Shown here piece after piece: positions 1 through 64,000 of a stretch of 64,000 bases of DNA. The stretch's first letter is position 1. Every line of letters begins with the position of its first letter. This stretch comes from Piscinibacter caeni. Its GTDB lineage: Bacteria; Pseudomonadota; Gammaproteobacteria; Burkholderiales; Burkholderiaceae_C. The position numbers and the translations under genes were made by a program. Location: NCBI GenBank assembly GCA_003265685.1, contig KZ836103.1:25138-89137 (forward strand), written 5' to 3'. The notes under the pieces are model-generated. The model saw only the letters and a list, made by a program, of their open reading frames with translations. It did not search any database and was not told the DNA's origin.

Positions 1-1041
1 CGCGGCCTGATGGGCCTGTAGAGCAAGGGCCGCATCTTCCGGGACCGCTTCCTGATCGCCGACGTGAAGATGCATGCGGACTTCCCGACCGAACGCTGGT
101 TCTGGTTCGATCCGCCGTTCCATCCGAACCAGAGCGTGCTGCTGCATCGCCAGCCCGACGACGTCTGGCGCATCGACTTCCAGCTCGGCTGGGAGGCCGA
201 CCCGGAAGAGGAGAAGAAACCGGAGAAGATCGTCCCGCGCGTGCAGGCGCTGCTCGGCGCGGACGCGAAGTTCACGCTGGAGTGGGCCAGCGTCTACACC
301 TTCGCCTGCCTGCGCATGGACCGTTTCGTGCACGGCCGCGTGATCTTCGCCGGCGACGCGGCGCACGGCGTGTCGCCCTTCGGCGCGCGCGGCGCGAACA
401 GCGGCGTGCAGGATGCCGACAACCTCGCCTGGAAGCTCGACCGCGTGATCCGCGGCCAGTCGCCGGTGGCGCTGGTCGAGAGCTACGGCCCCGAGCGTGA
501 GTTCGCTGCCGACGAGAACATCCTGAACTCCACGCGCGCCACCGACTTCATCACGCCCAAGAGCGAGATCAGCCGGCTGTTCCGCGACCAGGTGCTGGAA
601 CTCGCCCGCGAGCACGAGTTCGCGCGGCGGCTGGTCAACAGCGGGCGCCTGTCGGTGCCGGCCACGCTGCACGGCTCGGCGCTGAACACGCCCGACGTCG
701 ACGCCTTCGAAGGCCGCATGGTGCCCGGCGCGCCGCTGACCGATGCACCCGTGGCGCGGCGCGACGGCAGCGCGAGCTGGCTGCTGCGCGAGACGGCGCC
801 GGGCTTCACGCTGCTGGTCTTCGGCGACGCGCCGGCCTGGGCCCCGGACCTGACCGGCGTGACGCTCAGGGTGATCGGCAGCGACATCGTCGATGCGCAG
901 GGCCTCGTGGCCAGCCGGCTCGATGCGACGCCGGGCTGCGCCTACCTGATCCGCCCCGACCAGCACGTGGCCGCGCGCTGGCGCCAGCCGAGCGCGGCCG
1001 CGGTGCGCGCCGCGCTGAAGACCGCCACCGCGCAGGCCTGA
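1..1041 (+). pseudogene. FAD-dependent aromatic monooxygenase, 5' truncated, with in-frame amber codon
   Basis: C-terminal two thirds of a class A flavin monooxygenase (PHBH/MhpA-like), which would hydroxylate a phenolic ring with NAD(P)H and O2. The conserved FAD-binding GD segment is clear (VIFAGDAAHGVSPFGARGAN), followed by the usual C-terminal extension. The upstream part lies outside the window. An in-frame TAG at 19-21 splits coding-like sequence: RGLMGL before it and SKGRIFRDRFLIADVKM after it. Relatives have a sense codon there, probably GAG. If the stop is real, only a GTG restart at 64 remains, which would lack the N-terminal FAD domain. The neighbouring DUF2783 gene is a usual partner. 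The substrate is unknown; feeding hydroquinone or hydroxyquinol to the nearby operon is inference. Confidence 0.7.
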
Positions 1042-1045
1042 GGAG

Positions 1046-1315
1046 ATGCCCGCCATGCTGAACACCCGCGCCCACATGGCCTCGTACGACGACTTCTACG
1101 AGGCGCTGATCTCGGCCCACCAGGGCCTGTCCACCGACGAGAGCCACGCGATGAACGCGCGCCTCGTGCTGCTGCTGGCCAACCACATCGGCAACCTCGG
1201 CGTGATCCGCGAGGCGCTGCGCATCGCGCGCGGCCGGCCCGAGGCGAGCGAGACCGTCTCGAAGGCCGGCGTGGCAGCGATCACGCCGGTGGTGCCGTCG
1301 CACGCGCCGGGCTGA
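1046..1315 (+). CDS. DUF2783 domain protein
   Basis: An 89-residue protein with the DUF2783 pattern: DDFYEALISAHQGLSTDES followed by MNARLVLLLANHIGN. The family has no assigned activity but is usually encoded directly beside FAD-dependent aromatic hydroxylases, as here. It begins 4 bases after the monooxygenase stop, so the two are co-transcribed. A second in-frame ATG at 1055 is an equally possible start. It meets the minus-strand copper chaperone gene tail to tail across 19 bases. Confidence 0.8.
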   Translation: MPAMLNTRAHMASYDDFYEALISAHQGLSTDESHAMNARLVLLLANHIGNLGVIREALRIARGRPEASETVSKAGVAAITPVVPSHAPG

Positions 1316-1334
1316 CGCCGGACGGCGCGCGCTC

Positions 1335-1796
1335 TCAGTGCTTCGCGGCGTCGTGGCCGCCGGCCAGTGCCTTGACCGGCGCCTTGATCTCGAGGTTTTC
1401 GCGCTTGCCGTCCTTGCCCTCGATCACCAGGGTCAGCGGCACCGCCTCGCCGTTCTTCAGCGGCTGCTTCAGCTCCATCAGCATCACGTGGTAGCCGCCG
1501 GGCTTGAGCTCGACGGACTGGCCCGCCGGCAGGTCCAGCCCCGGGACGGCGCGCATCTTCATCGTGTTGCCTTCCATCGACATGGCGTGGATCTCCACCA
1601 CGCCGGCCACCGGCGACGAGGCCGAGACCAGCTTGCCGCCCTGGGCGGACTGCAGCTGCATGAAGGCGCCGGTGGCCTTTTGCTCGGGCACGGTGCCGCG
1701 CACCCAGGCCTCCTTGACGGTGGTCTGGGCCAGCGCGGCCGACGCGGCGAGCGCGAGGCCGGCGGGCAACAGCAGCAGGCGATGGATCGTGTTCAT
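1335..1796 (-). CDS. Periplasmic copper chaperone, PCu(A)C family
   Basis: A 153-residue protein with a signal peptide (MNTIHRLLLLPAGLALAASA, cleaved near ALA-QT) and the PCu(A)C fold. The copper-ligand pattern is present: HAMSMEGNTMKMR near residue 70, then GGYHVMLM further on. The family binds Cu(I) in the periplasm and delivers it to the CuA site of cytochrome c oxidase or related targets. The open frame continues further upstream, but the ATG at 1796 is preceded by a good AAGGAG site 6-7 bases away and gives a proper signal peptide. It lies downstream of an outer-membrane-like protein gene and a DUF2946 gene on the same strand, a typical copper-linked group. Confidence 0.88.
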   Translation of the reverse strand: MNTIHRLLLLPAGLALAASAALAQTTVKEAWVRGTVPEQKATGAFMQLQSAQGGKLVSASSPVAGVVEIHAMSMEGNTMKMRAVPGLDLPAGQSVELKPGGYHVMLMELKQPLKNGEAVPLTLVIEGKDGKRENLEIKAPVKALAGGHDAAKH

Positions 1797-1834
1797 GGAG
1801 ACTCCTTGGTCGGGGTGGGAAAGGAAAGGACAGG

Positions 1835-2806
1835 TCAGAAGGCGCTGGTCCAGCCCAGCGCGAGCGCGCTGCGCGGCACCAGCTGGGTGCCGTTGACCTT
1901 CTGGTAGAGCGGCAGCTGCAGATAGGCGTAGAGCGTGGACGCATGGCCGAGGCCGAACGTCACGCCCGGGCTCAGGTCCACCGTGGTGGAGCCGGAGTGG
2001 TCGGGTTCCGCCTGGGCACCGCTGTCGCGCCCGCGCTGGCGCGCATTGAGCTGCAGCACCGTGCCCAGGGTCGGCGAGTAGGCGTGCGACCAGCCGACCG
2101 AGAACTCGACGCGACGACCCGGCTTGAAGCCTTCCTTCGCGTTCAGCGCCTGGCTCAGGCTGAGCTGGCCGATGAAGGCGTTGTCGGTGCCCACAGCGTG
2201 CCGCCACGCGCCGCCGAGCAGCAGGTCCGTGGTGCCGGTGCCCGGCTGCAGTGCCCGCTCGGCGCGGGCGCCGTCGCCGTTGCTCACGTCGATGGCGCCG
2301 GTCGGCAGCTTCAGCCCGCCGAACAGCGCCAGCGCGGTGCTGTCGCCGGCCAGGGCGAACTGGCGGCGGGCCTGCACCTGCACGTCACCCAGCTGGGTGA
2401 AGCGCCATTGCTCCGACGGGCCGGGCGCGCCGGTCTCCTCGTCGATCAGGTCGTGCAGGTGGTCGCGCCGCACGACCGGGACGCGCACGCTGACCGACCA
2501 GTCGGCGTCGACCGCGTAGCTCAGGCTGGCGAGCAGGTTCAGGTTCTTCGTGTGGCGCTCGACGGCCTCTTCGCCGGTGACCTGGCTGGCGTCGATGGTG
2601 CTGGTGCCGCGGCGCAGGCGCGTCTGCGTCACGGCCTCGAGGCGCAGGTCGCTGCTCCAGCCGAGGTGCGACGTGCCGACGCCCTGGGCGAAGTCGTCGG
2701 TCATCAGGCTGCAGAAGGCGGAGCCGCAGGAGGCAAGCGCCGGCGTGGCGGGGAGCGAGGCCAGGGCCACCAGGGCCGCGGCTGCCCGAAGGGGGCGGAA
2801 CGTCAT
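1835..2806 (-). CDS. Putative outer-membrane beta-barrel protein
   Basis: A 323-residue protein with a signal peptide ending near ALA-SC and a CGSAFCSLM motif just after it. The rest alternates polar and hydrophobic residues, has many aromatic-flanked beta strands, and ends in a terminal phenylalanine (WTSAF), the usual C-terminal signature of outer-membrane barrels. I recognise no specific family. Its position between PCu(A)C and DUF2946 genes suggests a role in copper handling, which is inference. Confidence 0.6.
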   Translation of the reverse strand: MTFRPLRAAAALVALASLPATPALASCGSAFCSLMTDDFAQGVGTSHLGWSSDLRLEAVTQTRLRRGTSTIDASQVTGEEAVERHTKNLNLLASLSYAVDADWSVSVRVPVVRRDHLHDLIDEETGAPGPSEQWRFTQLGDVQVQARRQFALAGDSTALALFGGLKLPTGAIDVSNGDGARAERALQPGTGTTDLLLGGAWRHAVGTDNAFIGQLSLSQALNAKEGFKPGRRVEFSVGWSHAYSPTLGTVLQLNARQRGRDSGAQAEPDHSGSTTVDLSPGVTFGLGHASTLYAYLQLPLYQKVNGTQLVPRSALALGWTSAF

Positions 2807-2917
2807 GTCGGTGCTTCCGTGAACGATGCGGGCGGGCCGGGCGGCGAATCGCCGCGGGGCTCGCGCGGAGTTCCCGGCAGGGGCGCGAGGCCCGCGTGCC
2901 GGGAGCGGCTCAGGCGA

Positions 2918-3304
2918 TCAGGAGGCGGACGGTGGCGCGCGTGGCTGCGCGCTCACCCACGCGTGCAGCGTGCGTGGGGCGGCCAGGAAGGCCCGGGGCA
3001 AGGCCTCGGCGCCGCCCAGCGAGGGCACGCCCAGCGGCGCCGGCGGCAGGGCCGGGCCGTGGGCCTGCGTCGAGCAGTACGGGCAGTGTTCGAAGGTGTG
3101 TGCCTTCTTCGCGCCGTCGTGCGCGGGGCCGGTGTCCGCGTCGACGTCGACCCGGGCGGGTCCCTGCGCGGTGCAGATCTCGACCCACGACGCGTCGGCC
3201 CGCGGGGCGAAGGCCTGCGCCAGGGTCGGCGCCAGCGCCGCGAACAGCAGCGCCAGGCCGGCGATCCAGCCGGTCAGCAGGCGAGCGGGTCGGTGCAGTC
3301 GCAT
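2918..3304 (-). CDS. DUF2946 family protein
   Basis: A 128-residue protein with an N-terminal hydrophobic segment (LTGWIAGLALLFAALAPTLA) and the DUF2946 hallmarks: WVEICTAQG followed by a HCPYC motif (HTFEHCPYC). The family is uncharacterised but common in proteobacterial copper-linked clusters, and the His/Cys motif looks like a metal site. It is likely anchored or exported. About 110 bases separate it from the barrel gene downstream, so they may share a transcript. Confidence 0.75.
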   Translation of the reverse strand: MRLHRPARLLTGWIAGLALLFAALAPTLAQAFAPRADASWVEICTAQGPARVDVDADTGPAHDGAKKAHTFEHCPYCSTQAHGPALPPAPLGVPSLGGAEALPRAFLAAPRTLHAWVSAQPRAPPSAS

Positions 3305-3329
3305 GACGGGCGGATTCTATCGGCCACGC

Positions 3330-4505
3330 TCAGGTCCGCTCGAGGATCGTCACGTTGGCCATGCCGCCGCCCTCGCACATCGCCATCAGGCCGAGGCGTG
3401 CGCCGTGCCGCCGCAGCGCATGCACGAGCGTGGTCGCGAGCCGCGCGCCCGAGGCGCCGAGCGGGTGGCCGAGCGCGATCGCGCCGCCATGCACGTTCAG
3501 CCGCTCGGGGTCGGCATCGAGCGCACGCTGCCAGGCCAGCGGCACGCAGGCGAAGGCCTCGTTGACCTCGCAGAGCCCGATGTCGGCCAGGCGCAGCCCG
3601 GCACGCTGCAGCGCCCGCTGCGTGGCCGGCAGCGGCGCCTCCAGCATCAGCACCGGGTCCTGGCCGAGCACCTCGAGGTGGCGCACCCGCGCCAGCGGCG
3701 TCAGCGCGTGCGTGGCCAGCGCGCGTTCGCTGGCCACCAGCAGCACGGCCGCGCCGTCGCAGACCTGGCTGGCGTTGCCGGCGGTCACCGTGCCGCCCGG
3801 GCGCAGCGGCTGCAGCGCGGCGAGCGACTCCGGCGTGCCGCCGCTGCGGATGCCCTCGTCCTGCGTGTGCAGCGCCGCGCTGCTGCCGTCGGCGAGCCGC
3901 ACCGGCAGGGGCAGGATCTCGTCGGTGAACGCCCCCGCGACCGTGGCCGCCGCGGCGCGCTGGTGGCTGCGCAGCGCGTACTGGTCGAGCTGCTCGCGCG
4001 CGAGGCCGTGGCGCTGCGCCAGCATCTCGGCGCCGGCGAACTGGCTGAACTCGGCCACCGCGTAGCGCTCGCGCAGGCGCGGGCTGAGGTAGTGGCCGTG
4101 GCCATGGGCCGCTGGCAGCGTGCTCGGCAGGCCCATCGGCACGCGGCTCATGCTCTCCACGCCGCCGGCCACCACCAGGTCCATCGTGCCGCTCATCACC
4201 GCCTGGGCCGCGAAATGCAGCGCCTGCTGCGAGGAGCCGCACTGACGGTCGATGGTCGTGCCCGGCACCGACTCCGGCCAGCCGGCGGCCAGCACCGCGT
4301 TGCGCGCGATGTTGCCGGCCTGCTCGCCGACCTGCGAGACGCAGCCGAGGATCACGTCGTCGACGCAGGCCGGGTCGATACCGGCCCGCGCGGCGAGCGC
4401 CGCCAGCAGCTGTGCGGCCAGGTCGACCGGGTGCCAGCCGGCGAGCCGGCCGCCGCGGCGGCCGCCGGCGCTGCGCAGCGCGGCGGCGATGTAGGCCTCG
4501 GGCAT
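3330..4505 (-). CDS. pcaF: Thiolase, probable 3-oxoadipyl-CoA thiolase
   Basis: A 391-residue thiolase II with the acyl-accepting cysteine in TTIDRQCGSS (C89), the GHPLGASGAR motif (H347) and the C-terminal CEGGGMAN cysteine (C377). It is last in the minus-strand catabolic run, directly after the two CoA-transferase subunit genes. Context points to cleavage of 3-oxoadipyl-CoA to succinyl-CoA and acetyl-CoA; an acetoacetyl-CoA thiolase is the alternative from sequence alone. The start at 4505 was chosen because MPEAYIAAALRS is the family N-terminus; the longer frame upstream shows no homology. Confidence 0.85.
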   Translation of the reverse strand: MPEAYIAAALRSAGGRRGGRLAGWHPVDLAAQLLAALAARAGIDPACVDDVILGCVSQVGEQAGNIARNAVLAAGWPESVPGTTIDRQCGSSQQALHFAAQAVMSGTMDLVVAGGVESMSRVPMGLPSTLPAAHGHGHYLSPRLRERYAVAEFSQFAGAEMLAQRHGLAREQLDQYALRSHQRAAAATVAGAFTDEILPLPVRLADGSSAALHTQDEGIRSGGTPESLAALQPLRPGGTVTAGNASQVCDGAAVLLVASERALATHALTPLARVRHLEVLGQDPVLMLEAPLPATQRALQRAGLRLADIGLCEVNEAFACVPLAWQRALDADPERLNVHGGAIALGHPLGASGARLATTLVHALRRHGARLGLMAMCEGGGMANVTILERT

Positions 4506-4540
4506 GGGTTGCGCCTCCTGGCGGAGACGATAGCCCGCTT

Positions 4541-5194
4541 TCAGCCCGCCGGGGCGATTGCCAATCCGACCAGGCGCTCCAGTCCGGCGTGGTCCAGCCC
4601 GTCGACGAGGTCCACCAGTCGCAGGCCCTGCGGCGTGCACTCGAGCGTGGCCAGGTCGGTGTAGATGCGCTTCACGCAGGCCACGCCGGTCAGCGGGTAG
4701 CTGCAGCGCTCGACGATCTTGCTCGTGCCCTGCCGGGTGAGCAGGTCCATCATCACCCAGGTCTCTTTCGCGCCGATGGCCAGGTCCATCGCGCCGCCGA
4801 CCGCAGGGATGGCGCCGGGCTCGCCGGTGCTCCAGTTGGCCAGGTCGCCGGTGGCCGAGACCTGGAAGGCGCCGAGCACGCAGACGTCGAGGTGGCCGCC
4901 GCGCATCATTCCGAAGCTGTCCGCGTGGTGGAAGAACGCGCCGCCCGGCCGCAGCGTCACCGGCTGCTTGCCGGCGTTGATCAGGTCGTAGTCTTCCTCG
5001 CCCGGCGCGGGCGCGGGGCCCATGCCGAGGATGCCGTTCTCGCTGTGCAGCACGATCTCGATGCCCGGCGGCAGGTGGTTGGCCACCAGCGTGGGCATGC
5101 CGATGCCGAGGTTCACGTAGGCGCCGTCGAACAGGTCGCGGGCCACGCGCTGCGCGAGCTGGTCCTTGTTGCGGCGTTGGGGAGTGGGGCTCAT
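4541..5194 (-). CDS. pcaJ: 3-oxoacid (3-oxoadipate) CoA-transferase subunit B
   Basis: A 217-residue class I CoA-transferase beta subunit. It has the NLGIGMPTLVANH segment and the catalytic glutamate in SENGILGMGP (E52), then GGAMDLAIGAK. With subunit A it moves CoA from succinyl-CoA to 3-oxoadipate. It follows subunit A with an 11-base gap. The surrounding maleylacetate genes favour 3-oxoadipate over acetoacetate as substrate. Confidence 0.85.
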   Translation of the reverse strand: MSPTPQRRNKDQLAQRVARDLFDGAYVNLGIGMPTLVANHLPPGIEIVLHSENGILGMGPAPAPGEEDYDLINAGKQPVTLRPGGAFFHHADSFGMMRGGHLDVCVLGAFQVSATGDLANWSTGEPGAIPAVGGAMDLAIGAKETWVMMDLLTRQGTSKIVERCSYPLTGVACVKRIYTDLATLECTPQGLRLVDLVDGLDHAGLERLVGLAIAPAG

Positions 5195-5205
5195 GGGCGG
5201 CTCCT

Positions 5206-5904
5206 TCACGCGGCCTTGAAGCCGCCGGCCTGCGTGGCGGTGCGTGGCACGCGCACGACGGCGCTCACATGGATGCCCGGCGTGACGATCGCCTCGGGGT
5301 CCAGCGTGCCCAGCTCGGCGATCTCGAACACGCTCGCCACGGTGCGTGCCGCGGCGGTGGCCATCACCGGGCCGAAGTTGCGTGCTGCCTTGCGGTAGAC
5401 GAGGTTGCCCCAGCGATCGCCGCGTTCGGCCTTGATCAGTGCGAGGTCGCCGCGGATCGGGTATTCGAGCACGTAGGGCCGGCCGTCGATCACGCGGGTC
5501 TCCTTGCCCTTCGCGAGCTCGGTGCCGAAGCCGGTGGGCGTGAAGAACGCGCCGATGCCCGCGCCCGCGGCGCGCAGCCGCTCGGCGAGGTTGCCCTGCG
5601 GCACCAGTTCGAGTTCGAGCTTCCCGCTGCGGTAGAGCGCATCGAACACATGCGAATCGGCCTGGCGCGGGAAGCTGCAGACGATCTTCCTCACGCGGCC
5701 GGTCTTCAGCAGCGCGGCCAGCCCGGTGTCGCCGTTGCCGGCGTTGTTGTTGACGACGGTGAGCTCGCGCGCGCCTTGCTCGATCAGGCCCTCGATCAGC
5801 TCGTTCGGAATGCCCGCGGTGCCGAAGCCACCGATCAGCACCGTGGCGCCGTCGCGCGTGCCGGCCAGCGCCTGCGCAACCGATTCGACGATCTTTTCGA
5901 TCAT
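5206..5904 (-). CDS. pcaI: 3-oxoacid (3-oxoadipate) CoA-transferase subunit A
   Basis: A 232-residue class I CoA-transferase alpha subunit with the glycine-rich GATVLIGGFGTAGIPNELI motif near the N-terminus and the VVNNNAGNGD segment. It forms the transferase with the next gene. Its ATG at 5904 overlaps the stop of the intradiol dioxygenase gene by 4 bases (ATGA), so the two are translationally coupled. This ties the transferase to ring cleavage rather than to fatty-acid or ketone metabolism. Confidence 0.87.
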   Translation of the reverse strand: MIEKIVESVAQALAGTRDGATVLIGGFGTAGIPNELIEGLIEQGARELTVVNNNAGNGDTGLAALLKTGRVRKIVCSFPRQADSHVFDALYRSGKLELELVPQGNLAERLRAAGAGIGAFFTPTGFGTELAKGKETRVIDGRPYVLEYPIRGDLALIKAERGDRWGNLVYRKAARNFGPVMATAAARTVASVFEIAELGTLDPEAIVTPGIHVSAVVRVPRTATQAGGFKAA

Positions 5905-6743
5905 GCGCGGGCTCCATCCTGCGGCTGGAGCACGAAGTCGAACTCCAGCAGCGCCGTGCCGTCGGGCTGCTCCACCCAGTCGGCCACCAGCGAGGGCTTG
6001 ACGCCGAACACCGGGTCGCTCGCGAGCTGCGGGTCGCCGCGCCGGAACACATGCGTGATCAGGCGCCGCCAGCCCGGCGCCTGGATCATGAAGTGCAGGT
6101 GCGCGGGGCGGATCGCCGAGCGCCCGGTGGCGCGCAACAGCTCGCCCACCGGCCCGTCGGTCGGGATCGGGTAGGGCTGCGGCAGGATCGAACGGAACTC
6201 GAAGCTGCCGTCGGCGCGGGCCTGCAGCACGGCACGCGCCTGCGCGTGGTCGAGTTGCTCGCGTTGAACGTCGTACAGCCCGTCGTCGTCGGCCTGCCAG
6301 ACGTCGATGCTGGCGTGCGGCACCGGTTCGCCCTGCGGGCCGAGCACGCGGCCGCGCACGGTGCAGGGCGTGCCGCGCGCGCCTTGCGCGATGTCCGCGC
6401 CGAGGTCGAGCTTCGGCGCATCGGGCACGTGGAACGGTCCGAACACGGTGGACTCGGTGCAGCCCGGCTCGGACGGCGCGTTGATCGCCACCGTCTGCAT
6501 GGAGAGCCCCAGCACGTCGCTGAGCAGGATGAACTCCTGCCGCGTGCCCGTGCACTGGTGGCCGGTGCGGGTGAGGAAGTCGATGCCGCGGAACCATTCG
6601 TCCTCGCTGAGCTTCACCTCGCGCGCGAAGGCGTGCAGGTGGCGCACCAGCGAAGAGAGGATCTCGCGCAGGCGCGGGTCGGGCGTCGCAGCGAAACGCG
6701 CGACGACTTCGTCGGTCAATGTGTCATTCGCGGTGTCGTTCAT
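5901..6743 (-). CDS. Intradiol ring-cleavage dioxygenase, probable hydroxyquinol 1,2-dioxygenase
   Basis: A 280-residue protein with an N-terminal intradiol dimerisation domain (about 1-100) and a catalytic domain with all four Fe(III) ligands: Y157 (DGLYDVQ), Y191 (QPYPIPTDGP), H215 and H217 (RPAHLHFMI). The family opens catechol or hydroxyquinol between the hydroxyls. No muconate cycloisomerase gene is present, while a maleylacetate reductase is encoded in the same run. Cleavage of hydroxyquinol (1,2,4-trihydroxybenzene) to maleylacetate is therefore the best reading. It sits between the transporter genes and the CoA-transferase genes. Confidence 0.85.
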   Translation of the reverse strand: MNDTANDTLTDEVVARFAATPDPRLREILSSLVRHLHAFAREVKLSEDEWFRGIDFLTRTGHQCTGTRQEFILLSDVLGLSMQTVAINAPSEPGCTESTVFGPFHVPDAPKLDLGADIAQGARGTPCTVRGRVLGPQGEPVPHASIDVWQADDDGLYDVQREQLDHAQARAVLQARADGSFEFRSILPQPYPIPTDGPVGELLRATGRSAIRPAHLHFMIQAPGWRRLITHVFRRGDPQLASDPVFGVKPSLVADWVEQPDGTALLEFDFVLQPQDGARA

Positions 6744-6751
6744 CGGAATCC

Positions 6752-7789
6752 TCACGGTTCGCGCTTCAGCGTGCGCGCGGTGGGGAACAGTGTCCAGCCC
6801 CAGCGCTGCTGCGCGAAGCCCCACAGGCCCTGGCGGAAGAAGATCGTCGTGACGATCGCCAGCAGCCCGAGGCCCAGCAGGTACCAGCTGCCGTAGTCGC
6901 TGAGGAACTTGTTGAGCAGGAAGAAGATCAGCGCGCCGACGATCGGCCCCTCGATGCGGCCGATGCCGCCGATCACGACCATGAAGATCGCGAACGCCGT
7001 CCAGTTGACGCTGAAGGCCGCGTCCGGGCTGATGCGCAGGTTGCCGACGAAGTAGAGCGCCCCGGCCAGCCCGGCGCCGAAGGCCGCGACCACGTAGACC
7101 GCGAGCTTCATGCGCTTCACCGCGATGCCCTGGCTCTCGGCCGCCACCTCGTTGTCGCGGATCGCCAGCAGTGCCAGGCCCTGCTTGCTGCGCAGGAAGA
7201 GGTAGACGAGCGCGATGCTCGCGACCACGCAGGCCAGCGCCATCCAGAACGTGACGCTCTCGCGTGTGGCCTTCTCGATGCCGCGCAGCGCCGTGAGGCT
7301 GGTGCCCGAGCCGCCGCCCACCGCACTGATGTTGGCGACCGTCAGCCGGAACACCTCCGCGATCACCCAGGTGCCGATCGCGAAGTAGCCGCCCTGCAGC
7401 CGGAACGCGACCCAGGACACCGGCACCGCGATCGCCGCCGCCGCGAGGGCCGCCAGCGGTACCGCGACGAACGGGTTCACGCCGGCGAAGTTGCCGAGCG
7501 CGAGCATCACGTAGCCGCCCAGGCCGAAGAAGGCCTGCTGGCCGATCGACACCATGCCGCCATAGCCGGCCAGCAGGTTCCACATCATCGCGAAGATGAA
7601 GTAACACGCGATCTCGACGAAGTCGCGCATCCAGCTCGATTCGCCCCAGGCGGGCAGGCTGGCGGCGACAAGCACGAGCACAACGGCCACCACCAGCGCG
7701 GCGCGGCTCGCGCGCGTGCCGCGCACGACCTCGAAGCGGTGGGGCGCGGCCGGCGCGGAGGCGAGGGTGTTGGGCATGACGGCGCTCAT
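6752..7789 (-). CDS. Branched-chain-type ABC transporter permease (LivM-like)
   Basis: A 345-residue inner-membrane permease with about ten hydrophobic segments and the LivM core: AMMWNLLAGYGGMVSIGQQAFFGL written in part as GYGGMVSIGQQAF, plus ARGIxxxRMKLAVYVVAAFGAGLAGALY-type cytoplasmic loop residues. It pairs with the LivH-like permease 13 bases upstream. Liv-type importers inside aromatic operons usually carry aromatic acids or phenols rather than leucine; that is the likely role here. Confidence 0.85.
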   Translation of the reverse strand: MSAVMPNTLASAPAAPHRFEVVRGTRASRAALVVAVVLVLVAASLPAWGESSWMRDFVEIACYFIFAMMWNLLAGYGGMVSIGQQAFFGLGGYVMLALGNFAGVNPFVAVPLAALAAAAIAVPVSWVAFRLQGGYFAIGTWVIAEVFRLTVANISAVGGGSGTSLTALRGIEKATRESVTFWMALACVVASIALVYLFLRSKQGLALLAIRDNEVAAESQGIAVKRMKLAVYVVAAFGAGLAGALYFVGNLRISPDAAFSVNWTAFAIFMVVIGGIGRIEGPIVGALIFFLLNKFLSDYGSWYLLGLGLLAIVTTIFFRQGLWGFAQQRWGWTLFPTARTLKREP

Positions 7790-7802
7790 CGAAGTCCTCG
7801 TC

Positions 7803-8663
7803 TCAACCGCGGGTCTTGGGAAACAGGCCCTGCGGCCGCACCACCAGCACCGCGAGGAACATCAGGTGCCCGGCCCACAGGCCCCAGCCGGGATCGATGC
7901 GAAAGCCGATCTGCTGCGTCAGCCCGAGCACCAGCGCACCGACCAGCGTGCCCCAGAACGAGCCCATGCCGCCGATGATCACGGCCTCGAAGGCGAACAG
8001 CAGCAGCAGCGGGCCGTCCGACGGCGCGACCGTCGTGCGCATGGCCTGCAGCGTGCCGGCCAGCGCGATCACGACGAAGGCGATGCCGGTGGCCAGCGCG
8101 TAGACCTTGCGCGCGTCCAGGCCCATGAGTTCGGCGATCTCTCGGTCGTCCGACACGGCGCGGAACGAGCGGCCCAGGCCGGTGTGGTCGAACAGCGCCT
8201 GCAGCGCCGCGGTGGCGGCGAGCGCCACGCCGAGGATCACCAGCGGCAGCACGCCGACCGAGAGGCCGCCGGGCAGGGCCACGCTGCTCGTGGCGAGCGC
8301 GCCGCTGTCGAGCGAGCGCGGGTCGGCCGAGAAGGTTTCCAGCAGCGCGTTCTGGATCACGATCGAGAGGCCGAAGGTGACCACCAGCGACGGCAGCGGG
8401 TCGCGACCCAGCGTTCCGTTGAGCACGTAGCGCTGCAGCGCGTAGCCGGCGCCGAAGGCGATGGGCAGCAGCGCGAGGCCGATCAGGCTCGGATGCGCCG
8501 CCCAGGTCGAGGCCAGTGCGATCGCGCCGAAGGCGGCGAGCACGATGAAGTCGCCCTGCGCGGTATTGGTCAGCCGCATCACGCCGAACATCAGCGACAG
8601 GCCGAGCGCGAAGAGGGCGTAGAGGCCGCCGAGCAGCAGCCCCTGGACGAGGGTCTCGATCAT
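7803..8663 (-). CDS. Branched-chain-type ABC transporter permease (LivH-like)
   Basis: A 286-residue integral membrane protein beginning MIETLVQGLLLGGLYALFAL, the typical LivH N-terminus, followed by GLSLMFGVMRLTNTAQGDF and a C-terminal IGGMGSFWGTLVGALVLG segment that contacts the ATPases. It follows the LivF-like gene by 4 bases and precedes the LivM-like gene, forming the heterodimeric channel of the importer in this catabolic operon. Confidence 0.87.
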   Translation of the reverse strand: MIETLVQGLLLGGLYALFALGLSLMFGVMRLTNTAQGDFIVLAAFGAIALASTWAAHPSLIGLALLPIAFGAGYALQRYVLNGTLGRDPLPSLVVTFGLSIVIQNALLETFSADPRSLDSGALATSSVALPGGLSVGVLPLVILGVALAATAALQALFDHTGLGRSFRAVSDDREIAELMGLDARKVYALATGIAFVVIALAGTLQAMRTTVAPSDGPLLLLFAFEAVIIGGMGSFWGTLVGALVLGLTQQIGFRIDPGWGLWAGHLMFLAVLVVRPQGLFPKTRG

Positions 8664-8667
8664 GGCC

Positions 8668-9369
8668 TCACATCCCGAAGTAGGCCGCGCTGATCTGCTC
8701 GCGCGTGAAGGCGTCGCTCGGGCCTTCGAGCGACACGCGGCCTTCCTGAAAGCAGTAGACGCGGTTCGACACCCGCTGCGCGACGCTCACGTCCTGCTCC
8801 ACCACGACCACGCTCATGCCCTCGGCGGTGATGGAGGGCAGCGCGTCGTAGATCTCCTTGATCACGATGGGTGCGAGGCCGAGCGAGAGCTCGTCGCACA
8901 GCAGCACGCGCGGGTTGCTCATCAGCGCGCGGCCGATCGCCACCATCTGCTGCTGCCCGCCCGAGAGCGAGGTGCCGGGGTTGCGGCGCTTCTGCTGCAG
9001 GATGGGGAACAGCTTGTAGAGCCGCTCAAGGCTCCACGGCCCGGGCCGGGCGGCCACCGCGCCCATCAGCAGGTTCTCCTCGACGCTGAGGCTCGGGAAC
9101 AGGCGCCGGCCCTCCGGCACCATCGCCAGGCCCTGGCGCACGATCTGGCCCGGTGGCAGGCCGCCGATCGGCTGGCCGTCGAAGCGGATGTGCTCGCGCG
9201 CCGCCTTCACCAGGCCGGTGAGCGATTTCAGAAAGGTGCTCTTGCCCGCGCCGTTGGCGCCGATCACCGCCACCACCTCGCCGGCAGACAACTTGAAGTC
9301 GATGCCGAAGAGGGCCTGCGCGTCGCCGTAGAAGGCGGTGAGGCCCTGTGTCTCCACCAGCGCGCTCAC
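8668..9369 (-). CDS. ABC transporter ATP-binding protein (LivF-like)
   Basis: A 233-residue ATPase with Walker A GANGAGKST, the signature TSLSGGQQQMVAIGRAL and Walker B VLLCDELSLGLAP, matching LivF (LSLGLAP after Walker B is characteristic). It starts with GTG at 9369 and overlaps the stop of the LivG-like gene by 4 bases (GTGA), so it is translationally coupled. Confidence 0.88.
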   Translation of the reverse strand: MSALVETQGLTAFYGDAQALFGIDFKLSAGEVVAVIGANGAGKSTFLKSLTGLVKAAREHIRFDGQPIGGLPPGQIVRQGLAMVPEGRRLFPSLSVEENLLMGAVAARPGPWSLERLYKLFPILQQKRRNPGTSLSGGQQQMVAIGRALMSNPRVLLCDELSLGLAPIVIKEIYDALPSITAEGMSVVVVEQDVSVAQRVSNRVYCFQEGRVSLEGPSDAFTREQISAAYFGM

Positions 9370-10085
9370 GCTTCCATCCCCATGTAGACGCGTCGCACCT
9401 CAGGATTCGCCATCACGGCGCGCGGCTCGCCTTCCGCGAGCTTCTGGCCGAAGTTGATGACGAACAGCCGGTCGGCGATCGCCAGCAGCGCATGCACCAC
9501 GTGCTCGATCCAGATCATCGTGACGCCGCGCGCCTTGATGCGCTTCAGTTCCTCGACCAGCTGCTTCGCCTCCGGCTCGGTCAGCCCGCCGGCGATCTCG
9601 TCGAGCAGCAGCAGCTTGGGCCGCGTGGCGAGCGCGCGGGCGAGCTCGAGGCGCTTGCGGTTCAGCAGGGTGAGGCCGCCGGCCGGGCGGTTGGCATGCG
9701 GCGCGAGGCCGGTCTGCTCCAGCACCTCCACCGCGGTGGCCCAGGCCTCGCGCTCGCGCTGCCCGCCGCCGAAGCAGGCCGCGGTGACCAGGTTCTCGAA
9801 CACGCTCATCGCGCCGAAGGGCTGCGGCACCTGGTAGCTGCGCCCGATGCCGCCGCGGCAGCGCTGGTGCGGCGGCAGCGCGCCCACGTCGCGGCCCTCG
9901 TACTCGATGCGACCGCCGTCGGCGCGCAGGTCACCCGAGATCAGGTTGAAGAGCGTGGTCTTGCCCGCGCCGTTGGGGCCGAGGATGCCGAGTGTCTCGC
10001 CCGGCTCGACGGCCAGCGAGATGCCGTCGGTCACCTTCACGGCGCCGAAGGACTTGTGCACCCCGTGCAGCGCGAGCAAGGGCAT
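9366..10085 (-). CDS. ABC transporter ATP-binding protein (LivG-like)
   Basis: A 239-residue ATPase with Walker A GPNGAGKTT, the IGRSYQVPQPFG Q-loop region, a degenerate signature (LTLLNRKRLELARAL) and Walker B LLLLDEIAGGL, followed by the LivG-type C-terminal helix (KLAEGEPRAVMANPEVRRVYMG). It powers the importer together with the LivF-like protein. It lies 15 bases after the binding-protein gene. Confidence 0.88.
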   Translation of the reverse strand: MPLLALHGVHKSFGAVKVTDGISLAVEPGETLGILGPNGAGKTTLFNLISGDLRADGGRIEYEGRDVGALPPHQRCRGGIGRSYQVPQPFGAMSVFENLVTAACFGGGQREREAWATAVEVLEQTGLAPHANRPAGGLTLLNRKRLELARALATRPKLLLLDEIAGGLTEPEAKQLVEELKRIKARGVTMIWIEHVVHALLAIADRLFVINFGQKLAEGEPRAVMANPEVRRVYMGMEA

Positions 10086-10100
10086 GGCCGACCCCGTGGC

Positions 10101-11360
10101 TCAGGCGATCAGCGTGAGGCTGCCGCCGGTGGGAATGTTCTTCGCGGCCTCGTTGTTGACGACCACCAACTCCACCTTGCGCTTGCCCGTGCCCTTGACC
10201 CACTGGCCCAGCACCAGCGGCGTCTTGCTGACGTTCTTCATCGGCCCCGGACCACCCCACTTGACCGGGCCGACCACGGTGTCCAGCGAGGTGGCCGCGA
10301 CCGCATCGCGCACGTCGCCCGCCTTGAGGGACTTGCTGCGCGAGAGTGCGTTGCTCGCCACCTCGAACAGCGCGTGGGCAAAGCCGATCGGCTGCGTCCA
10401 CTGCTTGCCGGTGCCGCCCTCGTAGGCCTCGGCCAGCGCCTTGGCGCTCTGCCTGGTGAGCGAGGAGGCGAACGGGTGCGACGGCGTCCACCACACCTCG
10501 GTGGTCAGGCCGTAGCCGAGGTCGCCGAGCGCCTCGATCGCACCCGGGAACAGCAGCGCCTTGCCGAGCGTGATGACCTTGGGCTTGAAGCCCTGCTGGC
10601 GCGCCTGCGTCAGGAAGGTCTTCGCGTCCGGCGGAATCACGACGCCGGTGACGATCTCCACGCCCTCCTTCTTGAACGCGGCGATCTGCGCGCTGAAGTC
10701 CTGCGTGCCGTTCTGGAAGCGGCCCGGGTCGGTGAGCGAGTAGCCCATGCCGGCCAGCGGCTTGGGGAAACCGAGTTCCTTGTCGCCCCAGGCATTGCCG
10801 TCGCCGTCGTTCGGGAACAGGCCGCCGACCTTCTTGTTCGTGGCGACGCTCTTCCAGCCATTGGTGAAGTTGGCGATGACGTCTTCCAGGCCCCAGAACA
10901 GGTGATACGTCCACGCAAAGCCCTTGGCCGGGTCGCCCTTGCGGCCGAAGAACCACGGCTGCCAGGGCACCACGCTGCTGACGCAGGGGATCTCGTTGAG
11001 CTCGCAGGCGTCGCTCACCGGGTTGGCGGTCTCGGGCGTGCCGGCGGTGAGCATCAGTGCGACCTTGTCCTTCAGGATCAGGTCGTTGGCGACTTCACCG
11101 GCGCGGTTCGGGTTGCTCTGGCTGTCCTTCAGCACGATCTGCACCTCGTGCTTCTTGCCGCCGATGGTGATGCCGTCCTTGAACGCGGCCTTCATCTGCT
11201 CGATCACCCACTTGTCGGCCTCGCCGAAGGGGGCGAGCGGGCCGGTCTGCGGGCTGACGTAGCCGATCTTCACGACGTCGGCGGCGAACACGCGCGGTAC
11301 CACCGAGCTGGCGGCCAGCGCGGCGGTTCCCTGGATGAGGTGGCGGCGGTTCAGGCTCAT
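10101..11360 (-). CDS. ABC transporter periplasmic substrate-binding protein (LivK-like)
   Basis: A 419-residue type 1 solute-binding protein. The N-terminus MSLNRRHLIQGTAALAASS carries a twin-arginine-like RR pair and cleaves near FAA-DVV. The mature start (KIGYVSPQTGPLAPFGEADK) and DSQSNPNRAGEVANDLI are typical of the family branch found in aromatic operons. It lies between maleylacetate reductase and the LivG-like gene, so it probably captures a phenolic or aromatic acid for this pathway. The substrate cannot be read from sequence. Confidence 0.85.
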   Translation of the reverse strand: MSLNRRHLIQGTAALAASSVVPRVFAADVVKIGYVSPQTGPLAPFGEADKWVIEQMKAAFKDGITIGGKKHEVQIVLKDSQSNPNRAGEVANDLILKDKVALMLTAGTPETANPVSDACELNEIPCVSSVVPWQPWFFGRKGDPAKGFAWTYHLFWGLEDVIANFTNGWKSVATNKKVGGLFPNDGDGNAWGDKELGFPKPLAGMGYSLTDPGRFQNGTQDFSAQIAAFKKEGVEIVTGVVIPPDAKTFLTQARQQGFKPKVITLGKALLFPGAIEALGDLGYGLTTEVWWTPSHPFASSLTRQSAKALAEAYEGGTGKQWTQPIGFAHALFEVASNALSRSKSLKAGDVRDAVAATSLDTVVGPVKWGGPGPMKNVSKTPLVLGQWVKGTGKRKVELVVVNNEAAKNIPTGGSLTLIA

Positions 11361-11390
11361 GGAGGTCTCCTTCGTGGTGGTTGTGGTGTC

Positions 11391-12458
11391 TCAGGACTGC
11401 GGGGGGGCGCCGTCGAACGCTCGCTGCAGCAGGGCGCGCAGCGCGGCGCGGTCGAGCGGGCGCGGGTTGGGGTAGGGCGTGGTGACGGCCAGGTCCGCGG
11501 CGCGGTCCAGCCCGGTCTCGGGCATGCCGATGGTGCGCAGCGCGGTCGGCGCGCCATGGCGGGCGGCGAGTGCCTGCAGCGCCGCCGGCACCTCGCGGGC
11601 GGCAACGCCGAGTGCCTGGCCGATGCGGCGCATCGCCTCGGGCGCCTGCGCGGCGTTGTAGGCCAGCGCATGCGGCAGCACGACCGTGTGCACCTCGGCG
11701 TGCGGCAGCTCGAAGCTGCCGCCGAGCGTGTGGCAGAGCTTGTGGTGCAGGCCCATCGCGACCGTGCCGAGCACCGTGCCGCACAGCCAGGCGCCGTAGA
11801 GCGCGTCGCTGCGCGCGGCGAGATCCTGCGGGTCGTGCTGAAGCGCCGGCAGTGCGGCGGCGCAGGCGCGGACGCCTTCCTCGGCCATCAGCGCCGTGAC
11901 CGGGTTGCCATCGTGCGCGTACAGCCCTTCGGCCGCGTGCGCGATCGCGTTCAGCGCGCTGGTGACAGTCAGGCCCAGCGGCAGCGTGAGCGTGAGTTCC
12001 GGGTCGTAGAGCACCACCTTCGGCAGTACGCGCGGATCGCGCCCGGTCTTCTTGACGCCGGCGTCCGTCAGCCCGTAGATCGGCGTGACCTCGCTGCCGG
12101 CGTAGGTGGTCGGGATCGCGATGATCGGCAGGCCGCTGTCCAGCGCGATCGCCTTGCCGAGCCCGGTGGTCGAGCCGCCACCGATCGCCACGGCGCAATC
12201 GGCCCCCAGCCGCGCGGCCTCGTCGCGCGCCGCGCGGGCGGTCTCCAGCGGCACGTGCATCACCGCGCGCGGGAACACGCCTGCACTGCGCTCGCCGAGC
12301 AGCGTCGCGACGCGTTGGGCCGCCTCGGCTTGCTCGGGTGTGGAGAGCACCAGGGCCCGCTTCGCGCCCAGCCGCTCGATCTCTTCCGGCAGGCGCGCCA
12401 GCACGCCCGCACCGAACACGATGCGCGCCGGGTTCGCGGTGTAGGTGAAGGCGTTCAT
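11391..12458 (-). CDS. hapF: Maleylacetate reductase
   Basis: A 355-residue iron-alcohol-dehydrogenase-like enzyme, the usual length for maleylacetate reductase. It has the GGGSTTGLGKAIAL nucleotide motif, PTTYAGSEVTPIYG, and conserved histidines in NAIAHAAEGLYA and GLHHKLCHTLGG. It reduces maleylacetate to 3-oxoadipate with NAD(P)H. Its ATG overlaps the end of the aldehyde dehydrogenase gene by 4 bases. Both ring-cleavage branches in this operon converge on its substrate. Confidence 0.9.
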   Translation of the reverse strand: MNAFTYTANPARIVFGAGVLARLPEEIERLGAKRALVLSTPEQAEAAQRVATLLGERSAGVFPRAVMHVPLETARAARDEAARLGADCAVAIGGGSTTGLGKAIALDSGLPIIAIPTTYAGSEVTPIYGLTDAGVKKTGRDPRVLPKVVLYDPELTLTLPLGLTVTSALNAIAHAAEGLYAHDGNPVTALMAEEGVRACAAALPALQHDPQDLAARSDALYGAWLCGTVLGTVAMGLHHKLCHTLGGSFELPHAEVHTVVLPHALAYNAAQAPEAMRRIGQALGVAAREVPAALQALAARHGAPTALRTIGMPETGLDRAADLAVTTPYPNPRPLDRAALRALLQRAFDGAPPQS

Positions 12459-13969
12459 CCGCGGGGGTACCAGGGCGGGATCTGCGCGTCGACGTTGACC
12501 CACACACTCTTGACCTGCGTGTACTCGCGCATCGCGTCGAAGCCCATCTCGCGGCCGTAGCCACTCTGCCCCACGCCGCCGAAGGGCGAGCCGGGGTTCA
12601 CGCGCTTGTAGGAGTTGATCCACACCATGCCGGCGCGCAACTCGCGGGCGAACCGGTGCGCGCGCGGCAGGTTGCTCGTCCACAGCCCCGAGCCCAGGCC
12701 GTACTCGGTGCCGTTGGCGATCTCCAGCGCCTCGGCGTCGTCCTTGAAGGTCAGCACGGTCACGAAGGGGCCGAACACCTCCTCCTGCGCGACGCGGTCG
12801 TGCCACGACGCGGCGCGCACGATGGTCGGCTCGACGTAGCAGCCGGCCGCGAGCGCCGCATCGGCGGGCGGCTTGCCGCCGACGATCACCGCGCCGCCCT
12901 GCTCGCGCGCCACGCCGACGTAGGAGAGCACGCGGTCGCGGTGCTGCACGCTGGTCAGCGGGCCCATCTCGGTGGCCGCATCGAGCGGGTTGCCGAGGCG
13001 GATGCTCTTCGCGAGCGTGGCGAAGCGCGCGAGGAACTCCTCGGCGATCTTCTCGTGCAGCATCAGCCGGCTGCCGGCGATGCAGGCCTGGCCCTGGTTG
13101 TGGAAGATCGCCCAGGCGCTGCCGTTGACCGCGGCGGCGAGGTTGGCGTCGTCGAACACGATGTTCGCGCCCTTGCCGCCGAGTTCGAGCTGCACCTTCT
13201 TCAGGTTGCCCGCGCTCGCCTGCACGATGCGCCGGCCGGTGGCCGTGCTGCCGGTGAAGGCGACCTTCGCGATGCCCTCGTGCTCGGCGATGTACTGGCC
13301 CGCCACCGCGCCGAGGCCCGGCACGATGTTGACCACGCCCGGCGGCATGCCGGCCTCGGCCATCAGCTCGGCGATCTTCAGGCTGGTCAGCGGCGTGATC
13401 TCGGCCGGCTTCATCACGATGGTGTTGCCGGCGGCCAGCGCCGGCGCCATCTTCCAGCTCGTGAACATCAGCGGGAAGTTCCACGGCACCACCTGGCCGA
13501 CCACGCCGACCGGCTCGCGCAGCGTGTAGTTCAGGAAACCGGCCTCGACCGGAATCGTCTCGCCCTGGAACTTGTCGGCCATGCCGCCGAAGTAGCGATA
13601 GCAGGCGGCGGTGCGCGGCACATCGAGCGCGCGGCTGTCGCGGATCGGGTGGCCGGTGTCGAGCGACTCGAGCCGCGCCAGGTCCTCGGCATTCGCCTCG
13701 ATCAGGTCGGCCAGCCTGAGCAGGATGCGCCCGCGGTCGGCGGCCGCCATCCGGCTCCAGGCCGGGAAGGCGCGCTGTGCGGCGGCCACGGCGGCATCGA
13801 TGTCGGCTCGGCCGGCCATCGCCACGTCGGCGATCGGCGCGTTGTCGTGCGGGTTCAGCGTCGGCAGCGTCTCGCCGCTTTGCGCATCGACGAAGCGGCC
13901 GTCGATGAAGAGCTGGTGGCGGATGGGCGTGCGCAGCCCCGCCGCGGCCTGGATGTCCGCGAGGTTCAT
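12455..13969 (-). CDS. hapE: Aldehyde dehydrogenase, probable 4-hydroxymuconic semialdehyde dehydrogenase
   Basis: A 504-residue NAD(P)-dependent aldehyde dehydrogenase with PWNFPLMFTSWKMAPALAAG, the general-base glutamate in LELGGKGANIVF, the catalytic cysteine in QGQACIAGSR, and the EVFGPFVTV motif. Its place between hydroquinone dioxygenase and maleylacetate reductase genes is the same as pnpE/hapE in the p-nitrophenol and 4-hydroxyacetophenone pathways. There it oxidises 4-hydroxymuconic semialdehyde to maleylacetate. The family is certain; the substrate rests on context. Confidence 0.88.
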   Translation of the reverse strand: MNLADIQAAAGLRTPIRHQLFIDGRFVDAQSGETLPTLNPHDNAPIADVAMAGRADIDAAVAAAQRAFPAWSRMAAADRGRILLRLADLIEANAEDLARLESLDTGHPIRDSRALDVPRTAACYRYFGGMADKFQGETIPVEAGFLNYTLREPVGVVGQVVPWNFPLMFTSWKMAPALAAGNTIVMKPAEITPLTSLKIAELMAEAGMPPGVVNIVPGLGAVAGQYIAEHEGIAKVAFTGSTATGRRIVQASAGNLKKVQLELGGKGANIVFDDANLAAAVNGSAWAIFHNQGQACIAGSRLMLHEKIAEEFLARFATLAKSIRLGNPLDAATEMGPLTSVQHRDRVLSYVGVAREQGGAVIVGGKPPADAALAAGCYVEPTIVRAASWHDRVAQEEVFGPFVTVLTFKDDAEALEIANGTEYGLGSGLWTSNLPRAHRFARELRAGMVWINSYKRVNPGSPFGGVGQSGYGREMGFDAMREYTQVKSVWVNVDAQIPPWYPRG

Positions 13970-14000
13970 CGGGAAGGACTCCTGGGAGGGGGCGGCCGTG

Positions 14001-15008
14001 TCAGAACGAGACAGGAATCTCCGGCGCTTCGCCGCGCTGGATCTCGTAGACCAGGTTCGGTGAGCCGTTCTCCCACACCAGCAGCATCGAGCGCTTCGGG
14101 CTGTAGCCCTGGTGGCGGCAGTAGGCGGGCATGGCGGCCATGTCGCCGGCCTTCATGATCACGCGCGCCAGCGGCTTGCCGCTTTCCTTGTGCGCGCAGT
14201 CCCAGTGGATCTCGTCGGTCATCTGGAAGAACCACTCGACGCGGTCGTTGCCGTGCACGATGGGCAGGATGTGCTCCTCGGTGGTCGGGCACATGTAGCT
14301 GTACTTGACGACGCTGGTGAAGCTCGGGTTCCAGGTCACCTGGCTGCGGCTCAGGAAGGCAAACAGGTTGAAGGCGTGCACCTCGTTCTCGAAGCCGGGC
14401 TCAGGGTGCAGCTCGGGCTGGTCCTGCGGCACGTCGGCGAAGGCACGGTTGATCGGCGCGCCGCGCGCGTCGCTGCGCAGGTCGAGGTCGCCCTTCAGGC
14501 CGACGCAGCGCGTGGCCAGCTCGCGCGCCCGCGTGATCGCCGGGCGGTTGTGGCCGTTCTTGCGGCCGTAGGGCGAGCCGGTCTCCTGCGGCGCGGCGAA
14601 GGGATCGAAGCCTTCGTTGGTCCAGTCGTCGAGCATCTGCTTGAAGGTCTCGCCGATCTGCTCGGTCGGGAAGTTCTCCAGCAGGTCCACGCCGGCGTCC
14701 TTCATCGTCGCGTTGTAGCTGCCGGCGAAGAAGTCGACCGTCTTGTAGTGGTTGACGGTGCCGATCACGTGGTCGAAGTTGACCCAGCCGTAGAAGAAGC
14801 CCCAGGCCACGTCGCGCATCAGCGCGCGCAGGAAGTTGCCCGCGTCCATCGTGTGGCTGAGCGGGCGGCCGTCGCGCGTGGTCCAGGTGATGTGGGCGAA
14901 GTACTCGTCGCGGCGGAAGGTGAAGCTGCCGAGCGTGAAGCTGCGATAGCCCATGGTGGCGTCGGGCTGCGAGGCGATCACCTTGGCGAGGTCGGCGGGT
15001 GCGTTCAT
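14001..15008 (-). CDS. hapD: Hydroquinone 1,2-dioxygenase large subunit
   Basis: A 335-residue protein matching the large, iron-bearing subunit of two-component hydroquinone dioxygenase (HapD/PnpD). The cupin-type Fe(II) site is visible as H252, N254 and E258 in VHGNDRVEWFF and H299 in YCRHQGYSP. From memory the PnpD ligands are H256, N258, E262 and H303, so spacing is identical with a constant offset of four. It opens hydroquinone to 4-hydroxymuconic semialdehyde. It follows the small-subunit gene after 38 bases. The start at 15008 gives MNAPADLAKVIASQPD. Confidence 0.92.
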   Translation of the reverse strand: MNAPADLAKVIASQPDATMGYRSFTLGSFTFRRDEYFAHITWTTRDGRPLSHTMDAGNFLRALMRDVAWGFFYGWVNFDHVIGTVNHYKTVDFFAGSYNATMKDAGVDLLENFPTEQIGETFKQMLDDWTNEGFDPFAAPQETGSPYGRKNGHNRPAITRARELATRCVGLKGDLDLRSDARGAPINRAFADVPQDQPELHPEPGFENEVHAFNLFAFLSRSQVTWNPSFTSVVKYSYMCPTTEEHILPIVHGNDRVEWFFQMTDEIHWDCAHKESGKPLARVIMKAGDMAAMPAYCRHQGYSPKRSMLLVWENGSPNLVYEIQRGEAPEIPVSF

Positions 15009-15046
15009 GTCGTGGTCCTTGGCGATGGGGTGGCGTTCAGGCGCGA

Positions 15047-15556
15047 TCAGGCCGTCTGGCAGATCTCGGCCCAGCGCTCGACGGAGACGTCGCCCTTGCA
15101 GGTCTGCAGGATCACGACGCCCGGCTTGGCGCTGCGGAACTGGTAGGCGCAGTTCTTCGGCAGCAGGCCCTGGTGGCCGCGCTTCAGCTTCATCCAGCCC
15201 ATCTTCTTGCCCTTGGGCTCGCCCTTCACCAGCACGGCACCGTTGTGCTCGGCGTCGGGCACCGTCTGCTCGGCCTGCAGCTGCACCAGGTGGATCTCGA
15301 CCTCGCCGTCCATCACGAGCGCGAATTCGTCGTGCGCACAGGTGTACCAGGGCGACGTGCCCTCGGCGCGCACGCACTCGAGCACGTAGATCTGGTTCTG
15401 GCCGAACACCACGCGCTCGTAGGGCCTGGCCTTCGAGGCGATGTCGAAGCAGTTGCTGAAGGCGTAGTGGCGCACGTCGTCGTCGATGGCCTGGACCTGG
15501 CCCTTCTCGTAGTGGTCCAGCGACGCGAACTTCGTCTGGTAGGCAACCTGGGGCAT
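15047..15556 (-). CDS. hapC: Hydroquinone 1,2-dioxygenase small subunit
   Basis: A 169-residue cupin-fold protein of the HapC/PnpC type, the partner needed for activity of the large subunit. Conserved stretches are YERVVFGQNQIYVLECVRAEG, shown here in part, SPWYTCAHDEFALVMDGEVE and GHQGLLPKNCAYQF. It is the first gene of the 12.2 kb minus-strand run and has a strong GAGGAG ribosome site before its ATG, consistent with operon-leading expression. The upstream region carries the candidate operator. Confidence 0.9.
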   Translation of the reverse strand: MPQVAYQTKFASLDHYEKGQVQAIDDDVRHYAFSNCFDIASKARPYERVVFGQNQIYVLECVRAEGTSPWYTCAHDEFALVMDGEVEIHLVQLQAEQTVPDAEHNGAVLVKGEPKGKKMGWMKLKRGHQGLLPKNCAYQFRSAKPGVVILQTCKGDVSVERWAEICQTA

Positions 15557-16020
15557 GGAGCGTCTCCTCGGTGGATCGTTCGCCGTTGTGAGCGGATGAG
15601 GGGCAGTCTAGGCAGCACCCCGTCGCTCGGGTAGAGCCGACAAGCGGACACGAATGTTCGGATTGTCCGAACAATCACCGGGGTTTACCCGGTTGGAGCC
15701 TGCCGGAGGCGAGGCCGGGCGGGCGGGTTGGCAGCGCGCGCCGGGCGCCGTCCAAGGATCGTACGGATCGTTTGTCCGATTCCCCGCCGATGGACCCCGC
15801 AACCCGCCTCTGGTGGGTCTTTCCCGGCAGCGTCGCCGCGCTGAACGTCGTGGCCCGGCTGACGCCTCGCAGCGCCGGATCGTCTCGCACCGCTGGGCGC
15901 ATGGGCGCAGCGAGGTGGTCCGGATGTCGCCGTACGTCAGCGTGGCGGTGTGGATCGGCATCGCCCTGGTGCACGTGCGGCACGCCGCGGCGGCGCGGCG
16001 CGGACACGCGGGCACGTGCC
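15557..16020. other. Intergenic region upstream of hapC, no recognisable gene
   Basis: This stretch holds the hapC leader, the palindrome at 15655 and about 340 bases in which I recognise no product in any frame. Open frames here have irregular codon use and no familiar motif. It may contain remains of a lost regulator gene, but nothing supports a specific identity. Confidence 0.5.
15655..15673. promoter_or_regulatory. Perfect palindrome, candidate operator of the hydroquinone operon
   Basis: TGTTCGGATTGTCCGAACA is an exact 8-base inverted repeat around a 3-base centre, about 100 bases upstream of the hapC start. GTTCG...CGAAC half-sites recall the operators of IclR-type regulators of aromatic pathways (PcaR/PcaU), though the spacing differs. 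A partial copy (TTTGTCCGAT) lies near 15769-15778. No regulator gene is adjacent, so the binding protein must be encoded elsewhere. Confidence 0.5.
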
Positions 16021-16295
16021 CTCAGAAGGTGTGAGGGAACCCAGCATGCCCGCGCCGGGGTGGCCAAGGGCCCCGGGCAAGGCGCGGCACGCCGCCCAGA
16101 CTGGCCGTCTGGGCCAGTGACGCAACGCGGCCCAGGGCCCTTGGGTACCCCGGCCCTCCGGGTTGCCCCCGGGAACGCGCCCACTCGTCGTTGCAAATGC
16201 TCGACGTGTCACCCGACACGTCTGTGCTTTGCGCCTCGATTGGGCGCGTTCTCGGGGGCAACGCGGGCATGCTGGGTTCTCTCACACCTTCTCAG
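16021..16295. repeat. 275-bp inverted-repeat element with nested hairpins
   Basis: The left arm 16021-16054 and right arm 16262-16295 are inverted copies matching at 32 of 34 positions. A second pair, 16162-16183 and 16241-16262, matches at 21 of 22 and abuts the outer right arm. Two perfect 8-base hairpins lie inside: GCCCAGAC/GTCTGGGC (16094-16114) and GACGTGTC/GACACGTC (16203-16222). The right arm contains the stop codon of the phosphorylase gene (16292-16294). The layout resembles a non-coding mobile repeat (MITE- or REP-derived) but could also act as a terminator. No transposase or clear target duplication is visible. Confidence 0.7.
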
Positions 16296-18430
16296 CCGGC
16301 CCGGTAGATCCGATCGGCGTACTCGCGCAGCATGCGCGTGGCGCAGAAGCGCGGCCCGTGGGTCACTAGGCTGCGGCGCAGCATCGCCACCCAGCGCTGC
16401 GGGATGCCGTCGGCATCGCGCTCGTGGAACATCGGCACCACCTGCCGCTCGATCAGTTCGAACATCGCGTCGGCGTCGCGCCAGTCCTGCGCCGGGTGGT
16501 CTGCATCCACGCTGCCGTCGATCGCCCAGCCGTTGCTGCCGTCGTAGGCTTCGGCCCACCAGCCGTCCAGCACCGACAGCTGCAGGCCGCCACCGAGCAC
16601 GGATTTCATCCCGCTGGTGCCGCTCGCCTCGAGCGGCGGACGCGGCAGGTTGACCCACACGTCGCAGCCCGCCACCAGCTGGCCGGCGAGCGCCATGTCG
16701 TAGTCCTCCAGGAAGGCGGCGCGCCCGGCGACGCCGGGTGCGCCCTTGAGCGCGAACAGCCGGCGCACCACCTCCTTCGCGTCGTTGTCGGCCGGGTGGG
16801 CCTTGCCGGCGAAGACAATCTGCACCGGGCGTTCGCCGCCCACGAGCGCGATCGCCCGCTCGGGGCGCAATGCCACCAGGTGGAGCCGCTTGTAGGTCGC
16901 CAGCCGGCGCGCGAAGCCGATCGTCAGCCGTCCCTCGTCGAAGCCGCCGCCGCCCGCCGACGCGTAGTCGAGCGGCTCGCCACGGCGCAGGCGGTCGCCG
17001 GTCGCGCGGCTGGTGATCATCCCGACCAGGCGCCGGCGCGCCGCGCAGCGCGCGGCCCACAACTCGCCGGCGGGAATGTCGTTCACCGGCGCCCAGGTCC
17101 CGGCGTCGTCGGCGCGCGCCAGCCAGCCCGGCCCAAGGTGGCGATCGAGCAGCGTGCGCATCGGCCCCTGGAGCCAGGTCGGCACGTGCACGCCGTTGGT
17201 GACATGGTCGATCGGCACGTCCTCCGCCGCACGCCCCTGGAACAAGGGCTGCCACATGCCCCGGGCCACCTGACCGTGGCGCCGGCTCACCCCGTTGGCG
17301 TGGCGGCTGGCGCGCAGTGCCAGCGCCGTCATGCCCGAGGGCTGGTCGCGCTGGTCCGGGTCGATGCGGCCGATGGACAGGAAACGTTCGCGATCGCCGG
17401 CCAGGTCGGCGATGCGGCCCAGCATGGCCAGGATCTCGTCCCGGGCGTAGGTTTCGTTGCCGGCCGCCACCGGCGTGTGGGTGGTGAACACCACCTGCTC
17501 GCGCACGCGCTGCCAGGCCGCGGCTTCGTCGCCGGCCGGCCGTGCAGCCCGTTCCTGCGCGAGCAGCTCGAAGACGCCCAGTGCGGGGTGGCCTTCGTTG
17601 AGGTGGTAGAGGCCGGGCCGGATGCCCATCGCGCGCAACGCACGCACCCCGCCCACGCCGAGCACGGCGTACTGGGCCAGCCGGATCGCGCGGTTGCTCT
17701 CGTACAGGCGCGACGTGATCCAGCGACCGACGGGGCTGTTCTCGGGGCGGTCGCTGTCGAGCAGGTAGAGCGGCACGCGCCCCACGTCGACGCGCCACAC
17801 CTGCACGACGACGTCCTCGTCGTCGACGGGCACCGTCACCGTCAGCGGCCGGCCATCGGCACCGGTGACCTTCACGCACGGCAGCCGCTCGGGATCGGCG
17901 TCGAGCCAGTACTCGTGCTGGAAGCCGGTGACGTCGATGCGCTGGTGAAAGTAGCCGGTGCGGTACATCAGGCCGACGCCAACCATGGGCAGGCCGAGGT
18001 CCGAGGCCTCCTTCAGGATGTCGCCGGCCAGGATGCCCAGCCCGCCCGAGTAGATGGGCAAGGAGCCATGCACACCGAACTCGGCGCAGCAGAAGGCCAC
18101 CGGATGCTGCGGGCCGATCGCCCCCTCGCGCCACGGCCGCCGGCGATCGTCGTGCAGCTCGCTCGCCAGGCGTTCGACCCGCGCCACCAACGCTGCATCG
18201 CCGTCGGCCTGCTCGAGCTGCCGGCGCCCCACCTCGGTGAGCAGCCGCCTCGGGTTGGCGCCGGTGCGTGCCCAGCAGTCGGCGTCGATGGACCGGAAAG
18301 TCGCGTCTCCCTCGGCCGACCATGCCCAGCGGTAGTTGTAGGCGATCTGCGCCAGCGGCCTCAGCCGCTCGGGCAAGGCACGGCCCAGTTCGGCCACGGC
18401 ACGTTCGATGTCGGCGTCACCAGCAAACAT
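16292..18430 (-). CDS. glgP: Alpha-glucan (glycogen) phosphorylase, short type
   Basis: A 712-residue GT35 phosphorylase of the short alpha-glucan family, which lacks the long N-terminal regulatory part of E. coli-type enzymes. Visible motifs include VAFCCAEFGVHGSLPIYSGG near the N-terminus, THTPVAAGNE, GFARRLATYKR, and the PLP-lysine region EASGTSGMKSVLGG with K609. It releases glucose-1-phosphate from glycogen or maltodextrin. The ATG at 18430 was chosen over an upstream start because MFAGDADIERAVAELGRALP fits the family N-terminus. Its last codons lie inside the inverted-repeat element. Confidence 0.9.
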   Translation of the reverse strand: MFAGDADIERAVAELGRALPERLRPLAQIAYNYRWAWSAEGDATFRSIDADCWARTGANPRRLLTEVGRRQLEQADGDAALVARVERLASELHDDRRRPWREGAIGPQHPVAFCCAEFGVHGSLPIYSGGLGILAGDILKEASDLGLPMVGVGLMYRTGYFHQRIDVTGFQHEYWLDADPERLPCVKVTGADGRPLTVTVPVDDEDVVVQVWRVDVGRVPLYLLDSDRPENSPVGRWITSRLYESNRAIRLAQYAVLGVGGVRALRAMGIRPGLYHLNEGHPALGVFELLAQERAARPAGDEAAAWQRVREQVVFTTHTPVAAGNETYARDEILAMLGRIADLAGDRERFLSIGRIDPDQRDQPSGMTALALRASRHANGVSRRHGQVARGMWQPLFQGRAAEDVPIDHVTNGVHVPTWLQGPMRTLLDRHLGPGWLARADDAGTWAPVNDIPAGELWAARCAARRRLVGMITSRATGDRLRRGEPLDYASAGGGGFDEGRLTIGFARRLATYKRLHLVALRPERAIALVGGERPVQIVFAGKAHPADNDAKEVVRRLFALKGAPGVAGRAAFLEDYDMALAGQLVAGCDVWVNLPRPPLEASGTSGMKSVLGGGLQLSVLDGWWAEAYDGSNGWAIDGSVDADHPAQDWRDADAMFELIERQVVPMFHERDADGIPQRWVAMLRRSLVTHGPRFCATRMLREYADRIYRAG

Positions 18431-18477
18431 GGTCCCCCCCTCGGTTGCGACCCGCAGGCACACGCATGCGCCGCCCG

Positions 18478-18939
18478 TCAAGCGGCGCCGCCCCTTCGTC
18501 CGGCCTGCGCCAGGGTCTCCCGGTCGATCCGCCAGTGCGCCAGTGCGTGGCCGAACACGAGGCGCGCACCATGGGTCACCAGAGCGTCATCCTCCATCGC
18601 CGCCGCGGCCAGGCGGCAGACCAGAAGGCGATCGTCCGGGCGGCGCACAGCATCGACCAGGGCTTCGATCTGCACGATGTCCTCGTCGGACAGCCACGAA
18701 CGTTCGCACAGCCCTGGCGCGATGCGGCAGCTGCAGTCGCGGGCAAGTTCGATGAACCGCGTGCGACTCACCCCGAGCAGGTCGAAGGCACGGAGGTCGT
18801 CGAGCAGGCCCAGCGCGCGCTCGGTCACCGATCCGTCGGCGGACAGGATCAGCGCCAGAACCTGCGCAGGCGCATCGGCTTCGGCGAAATCACGCACCTC
18901 CATGTCGGCACCCCCGGGCCAGTCACTGGCCAATGGCAT
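18478..18939 (-). CDS. Hypothetical protein
   Basis: A 153-residue, mainly helical acidic protein with two cysteine-containing stretches (ARDCSCRIAPGLC). I do not recognise the family. It lies 47 bases upstream of the phosphorylase gene on the same strand and may be co-transcribed. An internal ATG (MEVRDFAEADAP) is an alternative start. Confidence 0.55.
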   Translation of the reverse strand: MPLASDWPGGADMEVRDFAEADAPAQVLALILSADGSVTERALGLLDDLRAFDLLGVSRTRFIELARDCSCRIAPGLCERSWLSDEDIVQIEALVDAVRRPDDRLLVCRLAAAAMEDDALVTHGARLVFGHALAHWRIDRETLAQAGRRGGAA

Positions 18940-18980
18940 CGAATATCACCGCCCGGCGCCGGTCGCGTTGAGGAATCTCA

Positions 18981-19600
18981 ATGCCCGCCGCGAGCAACAG
19001 CGCCCGCGGCCGGATCGCTCGACAGCGTCGCCGCCTGCCGTGCACGCGTCCGCGAGGACCTTCTCGACGGCTACGACGAAGAGCTCGAGATGGAAATCGA
19101 GGACCGCTCGGTCGACGACGCGCTGGCCGGGGTCGAGGGCGAGGGCGCGCGCGGCGCGATCAAGCGCATCACGCAGCGCCCGAACCCGCGCGTGTGCCGG
19201 GTCGTCGCGCTGCCGGCCCCCAACGACCGCGAGAAGACGCAGTGGTACTTCCAGCGCTACGCGCCGCACCTGCCGGCCGGCGGCGAGATCGTGCTGTTCG
19301 ACCGCAGCTGGTACAACCGCGCCGGCGTCGAGCGCGTGATGGGCTTCTGCACCGAGGACGACGTGGAGGAGTTCTTCCGCTCGGTGCCCGAGTTCGAGCG
19401 CACCCACATCGCCGAGGCGCCCTGGTGAGTGGTGCAGGCGGTGGACAAGAAACGTGCGCGGCCGAACTGCATCGCGCACCTGCTCGAGCAGTTCGACCAT
19501 CACGATGTCGAGCGCGACGAGATCCAGCTGCCGGCGCGGCCCGTGCCCACCGGGCACACCCGCAGCCTCGGGCGGCGCCGCCGCCGCGGGACCCTGTCGA
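18981..19600 (+). pseudogene. ppk2: Polyphosphate kinase 2 (PPK2) remnant
   Basis: Recognisable PPK2 pieces in order: LDGYDEELEMEIEDRSVDD, then IKRITQRPNPRVCRVVALPA, then EIVLFDRSWYNRAGVERVMG, then VPEFER joined directly to THIAEAPW, a TGA at 19426-19428, and VVQAVDKKRARPNCIAHLLE in the same frame. The segment with the Walker A (GRDAAGKGG in relatives) is missing between the first and second pieces, and about 70 codons with the lid region are missing after VPEFER. The TGA replaces a conserved Trp codon. The intact enzyme phosphorylates nucleotides with polyphosphate; this copy cannot. The start region also looks frameshifted and the 3' end is approximate. Confidence 0.85.
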
Positions 19601-19605
19601 CGCGG

Positions 19606-21150
19606 CTATGGCGCGAGCTTGAACACGGCCACCGCACTCACCAGCTGCGCGGCCTGGGCCTTCAGGCTCTCGGCCGCCGCCGCCGACTCTTCCACCAGGG
19701 CCGCGTTCTGTTGCGTGACCTGATCCATCTGGCTCACGGCTTCGCCGACCTGCGTCACGCCGGCGCTCTGCTCGGTGCTGGCGGCGCTGATCTCGCCCAT
19801 GATGTCGGTGACCCGCCGGATGGAGTTCACCACCGCCTGCATCGTGGCGCCGGCCTGGTCGACCAGGGTGGTGCCCTGCTCCACGCGCTCGACGCTGTCG
19901 GAGATCAGCGCCTTGATTTCCTTGGCCGCCTCGGCACTGCGCTGCGCCAGGTTGCGCACCTCCGAGGCGACGACCGCGAAACCGCGCCCCTGCTCGCCTG
20001 CGCGTGCGGCTTCCACCGCGGCGTTCAGCGCCAGGATGTTGGTCTGGAACGCGATGCTGTCGATCACGCCGATGATGTCGACGACCTTGCGCGAGCTGTC
20101 GTTGATGCCCTTCATGGTGTCGACGACACGGCCCACCACCTCGCCGCCGCTGACGGCCACGGTCGAAGCGCTGAGCGCGAGCTGGTTCGCCTGCCGCGCG
20201 TTGTCGGCGTTCTGCTTGACGGTGCTCGAGAGCTGCTCCATCGACGCGGCGGTCTGTTCCAGCGCGCTCGCCTGCTCCTCCGTGCGCGCGCTGAGGTCGT
20301 TGTTGCCCTGGGCGATCTGTGCCGAGGCCGTGGCCACGCCCTCGGAGTTCTGGCGAACGCCGGAGACCACGCGCGCCAGGTTGCCCTGCATGGCCGACAG
20401 CGCCTGCAGCAGCTTCGCGACCTCGTCTTCCCCTTCGGTGCGGATGGCCGTCGTCAGGTCACCCTGGGCCACCGCGTTCGAGGCCTGCACGGCATGATCG
20501 AGCGAACGCGAGATGCCGCGGACCAGGAAGAAGCCGAATCCCAGGGCGAACAGCAGGCCGGCCGCGATGGACGCGATCGACACCCCGCGGATGGTGACGT
20601 AGCGCGCCATGGCCGCGTCGTACGCGCGCCTGCCTTCATCGAGCTGGAACTGCATCAACGCCTTGATGCCGGCGCCCACCGGCACGTAGAGCGGCCGGAC
20701 CGCCTCCACCACCAGCCGCTGCGCCTCCTTCGTGTCGTTGGAACGCAGCGCCGCCAGCGTCGGCTTCAGCCCCTCGACGACGAACTTGCGGCGGCTCTCG
20801 GCAAAGCCTTGCGCCAGCGCTTCCTCGTCCGGCGACAGCGTGTTGGCCCGGTACGCCTCCCACAGCCGGGTGATCTCGGCGATGTTGGACTCGACCTCGT
20901 TCGTGTTCGCGGCGATCACCTCCGGGGTCGGCGTGACCAGCGAGACCGCGATGGCGAGCCGGTTGCGCAACAGCCGCGCCTCGATCTCCGCCACCTGCCC
21001 CATCGGCACCGTGCGGTGCTCGTACACCGACAGGAGCGCGGCGTTGGTCTGCGAGATGCCGAACAGCCCGATCGCACCGATGCCGACCAGCAGCAACGAC
21101 AGCACGCCGATCAGCACGATCATGCGGGTGGAAATCTTCAGCGAGTTCAT
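19606..21150 (-). CDS. Methyl-accepting chemotaxis protein
   Basis: A 514-residue receptor: TM1 at about 9-31, a four-helix-bundle periplasmic domain (about 32-187), TM2 at about 190-212, a HAMP domain, then the signalling domain with the hairpin-tip sequence [22 protein letters not shown] in shortened form [20 protein letters not shown]. The C-terminus (AVFKLAP) has no CheR-binding pentapeptide. The start at 21150 gives [19 protein letters not shown]. The ligand is unknown. It stands alone, without che genes nearby. Confidence 0.92.
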
Positions 21151-21386
21151 CGAGTGTCTCCAGGGCCGACGAGGACGGTGGGACAGGCACGGGCGCGAGG
21201 CCGTGGAACGGGCATGGGTCCGATCCGCGGCGGTCTCGCGCTGTCCTGCCGGGCTCCCTGGGGTTGCTTCTTCGATGTGATTCAAGCTTAGTCAAGCTGC
21301 ATCAAACGTGGCCCGGATAAGTCGCCCAAAGTCGGTGCAATTCGTCGCCTTGGTCGTCTTTGTTGTGCACGTTCGTTCCCCGCCGC

Positions 21387-23267
21387 TCAGCCCGGCACCG
21401 GGCCCCAGGCCTTGAGCGCGCGCAGCAGCGGGCGCTTCTTGGACTGGTGGCCCTCCATGCGGCGCAGCACGTCGTCGAGCGTGTGCATCGCCTCGAGGAT
21501 GTGCGGTCCCTTGTTCAGCATCACGCACTCGGCGCGTTCGCCCATCGCCGCGTCGGTGATCTCGGCGCGCGACGGCCGGCCCGTCCTGGCCAGGCCCTCC
21601 AGAACCTGGGTGGCCCAGACCACCGGCAGGTGCGCCGCCTCGCAGGCCCAGAGGATCTCTTCCTGCACCTCGGCCAGGCGCTCGAAGCCGCACTCCACCG
21701 CCAGGTCGCCGCGCGCGATCATCACGCCGGCGGCCTCGCCGGCCATCGCGGCAAACAGCATCTCGGGCAGGTGCTCGAAGCCGCGCCGCGTCTCGATCTT
21801 CAGCACCAGGCCGTGCGCGCCCGCGCCGCGCCGCGCCAGCTCGGCACGCAGCGCCTGCACGTCCGCGGCGCCCTGGGCGAACGACAGGCCGACCAGGTCG
21901 GCCTGCTGCGCCACCAGGTCGAGGTCGGCCAGGTCCTCGGGGGTCAGCGCCGGCAGCTCGAACCGGCTGTCGGGCAGGTTGATGCCCTTGTCGGCGCCCA
22001 GCGTGGCGCCGGCCTCGGCGATGTCGGTGATCTCCACGTCGACGCCGCGCGCGGCCACGCGCCGCACCACGCCGCCGATGCGTCCGTCGTCGAACCAGAC
22101 CCGCTCGCCCTTGGCCAGGCTGCCCAGGACCTCGGGCAGCGTGCAGGCGATGCCGGCCGGCCGCACGCGGCCTTCGTCCGAGCCGTGGCTGGCGTCGTGG
22201 CCCAGGCCGTCGCGCAGCAGGCGCAGCGTGTCGCCGCGCTGCAGGCTGATGCGGCCGGGCCTGGCGGGCAGGTCGGCGAGCAGCGTGTCGCGCGGCTGCG
22301 CGCCATGGCGCTGCAGGCGCAGGCGCGTCTGCGGCGTCAGGTAGGCGCTGCGCTCGCATTGCAGCAGCACGCCGCCGGAGCGCTCGTCCACCACCGTCAG
22401 GCGGCGCTCGGCGCCGCGCGCGTCGACCAGCTCGACCCGGTCGCCCGGGTGCAGCTGGGCCAGCCAGTCCGGCGCCACGCCGAGCGTCAGTTGCGCGCCG
22501 TGCACCGGGGCCTCCAGGCCGCGCGCGCGCAGCCCGAGCAGGGCCGGCGCGGTGACGCGGCCGAAGGCGTCGCGCTGCGGGCGCAGCTTGACCACCGGCG
22601 GGCCGGGCGCGATCGGCCCGGTGCGGATCTTCGGGCCGGCCAGGTCCATCAGCACCTGCACCGGGCGGTTCGCCGCGGCGGCCGCGCGGCGCACCTGCGC
22701 GGCCATCGCCGCCCAGCACAATGCGTCGTCATGGGCGCAGTTGATGCGGGCCACGTCCATGCCGGAGCGCACAAGCGCATCGACCAGCGCCGCGTCGTGC
22801 GCCGCCTCGGTCGGCAGCGTGACCATCATGCGCACGCGCCGGCCGGCCGGCGGCGGCCCGAACAGCCGCTGCGCCTGCCGGTCGAGCAGGGCGCGGCCGC
22901 GGCGGAAGCCGGCCGGCTCGTCGTCCAGCGGCTGCCAGGGGCGGCCCAGCAGCACGTGCAGCAGGCCGATCACCTTGTCGAGGTTGGCCATCACGTGGCT
23001 CTCGGCACGCCCGAGCGAGGACAGGCCGAGCCGCGCCAGCCGGTCCTGCAGGCCGCGCGCGTCGACGCTGCGCATCGCCAGGTAATGCGCGAGGTTGCGC
23101 GCGCTGGCCGCCTGCGAGGGGTGCACGGCGGCGATCCAGCCGGCCAGGCGCTGCTCGCAATCGGCCATCGCGCGGCGCAGCCCCTGCAGCTCGACCAGCA
23201 GCGCCTGGCATTCGGCGCGCTCCCAGGCCGCCTCGCGCGGCAGGCCCGTCTCGACGCTGTGTTCCAT
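21387..23267 (-). CDS. Pyruvate kinase-like protein with N-terminal extension
   Basis: A 626-residue protein. Residues about 1-140 form a helical extension not found in standard pyruvate kinase. The catalytic barrel follows: MVTLPTEAAHD, SGMDVARINCAHDD, VLMDLAGPKIRTG, the lysine motif VLKIETRRGFEHLPEM, and GVMIARGDLAVE. The lid region between GPKIRTG and KGINLPDS is about twice the usual size. The protein ends soon after the barrel (MLNKGPHILEAM), with no room for the C-terminal allosteric domain. It probably makes pyruvate and ATP from phosphoenolpyruvate, but regulation or substrate may differ. Confidence 0.8.
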   Translation of the reverse strand: MEHSVETGLPREAAWERAECQALLVELQGLRRAMADCEQRLAGWIAAVHPSQAASARNLAHYLAMRSVDARGLQDRLARLGLSSLGRAESHVMANLDKVIGLLHVLLGRPWQPLDDEPAGFRRGRALLDRQAQRLFGPPPAGRRVRMMVTLPTEAAHDAALVDALVRSGMDVARINCAHDDALCWAAMAAQVRRAAAAANRPVQVLMDLAGPKIRTGPIAPGPPVVKLRPQRDAFGRVTAPALLGLRARGLEAPVHGAQLTLGVAPDWLAQLHPGDRVELVDARGAERRLTVVDERSGGVLLQCERSAYLTPQTRLRLQRHGAQPRDTLLADLPARPGRISLQRGDTLRLLRDGLGHDASHGSDEGRVRPAGIACTLPEVLGSLAKGERVWFDDGRIGGVVRRVAARGVDVEITDIAEAGATLGADKGINLPDSRFELPALTPEDLADLDLVAQQADLVGLSFAQGAADVQALRAELARRGAGAHGLVLKIETRRGFEHLPEMLFAAMAGEAAGVMIARGDLAVECGFERLAEVQEEILWACEAAHLPVVWATQVLEGLARTGRPSRAEITDAAMGERAECVMLNKGPHILEAMHTLDDVLRRMEGHQSKKRPLLRALKAWGPVPG

Positions 23268-23417
23268 GCGCAGGGAGTCTGGCCGCGCCGGATGACGCGT
23301 GCGTGACGGCCCGCCCCGCGCGGCATTGAGCCGGCTCAAGCTCCCTGCGCCGCCCGCGCGGTCTGCCACGTGCAGGCCGCCCGGCAGGACAACGTCGTCG
23401 CCGAGGACGATCCGGTC

Positions 23418-23786
23418 TCACGCCTTCACTTCGACCACCTGTTCGAAGCCGCCGAAGATCATGCGCTTGCCGTCGAAGGGCATGGGAGGATTGCCGGGCG
23501 TGGACGGGTCCATGCGGGGATCCTCGATCATCTTCTTCATGGCGGCGTCGCGCGTGGCCTTGTCCGGCCACTCGACCCACGAGAAGGCCACCGTCTCATC
23601 GGCCGTCGCCTGCACCGCGCGGCGAAAGTCGGTGACCTTGCCGTCGGGCACGTCGTCGCCCCAGCTCTCGATCACACGAATCGCGCCCAGTTCGATGAAC
23701 AAGGCATCGAAATGCTGCGCGTGCTCGATGAACTTCTGCTTGTTGGCAGTGGGAACCGCGATCACGAAGCCGTCGATGTAGGACAT
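23418..23786 (-). CDS. DUF1428 family protein (YbaA-like)
   Basis: A 122-residue protein with the DUF1428 pattern: MSYIDGFVIAVPTANKQKF, ESWGDDVPDGKVTDF and MPFDGKRMIFGGFE. It belongs to the dimeric alpha/beta-barrel superfamily; its function is unknown. It lies in a group of small stress-type genes but on its own, with about 100 bases to the next gene. Confidence 0.9.
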   Translation of the reverse strand: MSYIDGFVIAVPTANKQKFIEHAQHFDALFIELGAIRVIESWGDDVPDGKVTDFRRAVQATADETVAFSWVEWPDKATRDAAMKKMIEDPRMDPSTPGNPPMPFDGKRMIFGGFEQVVEVKA

Positions 23787-23880
23787 GCCTGAACTCCTGT
23801 GGGGTTGACCGGTCGGACGCACCCGTCCGAGGACGCGTCGTACGTTCTCGACGAGCGAACGGTAGCCGATTCGACACCGG

Positions 23881-24513
23881 TCATTCAGCGCCGCTGCCGG
23901 CCCCCCGTTTCAGGCGCTCCACCTCGGCGAGGAGCGCGGCGATGCGGCGGTCGCGCGACTCGATGGCCTCCCGCACGGCCGCGGCGTCGATGCGCTGCGG
24001 AATGTGCTGGGGGCAGTTCACGTCCCACGCCGTGACGGTGAAGAGCACGACGTGTTCGGGCCGCGCTCGGTAGCCCGGCGGCATCAGTCGACGCTTCAGC
24101 GCCTCGTCGCCTTCCACGATGCGCGCCGTGCCCCACACCTTGATGCGGCGCTGGTGGGCGTAGTCGATCAGGAACAGCTGCGCCTTGGGGTTCTCCTCGA
24201 GATTGCCCTGGCTGATGTACTGGCGGTTGCCCGCGTAGTCCACGAAGCCGATGGTGTGTTCGTCCAGCACGCGCAGAAAGCCGGGCGGCCCGCCGCGGTG
24301 CTGCATGTAGGGCTGCCCGTCGGCACTGGCCGTGGCGAGGAACACGCTCGTCTGGGATTCGATCTCGTGCTTCAGTTCGTCCGTGATGGTCTGTTCCCAG
24401 GAGCCACCGGCTTCCATGCGCGCGTAGGCAGTGCGCGAGCCCTTGCGGGCCTGGACCGCCTTCACGGTCTTGCTGAACGCCACGTCGCTGGCGAAGGACC
24501 GGGTGTCTGCCAT
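23881..24513 (-). CDS. Pyridoxamine 5'-phosphate oxidase family protein
   Basis: A 210-residue flavin-binding split-barrel protein. TSVFLATASADGQPYMQHRG and NRQYISQGNLEENPKAQLF are typical of the PNPOx-like group that uses FMN or a related flavin. It ends in a charged helix (ESRDRRIAALLAEVERLK) that may dimerise. It starts 2 bases after the DUF1348 gene ends, so the two form an operon. The substrate is unknown. Confidence 0.85.
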   Translation of the reverse strand: MADTRSFASDVAFSKTVKAVQARKGSRTAYARMEAGGSWEQTITDELKHEIESQTSVFLATASADGQPYMQHRGGPPGFLRVLDEHTIGFVDYAGNRQYISQGNLEENPKAQLFLIDYAHQRRIKVWGTARIVEGDEALKRRLMPPGYRARPEHVVLFTVTAWDVNCPQHIPQRIDAAAVREAIESRDRRIAALLAEVERLKRGAGSGAE

Positions 24514-24515
24514 GG

Positions 24516-24980
24516 TCACAGTCCGAGCTCGCTCAGACCCGCATGGTCGTCGGGGCGGCGCCCCGCCGGCCACTGGAAGAGGCGCTCGCCGGCCGTGATG
24601 GCCAGGTCGTTGATGCTCGCGATCCGCGTGTGCATCAGCCCGTCGCCATCGAAGGCCCAGTTCTCGTTGCCGTAGCTTCGGAACCACTGGCCATCGGCGT
24701 CATGCCATTCGTAGGCGAAACGCACCGCGATGCGGTCTTCCCGGAACGCCCACAGCTCCTTGACGAGCCGGTAGTCGAGTTCGCGCTGCCACTTCGCCGT
24801 GAGGAAGGCCTCGATCGCCGGGCGGCCCTGCAGGAAGGTCGATCGATTGCGCCAGCGGCTGTCCGGCGTGTAGGCCAGCGCCACGCGCGCGGGGTCACGG
24901 CTGTTCCATGCGTCCTCGGCCAGTCGCACCTTCTGGCGCGCGGTCTCGAGCGTGTACGGGGGCAGGGGTGGTCGGGGCAT
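24516..24980 (-). CDS. DUF1348 / NTF2-like protein
   Basis: A 154-residue protein with the DUF1348 signature: [32 protein letters not shown] and [20 protein letters not shown]. It adopts the NTF2-like cone fold; no enzyme activity is established. It is paired with the PNPOx-like gene, an arrangement common in proteobacteria. Confidence 0.9.
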
Positions 24981-25063
24981 GGCAGGGTCTCCGGTGAAAT
25001 GGCCAGGGCCGGTGGGGCCGGCGCAGCTGCCGCCGCGCCGCCGCGCCGAAGGGGTTTGCCGGC

Positions 25064-25612
25064 TCAGGCAGCCAGGGCCTGGGCGACGGGGAAGTCGATC
25101 TCCGTCTGCGCCACCGAGTTGATGTAGTTGGTCCAGGTGTTCAGGGCCACGTGCTGGACGATCTCGACGATCTGGGCATCGTCGTAGCCGGCCATGCGCA
25201 CGCCCTGCACGTCGGCATCGGACACGTGCCCGCGTTCGCGCACCACCTTCGTCGCGAAGCGCACCGCGGCGTCGGCCTTCGGGTCGAGCGAACCGCCGTG
25301 CCGGTTGGCCGCGATCTCGGCATCGCTCAGCTTCGCGAGGTTCTTGCCCAGAAAGCTGTGGGCCGACAGGCAGTAGCCGCAGTCGTTGATCTGGGCGACG
25401 GCGAGTGCGATGCGTTCGCGGGTCTGGGCCGGCAGGCTGCCCTTGGCCAGCGCGCCGGACATGCCGAGGTAACCCTCCAGCGCCGCCGGGCTGTTGGCAA
25501 CGAGGCGGAACAGGTTCGGCACGCTACCGATCTGCTTGTTGACGGCTTCGAGCTGCGGGCGCGCCGATGCGGGAGCGGCGTCGATGCTGGCAGGGGTGTC
25601 GAGTCGGGACAT
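25064..25612 (-). CDS. Carboxymuconolactone decarboxylase family protein (AhpD-like peroxidase)
   Basis: A 182-residue protein with the AhpD-type redox motif [15 protein letters not shown] (CxxC followed by His three residues on). Such proteins are alkylhydroperoxidase-like antioxidants rather than true decarboxylases. It is divergent from the LysR gene at 25731, which probably controls it. The ATG at 25612 gives [14 protein letters not shown]; the longer upstream frame has no support. Confidence 0.87.
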
Positions 25613-25668
25613 GGTGTGCTCTCCAAGGGGTTCGGTTGGGGCCGGCGAATCCGGTGAGGAGACTGTAG

Positions 25669-25710
25669 ATATTCCCGTTCTGGACAACTAGACTAGTCTG
25701 ATTGGAATAT
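25669..25710. promoter_or_regulatory. Nested palindromes in the divergent LysR/AhpD-like promoter region
   Basis: ATATTCC at 25669-25675 is mirrored by GGAATAT at 25704-25710, and between them lies the perfect palindrome AGACTAGTCT (25690-25699). The site sits 20 bases before the LysR start and overlaps the expected promoter of both genes. It is AT-richer than the surroundings, as expected for a LysR-type control region. Confidence 0.5.
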
Positions 25711-25730
25711 TTCTACCGAAAACCGGAACT

Positions 25731-26705
25731 ATGGATCGCCTCGAGGCCATGTCCGTGTTTGCCGCCATCGTCGACGGCGGCAGCCTGTCGGCGGCGGGCC
25801 GTCGCCTGAACGTGCCGCTGGCCACCGTCAGCCGCAAGCTCGCCGACCTGGAGGCGCACCTGAAGACGCGCCTCATCACGCGCTCGACACGCAGGCTCGA
25901 GTTGACCGATGCGGGCCGCGACTACCTGGACGCCTGCCGCCAGATCCTGGAGCAGGTCGAGGAGGCCGAACGCGTCGCCTCGGGGGCCTACGCCAAGGTG
26001 AAGGGCCAGCTGGTGGTGGCCGCGCCGATCGTGTTCGGCCGCCTGCACGTGGTGCCGGTGGCCAGTGCCTTTCTCGAGGCGCACGCCGAGGTCGACGTTC
26101 AGCTCCGCCTGGGCGACCGCAACGTCAACCTCATCGAGGAGCACGTGGACGTGGCCTTGCGCATCGGCACGCTGCCCGACAGCGGCCTGGTCGCGATGCC
26201 CGTGGGCGCGATCCGCCGCGTGGTGTGCGCCAGCCCGGCCTACCTGGACCGGTTCGGCACACCACGATCGCTGGCCGAGCTCGGCACGCATCGCTGCATC
26301 ACGTTCGACGGCCTCGAGGCGGCCGGGGCATGGACCTTCGTGCGCGCCGATGGCCAGAAAATGCGGACGGCGGTGCGCTCGCGCCTGACGGTCTCCACCG
26401 CCGAGGCCGCCATCGAGGCCGCGCTGCTCGGGCTGGGCCTTACCCGCGTGCTGTCGTACCAGGTGGCCGATGCCCTGCGGGACGGACGCCTGGTTCGCGT
26501 GCTGGCCGACGAGGAGCCGCCGGCGGTGCCGGCCAGCCTGATCTACCCCGGCCAGGGGCGCCTGCCGATGAAGACGCGTGCCTTCATCGACTTCGCCGCG
26601 GGCCGCCTGCGCGAGCGCCTCTCGGCCCTGGACGCACGGGATGCCGGCGTTGTGTCGGGTGCCTCCACCCAGGCCCGGCGCAGGCGTCAGCCGGGCGCGC
26701 GCTGA
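25731..26705 (+). CDS. LysR-family transcriptional regulator
   Basis: A 324-residue LysR-type regulator. The N-terminal winged helix is clear (MDRLEAMSVFAAIVDGGSLS, then RRLNVPLATVSRKLADLEAHL), with a substrate-binding domain from about residue 90. The C-terminal tail (about 305-324, basic and low-complexity) is longer than usual. It is divergent from the AhpD-like gene and likely regulates it and perhaps the DUF1348/PNPOx pair. The inducer is unknown. Confidence 0.9.
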   Translation: MDRLEAMSVFAAIVDGGSLSAAGRRLNVPLATVSRKLADLEAHLKTRLITRSTRRLELTDAGRDYLDACRQILEQVEEAERVASGAYAKVKGQLVVAAPIVFGRLHVVPVASAFLEAHAEVDVQLRLGDRNVNLIEEHVDVALRIGTLPDSGLVAMPVGAIRRVVCASPAYLDRFGTPRSLAELGTHRCITFDGLEAAGAWTFVRADGQKMRTAVRSRLTVSTAEAAIEAALLGLGLTRVLSYQVADALRDGRLVRVLADEEPPAVPASLIYPGQGRLPMKTRAFIDFAAGRLRERLSALDARDAGVVSGASTQARRRRQPGAR

Positions 26706-26856
26706 CCGGGAGGTCGCTTCAGCATCCCGAGGGACTCGCAGCCGCGGCGCGATCGCGCATGGCGGAGGCAATCCCCAGCGCCATCGTGCAGCGCCGGCGA
26801 ACAGGCAGCCAAGGTCGGCACAGCAGCAGCCGTCGCCGGACCAAGGCCAGTCGAGC

Positions 26857-27756
26857 TCAGGGCGGCCACTCCCGCATGCGAAACGCGTCGACCAGGAAGT
26901 CGATCAGTGCCCGCACCTTCGGCGTCAGGTGCTTGCGGCTCGGGTACACCGCGTAGACGCCGAGCTCGATCGACCGGTACGCCGGCAGCACCTCGACCAG
27001 CGCGCCTGAGGCGAGGTGCGAGCCGACCAGGAACGATGGCTGCAGCACGATGCCCTGGTGCTGCACGGCGGCGGCGCAGCAGGTGTCGCCGCTGTTGGTG
27101 CGCATGCGCGGCACGACCTTCACGCTGACCGCGCCTTGCGGGCCCTCGAACTCCCACTGCTCGCCCATCGACAGCAGCGTGTAGGCGATCACCGCGTGGC
27201 GGGCCAGGTCGGCCGGGTGCGCGGGGGTGCCGTGCCGGCGCAGGTACTCGGGTGACGCGCACAGGATCATGCGCGTGGAGGTGATCTGCCGGCTGACCAG
27301 CGTCGAGGTCTGCAGCCGCGCGATGCGCACCGCGAGGTCGTAGCCTTCGTCGACGAGGTCGACCAGCCGGTCGGCCAGCGTGACGTCGAGCATCACCTTC
27401 GGGTGCTGCGCCATGAATGCCGGCCACAGCGGTGCCAGGTGCAGCAGGCCGAAGGTCGTCGGCACGTTGACGCGCACCTGGCCGATTGCTTCGCCCGACT
27501 GCGCGCTGAGTTCCGCCTCGGCTTCTTCCACGTCCTGCAGCAGCTGCGTGCAACGCTCGTGGAACAGCTGGCCCTCGGGCGTGAGCGACAGCTTGCGGGT
27601 GGTGCGATGCAGCAGCCGCGTGCCGAGCCGCGACTCCAGGTCACCCACCAGGCGCGACACCGCCGTCTTCGAGGCGCCCAGCGCTTCAGCGGCGCGCACG
27701 AAGCTGCCGCTGTCGACCACGGTGACGAAGGCGCGCATCTCCTGGAACCTGTCCAT
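26857..27756 (-). CDS. LysR-family transcriptional regulator
   Basis: A 299-residue LysR-type regulator with N-terminal helix-turn-helix (FVRAAEALGASKTAVSRLVG) and a substrate-binding domain (VRVNVPTTFGLLHLAPLWP). It is divergent from the NAD(P)-binding protein gene at 27877, which it probably controls. A short inverted repeat, TCCCG/CGGGA, lies just upstream of its start near 27765. The 150 bases between its stop and the previous LysR gene hold nothing I recognise. Confidence 0.9.
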   Translation of the reverse strand: MDRFQEMRAFVTVVDSGSFVRAAEALGASKTAVSRLVGDLESRLGTRLLHRTTRKLSLTPEGQLFHERCTQLLQDVEEAEAELSAQSGEAIGQVRVNVPTTFGLLHLAPLWPAFMAQHPKVMLDVTLADRLVDLVDEGYDLAVRIARLQTSTLVSRQITSTRMILCASPEYLRRHGTPAHPADLARHAVIAYTLLSMGEQWEFEGPQGAVSVKVVPRMRTNSGDTCCAAAVQHQGIVLQPSFLVGSHLASGALVEVLPAYRSIELGVYAVYPSRKHLTPKVRALIDFLVDAFRMREWPP

Positions 27757-27876
27757 GCTTCCATTGTCCCGCCTTTCGGGATAGTCAATGAAGCGGTGGC
27801 CGGTTTATCTATTCAATCCGCACTTCTAAAGTCCTTCTCACTGCAGCACGTCGCTGCACCCACCCAAGGACAGATC

Positions 27877-28509
27877 ATGAAAGTCACAGTCGTCGGCGCC
27901 GGCAACATGGGCTCGGCCTTCGTCAAGCAACTCACCCGCGCGGGCCATCAGGTCAGCGTGACGGCACGCGACAGCGCCAAGGCGGCTGCGGTCGCCGCCG
28001 CCCACCCGGGCGCCCGGGCCGTCGCCACCGCCGGCGCCGCCGTGGGCGCCGATGCCGTGGTGTTGGCCACCAGCTACGCCGACGCCGCTGCCGCGTTGCA
28101 GGCCGTGGGCGACCTGCAGGGCAAGGTGGTCATCGACATCACCAACCCGCTGACGGCCGACTACATGGGCCTGACGCTGGGCCACTCGACCTCGGCCGCC
28201 GAAGAGATCGCCAAGGCCGTGCCGGGCGCGGACGTGGTGAAGGGCTTCAACACCCTGTTCGCGCAGGTGCTGGCCGAGGGTGCCGACTTCGGCAACGGCC
28301 GCAAGGCCAGCGTGTTCGTCGCCAGCGACAGCGCGCGCGCCAGGCAGACGGCCGCCGCGCTGGCCGAGAGCATCGGCTTCGACGTCGTCGATGCCGGTGG
28401 CCTGAAGAACGCGCGCTACCTCGAGCCGCTGGCGGGTCTGAACATCTACCTCGGCTATGGCGCCGGCCTGGGCACGGCGATCGCGCCGACCTGGATCCGC
28501 AAGGCCTGA
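27877..28509 (+). CDS. NAD(P)-binding protein, F420-dependent-reductase-like
   Basis: A 210-residue Rossmann protein beginning MKVTVVGAGNMGSAFVKQL, with VVIDITNPLTADY and VVKGFNTLFAQVLAEG, typical of the NADPH-dependent F420 reductase (FNO-like) family that in proteobacteria acts on an unknown substrate. It is followed by DoxX after 25 bases. The divergent LysR gene suggests induction by an electrophile or oxidant. Confidence 0.85.
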   Translation: MKVTVVGAGNMGSAFVKQLTRAGHQVSVTARDSAKAAAVAAAHPGARAVATAGAAVGADAVVLATSYADAAAALQAVGDLQGKVVIDITNPLTADYMGLTLGHSTSAAEEIAKAVPGADVVKGFNTLFAQVLAEGADFGNGRKASVFVASDSARARQTAAALAESIGFDVVDAGGLKNARYLEPLAGLNIYLGYGAGLGTAIAPTWIRKA

Positions 28510-28534
28510 ACCTCACCGATCCCTGGAGAACACC

Positions 28535-28978
28535 ATGAGCAACTCTTTCGTCACCCGCGTGCTGGCCACCGACAACGGCATCGCCGCGCTGGCCCTGCGC
28601 ATTCCCGTGGGCATCATCTTCGTCGCGCATGGTGCGCAGAAGCTGTTCGGCTGGTTCGGCGGCTACGGCCTCGAAGGAACCGGGCAGTTCTTCGGCTCCA
28701 TCGGCCTGAACCCGGGTTATCTGATGGCGCTGCTGGCCGGTGCGGCCGAGTTCTTCGGCGGCCTGGCGCTGGTGTTCGGCGTGCTGGTGCGCCCGGCCGC
28801 GGCGGCGCTGTCGTTCGCGATGCTGATCGCGATCTTCGCGGTGCACGTCGGCAAGGGCTTCTTCGTGGACAAGGGCGGCTACGAATACGCGCTGGCCTTG
28901 TTCGCCGCGTCCGTGTCGCTGCTGCTCAGCGGCGCGGGCCGCTTCTCGGTCGACCGGGTGCTTGCCGGGGAACGTTGA
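28535..28978 (+). CDS. DoxX family membrane protein
   Basis: A 147-residue protein with four predicted membrane segments and the DoxX pattern: RIPVGIIFVAHGAQKLFGWF, AGAAEFFGGLALVFG and KGFFVDKGGYEYAL. Members often associate with redox enzymes; the function is not settled. A TGGAG site precedes the ATG. Its stop overlaps the ATG of the next (broken) dioxygenase gene by one base (TGATG). Confidence 0.9.
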   Translation: MSNSFVTRVLATDNGIAALALRIPVGIIFVAHGAQKLFGWFGGYGLEGTGQFFGSIGLNPGYLMALLAGAAEFFGGLALVFGVLVRPAAAALSFAMLIAIFAVHVGKGFFVDKGGYEYALALFAASVSLLLSGAGRFSVDRVLAGER

Positions 28979-29403
28979 TGGCCCGCCTGCCCAGCCTCTT
29001 CATCTCGCACGGCGCACCTGGACGCGAACGCCGCCTGGGCCTTCGGGCAGGCGCTCGCGCCGCTGGCGGACGAGGGCGTGCTGGTCGTCGGTTCGGCAGC
29101 CTGACGCACAACCTGGTCGAGTTCCGCAGCGGGCACGGCCAGGACGAACCGTACGCGGCGGCGTTCGCCGCATGGGTGCGCGAGGCGGTGGAACAGGGCG
29201 ACCGGGCGCGCCTGCTGCGAACCCTGGACGATGCCCCGCAGGCCCGGCGCGCCCACCCGACGGCCGAGCACTTCTGGCCTTTGCTGGTGGCCGCCGGGGC
29301 GGCCGATCCGGCAGACGCGGTGCAGGTGATCGACGGCGGCATCACCCACGGTGTGCTCGCGATGGACGCCTACGCATTCGGCAGCGTCGGCGCGGACGCA
29401 TGA
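28978..29403 (+). pseudogene. DODA-type extradiol dioxygenase (YgiD-like), internally deleted
   Basis: The frame opens MARLPSLFISHGAP, the correct N-terminus of the DODA family, and ends with SLTHNLVEFRSG and VQVIDGGITHGVLAMDAYAFG, the correct C-terminus. About 120 codons between them are gone, including most metal-ligand histidines. The middle DNA (about 29020-29100) encodes the family sequence DANAAWAFGQALAPLADEG and VLVVGS in a different frame. A further base lost near 29094 returns to the original frame. The result stays open (141 codons) but cannot make the enzyme. Intact members act on 3,4-dihydroxyphenylalanine-like catechols or similar. Confidence 0.8.
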
Positions 29404-29424
29404 CAGGAGACCTCGCCATGCAGG

Positions 29425-29814
29425 ATGGAGCAGGCCATCGACCGGGTCCAGGACGCGTTGACTGCCACGGGCCTGCGCCAGGCCGCGCGCCGCGATCTGT
29501 GGGCGGACGACTCCGGCCTCGTGGCGCTGCCGGGCCTGCAGGCCCCAGGCGCACGGCAACGCCTCTCGGATGACCGCGGCAGCTCCCGCCGCCTGGCAAG
29601 GCCATGGACCGCACGGCCTCCGGCCCGTTGCGCCGAGGTGGTCCAGCGGGTGCTCGGCACGACGTTTGGCATGATGCTCGGCAAGGTCCCGGCGATCTTC
29701 CTGGGCGACAGGGTCGCGCAGACGGTGTCGATGCGGCTCGTCCACGGCATCGCTCCCGCCGTCTTCGCCGTGCCGGGCGTGCTGGCGCTGCCCAACGTCG
29801 GCACGCTGTTCTGA
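29425..29814 (+). pseudogene. GDT1/TMEM165 (UPF0016) family remnant
   Basis: The last 60 or so codons read as the C-terminal half of a GDT1-type cation exporter: GTTFGMMLGKVPAIFLGDRV, MRLVHGIAPAVFAVPGVLAL. The first half of the family, including the first ExGDK motif, is absent. The second motif should precede GTTFGMML and is also lost. Sequence before about 29640 is not recognisable to me. Intact members export Mn2+ or Ca2+. It lies between two other internally deleted genes. Confidence 0.6.
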
Positions 29815-29825
29815 AAGGCATTGCC

Positions 29826-30589
29826 ATGCACACCCACGACCTCGCCGAATGGAGACACGATCACCAGTTCGACACCGGCAACATCGCCGGCGAACGCAGC
29901 ACGCTGCTCGTGATGTGGATCACCGCAGGGATGATGGTGGGCGAGATCGCCGCCGGCTGGTTCTACAACTCGATGGCGCTGCTGGCCGACGGCTTTCACA
30001 TGAGCAGCCATGCGGTGGCCGTCGGGCTCAGCGCCTTTGCCTATGCCGCGGCGCGCTGGTCTCGGCGCGCATCCTCGGCGCAGCGCACCACCATGGGCAC
30101 GAACACGACCACCACGGTCATGCCCATGGCGGCGATCACCATCACCACCATGACCTGAACCTCATGTCCGCCTACCTCCACGTGATCGCCGACGCCGCGA
30201 CCTCGGTGGCCGCCATCGCAGCGCTGGCCGGCGGCTGGCTGTTGGGCTGGTCCTGGCTGGACCCCGTGATGGGCATCGTCGGCGCGATCGTCGTGGCGAT
30301 CTGGGCCAGGGGCCTGATCGTCGACACCGGCAAGGTGCTGCTCGACCGCGAGATGGATCACCCGATCGTCGAGGAGATCCGCGAGGTGATCGCCGAGCGC
30401 GGGGCCGACAGCGAGACGGTGATGGCCGACCTGCACGTCTGGCGCGTCGGCAAGGCCACCTACGCGTGTGCGCTGAGCCTGGTCACGCACGACGAGCAGC
30501 TCACGCCCAAGCGGGTGCGCAAGTGGCTCTCGATCCACGCGGAGATCGTGCACTCGACGATCGAGATCCAGCGTTGCCCGTCGGCATGA
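29826..30589 (+). pseudogene. dmeF: Cation diffusion facilitator (DmeF-like), internal deletion and frameshift
   Basis: The first frame from ATG 29826 gives the DmeF-type start MHTHDLAEWRHDHQFDTGN and TM1-TM2 (NSMALLADGFHMSSHAVAVG) up to AAARW near 30059. The family sequence then resumes in another frame at about 30062 with SARILGAAHHHGH, a His-rich loop, NLMSAYLHVIADAATSVAAI, and the complete cytoplasmic domain to 30589. About 55 codons covering TM3-TM4 are missing. Neither frame alone makes a transporter. Intact DmeF exports Co2+ and Ni2+. The downstream MFS gene overlaps its stop. Confidence 0.8.
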
Positions 30590-31767
30590 CGTCGCCCGCA
30601 CTGCCCCGCGCCATCTGGGTGCTCGGCCTCGTCAGCATGTTCATGGACATCTCGTCCGAGATGGTCCACAGCCTGCTGCCGCTGTTCCTGGTGAGCGTGC
30701 TCGGGGTGAGTGTGGCCGTTGTGGGCCTGATCGAGGGCATCGCCGAGTCCACGGCCCTCATCGTCAAGGTGTTCTCCGGCGTGCTGAGCGACCATTTCCG
30801 CCGGCGCAAGGGCCTCGCCGTGCTCGGCTATGCCCTCGGCGCCCTGACCAAGCCAGCCTTCGCGCTGGCGCAGGGTGCCGGCACGGTGGTCGCCGCCCGC
30901 TTCGTCGACCGCATCGGCAAGGGCATCCGCGGCGCCCCGCGCGACGCGCTGGTGGCCGACCTGGTGCCGCCCGTGCAGCGCGGCGCCGCCTACGGCCTGC
31001 GGCAGTCGCTGGACACCGTGGGTGCCTTCGCCGGCCCGCTGCTCGCCACGGCGCTGATGCTGCTGTGGGCGAGCGACTTCCGCGCCGTGTTCTGGGTCGC
31101 CGCGATACCGGGCGTGCTTGCGGTGCTGCTGCTCGTCGTCGGCGTGCGCGAGCCCGAGCCGGCGCCGCGCGCGGCCTCCGGCAGCCCGATCCGGCGCGAG
31201 GCCCTGCGTCGCCTGGGCACGGCCTACTGGGGCGTGGTCGCCCTCGGGGCCGTCTTCACGCTGGCCCGCTTCAGCGAGGCCTTCCTGGTGCTGCGGGCCG
31301 AGCAGCTGGGGATGGCGGTGTCGCTCGTGCCGCTGGTCATGGTGGCGATGAACATCGTCTACGCGCTCAGCGCCTACCCCTTCGGCAAGCTCTCGGATTC
31401 GATGAACCACGCCACCCTGCTGGCCTGGGGGCTGGTGGTGCTGGTCGCCGCCGACGCCGTGCTGGCCTGGGCTGGCGGATGGCCGGCGCTCCTGCTGGGC
31501 GTGGCGCTGTGGGGCCTGCACATGGGCATGACGCAGGGGCTGCTGGCAGCGATGGTGGCCGACACGGCGCCCGACGACCTGCGCGGCACGGCCTTCGGGC
31601 TGTTCAACCTGGTCAGCGGCGTGGCGATGCTGCTGGCCAGCGTGATCGCGGGCGTCCTGTGGGAGCGGCTCGGGTCGCAGGCGACCTTCGTTGCCGGTGG
31701 CGCCTTCGCCGTGCTGACCCTGCTCGGGCTCGTCGTGCGGCGCAGATGGGGGGCACGGCCCGCCTGA
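30586..31767 (+). CDS. MFS transporter
   Basis: A 393-residue major facilitator with about 12 membrane segments. FMDISSEMVHSLLPLFLVS and the loop SGVLSDHFRRRKG place it in the YajR/multidrug-like group, with RIGKGIRGAPRDALVADLVP typical of that branch. The ATG at 30586 overlaps the stop of the broken DmeF-like gene (ATGA), so its translation may have depended on ribosomes finishing that gene. The substrate is unknown; a metal or toxic compound would suit its neighbours. Confidence 0.87.
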   Translation: MTSPALPRAIWVLGLVSMFMDISSEMVHSLLPLFLVSVLGVSVAVVGLIEGIAESTALIVKVFSGVLSDHFRRRKGLAVLGYALGALTKPAFALAQGAGTVVAARFVDRIGKGIRGAPRDALVADLVPPVQRGAAYGLRQSLDTVGAFAGPLLATALMLLWASDFRAVFWVAAIPGVLAVLLLVVGVREPEPAPRAASGSPIRREALRRLGTAYWGVVALGAVFTLARFSEAFLVLRAEQLGMAVSLVPLVMVAMNIVYALSAYPFGKLSDSMNHATLLAWGLVVLVAADAVLAWAGGWPALLLGVALWGLHMGMTQGLLAAMVADTAPDDLRGTAFGLFNLVSGVAMLLASVIAGVLWERLGSQATFVAGGAFAVLTLLGLVVRRRWGARPA

Positions 31768-31830
31768 CCGGATCGGGCTGGACGGCAGCAGCCGGCGATC
31801 TCGGCCAGGGCGAACCGCCGTGCCAGGCAC

Positions 31831-32172
31831 TCAGGCGTAGCTGCGCGGCAGCGCGTCCCAGCGGCCGTGCGCGACGGCCACCGGGTCGTGGGCGCCCAGC
31901 CAGGGCCAGAGCGCCTGCGCGGTGCGGCGCACCTGCTCGTCGCGGCCCGCAGGCGGGCGTCCGTCGAGCAGCGCGCCGGCGAAGCGGTCCACCCACAGCA
32001 GCTCGCGCTGCGCGCCGGGCGGCGGGCCGGCCCGGTCGTCGGCGCCGTGGCGCGCCTGGTCGAGCCGATCCATCAGCCGCGGCAGCTCGTTCCAGCGCCG
32101 CGCCTGCGCCAACACCTCGCGCAGTTCGGTACGCAGTTGGTGGTAGGTGTGGGGCTCGGCGAAGGCATTCAT
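31831..32172 (-). CDS. Hypothetical protein
   Basis: A 113-residue soluble protein, mostly helical, with conserved-looking tryptophans (RRWNELPRLMDRLDQARHG, ELLWVDRFAGALLDGRPP, LWPWLGAHDP). I do not recognise the family. It has the strong third-position GC bias of its neighbours, so it is likely a real gene. It is read alone, convergent with the MFS gene. Confidence 0.6.
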   Translation of the reverse strand: MNAFAEPHTYHQLRTELREVLAQARRWNELPRLMDRLDQARHGADDRAGPPPGAQRELLWVDRFAGALLDGRPPAGRDEQVRRTAQALWPWLGAHDPVAVAHGRWDALPRSYA

Positions 32173-32262
32173 GCGGGGCTCCCTGGTGTTGCGGCAGCGG
32201 AGCAGGCCATGTTCTGCCGGCTTCGTGACGGCGTGACGACAGCGCCTGACCCGGTCCCGGCG

Positions 32263-33210
32263 CTATTCGATGATGGCCGCGGGGATCAGCTTCGCCTCCA
32301 GCAGCACCTGGTCCCACGGCGGCGTGCCGGCGAAGCTCTTCACCAGCGCCTCGAGGAACAGCTTGAGCTTGAGCGAGCTGCGCGCCGCCTGCGGGTAGAA
32401 CACGCTGAGCCAGAACGAGCTGAGCTGGTGCCGGGGCAGCACCAGCACCAGGTCGCCCGCGGTCACCGAGGCCGAGGCCACCAGCGTGGGCAGGCAGACG
32501 ATGCCGGCATGCTCCAGCGCGTACTCGCGCAGCAGGTGCACCGAGTTCGACAGCAGGGTCGGCTTCAGCTCCAGCGACACCGTCTCGCCCGTGGGCCCGT
32601 GGAAGGCCACGCGCTCGCGCGTCGGGTAGCCCGAGTACCAGCCGAGCCGGTGGCGCAGCAGGTCGGCCGGCTGGCGCGGCACGCCCCAGCGCCGCAGGTA
32701 GGTGGGCGAGGCGCAGAACACGCGCCGCACCGGGAACAGCTTGCGCGACACCAGCTCCTCCGAGCGCGGCGGGAAGATCTGCAGCGCGCAGTCGAAACCC
32801 TCCTTGACCGGGTCGATGGCGGCGTCGTTGACCACGATGTCCAGCGCGATCTGCGGGTAGCGCGCCTGGAACTCCTGCAGCAGCGTGGCCAGGTGGCCGA
32901 GCACGAAGCCGGGCAGGGCGTGCACGCGCAGCCGGCCCACCGGCGAGGTGGTCACCTCGCGCATCTGGTTGACCACCTCGTTGGTGCGGCCGACCAGCTC
33001 GACGCAGTCGCGCAGGAAGGTCTGGCCGAGTTCCGACAGCCGCACGCTGCGGGTGTTGCGCACCAGCAGCGGCGCGCCGACGAAGGCCTCGAGCTGCTGC
33101 ACGCGCTCGGTCAGCACCGAGCGGCTCAGCCGCATCTGACGCGCCGCCTCGGCGAAGCTGCGGGTTTCGGCCACACGCACGAAGGCCTCGATGGCGAGGA
33201 AGCGGTCCAT
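32263..33210 (-). CDS. LysR-family transcriptional regulator
   Basis: A 315-residue LysR-type regulator of the CrgA/AaeR-like branch: MDRFLAIEAFVRVAETRSFA, MRLSRSVLTERVQQLEAFVG, and a substrate-binding domain from about residue 90 (GRLRVHALPGFVLGHLATLL). No obvious target gene is adjacent. The start at 33210 is the family N-terminus; upstream frame is not conserved-looking. Confidence 0.9.
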   Translation of the reverse strand: MDRFLAIEAFVRVAETRSFAEAARQMRLSRSVLTERVQQLEAFVGAPLLVRNTRSVRLSELGQTFLRDCVELVGRTNEVVNQMREVTTSPVGRLRVHALPGFVLGHLATLLQEFQARYPQIALDIVVNDAAIDPVKEGFDCALQIFPPRSEELVSRKLFPVRRVFCASPTYLRRWGVPRQPADLLRHRLGWYSGYPTRERVAFHGPTGETVSLELKPTLLSNSVHLLREYALEHAGIVCLPTLVASASVTAGDLVLVLPRHQLSSFWLSVFYPQAARSSLKLKLFLEALVKSFAGTPPWDQVLLEAKLIPAAIIE

Positions 33211-33365
33211 GGCTGGGCGCGGTTCGGGTGGCCGCGATTCTGGCCGATGGCCGCGCCGAGGCGTCCCGACCGGCCTGTCAACCGGGCGCCGGCACGCCGC
33301 GTTCAAAAGGCGTCCCAAGACTTTCGAAGCGCGCTGCGGGCTTCCTGCAGCGATCCGGTGCCCCG

Positions 33366-33536
33366 ATGTCATTCCGTTCCGCGCAACCGCCGGTTTCCCC
33401 CAAGAACCCGCCCCGACCGGTGTCCCGCCTGCTCGGCGAACGCCGCGACGCCAAGCACGAGAGCCCCTTCTACGAGATGGCCGGTTCGGTGCGCCGCCCG
33501 CTGAGCCAGGAACTGCTGGCCGATCGCAAGCGCTGA
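33366..33536 (+). CDS. Small hypothetical protein
   Basis: A 56-residue basic protein. Its second half has strong coding-type third-position GC (ctg ctc ggc ... gcc aag cac gag) and reads SRLLGERRDAKHESPFYEMA then RRPLSQELLADRKR. There are no membrane segments and no recognised family. It lies alone between a divergent LysR gene and the mmuM gene. Confidence 0.4.
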   Translation: MSFRSAQPPVSPKNPPRPVSRLLGERRDAKHESPFYEMAGSVRRPLSQELLADRKR

Positions 33537-33594
33537 CCTCCCGCTCCGCAGCGAGTCAGCTGCGTGAGCAACCGCTCACAAACCTCCCGATGAA

Positions 33595-34554
33595 TCACTG
33601 ACGCGCCCAGCGGCGCGCCAGTGCGGCGATGTGCTCGGGCGTGGTGCGGCAGCAGCCGCCGATCAGCCGGGCTCCGCCGGCCGCCCAGGCTATCGCCTGT
33701 TCCGCCAGCGGCGCGCCGACGCATTCGTCCTGGCCGCGCCAGACCTTGGCGGCGCCGTCCCACTCCTCGCCGCTGTTCGGGTAGACGACGATCGGCTTGC
33801 GCGTGTGCGCGGCGGCAATCGCCACCAGCCCGGCCACGTGGTGCGGCGCGGTGCAGTTGAGGCCGATCGCGGCGACCTGGTCGAAGCCGTCCAGCGCCGC
33901 CACGCAGTCGGCGAAGGGCTCGCCCTGGCAATCGTGCGCCGCGTCGCGGCAGGAGAACGCCAACCAGGCGAAGGTGCCCGGCAGTTCCTCGATCAGGCGG
34001 GCCAGCGCGCGCGCCTCGGCCAGGCAGGGCAGGGTCTCGCAGGCCAGCAGGTCGGCGCCGGCGTCGGCCAGCACCTGCAGGCGTGGGCGGTGGAAGGCCA
34101 TCAGCGCCGACTCGTCCAGGCCGTAGTTCCCGCGGTACTCCGAGCCGTCGGCCAGCATCGCGCCGTACGGGCCGATCGAGGCGGCCACCAGCGGGCGCCG
34201 CGCCGGTCGGGCCTCGGCCACGTACTGCTCGCGCGCCTCGCAGGCGAGCTGCACCGCGCGCCGCATCAGCGCCGCGGCGTCGGCCACGCCGATGCCGCGT
34301 TGCGCGAAGCCCTCGAAGGTGGCCTGGTAGGTGGCGGTGGTCGCCACGTCGGCGCCGGCGCGGAAGTAGTCGAGGTGCACGGCGCGGATCAGGTCCGGGT
34401 TCTCGACCAGCAGGCGAGCGGACCAGAGCGGATCGCTCATGTCGGCGCCGCGCCGGGCGAGCTCGGTGCCCAGCGCGCCGTCGAGCACCAGGTGCGGCCG
34501 CTGCGCGAGCCAGGCCGCGATCGGGTCATCGTGGATCGGGTGGAGCATGGTCAA
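33595..34554 (-). CDS. mmuM: Homocysteine S-methyltransferase
   Basis: A 319-residue zinc methyltransferase. The zinc cysteines are in GLNCTAPHH and IGGCCRTTPEHI. LVLDGALGTELARRGADMSD and TATYQATFEGFAQRG are typical. It transfers a methyl group from S-methylmethionine (or SAM) to homocysteine, making methionine. It is a single gene, divergent from the putative conflict operon. A second ATG two codons in is an alternative start. Confidence 0.9.
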   Translation of the reverse strand: MTMLHPIHDDPIAAWLAQRPHLVLDGALGTELARRGADMSDPLWSARLLVENPDLIRAVHLDYFRAGADVATTATYQATFEGFAQRGIGVADAAALMRRAVQLACEAREQYVAEARPARRPLVAASIGPYGAMLADGSEYRGNYGLDESALMAFHRPRLQVLADAGADLLACETLPCLAEARALARLIEELPGTFAWLAFSCRDAAHDCQGEPFADCVAALDGFDQVAAIGLNCTAPHHVAGLVAIAAAHTRKPIVVYPNSGEEWDGAAKVWRGQDECVGAPLAEQAIAWAAGGARLIGGCCRTTPEHIAALARRWARQ

Positions 34555-34562
34555 TGCTAGCT

Positions 34563-34576
34563 CCGCAGGACTGCGG
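34563..34576. repeat. Short inverted repeat between divergent genes
   Basis: CCGCAG-GA-CTGCGG is a perfect 6-base inverted repeat in the 91-base gap between mmuM and the 264-residue protein gene. It may be an operator for either gene; nothing further supports this. Confidence 0.3.
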
Positions 34577-34645
34577 ATCCTGGGGGCTTGTGCCGCGCGC
34601 CGGACCGCCCAGAATCCCTGGCCTCACCTCGCGAAAGGAACCGCC

Positions 34646-35440
34646 ATGCCTGCCAACCGCGACACGCTGCGCCGCTACATCGCCGACCTGCCGGTCGGTG
34701 CGCTTCCCCGCTCGATGGCCGAGGAGGGCGAGGTCGTCAACGCGATCAATGTCGACCAGCTGCCCACCGGCCTGGTGACCGGCTCGAACCTGATCCAGTT
34801 CTCGCCCGCGGTGTCGGCGCCGGTCAAGTCCAGCGTCACGCTCTCGCTGCTGGCGGCGCAGCGCGTGGCCAGCAACGACCCGGTGGTGCTCGACCCCGAT
34901 CAATGGGTCGCGCGCCACAACACCGTGCTGCAGAACCTGAACTGGCACAACGACGGCGGCGGCAAGGTCGAGTCGGAGTTCAAGAGCATCAACGTCGCGG
35001 TGCACCAGGCGATCATCCCGTTCCTCACCGCGGCGCTGGGCGGCGCGGCGGCGGCCGGCAGCCTGATCGTCACCGCGCTGCAGCAGCTGCAGAAGATCGA
35101 CCAGGACTCGCCCTGGATCACGCTGTTCGACAAGCAGAGCCGGCGCTTCGACGTCACCGAGTACCAGTTCACCGTGGTCGAGGTGGACGAGCCGAACCGG
35201 CTGGTGCGCCTGAACATGGCCGCGGCGCGCCTGAACGCGGACTACGGCCGCACCCAGGTGCTGTTCTTCAAGCTCACCAAGGAGAAGGCCCGCTTCGAGC
35301 AGGTGAGCCAGAAGTTCTCCGCCGACATCGACCTGCTGGCCGACATGAACGGCGACCTCAAGGCGCGGCTGAGCGCGCTGACCAAGTCCTTCATCCGCGG
35401 CCTGCCCGACGAACTGCTGCTGGGCACCGGCCAGACCTGA
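34646..35440 (+). CDS. Unknown protein, first gene of the putative conflict operon
   Basis: A 264-residue protein I do not recognise. It has no signal peptide. Residues 122-146 (AIIPFLTAALGGAAAAGSLI and on) form a hydrophobic, glycine/alanine-rich helix suited to membrane insertion, flanked by amphipathic sequence. The C-terminal half is beta-rich then helical (YQFTVVEVDEPNRLVRLNMA, FEQVSQKFSADIDLLADMNG). A GAAAGGA ribosome site precedes the ATG. The subtilase-fusion gene starts 9 bases after its stop, so the two are an operon. A pore-forming or protease-activated partner role is possible but is inference. Confidence 0.7.
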   Translation: MPANRDTLRRYIADLPVGALPRSMAEEGEVVNAINVDQLPTGLVTGSNLIQFSPAVSAPVKSSVTLSLLAAQRVASNDPVVLDPDQWVARHNTVLQNLNWHNDGGGKVESEFKSINVAVHQAIIPFLTAALGGAAAAGSLIVTALQQLQKIDQDSPWITLFDKQSRRFDVTEYQFTVVEVDEPNRLVRLNMAAARLNADYGRTQVLFFKLTKEKARFEQVSQKFSADIDLLADMNGDLKARLSALTKSFIRGLPDELLLGTGQT

Positions 35441-35449
35441 GTTCGACGC

Positions 35450-38395
35450 ATGGCCTGCGTCTGGGTGGTCCTGGCCGAGGGCGACGCGGCGGCGCTGCGC
35501 GAGCGCGTGCTCGTCGGCCTGCCGCGGCTGGGCTACGACGGCTGGCTGGCGCGCTCGCGACTGCCCGATGCCGTCGCGGCGCAGCAGGCGCAGGCCGCCG
35601 CCGCCTGCCCGGTGCTGCTGGTGGTGGCCACGCCGTCGCTGCTTGGCCTGCCGGCGCTGGCCGAAGAGCTGGCGCTGGTGGCGGCGCATCCGGGCACGCG
35701 GCTGGTCGTGCGCCTGGGCGCGGCGGTCGAACTGCCGGCGCCGCTGGCCGCGCTGCCGGCGGTCGACTTCGGCGCTGTGGAGGATCTCGCCCTGGCCCGT
35801 CGCCGGCTGGCCGCCCTGCTGCCCGTGTCCGCGCCGGCGGATCCCGCGCGGGCGGCCGGGCTGCCGATCGAGAACATCGAGTGGAACGAGGGCCTGTTCA
35901 GCGAGGCGCTGCAGCAGGCGGCCCGGCGCCACGACGCGGCCGGTGCCGGCCTGCTGCTCGGCGCCTTCGAGCAGCACCTGGCACGGCGCGCCTGGCCGTA
36001 CCCGGAGACGCACGCGGTGAACGACCTGCAGGCGCTGCGCCGCGAGCGCGCCTTTGCCGCGATGCGCCGCCTCGCCGAACTGCAGCTCGCCTCCGGCAGC
36101 CGCGGCGACAAGCTGCGCCGCCTGTATGCCCAGGCGCTGATCGAGACCGGCGCGCTCGAGCAGGCGCTCGAGGTGCTGCAGTCGATCATCGACGGGGCCG
36201 ACTCGAGCCCGGACGAGATCGACGAGGCGCACGGCCTGGTCGGCCGCGTATTCAAGCAGCGCTATGTCGACACGCCGGAGGCGGCCGAGGCGCCCGGCTG
36301 GCTGCAGCGCGCGATCGCCGCCTACGGTGACGTGTTCGAGCGCAACCGCGAGCGGGTCTGGCATGCCGTCAACGCCGCCAGCTGCCTGCTGCGCGCCGAA
36401 CGCGACGGCGTGCTGCACGACGCCGGACCGCGCGCCCAGGCGATCGCGCTGGAGGTGCTGGACCGGCTCGCGCAGCGCGAGCGCGAGAAGCCGCTGGACG
36501 TGTGGGACTGCGCCTCGCGTGCCGAGGCGCTGATCGCGCTGCAGCACTATGCCGGCGCGCAAGCGGCGGTCGAGGCCTACCTGCGCCACCGCGACATGCA
36601 TGCCTTCGAGGTGTCGTCGACGCACCGCCAGTTCGACCAGCTGCTCGAGCTCGGCCGGCGCCAGCCCGGCGGCTCGATCCTGGCGCGCCTGCAGGCGGCG
36701 GTACTGCGCCACCGCACGCGGCTGGCGCCGGCCGGCGCGGCCGGCGCGGCCGACAGCGCGCGCCGCACGCTGCTGATCCGCCTGGCCGATGCGCAGTGGC
36801 AGCCGGCCGGCATCCCGGGCCTCGTGCTGCAGTCGCGCCTGGGCACGGTGGTCACCGCGCAGGGCAGCGACGCCAGCGTGCAGGCGCTGCTGGCCGATCC
36901 GAAGGTGATCTCGGTCGACCAGAGCCGCCCGGTCGCCGCGGCGCTCGACTGCGACCGCTCGCTGCCCTTCATCGGCGTGGCGGCGCAGTACAGCGCGCCG
37001 GCCGGGCCGTTCGAGGAGCGCGGCGACGCGGCGCTGGTGGCGGTGATCGACGACGGCATCGACGTGCTGCACCAGGCCTTCCGCGACGCCGCCGGGGCCT
37101 CGCGCATCGTCGGCGTGTGGGACCAGACCGCCGCGGCGGGCACGCCGCCGCCGGGCTTCGGCTACGGCCACTTCCACGACGCCGCCAGCATCGCCGCCGC
37201 GGTGGCCGCGGGGCAGTGGCCGGCCGGGCTGCCGCGCAACGACGAGGGCCATGGCACGCACGTGGCGAGCATCGCGGCCGGCCGCGCGGCCGGCGCCTTC
37301 GCGGGCGGCGTGGCGCCGCAGGCGAAGCTGCTGGTGGTGATCGCCGCTGCCTCCGGGCCGACCGGCTACTCGGGCAGCCACATCGACGCGCTGGCCTTCA
37401 TCGACCGCATGGCCGACGCGCTCGGCCTGCCGGTGGTGGTGAACCTGAGCCAGGGCATGAACGCCGGCGCGCACGACGGCAAGTCGGCGCTCGAGGTGGC
37501 CTTCGACGCCTTCGCAGAATCCGGCCGCAAGCCGGGCCGGGTGGTGGTGAAGTCGGCCGGCAACGAGCGCGACAAGGGCGGCCATGCGCTGCTCACCGTG
37601 CCCACCGACGGGCTGGATGCATTGCGCTGGCAGCGCAGCCCGGATGCCGACGCCGTCGAGCGCCTGGAGCTGTGGTGGAGCAGCGCCGACCAGCTCGCCT
37701 TCCGCCTGCGTGGCCCGGCCGCCGCGCACTGGACCGACTGGGTCGACGCGGCCCACCCGGAGCGCAGCGGCAGCCTGCCCGAGGGCGGGCCGTACCGGCT
37801 GGTCTTCACGCAGCGCCATGTGGACAACGGCGACAGCCTGCTGGCCATCGAACTCGGCAGCGAGGCCGCGCCGGCCGCGCCGGGCGAATGGGCGCTCGAG
37901 GCGCAGGGCATCGACGCGCCCGAGGGCGGCGAGGTGCATGCGTGGCTCGAGCGCAGCCCGGGCGCGCCGAGCCGCTTCCTCGACCATGCGGACGAGAACG
38001 TGACGCTCAGCATCCCGGGCACCGCGGCCAGCGTGATCGCGGTCGGCGCGGTCGAGGCGGCCAGGCCGGTGCGGGTGGGCAAGTCCTCGTCCTACGGGCC
38101 GACGCGCGACGGGCAGCGCAAGCCGCTGGTGTGCGCCCCCGGCGTCGGCGTGAAGGCCGCACGCGGCGGCACCGACGACGGCGTGATGGCCAAGGACGGC
38201 ACCAGCATGGCCGCGCCGCACGTGGCCGGCGCGATCGCGCTGCTGCTGTCGCGCTGCGCCAAGGCGGGCCGCGTGCCCAGCGCCAACCAGATCGCCGGTG
38301 CGCTGCGACAGAAGACGCAGAACTTCAACGGCCGCTGGGACCGCGGCCAGGGCTGGGGCGTGCTCGACGTCGCGGCGCTGCTGGCCGCGTTCTGA
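35450..38395 (+). CDS. TIR-like/TPR/S8 subtilase fusion protein, candidate conflict-system effector
   Basis: A 981-residue protein. Residues about 1-115 look like a TIR-type alpha/beta domain (ACVWVVLAEGDAAALRERV, CPVLLVVATPSLLG), without an obvious catalytic glutamate. Residues about 145-410 are helical repeats resembling the TRAFs-binding/TPR-S region (KLRRLYAQALIETGALEQAL, GLVGRVFKQRYVD). Residues about 525-980 are an S8 peptidase with an intact site: D534 (VAVIDDGID), H601 (EGHGTHVA), N705 (SAGNERD) and S919 (GTSMAAPHVAG). It has no signal peptide, so the protease is probably cytoplasmic. Families that join TIR-like or TPR-S sensors to effectors are proposed to be anti-phage or suicide systems; that role is inference here. 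Confidence 0.8.
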   Translation: MACVWVVLAEGDAAALRERVLVGLPRLGYDGWLARSRLPDAVAAQQAQAAAACPVLLVVATPSLLGLPALAEELALVAAHPGTRLVVRLGAAVELPAPLAALPAVDFGAVEDLALARRRLAALLPVSAPADPARAAGLPIENIEWNEGLFSEALQQAARRHDAAGAGLLLGAFEQHLARRAWPYPETHAVNDLQALRRERAFAAMRRLAELQLASGSRGDKLRRLYAQALIETGALEQALEVLQSIIDGADSSPDEIDEAHGLVGRVFKQRYVDTPEAAEAPGWLQRAIAAYGDVFERNRERVWHAVNAASCLLRAERDGVLHDAGPRAQAIALEVLDRLAQREREKPLDVWDCASRAEALIALQHYAGAQAAVEAYLRHRDMHAFEVSSTHRQFDQLLELGRRQPGGSILARLQAAVLRHRTRLAPAGAAGAADSARRTLLIRLADAQWQPAGIPGLVLQSRLGTVVTAQGSDASVQALLADPKVISVDQSRPVAAALDCDRSLPFIGVAAQYSAPAGPFEERGDAALVAVIDDGIDVLHQAFRDAAGASRIVGVWDQTAAAGTPPPGFGYGHFHDAASIAAAVAAGQWPAGLPRNDEGHGTHVASIAAGRAAGAFAGGVAPQAKLLVVIAAASGPTGYSGSHIDALAFIDRMADALGLPVVVNLSQGMNAGAHDGKSALEVAFDAFAESGRKPGRVVVKSAGNERDKGGHALLTVPTDGLDALRWQRSPDADAVERLELWWSSADQLAFRLRGPAAAHWTDWVDAAHPERSGSLPEGGPYRLVFTQRHVDNGDSLLAIELGSEAAPAAPGEWALEAQGIDAPEGGEVHAWLERSPGAPSRFLDHADENVTLSIPGTAASVIAVGAVEAARPVRVGKSSSYGPTRDGQRKPLVCAPGVGVKAARGGTDDGVMAKDGTSMAAPHVAGAIALLLSRCAKAGRVPSANQIAGALRQKTQNFNGRWDRGQGWGVLDVAALLAAF

Positions 38396-38601
38396 CACGA
38401 CTTCGCTTTCAATCGCATAGATCGTGCGGCTCTTGTCGGCCACTTGCTGACGTTGGCGACCGGCAGGTCTATGGAACTTCAATATGCTCGTTGTCTGTTC
38501 CACATTCGCTACGCCAGGGGGTAGGGCTTTCGAATCCCTTGGCCGTGCCCTGGGGACAAAGTCGTCGAGCGACGTCGCCCCGGGCTGAGTGCTAGGAAGC
38601 C

Positions 38602-40302
38602 CTATCTCAGTATTGACGAGATGTCCTTCAACGCCGTGCGCAGTCGGCCGGCCAGGAAGTCGATGTGCTGGCGGGGCGTCCCGTACTCCTTGAGGAGGTC
38701 TTGGCGGACCTGCGCCGCTCCCGCGCCACCAGCATGAGCGGCCAATCTTGTGCGGAAGAACTGAAGGTCGCCAAGCGGCTTCACAAGTGCATCTGCCTGA
38801 TCTAGATCAGTGCCTCCTGCAACTAAGGCTTCCCGTAGCCACTTGATAGAGCCCATCGTGGGCTCGCCCTTGGCGCCGGCGGCGACAGCAATCTTTTTCA
38901 GCTCATCCTTGATGAGGCTTTCGTTGATGACCTTGTTCATATCGATCAGCGTGTCGTCCCAGATCTTGTTGGAAGCGGTCAGCGGATAGTGGAGTTGCTC
39001 GACAAGTGATGGCTGCTTCAGCTGGAACCAAAGATGGTTGTTCCGTGAGAGTTCTCTGAGCGTCGACTTCAGGGCGTCAAGGTTATCGGGCGTGACATTC
39101 CAACTGCCCTCGAAATCTGTCTTGAACGACCGATCAGATATGGTGCCCTTCGGCGCCTCGTTGAACGCTTTCCAGTAGCGCTGTTCAGCGATGGGCAAGT
39201 AGCCCAGGTATCGTATGTACGTGTGCACCTGGCCCGCAGCGTTGACATCGTAGCTCTGCAGGGACCAAGCGTGCCGGCATGTGATAGACCGGTGCTTAAG
39301 TTGGTACTTGTCCGGGTCGGCTTTGTAGCGGTCCAGCACATCGGGCCGAAAGAACACTGGCGACGTCTGGAAGGGTAACGGCGAGTCCTTCTGAAAGTAC
39401 GAGGCCTGGGCGTCAGGAGAACTGCTGCACTCGACGACTTTCCCGTTCTTCCAGTCGAGGATAGTGAAGGTCTCGTACTCCTTCGGAGCAGCTTCGACCG
39501 AGGCTTCGGCTATCCCGCGCTCTTGCGCCGTCTGGTCAGGGCCCATGAAATAGACGCCTCTGGCGTAGCCCCCGGCCCCGCTCATCCCGCAGCGATAGAT
39601 GACCCCAGCCTTCGGATCACCGACCTCCTCACCGTCCGCTCGCTCCGATGCTGACAGTCCTGCCGGTATCGGTATGGCGTCGAACATCTGGACCAAAGAC
39701 GTTCCACTGGCAGACATGTGTCGTTGAAGGAGGTCGTAGTCCACCCAGACCAAGTGCGCCGATGCACCGTGCTCGCAGTTTCCCGCGCGCTCGACCCCTG
39801 CGAATGCCACAACCTCACCGCTCTCATCGAACCTGCACCACGCCTGCTTCTCTTCGAGCCAATGCAGGCCATGCGCCAGCGCCAGCTCCTGTGAGAGCTC
39901 GAAGTACGTGCGCCCTTCAAGCCTAGCGTCAAACACCCGGGCAAATACTAGCTGGGCCGCCCCGATCAAAGGTGCAGGTTGTCTCTCTCGCCAAGGATGG
40001 ACCATCTCGACTTGGGCAGGCTGGCCGCCCCCTGTGACCAGCGAGCAGCTGGGAGCGTCGTACGGATTTCCCTCCCAATCAACGATGCCCTGCAGGTCGC
40101 CGGCGAGCTTCGACGTCTCGACCAGCACCGAGTGCACAAGGATGGAGGTCATCCCATGCGTGGCCGACGCGTAGAGGGCGATCCGACCGCTTCGCTGCTG
40201 TCCTTTCAGAAGTGCGATCAAGTCGTCGTTTTGGGCAGCAGTGCCGGTGGCAGTTTGTTCCTCGGCCGTGCGGGTCAGGCGCAGCAGGTCATCAGCGTTC
40301 AT
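38602..40302 (-). CDS. Unknown protein with C-terminal HEPN-like motif, lower GC
   Basis: A 566-residue protein of unrecognised family. No membrane segments or signal peptide are seen. Near the C-terminus FFRTRLAAHAGG contains R517-x5-H523, the RX4-6H pattern of HEPN ribonucleases, in a helical context. The N-terminal 250 residues are beta-rich. Base use is visibly lower in GC than all neighbours, with many A/T-ending codons, which points to recent acquisition. It converges on the subtilase-fusion gene across 206 bases. The ATG at 40302 was preferred over a TTG three codons upstream. A defence function is inference. Confidence 0.7.
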   Translation of the reverse strand: MNADDLLRLTRTAEEQTATGTAAQNDDLIALLKGQQRSGRIALYASATHGMTSILVHSVLVETSKLAGDLQGIVDWEGNPYDAPSCSLVTGGGQPAQVEMVHPWRERQPAPLIGAAQLVFARVFDARLEGRTYFELSQELALAHGLHWLEEKQAWCRFDESGEVVAFAGVERAGNCEHGASAHLVWVDYDLLQRHMSASGTSLVQMFDAIPIPAGLSASERADGEEVGDPKAGVIYRCGMSGAGGYARGVYFMGPDQTAQERGIAEASVEAAPKEYETFTILDWKNGKVVECSSSPDAQASYFQKDSPLPFQTSPVFFRPDVLDRYKADPDKYQLKHRSITCRHAWSLQSYDVNAAGQVHTYIRYLGYLPIAEQRYWKAFNEAPKGTISDRSFKTDFEGSWNVTPDNLDALKSTLRELSRNNHLWFQLKQPSLVEQLHYPLTASNKIWDDTLIDMNKVINESLIKDELKKIAVAAGAKGEPTMGSIKWLREALVAGGTDLDQADALVKPLGDLQFFRTRLAAHAGGAGAAQVRQDLLKEYGTPRQHIDFLAGRLRTALKDISSILR

Positions 40303-40474
40303 ACAGCGCAAATTTAGCCGGGTGGACGGCCGGTTGGCTGCGCCACCTGCATCTCATGCCGAAGATGGGCGCCCGCTTTCCGGCGTTGATGTGCGACTGT
40401 CCGACTTCCGCAACGGGTCGACTGCTGCCTACCGGATTTGTGTGATTGAGAGCAAATCCGTATGAGCCCGCCGC

Positions 40475-41179
40475 TCAGGCCAGCACCGGCGTGGCGCCGA
40501 CCAGCGCGCCGTAGCGGAAACCGACCCAGGCGTGCTCGCGCATCAGCATCTCGACACGCGCCGACTCGCGCCGCTCCAGCGCGTCGACCACCAGCTGGTG
40601 CTGCAGCTGCGCGATGCGCAGCTTCTCGTACTCGGCCGGCAGCGCGGCACGGTCGAGCGCGATCGAGTCGGCCGAGGCGAAGGGCAGGTGGTTGTTGCGC
40701 GCGATCGCGTCGGCGATCACGCGGCTCTCGTGGGCGTCGACCAGCGCGTCGTGGAAGCGCTTGTTCAGGCGGCTCCAGCGCGCCACGTCGGCGTCCTCCA
40801 GATGCCCCTTGGCGAGCACCGCGGCGCCCTCGGCCAGGCACTCGTGCAGCACCGTGCGCAGCGCGTCGTCGAGGCCACGCTCGGCCAGCAGGCGCGCCGC
40901 CAGGCCCTCGAGCGTGCCGCGCACCTCGATGGCGGCGCGCACGTCGGCCTCCGAGAAGCGCCGCACCACGTAGCCGCGCTTGCCGGCCTTGGAGAGCAGC
41001 CCCTCCTGCTCGAGCGCGCGGAAGGCCAGCCGCACCGGCGTGCGCGAGACGCCCAGCGACTGCGCCACCGGGATCTCCGCCACCCGCTCGCCGGCCGGCA
41101 GCCGGCCGCCGACGATGAGCTGCCGCAGCGTCGCGACGACGCTGGTGGTTTCCGTGCCGGATGGCTCGATTGGATCCAT
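40475..41179 (-). CDS. vanR: GntR/FadR-family repressor of the vanillate operon
   Basis: A 234-residue GntR regulator: winged helix (LGVSRTPVRLAFRALEQEG) and a C-terminal FCD ligand domain with metal-type histidines (NKRFHDALVDAHESR). It is divergent from vanAB, as VanR usually is. VanR represses the vanillate genes until vanillate binds. Its own start codon lies inside one of the two operator copies, so it probably represses itself. Confidence 0.9.
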   Translation of the reverse strand: MDPIEPSGTETTSVVATLRQLIVGGRLPAGERVAEIPVAQSLGVSRTPVRLAFRALEQEGLLSKAGKRGYVVRRFSEADVRAAIEVRGTLEGLAARLLAERGLDDALRTVLHECLAEGAAVLAKGHLEDADVARWSRLNKRFHDALVDAHESRVIADAIARNNHLPFASADSIALDRAALPAEYEKLRIAQLQHQLVVDALERRESARVEMLMREHAWVGFRYGALVGATPVLA

Positions 41180-41180
41180 T
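41169..41180. promoter_or_regulatory. VanR operator copy 1
   Basis: ATTGGATCCATT differs at one position from the perfect palindrome ATTGGATCCAAT. It covers the vanR start codon (41177-41179). The consensus is the VanR operator known from Caulobacter. Confidence 0.75.
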
Positions 41181-41220
41181 GAAGCCTGATGGTTGCGCTT
41201 GAATGCCAGTTTGTCGCACA

Positions 41221-41232
41221 ATTGGATCCAAT
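41221..41232. promoter_or_regulatory. VanR operator copy 2
   Basis: ATTGGATCCAAT is a perfect 12-base palindrome 22 bases upstream of the vanA start, identical to the VanR operator described in Caulobacter crescentus. Together with copy 1, 52 bases away, it allows one repressor to shut both divergent promoters. Confidence 0.85.
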
Positions 41233-41254
41233 CGACAAGCCCTGGAGACTCGAC

Positions 41255-42286
41255 ATGTTCCCCAAGAACGCCTGGTACGTGGCCTGCATGCCGCAGGAGA
41301 TCGACGAGAAGCCGCTCGGACGGCGCGTCTGCGGCGAGCCGATCGTGTTCTTCCGCGGCCCGGAGAACCAGGCGGTGGGGCTGGAGGACTGGTGCCCGCA
41401 CCGCGGCGCCCCGCTCTCGCTCGGCCAGGTGGTCGAGGGCAAGCTGGTGTGCGGCTACCACGGCCTGGAGATGGGCTGCGAGGGCAAGGTGGTGGCGATG
41501 CCGGGCCAGCGGGTGCGTGGCTTCCCGTCGGTGCGCAGCTACCCGGTGATCGAGCGCTACGGCTTCGTCTGGGTCTGGCCGGGTGATGCCGCCAAGGCCG
41601 ACCCCGCCCTGCTGCCGCACCTGGCCTGGGCCGAAGACCCGGCGTGGGCCTATGGCGGCGGCATGTACCACGTGAAGTGCGACTACCGCCTGATGATCGA
41701 CAACCTGATGGACCTGACGCACGAGAAGTACGTGCATGCCACCAGCATCGGCCAGAAGGAACTCGACGAGGTGGTGCCGCAGACCGTGACCGAAGGCGAC
41801 CTCGTCATCACCAAGCGCGAGATGCCCGGCGTGAAGGCACCGCCCTTCTGGGCCACCGCGATGCGCGGAAACGGGCTGGACGGCGAGGCCACGGTGGACC
41901 GCTGGCAGCGCTGCCGCTTCATGCCGCCCTCCAGCGTGATGATCGACGTCGGCGTCGCGCTGGCCGGGCAGGGCGGATTCGATGCGCCGGCGCCGGCGAA
42001 GACCTCGGGCATCGTGGTGGACCTGATCACCCCCGAGACCGAGACCTCGATCTGGTACTTCTGGGGCCTGGCGCGCAACTTCCGCCCCGAGGACAAGGCG
42101 CTCACCGCCTCGATCCGCGAGGCGCAGGGCAAGGTGTTCCTGGAGGACCTGGAGATGCTCGAGGCCCAGCAGCGCAACCTGAGCGCGCAGCCCGAGCGCA
42201 AGCTGCTGTCGCTGAACACCGACCTCGGCGGCGTGCAGGCGCGCCGCATCATCGAGCGCCTGGTGGCGCAGGAGCAGGCCTCGTGA
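41255..42286 (+). CDS. vanA: Vanillate O-demethylase oxygenase subunit
   Basis: A 343-residue Rieske non-heme iron oxygenase. The Rieske cluster ligands are C47, H49, C66 and H69 (WCPHRGAPL, VCGYHGLEM). The mononuclear iron region NLMDLTHEKYVHAT follows. With VanB it removes the methyl group of vanillate to give protocatechuate and formaldehyde. The ATG at 41255 follows a CTGGAGA site. Its stop overlaps the vanB start. Confidence 0.92.
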   Translation: MFPKNAWYVACMPQEIDEKPLGRRVCGEPIVFFRGPENQAVGLEDWCPHRGAPLSLGQVVEGKLVCGYHGLEMGCEGKVVAMPGQRVRGFPSVRSYPVIERYGFVWVWPGDAAKADPALLPHLAWAEDPAWAYGGGMYHVKCDYRLMIDNLMDLTHEKYVHATSIGQKELDEVVPQTVTEGDLVITKREMPGVKAPPFWATAMRGNGLDGEATVDRWQRCRFMPPSSVMIDVGVALAGQGGFDAPAPAKTSGIVVDLITPETETSIWYFWGLARNFRPEDKALTASIREAQGKVFLEDLEMLEAQQRNLSAQPERKLLSLNTDLGGVQARRIIERLVAQEQAS

Positions 42287-43248
42287 GCGGCGCGACGCTC
42301 GCGGTGCGCGTGGCGCGCAAGGCGGTCGAGGCCGAGGGCATCTGCAGCTTCGAGCTGGTGGCGCTCGATGGGGCACCGCTGCCGGCGTTCTCGGCCGGCT
42401 CGCATGTCGACGTGCAGGTTCCCGGCGGGCTGACGCGCCAGTACTCGCTGTGCAACGACCCGAAGGAAACCCACCGCTACCAGATCGCCGTGCTGCGCGA
42501 CGCCGCCTCGCGCGGCGGCTCGGTGGCGATGCACGACGCGGTGCACGAAGGCGACACGCTCACGATCAGCACGCCGAAGAACCATTTCGCGCTGGCGCAC
42601 GAGGCGAAGAGCCACCTGCTGCTGGCCGGCGGCATCGGCATCACGCCGCTGCTGTGCATGGCCGAACGGCTGGCCAACACGGGCGCCGCGTTCGAGATGC
42701 ACTACTGCACCCGCTCGCGCGCGCGCACCGCGTTCGTCGAGCGCATTGGGGCCTCGTCCTTCGCCGGCAGGGTGCACTACCACTTCGACGACGGCGCCTC
42801 GGTGCAGAAGCTGGACATCCCGGCGCTGCTGGAGCAGCCGCAGTCCGGCCGCCACCTCTACGTCTGCGGGCCCAAGGGCTTCATGGACGTGGTGCTCGCC
42901 ACCGCGCGCGCCGCCGGCTGGCCCGAGGCGCAACTGCACTACGAGTTCTTCGGCGCCGAGGTGGCGCAGAAGGCGGACGACGGCTCGTTCGAGGTGCTGC
43001 TGGCCAGCTCCGGCCGCATCGTGGTCGTGCCGCCCGACCGCACCATCGTGCAGGCGCTGGCCGCCGAGGGCATCGCGGTGGCCACCTCCTGCGAGCAGGG
43101 TGTCTGCGGCACCTGCCTGACGCGCGTGATCGAGGGCACGCCCGACCACCGCGACATGTACCTCACGCCCGAGGAGCAGGCCGCCGGCGACCAGATGCTG
43201 GTGTGCTGCTCGCGCGCGTCCTCGGCGCGGCTGGTGCTGGACCTCTGA
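42283..43248 (+). CDS. vanB: Vanillate O-demethylase reductase subunit
   Basis: A 321-residue class IA oxygenase reductase: FMN/NAD(P)H domain (RQYSLCNDPKETHRYQIAV, LLLAGGIGITPLL) and a C-terminal plant-type [2Fe-2S] ferredoxin (SCEQGVCGTC and a distal VCCS). It passes electrons to VanA. It starts with GTG at 42283, overlapping the vanA stop by 4 bases (GTGA), so subunits are made together. Confidence 0.92.
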   Translation: MSGATLAVRVARKAVEAEGICSFELVALDGAPLPAFSAGSHVDVQVPGGLTRQYSLCNDPKETHRYQIAVLRDAASRGGSVAMHDAVHEGDTLTISTPKNHFALAHEAKSHLLLAGGIGITPLLCMAERLANTGAAFEMHYCTRSRARTAFVERIGASSFAGRVHYHFDDGASVQKLDIPALLEQPQSGRHLYVCGPKGFMDVVLATARAAGWPEAQLHYEFFGAEVAQKADDGSFEVLLASSGRIVVVPPDRTIVQALAAEGIAVATSCEQGVCGTCLTRVIEGTPDHRDMYLTPEEQAAGDQMLVCCSRASSARLVLDL

Positions 43249-43261
43249 GGGCCGTCCGGGC

Positions 43262-43756
43262 TCAGTCCAGCGCGGCGCGCACCGCGTCGCCGACCCGGAT
43301 CGCGCCGCCCTCGATCACCCGCGCGGTCATGCCGCCGTGCCCGCGCATGGCGGCGTACGCGCCCGGGCCGACCTCCGCCTCCATGCGCGAACAGGGCGCG
43401 CAGGGGCCGACGATCTCGAGCAGCGCCTCGCCCACGCGCAGGCGCGCGTTCTTCAGCGCCAGCAGGTTGATGCCCGAGACGACCAGGTTGCGCCGCAGCG
43501 CCACCGGGTCCACCGCCGGCACGCGCGCCAGCGCGGCGATCACCGGCAGGTGCTCGGCCTGGATCAGCGTGACCTGGCGCGTCGACAGCTCGGCCTCGCC
43601 GCGCGCGCCGAGCCGGTCGTCGGCCAGGCCGATGCCGGCGCGCGCGACGGTCGCCTCGATCGCGCGGGCCGGGGCCCGCGGATCGCCGCGCACGATGATC
43701 GTCTCGATGCGGCCGGCGATCTGCGGCGGGCGGTTCAGGTCGCGCAGGGTCTTCAT
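43262..43756 (-). CDS. MOSC domain protein
   Basis: A 164-residue MOSC protein with RRNLVVSGINLLALKNARLR and the cysteine-bearing GPCAPCSRME motif used in molybdenum-cofactor sulfur transfer, as in YiiM/YuaD-like proteins. It probably handles sulfur or N-hydroxylated compounds with Moco. It converges on vanB across 13 bases and is unrelated to vanillate use. Confidence 0.85.
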   Translation of the reverse strand: MKTLRDLNRPPQIAGRIETIIVRGDPRAPARAIEATVARAGIGLADDRLGARGEAELSTRQVTLIQAEHLPVIAALARVPAVDPVALRRNLVVSGINLLALKNARLRVGEALLEIVGPCAPCSRMEAEVGPGAYAAMRGHGGMTARVIEGGAIRVGDAVRAALD

Positions 43757-43927
43757 GGGGTGGGCCGCGGCGATTGTGCCCGGGGGGCCACGCGCCGGCC
43801 ACGACGAGGTGCCGCGGGACGCGAGGCAAGGCGACGGCCTCGTCGCGCATGAGTACAAACGCGCTGCAGAGCCAAACCCCCATGTCGAATACTACGTGCG
43901 TCGGCACCGGGTTGCCGCGGGACGGAG

Positions 43928-44596
43928 ATGCGAATCCTCTTGGCCGAAGACGAGCGCGAGCTGGCCACCTGGCTGGTGCGCGCGCTCGGCCAGAGCGATT
44001 TCCAGGTCGACTGGGTTGACGACGGCCGGATGGTCCGGCGCAGCCTCAAGGCCACGCGCTACGACGCGCTGATCCTGGACCTCGGCCTGCCGGGGGTCGG
44101 CGGCCACGACGTGCTCGCCGAGCTGCGCGACGCCGACGAGCGACTGCCCGTGCTGATCCTCACGGCGCGCGACTCGCTTATCGAGCGCGTCAGCACGCTG
44201 CACGAGGGAGCCGACGACTTCCTCGCCAAACCCTTCGACATCGCCGAACTCGAGGCCCGCCTCGTGGCGCTGGTGCGTCGCGCCCGCGGCAGCGACCGGC
44301 CGCGCTTCGCCTGCGGCCCGCTGGTCTACGACAGCGGCAGCAAGCAGTTCACGCTCGGCCACGAGGCGCTGAACCTCACGCCGCGCGAGCATGCGGTGCT
44401 GCGAACGCTGATCCAGCGCAGCGGCGAGCCGCTGTCGAAGCAGGAGATCGTCGAGCGCGTGTTCTCCGACGAGCAGGACGTGCAGCCCGACGCGGTCGAG
44501 GTGCTCGTGCACCGGCTGCGCAAGCGGCTGCAGGCCACGCCGGTGGTGATCCGCACGCTGCGCGGCCTGGGCTACGTGCTCGAAAGCGCGGCGTGA
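43928..44596 (+). CDS. tctD: OmpR-type response regulator, TctD-like
   Basis: A 222-residue regulator: receiver domain (MRILLAEDERELATWLVRAL, phospho-Asp in LILDLGLPG, Lys in FLAKPFD) and a winged-helix output domain (NLTPREHAVLRTLIQRSGE, EVLVHRLRKRL). It pairs with the next gene and precedes a tricarboxylate-type transporter, the classical TctDE arrangement. The likely binding site is the tandem repeat at 46038-46059. Confidence 0.9.
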   Translation: MRILLAEDERELATWLVRALGQSDFQVDWVDDGRMVRRSLKATRYDALILDLGLPGVGGHDVLAELRDADERLPVLILTARDSLIERVSTLHEGADDFLAKPFDIAELEARLVALVRRARGSDRPRFACGPLVYDSGSKQFTLGHEALNLTPREHAVLRTLIQRSGEPLSKQEIVERVFSDEQDVQPDAVEVLVHRLRKRLQATPVVIRTLRGLGYVLESAA

Positions 44597-46020
44597 GCGG
44601 TCGGTCGATCGTCGGCGATGCCGGCCGCGACTGGCACCGCTACGGCCTGCGGCGCACGCTGCTCACCGTGCTGTCGGCAGGGCTGGCCGTGGTGCTCGCC
44701 GCGGCGATGGTGCTCGCCTGGCGCACGGCGGCCGAGGCGGCGGACGCGGCCTACGACCGCTCGCTGCTGGGCGCGATCAAGTCGATCGACGCCAACATCT
44801 CCACCGCCAGCGGCGGGCTGGGGGTCGAGCTGCCGTACCGCATGCTCGAGTTCTTCCAGCTCACCGCCAGCGGCGACGTGTTCTTCCGCGTCGCGAGCGA
44901 AGACGGGTTGGTCGCGGTCGGCGACGTCGACCTCCCCCCGCCGCCGGCCAACCTGCCGACCGGCCAGCCGCACTTCGTCGACACGACGGTGCTCGGCCAG
45001 CCGGTGCGCATCGGCGCGTACGCGCGGCTGCTGGATCCGCCCCTCGCCGGGCAGGACGGACCGCAGCGCGTCATCATCCAGGTCGCCGAGGCGACGCAGT
45101 CGCGCGCGCAGTTCACCGAGGCGTTGCTGGTGCAGGCGCTGCAGCGAGACCTGGTGCTGATCGCCGTCGCGCTCGGGCTGCTGGCGCTCGGAGTCACCTG
45201 GGCGCTCGCGCCGCTCGAACGGCTGCGCGGCGAGGTCGCGGCGCGCCGCCCCGACGACCTGACGCCGATCGCCTCGCTGGGTGTGCCGGCGGACGTGCGG
45301 CCGCTGGTCGACGCGATCAACCACCATGTCGACCGCTACCGCCGCATGATCGAGTCGCGCCGGCGCTTCGTCGACGACGCGTCGCATCAGCTGCGCACGC
45401 CGCTGGCGACGCTGGCCACGCAGGTCGGATTCGCGCAGCGCGAGACCGACCCCGCGCAACTGCGCGAGGTGCTGGGCGCGGTCAAGGCGCAGCTCGACGA
45501 AACGATCCGCCAGACCAACCAGATGCTCGCCCTGGCCCGCGCCGACAGTGCCGAGCTGCAGCCCGAGCCGGTCGACCTGGTCAGCTTCGCCGGCGACGTG
45601 GCGCGCGCGTGGTGGTCGGAGGCTCGCCAGCGCGGCGTCGACCTCGGCCTCGAGACCCATGTGCAGACGCTCGTGGTGTCCGTCCACCCGGGGCTGCTGC
45701 GCGAGGCGATCGGCAACCTGCTGCACAACGCGATCCGCTACACGCCCGGCGGAGGACATGTCACGCTGCGCGTCGACGCGACCGAAGACGCGGCGCGGCT
45801 CGCCGTGGTCGACGACGGGCCGGGCATCCCCGAGGCGGAACGCCCGCGCGTCGGCGAGCGCTTCTTCCGGGCGAGCAACGTGTCGCAGCCCGGCAGCGGG
45901 CTCGGGCTGGCGATTTCGCGATCGATCGCCGTGCGCCACGGTGGCCGGCTCGACATCGGCGCCAAGGCCGAGGGTCCAGGGCTGATCGCGACGATCGTCC
46001 TGCCACGTCCCAAGGGTTAA
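44593..46020 (+). CDS. tctE: Sensor histidine kinase, TctE-like
   Basis: A 475-residue kinase: TM1 at about 20-42, a periplasmic sensor domain to about 185, TM2, then the H-box DDASHQLRTPLATLATQVG with the phospho-accepting His, an N-box (NLLHNAIRYTPGG) and G-boxes (DDGPGIPEAER, GSGLGLAISRSIA). It starts with GTG overlapping the tctD stop (GTGA). It should sense the carboxylate carried by the transporter downstream. Confidence 0.9.
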   Translation: MSGRSIVGDAGRDWHRYGLRRTLLTVLSAGLAVVLAAAMVLAWRTAAEAADAAYDRSLLGAIKSIDANISTASGGLGVELPYRMLEFFQLTASGDVFFRVASEDGLVAVGDVDLPPPPANLPTGQPHFVDTTVLGQPVRIGAYARLLDPPLAGQDGPQRVIIQVAEATQSRAQFTEALLVQALQRDLVLIAVALGLLALGVTWALAPLERLRGEVAARRPDDLTPIASLGVPADVRPLVDAINHHVDRYRRMIESRRRFVDDASHQLRTPLATLATQVGFAQRETDPAQLREVLGAVKAQLDETIRQTNQMLALARADSAELQPEPVDLVSFAGDVARAWWSEARQRGVDLGLETHVQTLVVSVHPGLLREAIGNLLHNAIRYTPGGGHVTLRVDATEDAARLAVVDDGPGIPEAERPRVGERFFRASNVSQPGSGLGLAISRSIAVRHGGRLDIGAKAEGPGLIATIVLPRPKG

Positions 46021-46037
46021 CCCGCGGTTTTCCGGGC

Positions 46038-46059
46038 GCCGGCTGAAAGCCGGCTGAAA
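46038..46059 (+). promoter_or_regulatory. Tandem 11-base direct repeat, candidate TctD site
   Basis: Two consecutive copies of GCCGGCTGAAA (46038-46048 and 46049-46059) lie about 50 bases before the transporter binding-protein gene and just after tctE. OmpR-family regulators bind direct repeats spaced one helical turn apart, and this spacing is 11 bases. Confidence 0.55.
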
Positions 46060-46108
46060 GTGCCCCGTCTCTATCGTTCCCGCCATCGTTGACCCCACAG
46101 ATGGAGAC

Positions 46109-47104
46109 ATGCGCATGACCCCGACCCGAGCCGCCGCCCTTGCCGCCAGTTTCGTGCTGGCCGCCTCGCTGGCCCACGCGGGCCCGCTCGACAAGACCGA
46201 ATGCATCGCCCCGGCCAAGCCCGGCGGCGGCTTCGACCTGACCTGCAAGCTGGCGCAGAGTGCCTTGATGGACGCCAAGGCCATCAGCGACCCGATGCGC
46301 GTCACCTACATGCCGGGGGGCATCGGCGCCGTGGCCTACAACGCGGTGGTCGCGCAGCGCCCCGATGCGGCGAACACGATCGTCGCCTTCAGCGGCGGCT
46401 CGCTGCTGAACCTGGCGCAGGGCAAGTTCGGCCGCTACAACGAGAACGACGTCCGCTGGCTGGCCGGCATCGGTGCCGACTACGGCGCGCTGGTGGTGGC
46501 CGAGAACTCGCCGTTCAAGTCGGTGAAGGATGTGCTGGCCGCCATCAAGGCCGACCCGACGAAGGTGGTCTTCGGTGCCGGCGGCACCGTCGGCAGCCAG
46601 GACTGGATGAAGGCTGCGCTGACGGCGCGCGCCGCCGGTGTCGACCCGAAGAGCATGCGCTTCGTCGCCTTCGAGGGCGGTGGCGAGGCGATGACCGCCT
46701 TGCAGGGCGGTCACATCCATGTCTTCACCGGCGACGCCGCCGAGACTGCACAGCAGATGAAGGCCGGCACCAAGGTGCGCATCCTGGCCGTCATGTCCGA
46801 CAAGCGTCTGCCGGGCGACCTGGCCCAGGTGCCCACCGCCAAGGAGCAGGGCATCAACGTCGAGTGGCCGATCATCCGCGGCTTCTATCTCGGCCCCAAG
46901 GTCAGCGACGCCGACTACAAGGTCTGGGCCGAGACCTTCGCCAAGGTCATGGCCACGCCTGCCTACGACAAGTTGCGCAACGAGCGGGGTCTCTACCCGT
47001 TCTCGATGACCGGCGCCGAGATCGACGCCTACGTCAAGAAGCAGGTCGACGCCTACCGCAAGCTGGTTGCGGAGTTCGGCCTCGCCGTGGCGCAGGCCAA
47101 GTAA
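46109..47104 (+). CDS. tctC: Tripartite tricarboxylate transporter substrate-binding protein
   Basis: A 331-residue Bug/TctC-type periplasmic protein. Signal peptide RAAALAASFVLAASLAHA, then KTECIAPAKPGGGFDLTCKL, the family carboxylate-binding motif, YMPGGIGAVAYN and VVFGAGGTVGSQDWM. It captures a di- or tricarboxylate for the TctAB membrane part. A second ATG at 46115 is possible. It is the first gene of the transporter operon behind the repeat at 46038. Confidence 0.9.
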   Translation: MRMTPTRAAALAASFVLAASLAHAGPLDKTECIAPAKPGGGFDLTCKLAQSALMDAKAISDPMRVTYMPGGIGAVAYNAVVAQRPDAANTIVAFSGGSLLNLAQGKFGRYNENDVRWLAGIGADYGALVVAENSPFKSVKDVLAAIKADPTKVVFGAGGTVGSQDWMKAALTARAAGVDPKSMRFVAFEGGGEAMTALQGGHIHVFTGDAAETAQQMKAGTKVRILAVMSDKRLPGDLAQVPTAKEQGINVEWPIIRGFYLGPKVSDADYKVWAETFAKVMATPAYDKLRNERGLYPFSMTGAEIDAYVKKQVDAYRKLVAEFGLAVAQAK

Positions 47105-47197
47105 GGCCTGTTGCGACCGCGCGACCGCCACGGGTGCGGTCGCTGACCTCATGGGTGGCCGGCGCCGTCGCGCCGCCGCCCCGACCGGAGCTTCTCC

Positions 47198-47644
47198 ATG
47201 AGTGACCGCATCCTCGGCGCGGTGTGCGTCGTCGCGTCCGCCGGCATGGCCTGGGCCGCACGCGACTATGCCGCCGCCATCTCCTACGAACCCGTCGGCC
47301 CGCGTGCCTTCCCGCTGCTGCTGGCCGGCCTGATGGCCGTCGGCGGCAGCTGGCTGGTGCTGCGGCCGACCCTGCGCGGCGGCGTGCTGCGCGACGTGCC
47401 GCTGAAGGCCACCGCGTTCACCGCGCTCGCGGTGCTCGTCTACGCGCTGCTGTTCGAAGTCCTCGGCTTCGCGCTCGCCACGGCGGTGATGGCCGTGCCG
47501 GTGGGCCTGGCCTTCGGCGGCAGCTGGAAGCAGTCGCTGGCGGGCGGCGCCGGCCTCGGCCTGACGCTGTACTTCCTGTTCGACAAGCTGCTCGACGTCG
47601 TGCTGCCCACCGGGGTGCTGTCGGTCGTGCTGGGAGGCCGCTGA
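47198..47644 (+). CDS. tctB: Tripartite tricarboxylate transporter small membrane subunit
   Basis: A 148-residue protein with four hydrophobic segments (GAVCVVASAGMAWAARDYAA, YALLFEVLGFALATAVMAV and others) and the TctB-type motif YEPVGPRAFPLLLAGLMAVG. It pairs with TctA. Its stop overlaps the tctA ATG by one base. The 93 bases before it carry no feature I recognise. Confidence 0.87.
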   Translation: MSDRILGAVCVVASAGMAWAARDYAAAISYEPVGPRAFPLLLAGLMAVGGSWLVLRPTLRGGVLRDVPLKATAFTALAVLVYALLFEVLGFALATAVMAVPVGLAFGGSWKQSLAGGAGLGLTLYFLFDKLLDVVLPTGVLSVVLGGR

Positions 47645-49158
47645 TGGACACGCTGCAACACCTGCTGCAGGGCTTCGGCGTCGCGCTGGCGCCGGTCAAT
47701 CTGCTGATCGCCGCCGCCGGCGCGCTGATCGGAACCGTGGTCGGCCTGCTGCCCGGACTCGGGCCGATCAACGGCGTCGCGATCCTGATGCCGCTGGCCT
47801 TCGCGATGGGCCTGCCGCCGGAGGCCTCGCTGATCCTCCTGGCGGCGGTCTACATCGGTTGCGAATACGGCGGGCGCATCTCGTCGATCCTGCTCAACGT
47901 CCCCGGGGACGCCGGCGCGATCATGACCGCGCTCGACGGCTACCCGATGGCGCGTCAGGGCCTGGGTGGTGTCGCGCTGTCGATCTCGGCCTGGAGTTCG
48001 TTCATCGGCTCGCTGGTCGCCACCGTCGGCATCGTGCTGTTTGCGCCGCTGCTCGCGAGCTGGGCGCTGTCCTTTGGGCCTGCCGAGTACTTCGCGCTGA
48101 TGTGCTTCGCCTTCGCCTGCATCGCCGGCCTGATGGGCGACGCACCGATGAAGGCCGGCCTGGCCGCGGTGATCGGCCTGTCGCTGTCGTGCGTGGGGCT
48201 CGACTCGAACTCGGGCGTGTACCGATTCACCGGCGGCGACGTGCACCTGTCGGACGGCATCCAGTTCGTCGTGGTCGTGATCGGCGTGTTCTCGATCAGC
48301 GAGATCCTGCTGATGCTCGAACAGCATCACAACAGCGCCGGCCTGATCACCAACACCGGCCGCGCGCTGTTCAACCTGAAGGAGATGGCACACACCTGGT
48401 GGGGCACGGTGCGCTCGAGCGTCGTCGGCTTCGTCGTCGGCGTGCTGCCCGGGGCCGGCGCGACGATCGCCAGCGCGATGACCTACTCGATGGAAAAGCG
48501 CCTGACCGACAAGGAGGGCACCTTCGGCCAGGGCGACATCCGCGGCGTCGCCGCACCCGAAGCGGCGAACAACTCGGCGGCCACCGGCTCCTTTGTGCCG
48601 ATGCTGACGCTCGGCGTGCCGGGCTCCGGCACCACGGCGGTGATGGTGGGCGCGCTCTCGCTCTACAACATCACGCCCGGCCCGGCGCTGTTCACGCAGC
48701 AGCCCACGCTGGTCTGGGGGCTGATCGCCTCGCTGTTCGTCGCGAACCTGCTGCTGCTGTTCATCAACATCCCGATGGTCGGCGTGTTCACGAAGGTGCT
48801 GAACGTGCCGAACTGGGCGCTGGTGCCCGGCATCCTCGCCGTCAGCGCGGTCGGCGTCTACGCGGTCCATGCGACCACGTTCGACCTGCTGCTGATGACC
48901 GCGCTCGGCGTCGCCGGCTGGCTGCTGCGCAAGCAGGGCGTGCCGATGGCGCCGCTGATCCTCGGCTTCGTGCTCGGCGACATGATGGAGCAGAACCTGC
49001 GCCGCGCGCTGTCGATCACCAACGGCGACGCCGCGATCCTGGTCGGGAGCCCGATCTCGATCGGCTTGTGGATCGGCGCGGCCGCCATGCTGCTGGTGCC
49101 GGCGCTGCTGCGCCTGCTCAGGCAACGCCGCGCGGGCGCCCCCGCTGCGGTGCTCTAG
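47644..49158 (+). CDS. tctA: Tripartite tricarboxylate transporter large membrane subunit
   Basis: A 504-residue membrane protein with about 11-12 segments and the TctA hallmarks GLLPGLGPINGVAILMPLAF, YIGCEYGGRISSILLNVPGD and GVLPGAGATIASAMTYSME. It uses an ion gradient to import the bound carboxylate. The ATP-citrate-lyase-like genes follow after 21 bases, so import and activation are likely one operon. Confidence 0.93.
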   Translation: MDTLQHLLQGFGVALAPVNLLIAAAGALIGTVVGLLPGLGPINGVAILMPLAFAMGLPPEASLILLAAVYIGCEYGGRISSILLNVPGDAGAIMTALDGYPMARQGLGGVALSISAWSSFIGSLVATVGIVLFAPLLASWALSFGPAEYFALMCFAFACIAGLMGDAPMKAGLAAVIGLSLSCVGLDSNSGVYRFTGGDVHLSDGIQFVVVVIGVFSISEILLMLEQHHNSAGLITNTGRALFNLKEMAHTWWGTVRSSVVGFVVGVLPGAGATIASAMTYSMEKRLTDKEGTFGQGDIRGVAAPEAANNSAATGSFVPMLTLGVPGSGTTAVMVGALSLYNITPGPALFTQQPTLVWGLIASLFVANLLLLFINIPMVGVFTKVLNVPNWALVPGILAVSAVGVYAVHATTFDLLLMTALGVAGWLLRKQGVPMAPLILGFVLGDMMEQNLRRALSITNGDAAILVGSPISIGLWIGAAAMLLVPALLRLLRQRRAGAPAAVL

Positions 49159-49179
49159 ACCCCCACGCCAGGAAACCCC

Positions 49180-50463
49180 ATGCAACTCACCGGACTGCTG
49201 CACGGCGCGCCACTGCTGAGGCACGTCGACTTCCCCACGGCCGAGGTGCTCGGCCCCGACGCCAGCGAGGACCAGATCCAGGACCTGATCCGTCGCCACG
49301 GCCAGGTCTTCGTCAAGCCGCTGTTCAAGGGCGGCGTCGGCAAGAAGGGCAAGTCCGGCCTGATCGGCCGGGCCAAGGACTTGGCGCAGGCGCTCGCCGA
49401 GAAGGAGCGGCTCTACTTCGCCGAGCACCGTCACGGCAACGCGGTCGCGAAGGCCAACGGCGTGACCTTCGAAGGCGGCGTGCCCGCCGAGCACGAGGTC
49501 TACTTCTCGATCACCGACGACACCCGCTTCCGCGCACCCACCATCACGATCACGCACAGGGGCGGCGTCGACATCGAGGAACTCGGCAAGCACGAGATCG
49601 CGACGATCCCGTTCGATGCGCTGACCGGCCTGAAGGCCTTCGTCATCGCCAACGCGCTCGCCGACATCGGCGCACCGAAGGAGGTGGTCTCGCCCCTGGT
49701 GCAGCACCTGCCCAAGCTGTGGGAGCTGATGCATCACTACGGCATGACCACGCTCGAGCTGAACCCGATCCGCATGCGCCCCGGCCGGGACGGCCGCCTG
49801 ACGCCGGTGGCCTGCGACTTCAAGTGCGGCTTCGACCGCGACGACCCGCGCGTGGCCCGGCTCAGGCTGCCGGCCCACCTGTTCGCCGCCGACGTCGGCG
49901 CGTTCGAGCAGGAGGTCAACGAGCTGCGCACCCACCAGGGCCAGAGTGACGTGTTCGTGATCAACGAGCGCGGCACGATCCTCGCGCCGACCTTCGGCGG
50001 CGGCGCGAACAGCCTGGTCACCGAGGTGCTCGGCGACGCCGCCAGCATCAGCTCCGACTTCGGCGGCAACCCGCCCTACGAGAAGATGAAGGCGGTGGCG
50101 CGCATCTGCTACCGCCACTTCCTCGCGCAGAGCAACGTGCTGTTCATCATCGGCGGCAAGTCGAACAACACCGACATCCACGAGACCCTGCGCGCGATGG
50201 GCGACGCCCTGCGCGAGCATTTCTCGACGCACGGCGCCACGCCGCTGTACGTGGTGGTCGGCCGCGGCGGGCCGAACCTCGTGCGCGGCTTCGGCGCGCT
50301 GGCCGACACCTGCGAGGCGCTCGGCCTGCCCTACCGCTTCTTCGGCTTCGACAGCGCGATCTCCGAGGTCGTGAACTACGCGAAGAAGATCGACGAATGG
50401 ATGAAGGCCGGCGGGCGCGAGCAGATCGCGCGCCGGCTCCACATCGGCGCCACCGTGGCGTGA
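49180..50463 (+). CDS. ATP-citrate-lyase-like beta subunit (ATP-grasp)
   Basis: A 427-residue ATP-grasp protein of the succinyl-CoA synthetase beta / AclB type: VFVKPLFKGGVGKKGKSGLI for nucleotide binding, LNPIRMRPGRDGRL with metal-binding Asn, and a C-terminal CoA-ligase-like domain (FGGGANSLVTEVLGDAASIS, IIGGKSNNTDIHETLRAMGD). It should use ATP to phosphorylate the partner histidine and form an acyl-CoA. It is 11 bases upstream of its partner gene. Confidence 0.8.
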   Translation: MQLTGLLHGAPLLRHVDFPTAEVLGPDASEDQIQDLIRRHGQVFVKPLFKGGVGKKGKSGLIGRAKDLAQALAEKERLYFAEHRHGNAVAKANGVTFEGGVPAEHEVYFSITDDTRFRAPTITITHRGGVDIEELGKHEIATIPFDALTGLKAFVIANALADIGAPKEVVSPLVQHLPKLWELMHHYGMTTLELNPIRMRPGRDGRLTPVACDFKCGFDRDDPRVARLRLPAHLFAADVGAFEQEVNELRTHQGQSDVFVINERGTILAPTFGGGANSLVTEVLGDAASISSDFGGNPPYEKMKAVARICYRHFLAQSNVLFIIGGKSNNTDIHETLRAMGDALREHFSTHGATPLYVVVGRGGPNLVRGFGALADTCEALGLPYRFFGFDSAISEVVNYAKKIDEWMKAGGREQIARRLHIGATVA

Positions 50464-50474
50464 AGGAGAGCAAT

Positions 50475-53186
50475 ATGCACGCCCGAGGCATTCCCGACCT
50501 TCCCTACTACCTGGGCATCGGCTCGCTGGCCGACCTGGCCACCCGCGGCAACCGCGTCTGTGTCCTCAACATCCTCGGCGGCGAATCGCGCCAGGTCACG
50601 CCGACGAGCCACGTCTTCTCCGGCGGCAACGTCGTGTTCGGCACCTCGCCGGGCCGCGGCGGGCAGGTGCTGCCCACCGCGATCGGCGACATCCCGGTGT
50701 TCAACAGCGTGCGCGAGGGGCTGAACGCCGGCCACGCGTTCGACACCGGCGTCGTCTACCTGCCGCCCGCGGGCGTGCGCGACGGCGTCGCCGAGCTCAT
50801 CCGCGTCAACCCGGGGCTGCGCAAGATCGTCATCGTGACCGAGAAGATCGCCGTGCACGACGCACGCGAGATCCGCGCGATGGCGCAGGGCGCCGGCGTG
50901 GACGTGATCGGCGGCAACTGCCTGGGCGTGGCCGACGCCTGGAACCGCACGCGCATCGGCGGTGCGCTCGGCGGCGACCATCCGGAAGAGACGCTGCTGC
51001 AGGGCACGGTCGCGATCTTCTCGAACTCGGGCGGCTTCACGACGACGATCGCGCAATACCTCGCGACCGAGGGCTGGGGCACGACGACGCTGGTCTCGTC
51101 GGGCAAGGACGTCTACATCCATTACGCGGCGCGCGACTTCGCGCACGCGCTGCGCCACGACGGCCGCTCGCGCGCCGCGGTGCTATACGCCGAGCCCGGC
51201 GGCTACTACGAGCATGCCGTCGACTGGGGCAAGCCGGTGGTCGCCTGCGTCGTCGGGCGCTGGAAGTCCAAGCTCACGCGCGCGGTCGGCCACGCCGGCG
51301 CGATGGCCGGCTCGGGCGACAGCGCGGCCGACAAGGAACGCTGGTTCATGGAGGCGTTCGGCGTGGACGCGGTCTTCACGCCGGAGGCGCCGGTCGTCTC
51401 GAAGAAGGGCGCTGTCGTCACGAACATCGCGCACATCCCGGCAGCGCTGACGGCGGTGATGGCGCTGTCGGGCGCGAAGCCCGACTTCGCGTCGCGCGGC
51501 AGCCTCGCGCTCAAGCCGTGGATGGCCAACGACCAGGGCCTGGTATTGCCGGCCGGGCTGGCGCTGGAGCCGGTGACCGCGCCGGAGCCCTACGCGGCGC
51601 AGTTCGCCGGACTCAGGCGCCAGGTCGGCGCGGTGATCGCGCGCCAGAACATGAAGGACCGGTCGGGTGCGTCGGTGATGGACCCGAGGACGCAGGTCAC
51701 CTCGGTGCACGGCCACTCGGTGCTCGAGCTCGCGCTGCAGCCGCTGCAGGCCAACTTCGCGCTGCCCCTGGTGCACGAGGGCGCCGGTCCGAACGACCGC
51801 GCCCTGCTCGACATCGCGGTCGCCGCCGAGGTGAACCTGGTCGGCACGCCGATGCTCGCTGCCGCGGAGGCGGCGCGCGAAGGCGGCAACTCGCCGAACA
51901 CCGTGATGGCCGCGGCGGTCACGATCGTCGGGCCCAGGCGCGTCGAACGGGCGCTCGCCTGCAGTCGCGCGCTGATCGACCTGTTCGTCGGGACCTCGCT
52001 GAAGGAAGGCCACCATGTCGACTTCGACCTGTCGAGCGTGAAGCTCGACGCCGCGACGCGGGCGCTGTTCCTGGCGCGCGACGACGAGGCGGACGACTCG
52101 CACCCCGAGGCGATGCTGCGCGCGGTGCGCGATCGCGGCGCGAAGTCGGTCTTCCTCGACCTGCTGCTGAAGCAGGGCGGGCGGCTGTCGCGCGACGCGA
52201 TCCTCGCCGCGATCGCGACGACCATCGCCTGGGGCCCGCTGGTGCGCAAGCGCATCAGCCGGCTGACCGCGGAGACGCTGCCCTGGTACCTGCGCCTGTA
52301 CGGCACGATGGTCGGCGCGTCCATCCCCGCGCCGCTGCACCAATGGGGATCGCTGGCCGGCATCTCGCAGGCCGAGCGCTACGGCTCGTGGACCATGGCC
52401 GACCTGTGCTTCCTGGCGATCACCGGCCAGAAGCCGACGCCCGAGCAGGCGCTGCCGCTGCAGATCCTGATCGGCCTGCTGATCAGCAACGGGCCCGGCT
52501 CCATCACCGCGCAGGGGGCGAAGGGCGCCGTCGCCGCCGACGGGCCGCAGACGCCGGGCCGCGTGCAGATCAACAAGGCGATGGCCGGCTTCCTGACCCA
52601 CAGCGGCTACAGCCACGGCGGCAACGGCTACGAGGGCATGGCCTTCCTGCTCGAGCAGTTCCGCGGCATCGACCTTTGCGACCCGACCGATCCGGCGCAC
52701 GGCATCGACCTGAAGGCAATGGCGACCGACTTCGCGAAGGCCTACAAGGCCGAGAAGGTGGCCGCCAAGGAACTCGGCCAGGAGATGCGGGCGCTGCCGG
52801 GGGTGCACCACCCGGTGTTCAAGGGCAAGCCCGTGAACCACGATCCGCGCGAGCGCTTCATCGCCGGGTTCCTCGCCGACCGCAAGCAGTACAACGTGTT
52901 CCACGCCTACTACGGCGAACTGGTGCAGGCCCTCTACGACGAGGGCGCGACGCCTTACGTGTTCTGCGTCAACGTCGACGCGGTGATCGCCGCGCTGCTG
53001 CTCGGCGTGCTGTGGACCGACTACCGCAGCGGTGCCCTCGGCGAGCGTGAACTCGAGACCGCCGCGTTCAACGTCTTCCTGTACGGGCGGATGATCGGTG
53101 CCGCCGCCGAGATCGACGACCACCTGAACCGCGGCCGGAACATGGACACGCGCACCCCCGAGGCGAACTGCGCGCACGTCCTGTGA
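50475..53186 (+). CDS. ATP-citrate-lyase-like alpha subunit with citryl-CoA-lyase domain
   Basis: A 903-residue protein. Residues about 1-330 are a CoA-binding/ligase module with the phospho-histidine H273 in VGHAGAMAGSGDS. The C-terminal third (about 640-903) is citrate-synthase-like: LISNGPGSITAQGAKGAVAA, HHPVFKGKPVNHDPRERF (H778/H779), NVDAVIAALLLGVLW (D835) and GRMIGAAAEIDDHLNRGR. By my alignment the position of human ACLY H900 (ADHGPAVSG) is N672. A middle region of about 300 residues has no counterpart in the 608-residue AclA I recall from Chlorobium. It probably makes and cleaves a carboxylate-CoA; citrate itself is not assured. Confidence 0.75.
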   Translation: MHARGIPDLPYYLGIGSLADLATRGNRVCVLNILGGESRQVTPTSHVFSGGNVVFGTSPGRGGQVLPTAIGDIPVFNSVREGLNAGHAFDTGVVYLPPAGVRDGVAELIRVNPGLRKIVIVTEKIAVHDAREIRAMAQGAGVDVIGGNCLGVADAWNRTRIGGALGGDHPEETLLQGTVAIFSNSGGFTTTIAQYLATEGWGTTTLVSSGKDVYIHYAARDFAHALRHDGRSRAAVLYAEPGGYYEHAVDWGKPVVACVVGRWKSKLTRAVGHAGAMAGSGDSAADKERWFMEAFGVDAVFTPEAPVVSKKGAVVTNIAHIPAALTAVMALSGAKPDFASRGSLALKPWMANDQGLVLPAGLALEPVTAPEPYAAQFAGLRRQVGAVIARQNMKDRSGASVMDPRTQVTSVHGHSVLELALQPLQANFALPLVHEGAGPNDRALLDIAVAAEVNLVGTPMLAAAEAAREGGNSPNTVMAAAVTIVGPRRVERALACSRALIDLFVGTSLKEGHHVDFDLSSVKLDAATRALFLARDDEADDSHPEAMLRAVRDRGAKSVFLDLLLKQGGRLSRDAILAAIATTIAWGPLVRKRISRLTAETLPWYLRLYGTMVGASIPAPLHQWGSLAGISQAERYGSWTMADLCFLAITGQKPTPEQALPLQILIGLLISNGPGSITAQGAKGAVAADGPQTPGRVQINKAMAGFLTHSGYSHGGNGYEGMAFLLEQFRGIDLCDPTDPAHGIDLKAMATDFAKAYKAEKVAAKELGQEMRALPGVHHPVFKGKPVNHDPRERFIAGFLADRKQYNVFHAYYGELVQALYDEGATPYVFCVNVDAVIAALLLGVLWTDYRSGALGERELETAAFNVFLYGRMIGAAAEIDDHLNRGRNMDTRTPEANCAHVL

Positions 53187-53431
53187 CGGGCGCGCTGCCT
53201 GCAATCCTGTCTCCGGCGCCGCGTGGGTGAACCGGAATGTCCGGCATCCCATCGACCCGCGCAGGATCGGAGGAAGCGGGCGTCCCGACCCCCCCATCGG
53301 CCGGATCTCCACGGCCGTCGGCGCAGCCCGCCGGGAGCCGAACGCCCGCTCCCCGCGACGCGGCCACATGGCACACTCGATCGACGCGCGGCCCGGACCG
53401 GGCCGCCGAATCCCGCTCAGAGGAGACGCCG

Positions 53432-53797
53432 ATGCTGACGATGGAGAAGACGGCCGACTACGTGAAGCGCTGGGTCGCCGCGTTCGAGTCGAAGGACCTG
53501 GATCGCGTGCTGGCCTTCTACACCGACGACGTGATCTTCCACTCCCCGCTGATTGCGCGCCTGAGCCATGACCCCAGCGGCACCGTCCGCGGCAAGGCGG
53601 CGCTGCGCGCCTACGTGAAGAAGGGCTTCGAGGTCTTCGATCACATCAAGTTCACCGTGCTCGACGTGCTGCGTGGCGTCGACAGCATCGCGATCCACTA
53701 CAAGGGCATCACGGGAACGCATGTCGTCGAGGTGCTGTTCTTCGACAAGGACGGCATGGTCCGCGAGTCGTACGTGCACTATGCCTCTCCCGAGTAG
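53432..53797 (+). CDS. SnoaL/NTF2-like protein
   Basis: A 121-residue NTF2-like protein: YVKRWVAAFESKDLDRVLAF, DDVIFHSPLIARLSHDPSG and VVEVLFFDKDGMVRESYVHY. Such proteins are isomerases, hydrolases or ligand binders; no function is assigned. An AGAGGAGA site precedes the ATG. The 245 bases between the lyase gene and this start hold nothing I recognise. Confidence 0.82.
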   Translation: MLTMEKTADYVKRWVAAFESKDLDRVLAFYTDDVIFHSPLIARLSHDPSGTVRGKAALRAYVKKGFEVFDHIKFTVLDVLRGVDSIAIHYKGITGTHVVEVLFFDKDGMVRESYVHYASPE

Positions 53798-53853
53798 GGC
53801 CGGCAGCGCTGAACTGCCGAGGCTCGGGCCCGTCATTCGTCTCCCGTCGCCGC

Positions 53854-54471
53854 ATGGACGCACGCGAAACCGCCCCCTCGCCCGAACGCAACAAGCAGCC
53901 GATCCTGGAGGTGCTCGCGCGCGTGTTGCCGCCACGCGGCCTGGTGCTCGAGATCGGCAGCGGCACCGGGCAGCACGTGGCGCATTTCGCCAGAGCCTTG
54001 CCCGGCCTCGTGTTCCAGCCCAGCGAGATGGACCCGGAGCGCCATGCGTCGATCGAGGCCTGGGTGGCCGCCGACAGGCTGTCGAACGTCAGGCCGCCGC
54101 TGGCCATCGACGTCACCGACCATCCCTGGCCCCTGTCCGCGGCCGACGCGGTGGTGTGCATCAACGTGATCCACATCGCCCCGTGGGAGGCCACGCTCGC
54201 CCTGTTGACGGGGGCCGGCGCGATCCTGCCCGCCGGCGGCGTGCTGGTGACCTACGGTCCGTACCGGCGCGGCGGCGCGCACACCTCGGCCGGCAACGAA
54301 GCGTTCGACGCGAGCCTGCGTGCCAGGAACCCGCTCTGGGGCGTGCGCGACATCGACACGGTGGCGGATGCCGCGCGCGGCGAGGGCCTCCTGCTGCAGG
54401 AGGTCGTGCCGATGCCGGCCAACAACTTCACGCTGGTCTGGCGGAAGTCAGGCCTGGGCCTGCTTCAGTAG
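53854..54471 (+). CDS. DUF938 SAM-dependent methyltransferase-like protein
   Basis: A 205-residue Rossmann methyltransferase of the DUF938 family: ERNKQPILEVLARVLPPRG, motif I VLEIGSGTGQHVAHFA, QPSEMDPERHASI and NVIHIAPWEATLALL. The substrate is unknown. Its 3' end overlaps the convergent LysR-family gene by 24 bases. Confidence 0.88.
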   Translation: MDARETAPSPERNKQPILEVLARVLPPRGLVLEIGSGTGQHVAHFARALPGLVFQPSEMDPERHASIEAWVAADRLSNVRPPLAIDVTDHPWPLSAADAVVCINVIHIAPWEATLALLTGAGAILPAGGVLVTYGPYRRGGAHTSAGNEAFDASLRARNPLWGVRDIDTVADAARGEGLLLQEVVPMPANNFTLVWRKSGLGLLQ

Positions 54472-55350
54472 CCAGGCCTCGAAGGCGCGCACTGCCGGGC
54501 GCTCGCGCGCCGCGGGCTCGACGAGCAGGAAGTAGGCGCGGCTCGAGGCGGTGCTGCCCGCGAAGGGCGCGACCAGCTGGCGCCGCTTGAGCAGCGTGTC
54601 GACCAGCGGCCGGCGCCCGAGCGCCACGCCCTGGCCGGCCAACGCCGCGGCGATCGCCTCGCCGTAGCCCGAGAAGCTGAGCGTCGCGCGTGGCTGCAGG
54701 TCCGGCAGCCCGGCGGCCTGCAGCCACGGGCCCCACTCCACCGGCATGCCGGCGCCGCCCTGGCCCACCACCTGCAGCAGCACGTGCTGGCGCAGGTCGG
54801 CCGGGCGTGCGAGCGGCGCCTGCTTGAGCAGCTTCGGGCTGCACACCGGCAGGATCGCCTCGGCAAACACCTGGCGCCCCTCGACATGCCCGGGCCGGCC
54901 GTAGCGGATCGCCAGGTCGAAGCCCTCGGCACGCAGCCCGCGGGTCTCGAAGCTCGCATCCAGGCGCACGTCCACGCCCGGGTGCTCGCGCGTGAAGTCC
55001 GCCAGCCGCGGGATCAGCCACAGCGAGGCGAAGCCCGGCGTGGTGGTCAGCGCCAGTGTCTCGCGCCGGGCCGGGGCGCGGATCGAGGCCACGGTGCGGC
55101 GCAGCGAGCCGATCAGCTCGCTGCACGCGGCGTGCAGGTGCCGGCCCGGCTCGGTCAGCTCGATGCGGCGGTGCCCGCGGCGGAACAGCGCGACGCCCAG
55201 GTCCTCCTCCAGCGCACGCACCTGGCGGCTGACGGCCGACTGCGTGAGGAAGCGCTCGTCCGCCGCACGCGTGAACGAGAGCTGGCGCGCCGCCGCCTCG
55301 AAGGTGACGAGCAGGTCGAGCGGGGGCAGGCGGTCGATCGGTTTTGACAT
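54448..55350 (-). CDS. LysR-family regulator, GcvA-like
   Basis: A 300-residue regulator of the GcvA branch, recognised from RLPPLDLLVTFEAAARQLSF, AVSRQVRALEEDLGVALFRR and the substrate-binding domain start ETLALTTTPGFASLWLIPRL. It is divergent from a DUF2917 gene, which in related genomes is a common partner. The ATG at 55350 gives MSKPIDRLPP. Confidence 0.92.
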   Translation of the reverse strand: MSKPIDRLPPLDLLVTFEAAARQLSFTRAADERFLTQSAVSRQVRALEEDLGVALFRRGHRRIELTEPGRHLHAACSELIGSLRRTVASIRAPARRETLALTTTPGFASLWLIPRLADFTREHPGVDVRLDASFETRGLRAEGFDLAIRYGRPGHVEGRQVFAEAILPVCSPKLLKQAPLARPADLRQHVLLQVVGQGGAGMPVEWGPWLQAAGLPDLQPRATLSFSGYGEAIAAALAGQGVALGRRPLVDTLLKRRQLVAPFAGSTASSRAYFLLVEPAARERPAVRAFEAWLLKQAQA

Positions 55351-55479
55351 GCGCTGTGGGAATGTGTGGTGTGCAAAACGAACGTTTGAGCGGCGGCGGC
55401 AACGAGCGGATAGTGAGCCCACGCCGGTCCTCTTGCAAGCGCCCTGCGCATGCGAACCGGCCCCACCCAGGAGCCTGCC

Positions 55480-55713
55480 ATGATGCCCACACCGACCCGC
55501 GACCCCCTGCCGCTGCGCCGCAACGACGTGCTGCGCCTCGGCGACGCCCACGGCCTGCGCCTTGTCAGCGCGGGCGGCACGCTGTGGATCACGATCGACG
55601 GCGACCTGACCGACTACGTGCTCGGGCCCGGCGAATCGCTGCAGGTCCAGTCGCACGCCCAGACGCTGGTCTCGGCACTGACGGCGCCGGCGCTGCTGGC
55701 GTTCCGGCACTGA
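55480..55713 (+). CDS. DUF2917 family protein
   Basis: A 77-residue small protein with the cupin-like DUF2917 pattern: LRRNDVLRLGDAHGLRLVSA, GTLWITIDGDLTDYVLGPGE. It is typically encoded divergently from a GcvA-like regulator in Burkholderiales, as here. The start at 55480 follows AGGAGCC; an ATG at 55450 upstream is less likely. The function is unknown. Confidence 0.87.
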   Translation: MMPTPTRDPLPLRRNDVLRLGDAHGLRLVSAGGTLWITIDGDLTDYVLGPGESLQVQSHAQTLVSALTAPALLAFRH

Positions 55714-55724
55714 GGGAGACGGCC

Positions 55725-56105
55725 ATGCCGCTCGTCACCCTCACCGTGCCGGCCGGCCAGCCGGCCGCGCGCATCGACGCCGTGCTCGATGCCGTGCACG
55801 CCGCGCTGGTGGCCTCCGGCGTGCCGGCCGACGACCGCTTCCAGCGCGTGCTGGAGCTGCCGCCGCAGCACCTGCGCATCCACCCGAGCTACCCGGACGC
55901 GGCGCGCCCGCGCGGGCCGCAGTTTGTGCTGATCGAGATCCTCTGGTCGGCTGGCCGCAGCGTGAAGGTCAAGCGCGCGCTGCTGACCGACCTGATGGCC
56001 CGGCTGCGCGACGCCGGGCAGGACACCGAGCAGGTGATGCTGGTGTTCCAGGAGACCACCTGGGAGAACTGGGCCTTCGCGGGCGGGCGGCAGATCCACG
56101 CCTGA
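55725..56105 (+). CDS. Tautomerase-family protein
   Basis: A 126-residue protein beginning MPLVTLTVPAGQ, keeping Met then the catalytic-type Pro at position 2 of the tautomerase superfamily. LVFQETTWENWAFAGGRQIH is typical of the larger tautomerase_2 group. It follows DUF2917 by 11 bases, so it is in the same operon. The substrate is unknown. Confidence 0.85.
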   Translation: MPLVTLTVPAGQPAARIDAVLDAVHAALVASGVPADDRFQRVLELPPQHLRIHPSYPDAARPRGPQFVLIEILWSAGRSVKVKRALLTDLMARLRDAGQDTEQVMLVFQETTWENWAFAGGRQIHA

Positions 56106-56161
56106 GGCGCCGGGCCGCACCCGAGGCGTGCGGGACCTGCGTCGGACACATCGGGGAAAGG

Positions 56162-56183
56162 CCTATGCAGGAGTGTGCATAGG
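56162..56183 (+). other. Perfect hairpin in the leader region
   Basis: CCTATGCA (56162-56169) and TGCATAGG (56176-56183) form an exact 8-base stem with a 6-base loop, 57 bases after the tautomerase stop. It could be a weak terminator without a T-run, or an operator for the next gene. Confidence 0.4.
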
Positions 56184-56275
56184 AGGGGCAGTATGCCGAT
56201 GGACAGGGAAGGGTGAATCGGCGCGTGCCGGCGGAAGACCGGCGCAGTGCTCGCGGCCAGCCCGGTGCCGCGAGC

Positions 56276-56374
56276 CCTGGCAAACACGCCAGCCCCGGGG
56301 GAAAGGCGCGGTCGCGGCCGGCAAGGCCGCCGGGTCGTCGATGTCCGGCTCCGCTGCGGAGCCGGGACTGCCTA
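56276..56374 (+). promoter_or_regulatory. Structured leader, possible c-di-GMP-I-like riboswitch
   Basis: The 291-base gap before the beta-propeller gene is unusually structured. From 56276 it reads CTGGCAAACACGCC, later GAAAGGCGCGGTCGC, then GGCAAGGCCGCCGGGTC, a strong hairpin CCGGCTCCG/CGGAGCCGG, and ends GGGACTGCC. The order of GGCAAAC, GAAAGG, GCAAxGCCxCxGGGTC and CCGGGxCTGCC parallels GEMM-I (c-di-GMP-I) aptamers. The highly conserved GGGACGCAAAGCC core is not intact, so it may be a diverged or unrelated structure. Confidence 0.35.
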
Positions 56375-56396
56375 GCCATACCCCGAGGAGACTTCC

Positions 56397-58046
56397 ATGT
56401 TGTCTGTGAGGACCGCGCTGGCCGCCGGCGCGCTGGCGCTCGGCGCCCTTCCTGCCATTTCCGCCGCTGCCGACTGGCCGAGCGCCGGGCGCGACCTGAA
56501 GAACTCGCGCTACCAGGCCGACGAGAAGGCCATCAGTCCGCGCACCGTCGGCGCGCTGCAGCTGCGCTGGAGCTTCGCGACGGACGGCGACGTGACCGCC
56601 AACCCGACGGTCGACGGTGACTACCTCTACTTCCCCGACTCGGCCGGTTCGCTCTACAAGGTGCAGCGCTTCACCGGCGCCCTGGTGTGGAAGAAGCCGA
56701 TCTCCGGCTACACCGGTGTCGCCGGCGACTTCGCGCGCGCCTCGCCGGCGGTGGCGGGCGACGCGCTGATCCTCGGCAACCAGGCCGGCAAGCTGTCCGA
56801 CCCGCAAGGCGCCAGCGTGTTCGCTGTCGACAAGAACAGCGGCGCGCCGCTGTGGACGACACGCATCGATGGGCCGATCGGCGATGCCGCCAGCCCGGGA
56901 TTCCGACAGCGCTACTCCTTCGTCACGCACTCGGCGATCGTGGCCGACGGCATGGCCATCGTCGGCCTGGCCTCCAACGAGGAACTGATCGCCGGCTTCT
57001 GGCCCAAGGCCTACGGCTGGACCTGGAACTTCCGCGGCAGCGTCGTCGCGCTCGACGTCGCGACCGGGGCCATCCGCTGGCGGACCTACATGGTGCCCGA
57101 GGGCTACTACGGCGCGGCCGTCTGGGGCAGCACCGGCGCCGTGCACCGGACGCGTCGGTTGGTCTACATGGCGACCGGCAACAACTACATGGTGCCCGAC
57201 AGCGTGCTGGCCTGCCTGAACAACGGCGGTGCGCCGGCGGCCTGCATGAGCCCGGACAACCACCTGAACTCGATCGTGGCGCTCGACCTGGACAGCGGGG
57301 CGATCCGCTGGGCCGCCCGCGGCCTGCCCTACGACGCGTGGAACGTCGGCTGCGGGCTGACCATTCCCGGCGTGCTGGTGCTGCCGCCGAACGACAACTG
57401 CCCGACGCCCAAGGGGCCGGACTGGGACTTCGCGCAGGGCCCGCTCCTGTTTGCCGACACCGGCGCCGACGGCGACACGGGTCTGGTCGGCGCGGGCCAG
57501 AAGAGCGGCATGTTCTGGGCCTTCCGGGCCAAGGACGGCAAGCCGGTCTGGTCGCGCCAGGTGGCGCCGGGCGGTCTCACCGGCGGCTTGCAGTGGGGTT
57601 CGGCCAGCGACGGGCGCAGCGTGTTCGTGGCCATCGCCAACAGCGGGCTCACCGGATCGGGCACCGAGCCGGGGGTCTGGCAACTGGCCGACGGAACGAC
57701 CACGACCGCCGGCGGCTGGGCGGCACTCGAGGCCAAGACCGGCGCCGTGCAATGGACCACCCGGGACCCGGCCGGCAGCCGCGCCGAGGCGGCCGTCAGC
57801 GGCGCGAACGGCGTGATCTTCGGCTGCAACCTCGACCAGGCGAACGGCACCATGTACGCGCTCGACGCGAAGACCGGCAAGGTGCTGTGGTCGTACAACG
57901 CCGGCAGCGGGCAGAGCCCGTTCGTGACCGGCGTGTTCGCCGCCTGCAATGCCGGGCCGTCGATCGCCGACGGCATGGTGTACTGGGGCTCGGGCACGTT
58001 CCAGGGGGCGCCCGGGCCGAAGCGGGTGTTCGCGTTCGGCTTCTGA
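56397..58046 (+). CDS. Secreted PQQ-binding-like beta-propeller protein
   Basis: A 549-residue exported protein: signal peptide RTALAAGALALGALPAISAA, then repeated propeller blades with tryptophan-docking motifs (SGSLYKVQRFTGALVWKKP-type, GSVVALDVATGAIRWRTYM, TMYALDAKTGKVLWSYNAGS). It resembles polyvinyl-alcohol dehydrogenase and other PQQ enzymes but has no CxxCH haem motif, so electrons must go to a separate cytochrome. The GAGGAG site and ATG at 56397 fix the start. The substrate is unknown. Confidence 0.8.
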   Translation: MLSVRTALAAGALALGALPAISAAADWPSAGRDLKNSRYQADEKAISPRTVGALQLRWSFATDGDVTANPTVDGDYLYFPDSAGSLYKVQRFTGALVWKKPISGYTGVAGDFARASPAVAGDALILGNQAGKLSDPQGASVFAVDKNSGAPLWTTRIDGPIGDAASPGFRQRYSFVTHSAIVADGMAIVGLASNEELIAGFWPKAYGWTWNFRGSVVALDVATGAIRWRTYMVPEGYYGAAVWGSTGAVHRTRRLVYMATGNNYMVPDSVLACLNNGGAPAACMSPDNHLNSIVALDLDSGAIRWAARGLPYDAWNVGCGLTIPGVLVLPPNDNCPTPKGPDWDFAQGPLLFADTGADGDTGLVGAGQKSGMFWAFRAKDGKPVWSRQVAPGGLTGGLQWGSASDGRSVFVAIANSGLTGSGTEPGVWQLADGTTTTAGGWAALEAKTGAVQWTTRDPAGSRAEAAVSGANGVIFGCNLDQANGTMYALDAKTGKVLWSYNAGSGQSPFVTGVFAACNAGPSIADGMVYWGSGTFQGAPGPKRVFAFGF

Positions 58047-58055
58047 GCGCCCCCA

Positions 58056-58077
58056 GGGCCGGGCCTAGGCCCGGCCC
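58056..58077 (+). terminator. Strong GC palindrome after the beta-propeller gene
   Basis: GGGCCGGGCC at 58056-58065 is mirrored exactly at 58068-58077 around a TA centre, 9 bases after the stop codon. No T-run follows, so it may stall or protect the 3' end rather than act as a classical terminator. Confidence 0.45.
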
Positions 58078-58159
58078 GCCCCCCGCGGGGGTCAAGGAAA
58101 CTTGGGGCGGCCCGGCGTTTCCTTGTGAACCGGCGGCCCGACACCGGGCAGGCGGTGTG

Positions 58160-58190
58160 AAAAAGCGGGCCCACCTCGCGGCGGGCCCGC
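58160..58190 (-). terminator. Rho-independent terminator of the ABC operon
   Basis: On the minus strand an 8-base stem GCGGGCCC/GGGCCCGC (58183-58190 with 58165-58172) is followed by five T residues (58160-58164), about 54 bases past the stop of the permease gene. This fits transcription stop for the operon read from higher coordinates. Confidence 0.8.
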
Positions 58191-58243
58191 AACGATGCCA
58201 CCCGCAGGCCGGCATCGGGAGACAGCCGGTCAGTCCGTGCTGG

Positions 58244-59329
58244 TCATTCGCTCCCGCCGCGCGAGCGCAGCCGGTCGAACAGCACCGCGATCACGATGAA
58301 GCTGCCGACGAAGGTGCCCTGCCAGAAGGTGCTGATGCCAAGCAGGGTCAGGCTGTTGCGGATCACCTCGATCAGCGCGGCGCCGACCACCGCGCCGAAC
58401 GCGGTGCCCACGCCGCCGGAGAGGTTGGCCCCGCCGATCACCGCCGCCGCGATCACCGTGAGCTCCATGCCCTGCCCGAGCCCGGTGGTGATGGTGCCGA
58501 GCCAGCCGACCTCGAGGATGCCGGTCAGGCCCGCGCAGAAGGCGCAGAACATGTAGACGCTGACCTTGATCGCCTTCACCGGCACGCCGGTCAGCGTGGC
58601 GGCGCGTTCGTTGCCGCCGATGGCGAACAGCCAGCGGCCCCAGCGGCTCCAGCGGAACGCCAGGCCGGTGAGCACCAGCAGCACGAGCAGGAAGATCAGC
58701 GGGTTGGGGATCTTCACCGGCTCGACGAAGGGCAGCGCCAGCTCGACGAAGCCGCCGCCGAGCGCCAGCAGGGCCGGCTGGTCGGGGCCGAAGGAATACA
58801 CCATGCGGTTGTCCGACAGCACCATCGCCAGGCTGCGCGCGATCGACAGCATGCCCAGCGTGACGACGAAGGGCGGCACGCCGACATAGGCGATCAGCAC
58901 GCCGTTGAAGGCACCCACCGCGAGCGAGACCAGCAGCGCCAGCGGCACCGCGAGCCAGATCGACAGGCCGGCATTCATCGTCATGCCGATCACCATGCCG
59001 GAGAGCACCAGCACCGCACCGACCGAGAGGTCGATGCCGCCGGTGACGATCACCGCCGTCATGCCGATCGCGATGATCGCGACGAAGGCGAAGTTGCGCG
59101 CCACGTTGAACAGGTTCTGCTGCGTGGCGAACACGTCGCTGGCCAGGCTCAGCGCAACGAAGGCCAGCAGCGCCGCGAGCGAGACCCAGAAGGTCGGCTG
59201 CCCGACCAGCCAGGCCCACAGGCCGGCGGCGGTGCGCTGCGCCCGCTGCAGCGTCGCGTCCGCGGTGGCGGTAGCGGCGGTCGGGGCGGCCTGGGCGGTT
59301 GGGGAGGGGTCGGGGGTGTGCATGCTCAT
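58244..59329 (-). CDS. Sugar ABC transporter permease (RbsC/FrcC-like)
   Basis: A 361-residue membrane protein with about ten segments: NFAFVAIIAIGMTAVIVTGG, IDLSVGAVLVLSGM, GVPPFVVTLGMLSIARSLAM and the IGGANLSGGVGTAFGAVVGA motif, all typical of ribose/fructose-type permeases. It starts 4 bases inside the ATPase gene end (ATGA overlap). It works with the single-domain ATPase and the binding protein just upstream. Confidence 0.92.
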   Translation of the reverse strand: MSMHTPDPSPTAQAAPTAATATADATLQRAQRTAAGLWAWLVGQPTFWVSLAALLAFVALSLASDVFATQQNLFNVARNFAFVAIIAIGMTAVIVTGGIDLSVGAVLVLSGMVIGMTMNAGLSIWLAVPLALLVSLAVGAFNGVLIAYVGVPPFVVTLGMLSIARSLAMVLSDNRMVYSFGPDQPALLALGGGFVELALPFVEPVKIPNPLIFLLVLLVLTGLAFRWSRWGRWLFAIGGNERAATLTGVPVKAIKVSVYMFCAFCAGLTGILEVGWLGTITTGLGQGMELTVIAAAVIGGANLSGGVGTAFGAVVGAALIEVIRNSLTLLGISTFWQGTFVGSFIVIAVLFDRLRSRGGSE

Positions 59330-60072
59330 GCCGTTGTGATCGCGCCGGTGATCAGCCCGGTCACCTCTTCCGGCGAACTGGCGGCCACCGGCTTGTCGGC
59401 CACCTTCTCGCCGCGCCGCAGCACCACCACGCGGTCGGCCACGGCGAACACGTCGGGCATGCGGTGGCTGATCAGCACCACCGCGATGCCATGCTCGCGC
59501 AGCCGGCGGATCAGCGCCAGCACCTCGGCCACCTGGCGCACGCTGATGGCCGCGGTGGGCTCGTCCATCAGCACGATGCGCGGGTCCGACAGCCGCGTGC
59601 GCGCGATCGCCACCGCCTGGCGCTGGCCGCCGGACATGCGCCGCACCAGGTCACGCGGGCGCGTCTCGGACTTCAGCTCGGCGAACAGCTCGCCGGCGCG
59701 CTGGCGCATCGCGCGGTAGTCGATCCAGCGCAGCGGGCCGAGGCCGCGCATCAGCTCGCGGCCGAGGAACACGTTCTCGGCCGCGCTCAGGTTGTCGCAC
59801 AGCGCGAGGTCCTGGTAGACGATCTCGATGCCGGCCGCGCGTGCGTCGGCCGGCTTGTGGAAGTGCACCGGGCGCCCCTCCATCGCCAGCGTGCCCGAGG
59901 AGGGCGGGAAGTTGCCGGCGATGATCTTCACCAGCGTGGACTTGCCCGCCCCGTTGTCGCCCATCAGCCCGACCACCTCGCCGGCGTGCAGCGCGAGCGA
60001 CACCTCGGCGAGCGCCTGGATGGCACCGAAGTGCTTCGAGACGCGGTCGAGCGTCAGGACGGGCGTGCTCAC
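59326..60072 (-). CDS. Sugar ABC transporter ATPase, single-domain (FrcA-like)
   Basis: A 248-residue ATPase with Walker A GDNGAGKST, signature RRMSGGQRQAVAIARTRLS and Walker B IVLMDEPTAAI. Ribose-type ATPases (RbsA) usually carry two such domains in about 500 residues; one domain, as here, matches FrcA of the FrcBCA fructose importer. It starts with GTG at 60072, overlapping the stop of the binding-protein gene by 4 bases. Confidence 0.9.
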   Translation of the reverse strand: MSTPVLTLDRVSKHFGAIQALAEVSLALHAGEVVGLMGDNGAGKSTLVKIIAGNFPPSSGTLAMEGRPVHFHKPADARAAGIEIVYQDLALCDNLSAAENVFLGRELMRGLGPLRWIDYRAMRQRAGELFAELKSETRPRDLVRRMSGGQRQAVAIARTRLSDPRIVLMDEPTAAISVRQVAEVLALIRRLREHGIAVVLISHRMPDVFAVADRVVVLRRGEKVADKPVAASSPEEVTGLITGAITTA

Positions 60073-61058
60073 TTGGCCGGGCACTTGCCGAGGTTGGACT
60101 GGGTGCACTCGTCCAGCCCGGTGTAGAGCGGGTCGGCCACCTTCTTGCCGTTGATCAGGTCGATCAGCACGGCCGGTGCGCGGTGCCCCATCTCGAACGG
60201 GCGCTGGCCGATCTGCGCGTGGCTGCGTCCGGCCTTCAGCGCGTCGAGCTGCGGCGGCAGCGTGTCGCCGGCGATGATCACGAGCTCCTTGCTCTTCAGG
60301 CGCGGCATCACCTGGTCGGTCACCTGCGCGTAGGCCTGCGGGCCGAACTGGGCCCAGCCGCCCACCAGGATGAACGCGTCGAGCTTCGGGTTCTTGGTGA
60401 ACACGTCGGCCATCTGCTGGTTGGCCAGGTCGATCTGGTCGTTGGTGAACACCGGGCAGCCGGCGATCTCGCTCCAGCCGCCTTCGCCCTTGAGCCGGTC
60501 GATGCCCTTCTTGCCGGCGATGGTGTCGCGGAAGCCGGCGGCGCGGGCGTTGATGTTGTCGGCCGCCACGTTGCCCAGCTGCAGGCAGACGCTGCCGCCC
60601 TTGGGCTTGTGCTCCTTCAGGTGCTTGGCCATCAGCACGCCCATGTCGTAGTTGTTGGTGCCGAGGTAGGTGGTGCGCAGCGCGCGGTCGGCGGCCGCGA
60701 GGTCGGCGTCGATCGTCATGATCGGCATCTTCGGCTTCTTGGCCTTGAGCATGTTGGCCATCGCCGGCGCGTTGGACGGCGAGATTGCGATGCCGGCCAC
60801 GCCCTTGTTGATCAGGTCCTCGACGATCTGCACCTCGCCGGCCTCGTCGGCGCTGGAGGCCGGGCCGGTGTAGAGGCAGGTGTACTCCGAGTTCGGATTC
60901 TCCTTGTTCCACAGCGCGCAGCCGTCGCCCAGCACGGTGAAGAAGGGGTTGTCCAGCCCCTTCACCACCACCGCGAGCGTCTTCTTCTGCGCCCACACCG
61001 GGCTGGTAGCAAATGCCGCCACCAGCACGGCAGCCGTCAACTTCAACATCGTCTTCAT
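60069..61058 (-). CDS. Sugar ABC transporter substrate-binding protein (RbsB-like)
   Basis: A 329-residue periplasmic protein: signal peptide MKTMLKLTAAVLVAAFATSP cleaved near VWA-QKK, then TLAVVVKGLDNPFFTVLGDG, IAISPSNAPAMANMLKAKK and DADLAAADRALRTTYLGTNN, typical of the ribose/fructose type. The start at 61058 was chosen for its signal peptide and an AGGAG-like site. It is the first gene of the RbsC-type set. Confidence 0.9.
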   Translation of the reverse strand: MKTMLKLTAAVLVAAFATSPVWAQKKTLAVVVKGLDNPFFTVLGDGCALWNKENPNSEYTCLYTGPASSADEAGEVQIVEDLINKGVAGIAISPSNAPAMANMLKAKKPKMPIMTIDADLAAADRALRTTYLGTNNYDMGVLMAKHLKEHKPKGGSVCLQLGNVAADNINARAAGFRDTIAGKKGIDRLKGEGGWSEIAGCPVFTNDQIDLANQQMADVFTKNPKLDAFILVGGWAQFGPQAYAQVTDQVMPRLKSKELVIIAGDTLPPQLDALKAGRSHAQIGQRPFEMGHRAPAVLIDLINGKKVADPLYTGLDECTQSNLGKCPAK

Positions 61059-61116
61059 CACGGTCTCCTCTTCATGTGTGACCTGGCACGAGGCGCCCGC
61101 CCCGTGCAGCTTGCAC

Positions 61117-62229
61117 TCAGATGCGTTGTCCATCGCGCGGATCGAACAGGCAGGTGCGCCCCGCGTCGATCGCCAGCCTCAGCCATTCCCCCGGCCGCAC
61201 GGCAGCCTGGGCGTCGATGCGCGCCACCATCTCCACCGCGCCGAGCGGGAAGAACACCATCGTGTCGGTGCCGGTCGGCTCCACCACGTCGACGCGGCAC
61301 TCCAGCACCGCACGCCCCGGCGCGACCGGCTCGCCGGGGTGCAGCGCGGCCAGGTGTTCCGGCCGCACCCCGAACACCACGTCGCTGCCCAGCCAGTCGG
61401 CATAACGCGCCGGCGCCTGCGGCAGCGGCACGTACAGCGCCGCGTCGCCCGGGCGCGGCAGGTGCACGCCCAGGCCGCCGTCCTGCTGCACCAGCGTGGC
61501 GGGCACGAAGTTCATCGACGGCGAGCCGATGAAGTCGGCCACGAACAGGTTGGCCGGCGACTCGAACACCGTGCGCGGGTCGGCACATTGCTGCAGCACG
61601 CCGTCGCGCATCACCGCGATGCGGGTGGCCAGGGTCATGGCCTCGATCTGGTCGTGCGTCACGTACACCGCCGAGGTGCCCAGGCGCTGATGCAGCCGCT
61701 TGATCTCGGTGCGCATCTCCAGGCGCAGCTTGGCGTCCAGGTTCGACAGCGGCTCGTCGAACAGGAAGATCGACGGGTCGCGCACCATCGCCCGGCCCAT
61801 CGCCACGCGCTGGCGCTGGCCGCCGGAGAGCTCCGCCGGCTTGCGCTCGAGCAGCGGCTCGATCTGCAGCAGCGCGGCCACCTTGCGCAGCGCGGCGTCG
61901 CGCTGCGCCTTCGGCACGCCGCGTGCGCGCAGCCCGAAGGTGATGTTGCGCTCGACGTTCATGTTCGGGTAGAGCGCGTAGGACTGGAACACCATCGCAA
62001 TGTCGCGGTCCTTCGGGTGCACCTCGTTGACACGCCGCGCGTCGATGCGGATCTCGCCGCTGCTGGTTTGCTCCAGCCCGGCGATCAGGTTCAGCAGCGT
62101 GCTCTTGCCGCAGCCCGAGGGGCCGACCAGCACGAGGAACTCGCCGTCGCCGATGGACAGCGTGACGTTGCGCACGGCCTCGGTGCCGCCGTAGCGCTTG
62201 GAGACCTCGACCAGTTCGAGCGAAGCCAT
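61117..62229 (-). CDS. Sugar ABC transporter ATPase (MalK/UgpC-like)
   Basis: A 370-residue ATPase: Walker A GPSGCGKST, Q-loop MVFQSYALYPNMNVERN, signature ELSGGQRQRVAMGRAMVRDP, Walker B IFLFDEPLSNLDA, and a C-terminal MalK-type regulatory/TOBE domain (VVFGVRPEHLAALHPGE). It energises the MalFG-type permeases just upstream. A 58-base gap separates it from the RbsB-like gene. Confidence 0.92.
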   Translation of the reverse strand: MASLELVEVSKRYGGTEAVRNVTLSIGDGEFLVLVGPSGCGKSTLLNLIAGLEQTSSGEIRIDARRVNEVHPKDRDIAMVFQSYALYPNMNVERNITFGLRARGVPKAQRDAALRKVAALLQIEPLLERKPAELSGGQRQRVAMGRAMVRDPSIFLFDEPLSNLDAKLRLEMRTEIKRLHQRLGTSAVYVTHDQIEAMTLATRIAVMRDGVLQQCADPRTVFESPANLFVADFIGSPSMNFVPATLVQQDGGLGVHLPRPGDAALYVPLPQAPARYADWLGSDVVFGVRPEHLAALHPGEPVAPGRAVLECRVDVVEPTGTDTMVFFPLGAVEMVARIDAQAAVRPGEWLRLAIDAGRTCLFDPRDGQRI

Positions 62230-62230
62230 C

Positions 62231-62306
62231 TCAGTACCGCCCGGCCGTTCCGAAGGTACTGAGCGCCCCCTCGGGGGGCAGCGAACGAAGTGAGCGTGGG
62301 GGCTTC
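62231..62306. repeat. REP-like intergenic repeat
   Basis: The gap between the MalG-like and MalK-like genes has a perfect stem TCAGTACC/GGTACTGA (62231-62238 and 62255-62262), then CCCCCTCGGGGGG, then GCGAACGAAGTGAGCGTGGG. This last string is a repeat I associate with intergenic regions of Comamonadaceae-type genomes. It may lower expression of the downstream gene or stabilise the mRNA. Confidence 0.6.
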
Positions 62307-62309
62307 ATG

Positions 62310-63221
62310 TCAGCCCTTCACCGCGCCCGCGGTCAGGCCGCGCACGAAGTACTTGCCCGCGACGAGGAACACCACCAGGGTCGGCAGCCCGGTGATGATG
62401 GCCGCGGCCATCTCGAGGTCGTAGCGCTTGGTGGCCTGCGAGGTTTTGACCAGGTTGCCCAGCGCCACCGTGGCGGTCTGGCCGGCGCCGTTGGTCAGCG
62501 TCACGGCGAACAGGAAGTCGTTCCAGATCTGGGTGAACTGCCAGATCAACGTGACCACCAAGGTGGGCAGCGAGATCGGCAGCATGATCTGCCAGAAGAT
62601 TGCGAAGAAGCCCGCGCCGTCGATCGTCGCCGCGCGCACCAGCTCGCGCGGCACGGTGACGTAGAAGTTGCGGAAGAACAGCGTCGTGAAGCCGAGGCCG
62701 TAGACGATGTAGGTCAGCGCCAGGCCGGTGCCGGTGCTGGCCAGCCCGACCGCGCCGAGCAACTGCGCGAGCGGCAGGATGATGGCCTGGAACGGGATGA
62801 AGCAGCTGAACAGCAGCGCGCCGAACAGCAGGTTCGAGCCGCGGAAGCGCCAGAACGAGAGCGCGTAGCCGTTGAGCGCGCCGATCAGCGTGGAGACCAG
62901 CACCGCCGGCACCACCACCACCAGCGAGTTGACGAAGTACGGCCGCATGCCGCCGCAGTTGACGCTGACGCAGACCTCGCCCCAGGCCTGGCGCCAGGTG
63001 TCCGGCTGCAGCTGCTGCGGCCAGGCGAAGATCGAGGCCTCGCGCAGCTCCTCGGGCGACTTCAGCGAGGTCGCCACCATCACGTACAGCGGCGCGAGGT
63101 AGTACAGCGCGAACAGCGCCAGCAGCGCATACAGCAGCCCGCGCCCGAGGCGCCGGCGGCGCCGCGCCGCGGCCGCCGGCGCCCAGCGGCCCTCGCCCAG
63201 CCCGAGCGCCGCCTCAGCCAT
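62310..63221 (-). CDS. Sugar ABC transporter permease (MalG-like)
   Basis: A 303-residue carbohydrate permease with six segments: LYALLALFALYYLAPLYVMV, the EAA loop RAATIDGAGFFAIFWQIMLP, and QFTQIWNDFLFAVTLTNGAG. It overlaps the MalF-like gene by 8 bases. Upstream and downstream partners are MalF-like and MalK-like; the substrate is probably a sugar or polyol. Confidence 0.92.
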   Translation of the reverse strand: MAEAALGLGEGRWAPAAAARRRRRLGRGLLYALLALFALYYLAPLYVMVATSLKSPEELREASIFAWPQQLQPDTWRQAWGEVCVSVNCGGMRPYFVNSLVVVVPAVLVSTLIGALNGYALSFWRFRGSNLLFGALLFSCFIPFQAIILPLAQLLGAVGLASTGTGLALTYIVYGLGFTTLFFRNFYVTVPRELVRAATIDGAGFFAIFWQIMLPISLPTLVVTLIWQFTQIWNDFLFAVTLTNGAGQTATVALGNLVKTSQATKRYDLEMAAAIITGLPTLVVFLVAGKYFVRGLTAGAVKG

Positions 63222-64000
63222 GGGCGCTCCGTGCCGGCCGCAGCTCGGAGTAGAGGTAGGGCACGATGATGGCCATCACCGTGCACAGCATCATCATCGC
63301 GGTGGCCGAGCCGACCGCGATGTTGTTGCGCTGGAAGCTCATCGAGTACATGAAGATCGCCGGCAGGTCGGTGGCGTAGCCGGGGCCGCCGTTGGTCATC
63401 GCCACCACCAGGTCGAAGCTCTTCACCGCCAGGTGCGTGAGCACCACCACGGCCGAGAAGAAGGCCGGCCGGATCGACGGCAGCAGGATGCCCCAGTAGA
63501 TCTGCACGGTGCTCGCGCCGTCCATGAAGGCGGCCTTGACCACGTCCTGGTCCATGCCGCGCAGCGCGGCCAGGAAGATCGCCAGCACCAGGCCCGAGCT
63601 CTGCCACACGCCGGCGATCACGACGGTGTAGATGGCCAGGTCCGGGTCGACGATCCAGCCGAAGCGGAAGCTCTCCCAGCCGAGCTGCTGCACCGCGCGC
63701 TCCAGGCCGATGCCGGGGTTCAGCAGCCACTTCCACACCGTGCCGGTGACGATGAAGCTCAGCGCCATCGGGTACAGGTAGATGGTGCGCAGCAGCCCCT
63801 CGGCGCGGATGCGCTGGTCGAGCAGGATCGCCAGCAGCAGCCCGGTGACGAGCCCGACGCCGACGTACAGGCTGCCGAAGACCAGCAGGTTGACGATGGC
63901 CACGTTCCAGCGCTCCAGCTCCCACAGCCGGGTGTAGGCGGCGAAGCCGGTCAGCTCGTACAGCGGCATCATGCGCGACGAGGTGAACGACATGTACGCC
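63214..64000 (-). CDS. Sugar ABC transporter permease (MalF-like), 5' end outside window
   Basis: C-terminal part (at least 262 residues) of a MalF/UgpA-type permease: GVYMSFTSSRMM at the window edge, YPMALSFIVTGTVWKWLLNP, and the EAA loop DVVKAAFMDGASTVQIYWGI. Membrane segments continue to the end. The N-terminus and probably a binding-protein gene lie beyond 64000. It overlaps the MalG-like gene. Confidence 0.9.
   Translation of the reverse strand, partial: AYMSFTSSRMMPLYELTGFAAYTRLWELERWNVAIVNLLVFGSLYVGVGLVTGLLLAILLDQRIRAEGLLRTIYLYPMALSFIVTGTVWKWLLNPGIGLERAVQQLGWESFRFGWIVDPDLAIYTVVIAGVWQSSGLVLAIFLAALRGMDQDVVKAAFMDGASTVQIYWGILLPSIRPAFFSAVVVLTHLAVKSFDLVVAMTNGGPGYATDLPAIFMYSMSFQRNNIAVGSATAMMMLCTVMAIIVPYLYSELRPARSAHG

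Follow-up and report, generated by a model that had tools for sequence, protein, structure and literature searches.

The DNA stretch analyzed here (the window) comprises 64,000 nucleotides of the Piscinibacter caeni genome. On its forward strand, genes for a TctD-like response regulator (43928..44596, with Response_reg and Trans_reg_C domains), a sensor histidine kinase whose 2CSK_N sensor was assigned by a domain match (44593..46020), a TctC solute-binding protein (46109..47104; PF03401, 5.1e-23), TctB (47198..47644; PF07331, 1.9e-19), and a TctA permease (47644..49158) are followed by a pair of genes that we refer to as beta and alpha. The top NCBIfam match of the regulator was TctD, at 241.6 bits, which is under the cut-off of that model (337). 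The TctA assignment is based on a PF01970 match above the cut-off, at G000:C3:72838-74100 (47701-48963 of the window). The beta subunit (49180..50463, +) contains ATP-grasp and citrate-binding domains (PF08442, 5.6e-14, and PF16114, 2.1e-13, both above Pfam cut-offs). The alpha subunit (50475..53186, +) is 903 residues long, and its ATG start codon at 50475 is located directly 3' of an AAGGAG site.

Three parts were distinguished in the alpha subunit, all encoded on the forward strand. A ligase half resembling the alpha subunits of succinyl-CoA synthetases (SCS) and citryl-CoA synthetase was delimited by a profile match to 6hxq_A (50520..51479, approximately residues 16-335); it includes the predicted phosphohistidine H273 (51291-51293), a histidine in 90/90 rows of the family alignment. 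A putative degenerate citrate-synthase-homology (CSH)/citryl-CoA-lyase domain, CSH1, was placed by modeling and hhalign at 51588..52277 (approximately residues 372-601, with an uncertain C-terminal edge, perhaps at residue 618). A second, conserved lyase domain, CSH2 (52278..53183, residues 602-903), was assigned through NCBIfam model NF004869 and hhalign.

Other genes in the window were also noted. A SnoaL-like gene (53426-53797, +) lies 3' of alpha. A 981-aa ORF at 35450-38392 (+) combines a TPR-S sensor domain (PF20308) with a subtilase domain (PF00082), its C-terminal part matches the PADLOC model 'subtilase', and its product is possibly a conflict or defence protein. Beside it, a 569-aa ORF at 38602-40311 (-) has a GC content of 0.55-0.65, compared with ~0.71 for the window, and gave no Pfam match at 1e-5 and no PADLOC match at 0.01.

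The family and its ligase half

The best 80 of 127 relatives found in a scan of genome contigs were taken, each matching at least 892 of the 903 alpha residues. Together with the window protein, six further loci, and three plasmids, they form an alpha alignment of 90 rows, 88 of which are distinct (L002 is identical to L031, and L003 to L033); the beta alignment contains 87 rows, 85 of them distinct. The alpha proteins fall into two subfamilies, with ~68-95% and 58-62% identity to the window protein, and both are present in one genome (G004) of the same genus. The distribution of the family among genomes is patchy: a match covering alpha wholly or for the most part was found in seven of 199 genomes, the source genome included (one of the seven matches ends at a contig end), while an eighth genome contains the C-terminal end of alpha only, at contig edges. 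Alpha was also present in 19 of 72,556 plasmid records (E 1e-60), and is labeled as a CoA-binding or hypothetical protein in those records whose gene labels were checked. A literature search, mainly of openly readable papers, revealed no title or abstract opening describing this family among the matches listed.

The nearest PDB relative of both subunits was Hydrogenobacter citryl-CoA synthetase. The alpha ligase half matched 6hxq_A at 3.8e-42 by profile, and the full-length alpha model matched the same chain with a Z of 27.3 over the ligase half; the best match of beta was the large subunit, 6hxq_B. The runners-up were succinyl-CoA synthetases for alpha and an ATP-citrate lyase (ACL) for beta. 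The beta motifs GGKSNNT and RGGPN, to which we ascribe a citrate-binding role, align with GGTANNT and RNGPE of 6hxq_B and likewise with the ACL motifs, and each of their positions is invariant in 87/87 beta rows, except for the serine (S in 83 rows, A in 4). NCBIfam ligase and lyase scores of the pair were under the curated cut-offs, which counts against assignment as an ATP-dependent citrate-cleaving enzyme. The residue equivalent to E599 of human ACL (ACLY) was considered as a further difference and dropped: a check of the numbering placed it at alpha E123, which is a glutamate in 89 of 90 rows, with one gap.

The predicted CSH2 active site

The relation of CSH2 to citryl-CoA lyases (CCL) is remote. 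Its match to the NF004869 citryl-CoA lyase model (4.1e-7, 29.6 bits) is under the 212-bit cut-off, and an HMMER comparison of the CSH2 profile with PDB sequences returned no lyase or synthase even at E 10, its two matches being spurious; this remoteness counts against a citrate-cleaving enzyme. Profile-profile comparison by hhalign gave a score of 80.0 with a set of nine CCL-like proteins (shuffle maximum 23.8), and very weak similarity, 27.5 over 58 columns, with citrate synthases (CS).

Active site residues were compared in a joint MAFFT alignment of 14 alpha family members, the nine CCL-like proteins, none of which reaches the NCBIfam lyase cut-off, and twelve CS. The four columns of interest, those of N672 (52488..52490), H714 (52614..52616), H779 (52809..52811), and D835 (52977..52979), are those that we take to be H238, H274, H320, and D375 in pig CS numbering. 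The N672 column contains histidine in all 21 CS and CCL-like proteins, and the H779 column in 20 of the 21. In the H714 column, histidine is found in 12/12 CS, while the nine CCL-like proteins have F (6), H (2), or I (1). The D835 column is likewise D in 12/12 CS, with T (6), D (2), or S (1) in the CCL-like proteins, so that the CCL-like set itself is not all standard. Arginines in the columns of R792 and R872 are conserved in 12/12 CS. When the CSH2 and CCL-like profiles were aligned with each other, SNG of the alpha family paired with EHG, and the H714 stretch with a Phe-bearing stretch. Within the alpha family, H622, N672, H709, H714, H779, R792, D835, and R872, as well as H273 of the ligase half, are each invariant in 90/90 rows.

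The initial annotation had proposed, from alignment by eye, that the lyase domain lacks one of the three catalytic residues of ACLY, with asparagine in place of H900. The substitution itself was confirmed: N672, in SNGPGSITAQ, occupies the H900 position in all rows, by both alignment methods. The equivalents of H975 and D1026 are kept, as had been suggested, and are H779 and D835; of the two histidines offered for H975, H778 and H779, the latter is the equivalent, residue 778 being variable (H in 53 rows, N in 37) and differing between the subfamilies, both of which have N672 and H714. The claim that a catalytic residue is missing stands in part only. The histidine of the H900 column is indeed absent, but the CS counterpart of this column is H238, a substrate-contact residue, while the H274 position retains a histidine, H714. 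True citryl-CoA lyase (6hxp) has histidines in all three histidine stretches as well as the aspartate. In Chlorobium ACL, phenylalanine is found in the H274 stretch (gprfgga, compared with gsahgga) and the other three residues are kept; human ACLY presumably also has phenylalanine at this place. Thus, CCL has all four residues, ACL is without H274, and the present family is without H238. As judged from the alignments, H714, H779, and D835 reproduce the H274/H320/D375 set of CS and CCL, and H238 alone became asparagine, which suggests a site with a different layout from that of ACL, and not one that has merely lost a residue. In published work, His235, His238, His274, and His320 are named as CS active-site histidines (PMC4524684), and H900 and R1065 of ACLY are named among residues stabilizing CoA near D1026 (PMC10115795). 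The full-length alpha model (mean pLDDT 76, pTM 0.59) is of low confidence at residues 674-681 and 687-696, beside N672, which counts against a citrate-cleaving assignment.

Gene context and the probable reaction

Gene context was studied in 81 loci, i.e., the window and 80 relatives, using tblastn (E 1e-10, at least half of the query covered). The beta gene was found in 79 loci, TctA in 25, TctC in 28, a TcuC-like transporter in 19, an SBP_bac_11-type binding protein in 15, a PrpF family protein in 12, TcuA in 6, TcuB in 7, and a sensor kinase in 31; the sole yardstick for these counts is the source genome, which carries four TctA genes and one PrpF gene in 6.87 Mb. Of the 81 loci, 63 contained one or more of the genes searched for (transport, sensor, or tricarboxylate). 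The remaining 18 loci, 10 of them under 15 kb and 8 longer, contained none, which counts against a role in tricarboxylate use. In three Paraburkholderia loci (L093, L104, and L107), a LysR gene, TcuA, TcuB, and TcuC directly precede the beta-alpha pair; the genes were named from the L107 proteins, with the names extended to the other two loci by cluster, and gene-order calls are crude, with some neighboring genes merged. One SBP_bac_11 cluster member matches molybdate-binding proteins in the PDB; an aconitate isomerase of Pseudomonas is, we assume, of this type. Two PrpF superfamily proteins, TarA and TbrA, are aconitate isomerases according to one report (PMC11495376).

Additional genes were observed at some loci. 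A 4HBT thioesterase gene was present in 13 of the 81, in several of them 3' of alpha (L043, L047, L052, L053, L061, L091, and others); its product might rescue stalled citryl-CoA. On the conjugative plasmid pUSP3 of Aminobacter sp. MSH1 (L134), the pair lies 3' of several consecutive SDR/oxidoreductase genes and of a gene for a glutathione-dependent alcohol dehydrogenase, with no tricarboxylate gene annotation within the 16.7 kb examined.

The gene context is consistent with a supply of citrate from citrate itself, aconitate, or tricarballylate, and together with the invariant citrate-type beta motifs it favors citrate as the substrate. We consider it probable that beta-alpha is an enzyme of Proteobacteria that splits citrate with ATP and takes part in the uptake and catabolism of citrate, aconitate, or tricarballylate. 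The host genome already carries a citrate synthase gene, which leaves no evident need for citrate cleavage at the expense of ATP and counts against this assignment; our guess is that carbon is saved as acetyl-CoA and oxaloacetate.

A different substrate is unlikely, though it accounts for several observations. Another hydroxy-tricarboxyl-CoA or hydroxyacyl-CoA (2-methylcitrate, homocitrate, citramalate, or similar) would be cleaved, with N672 as a specificity change at a position whose CS counterpart contacts the substrate. The two subfamilies have somewhat different neighborhoods and differ at H/N778; 2-methylaconitate and 4-oxalomesaconate isomerases belong to the PrpF family as well, and the best match of the PrpF protein of locus L054 is 4-oxalomesaconate tautomerase (466 bits, above the cut-off of 440). 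However, N672 and H714 are common to both subfamilies, and TcuA, which acts on tricarballylate, occurs in each of them (3/49 and 3/32 loci). The tricarballylate route leads to cis-aconitate, and hence to citrate.

It is also quite improbable that catalysis ends with the CoA ester, an option offered in the initial annotation, with beta-alpha acting as a citryl-CoA synthetase whose lyase module is dead and kept only for assembly or CoA loading. Asparagine in a column that is otherwise histidine in 21/21 proteins would agree with such an activity, as would the closeness of the ligase half to citryl-CoA synthetase, whose partner lyase is a separate protein, and an allosteric role argued for the CSH module of ACLY in one study (PMC10115795). 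On the other hand, H714, H779, D835, R792, and R872 show no variation in the 90 rows, making a dead site unlikely in CSH2, in contrast to CSH1, and when nine CCL-like proteins were used as tblastn queries (E 1e-3) against the 81 loci, no separate CCL-like gene was detected; both matches obtained lie inside alpha.

The putative first CSH domain

Extra residues in the middle of alpha, about 300 by the earlier estimate, are borne out by comparison with the Chlorobium ACL alpha chain, which has 617 residues in the PDB. The C-terminal two thirds of the full-length model match citrate synthases (e.g., 3tqg over residues 394-888, Z 25.9). When residues 360-601 were modeled alone from 61 sequences (m988ea851410d; pLDDT 78, pTM 0.72), the top fold match was 6hxp (Z 13.6, 184 aligned residues, rmsd 3.7), and the 22 best VIA rows all fell in the lyase domains of CCL, ACL, or ACLY, with Z of 11.8-13.6, where values below ~13 may be chance in helical folds and two rows alone exceed 13; citrate synthases followed at Z 8.9 and lower. 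Foldseek also placed 6hxp first (E 1.7e-4), as the sole match below 0.001. Given the caveat on Z, more weight is put on the uniformity of the match list and on the comparison of the CSH1 and CSH2 profiles. The latter gave an hhalign score of 47.9, while control scores were at most 21.5 among 60 column-shuffled profiles and 35.9 among 150 block-shuffled ones; a reversed profile gave 16.8, and CSH2 compared with the ligase half gave 12.5. Direct hhalign comparison of CSH1 with the CCL-like set (18.0) and CS (14.5) was at noise level, shuffles reaching 25.3 and 21.2, and so CSH1 is tied to the lyase fold via CSH2 and via its own model. In the alignment with CSH2, gaps fall at H714 and H779, and an aspartate, D574 (52194..52196; D in 84/90 rows), is found at the D835 place.

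These sequence and model comparisons indicate that CSH1 is most likely a degenerate duplicate of the lyase domain. That the middle of the chain is instead an unrelated helical insertion, as the noise-level direct profiles, a Foldseek E of just 1.7e-4, and Z values mostly within the range of chance might suggest, is hardly credible, since the CSH1-CSH2 score exceeds all controls and the best 22 rows, all lyase domains, stand above the citrate synthases. The role of the degenerate duplicate is probably structural, in pairing with CSH2 of the same chain or in holding the oligomer. A more specific arrangement, in which dead CSH1 and live CSH2 would pair inside one chain as a pseudo-dimer, the holoenzyme being alpha2-beta2 and not alpha4-beta4, with cleavage by the His-His-Asp set of CSH2 and asparagine at the substrate-contact place, is tentative and, in our judgment, rather doubtful.

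Proposed mechanism and relation to known enzymes

Judging from sequences and models, the pair is best read as a synthetase fused, in effect, to a doubled lyase. The ATP-grasp unit of beta and H273 of alpha would activate citrate as citryl phosphate, which the SCS-alpha-like half would hand to CoA, yielding citryl-CoA as in citryl-CoA synthetase. CSH2 would then split citryl-CoA into acetyl-CoA and oxaloacetate using H714, H779, and D835, with N672 presumably at the position where CS normally has the substrate-contacting H238, and CSH1 remaining as a worn second copy, probably structural.

The place at which ACLY cuts citryl-CoA, the CSH module or the ligase half, is disputed (PMC10115795). The present family and ACL have retained different histidines of the CS/CCL set, and the occurrence of conserved and degraded CSH copies in one chain provides a natural contrast for mutants and structures; the family could thus help settle where this enzyme class cuts its substrate. 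If the pseudo-dimer arrangement holds true, the pair would represent an ATP-citrate lyase found in nature that, by its own sequence, argues for the CSH module as the site of cleavage, the matter in dispute for human ACLY. The family also points to an unassigned enzyme by which soil-dwelling and plant-associated Proteobacteria would use citrate, aconitate, and tricarballylate.

Among the closest known systems are the citryl-CoA synthetase and CCL of Hydrogenobacter thermophilus (6hxq, 6hxp). The ligase halves are the closest in sequence and fold, CSH2 keeps the H274-, H320-, and D375-place residues of the CCL, and the same CCL is the best fold match of CSH1. Unlike in H. thermophilus, where the synthetase is a two-subunit ligase without a lyase domain and the lyase is a separate protein with histidine at the H238 place, the lyase-like domains are here fused to the ligase, doubled, with one copy degenerate, and asparagine replaces that histidine. 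With Chlorobium ACL (6hxj) and human ACLY, the pair shares the ATP-grasp/citrate-binding beta subunit, the fusion of an SCS-alpha half with its predicted phosphohistidine to a C-terminal CSH/lyase domain, and the histidine and aspartate at the H975 and D1026 places. It differs from them in having N and not H at the H900 place and two CSH domains where ACL and ACLY have one per alpha chain, and from Chlorobium ACL also in having histidine instead of phenylalanine at the CS H274 place and an alpha chain longer by ~290 residues. The missing H900 histidine and the two CSH domains set the family apart from ACL proper as a variant. With citrate synthase, it has in common the His-His-Asp set at the H274, H320, and D375 places and the two arginine columns (R792 and R872), and it is distinguished by asparagine at the H238 place and by fusion to an ATP-dependent ligase.
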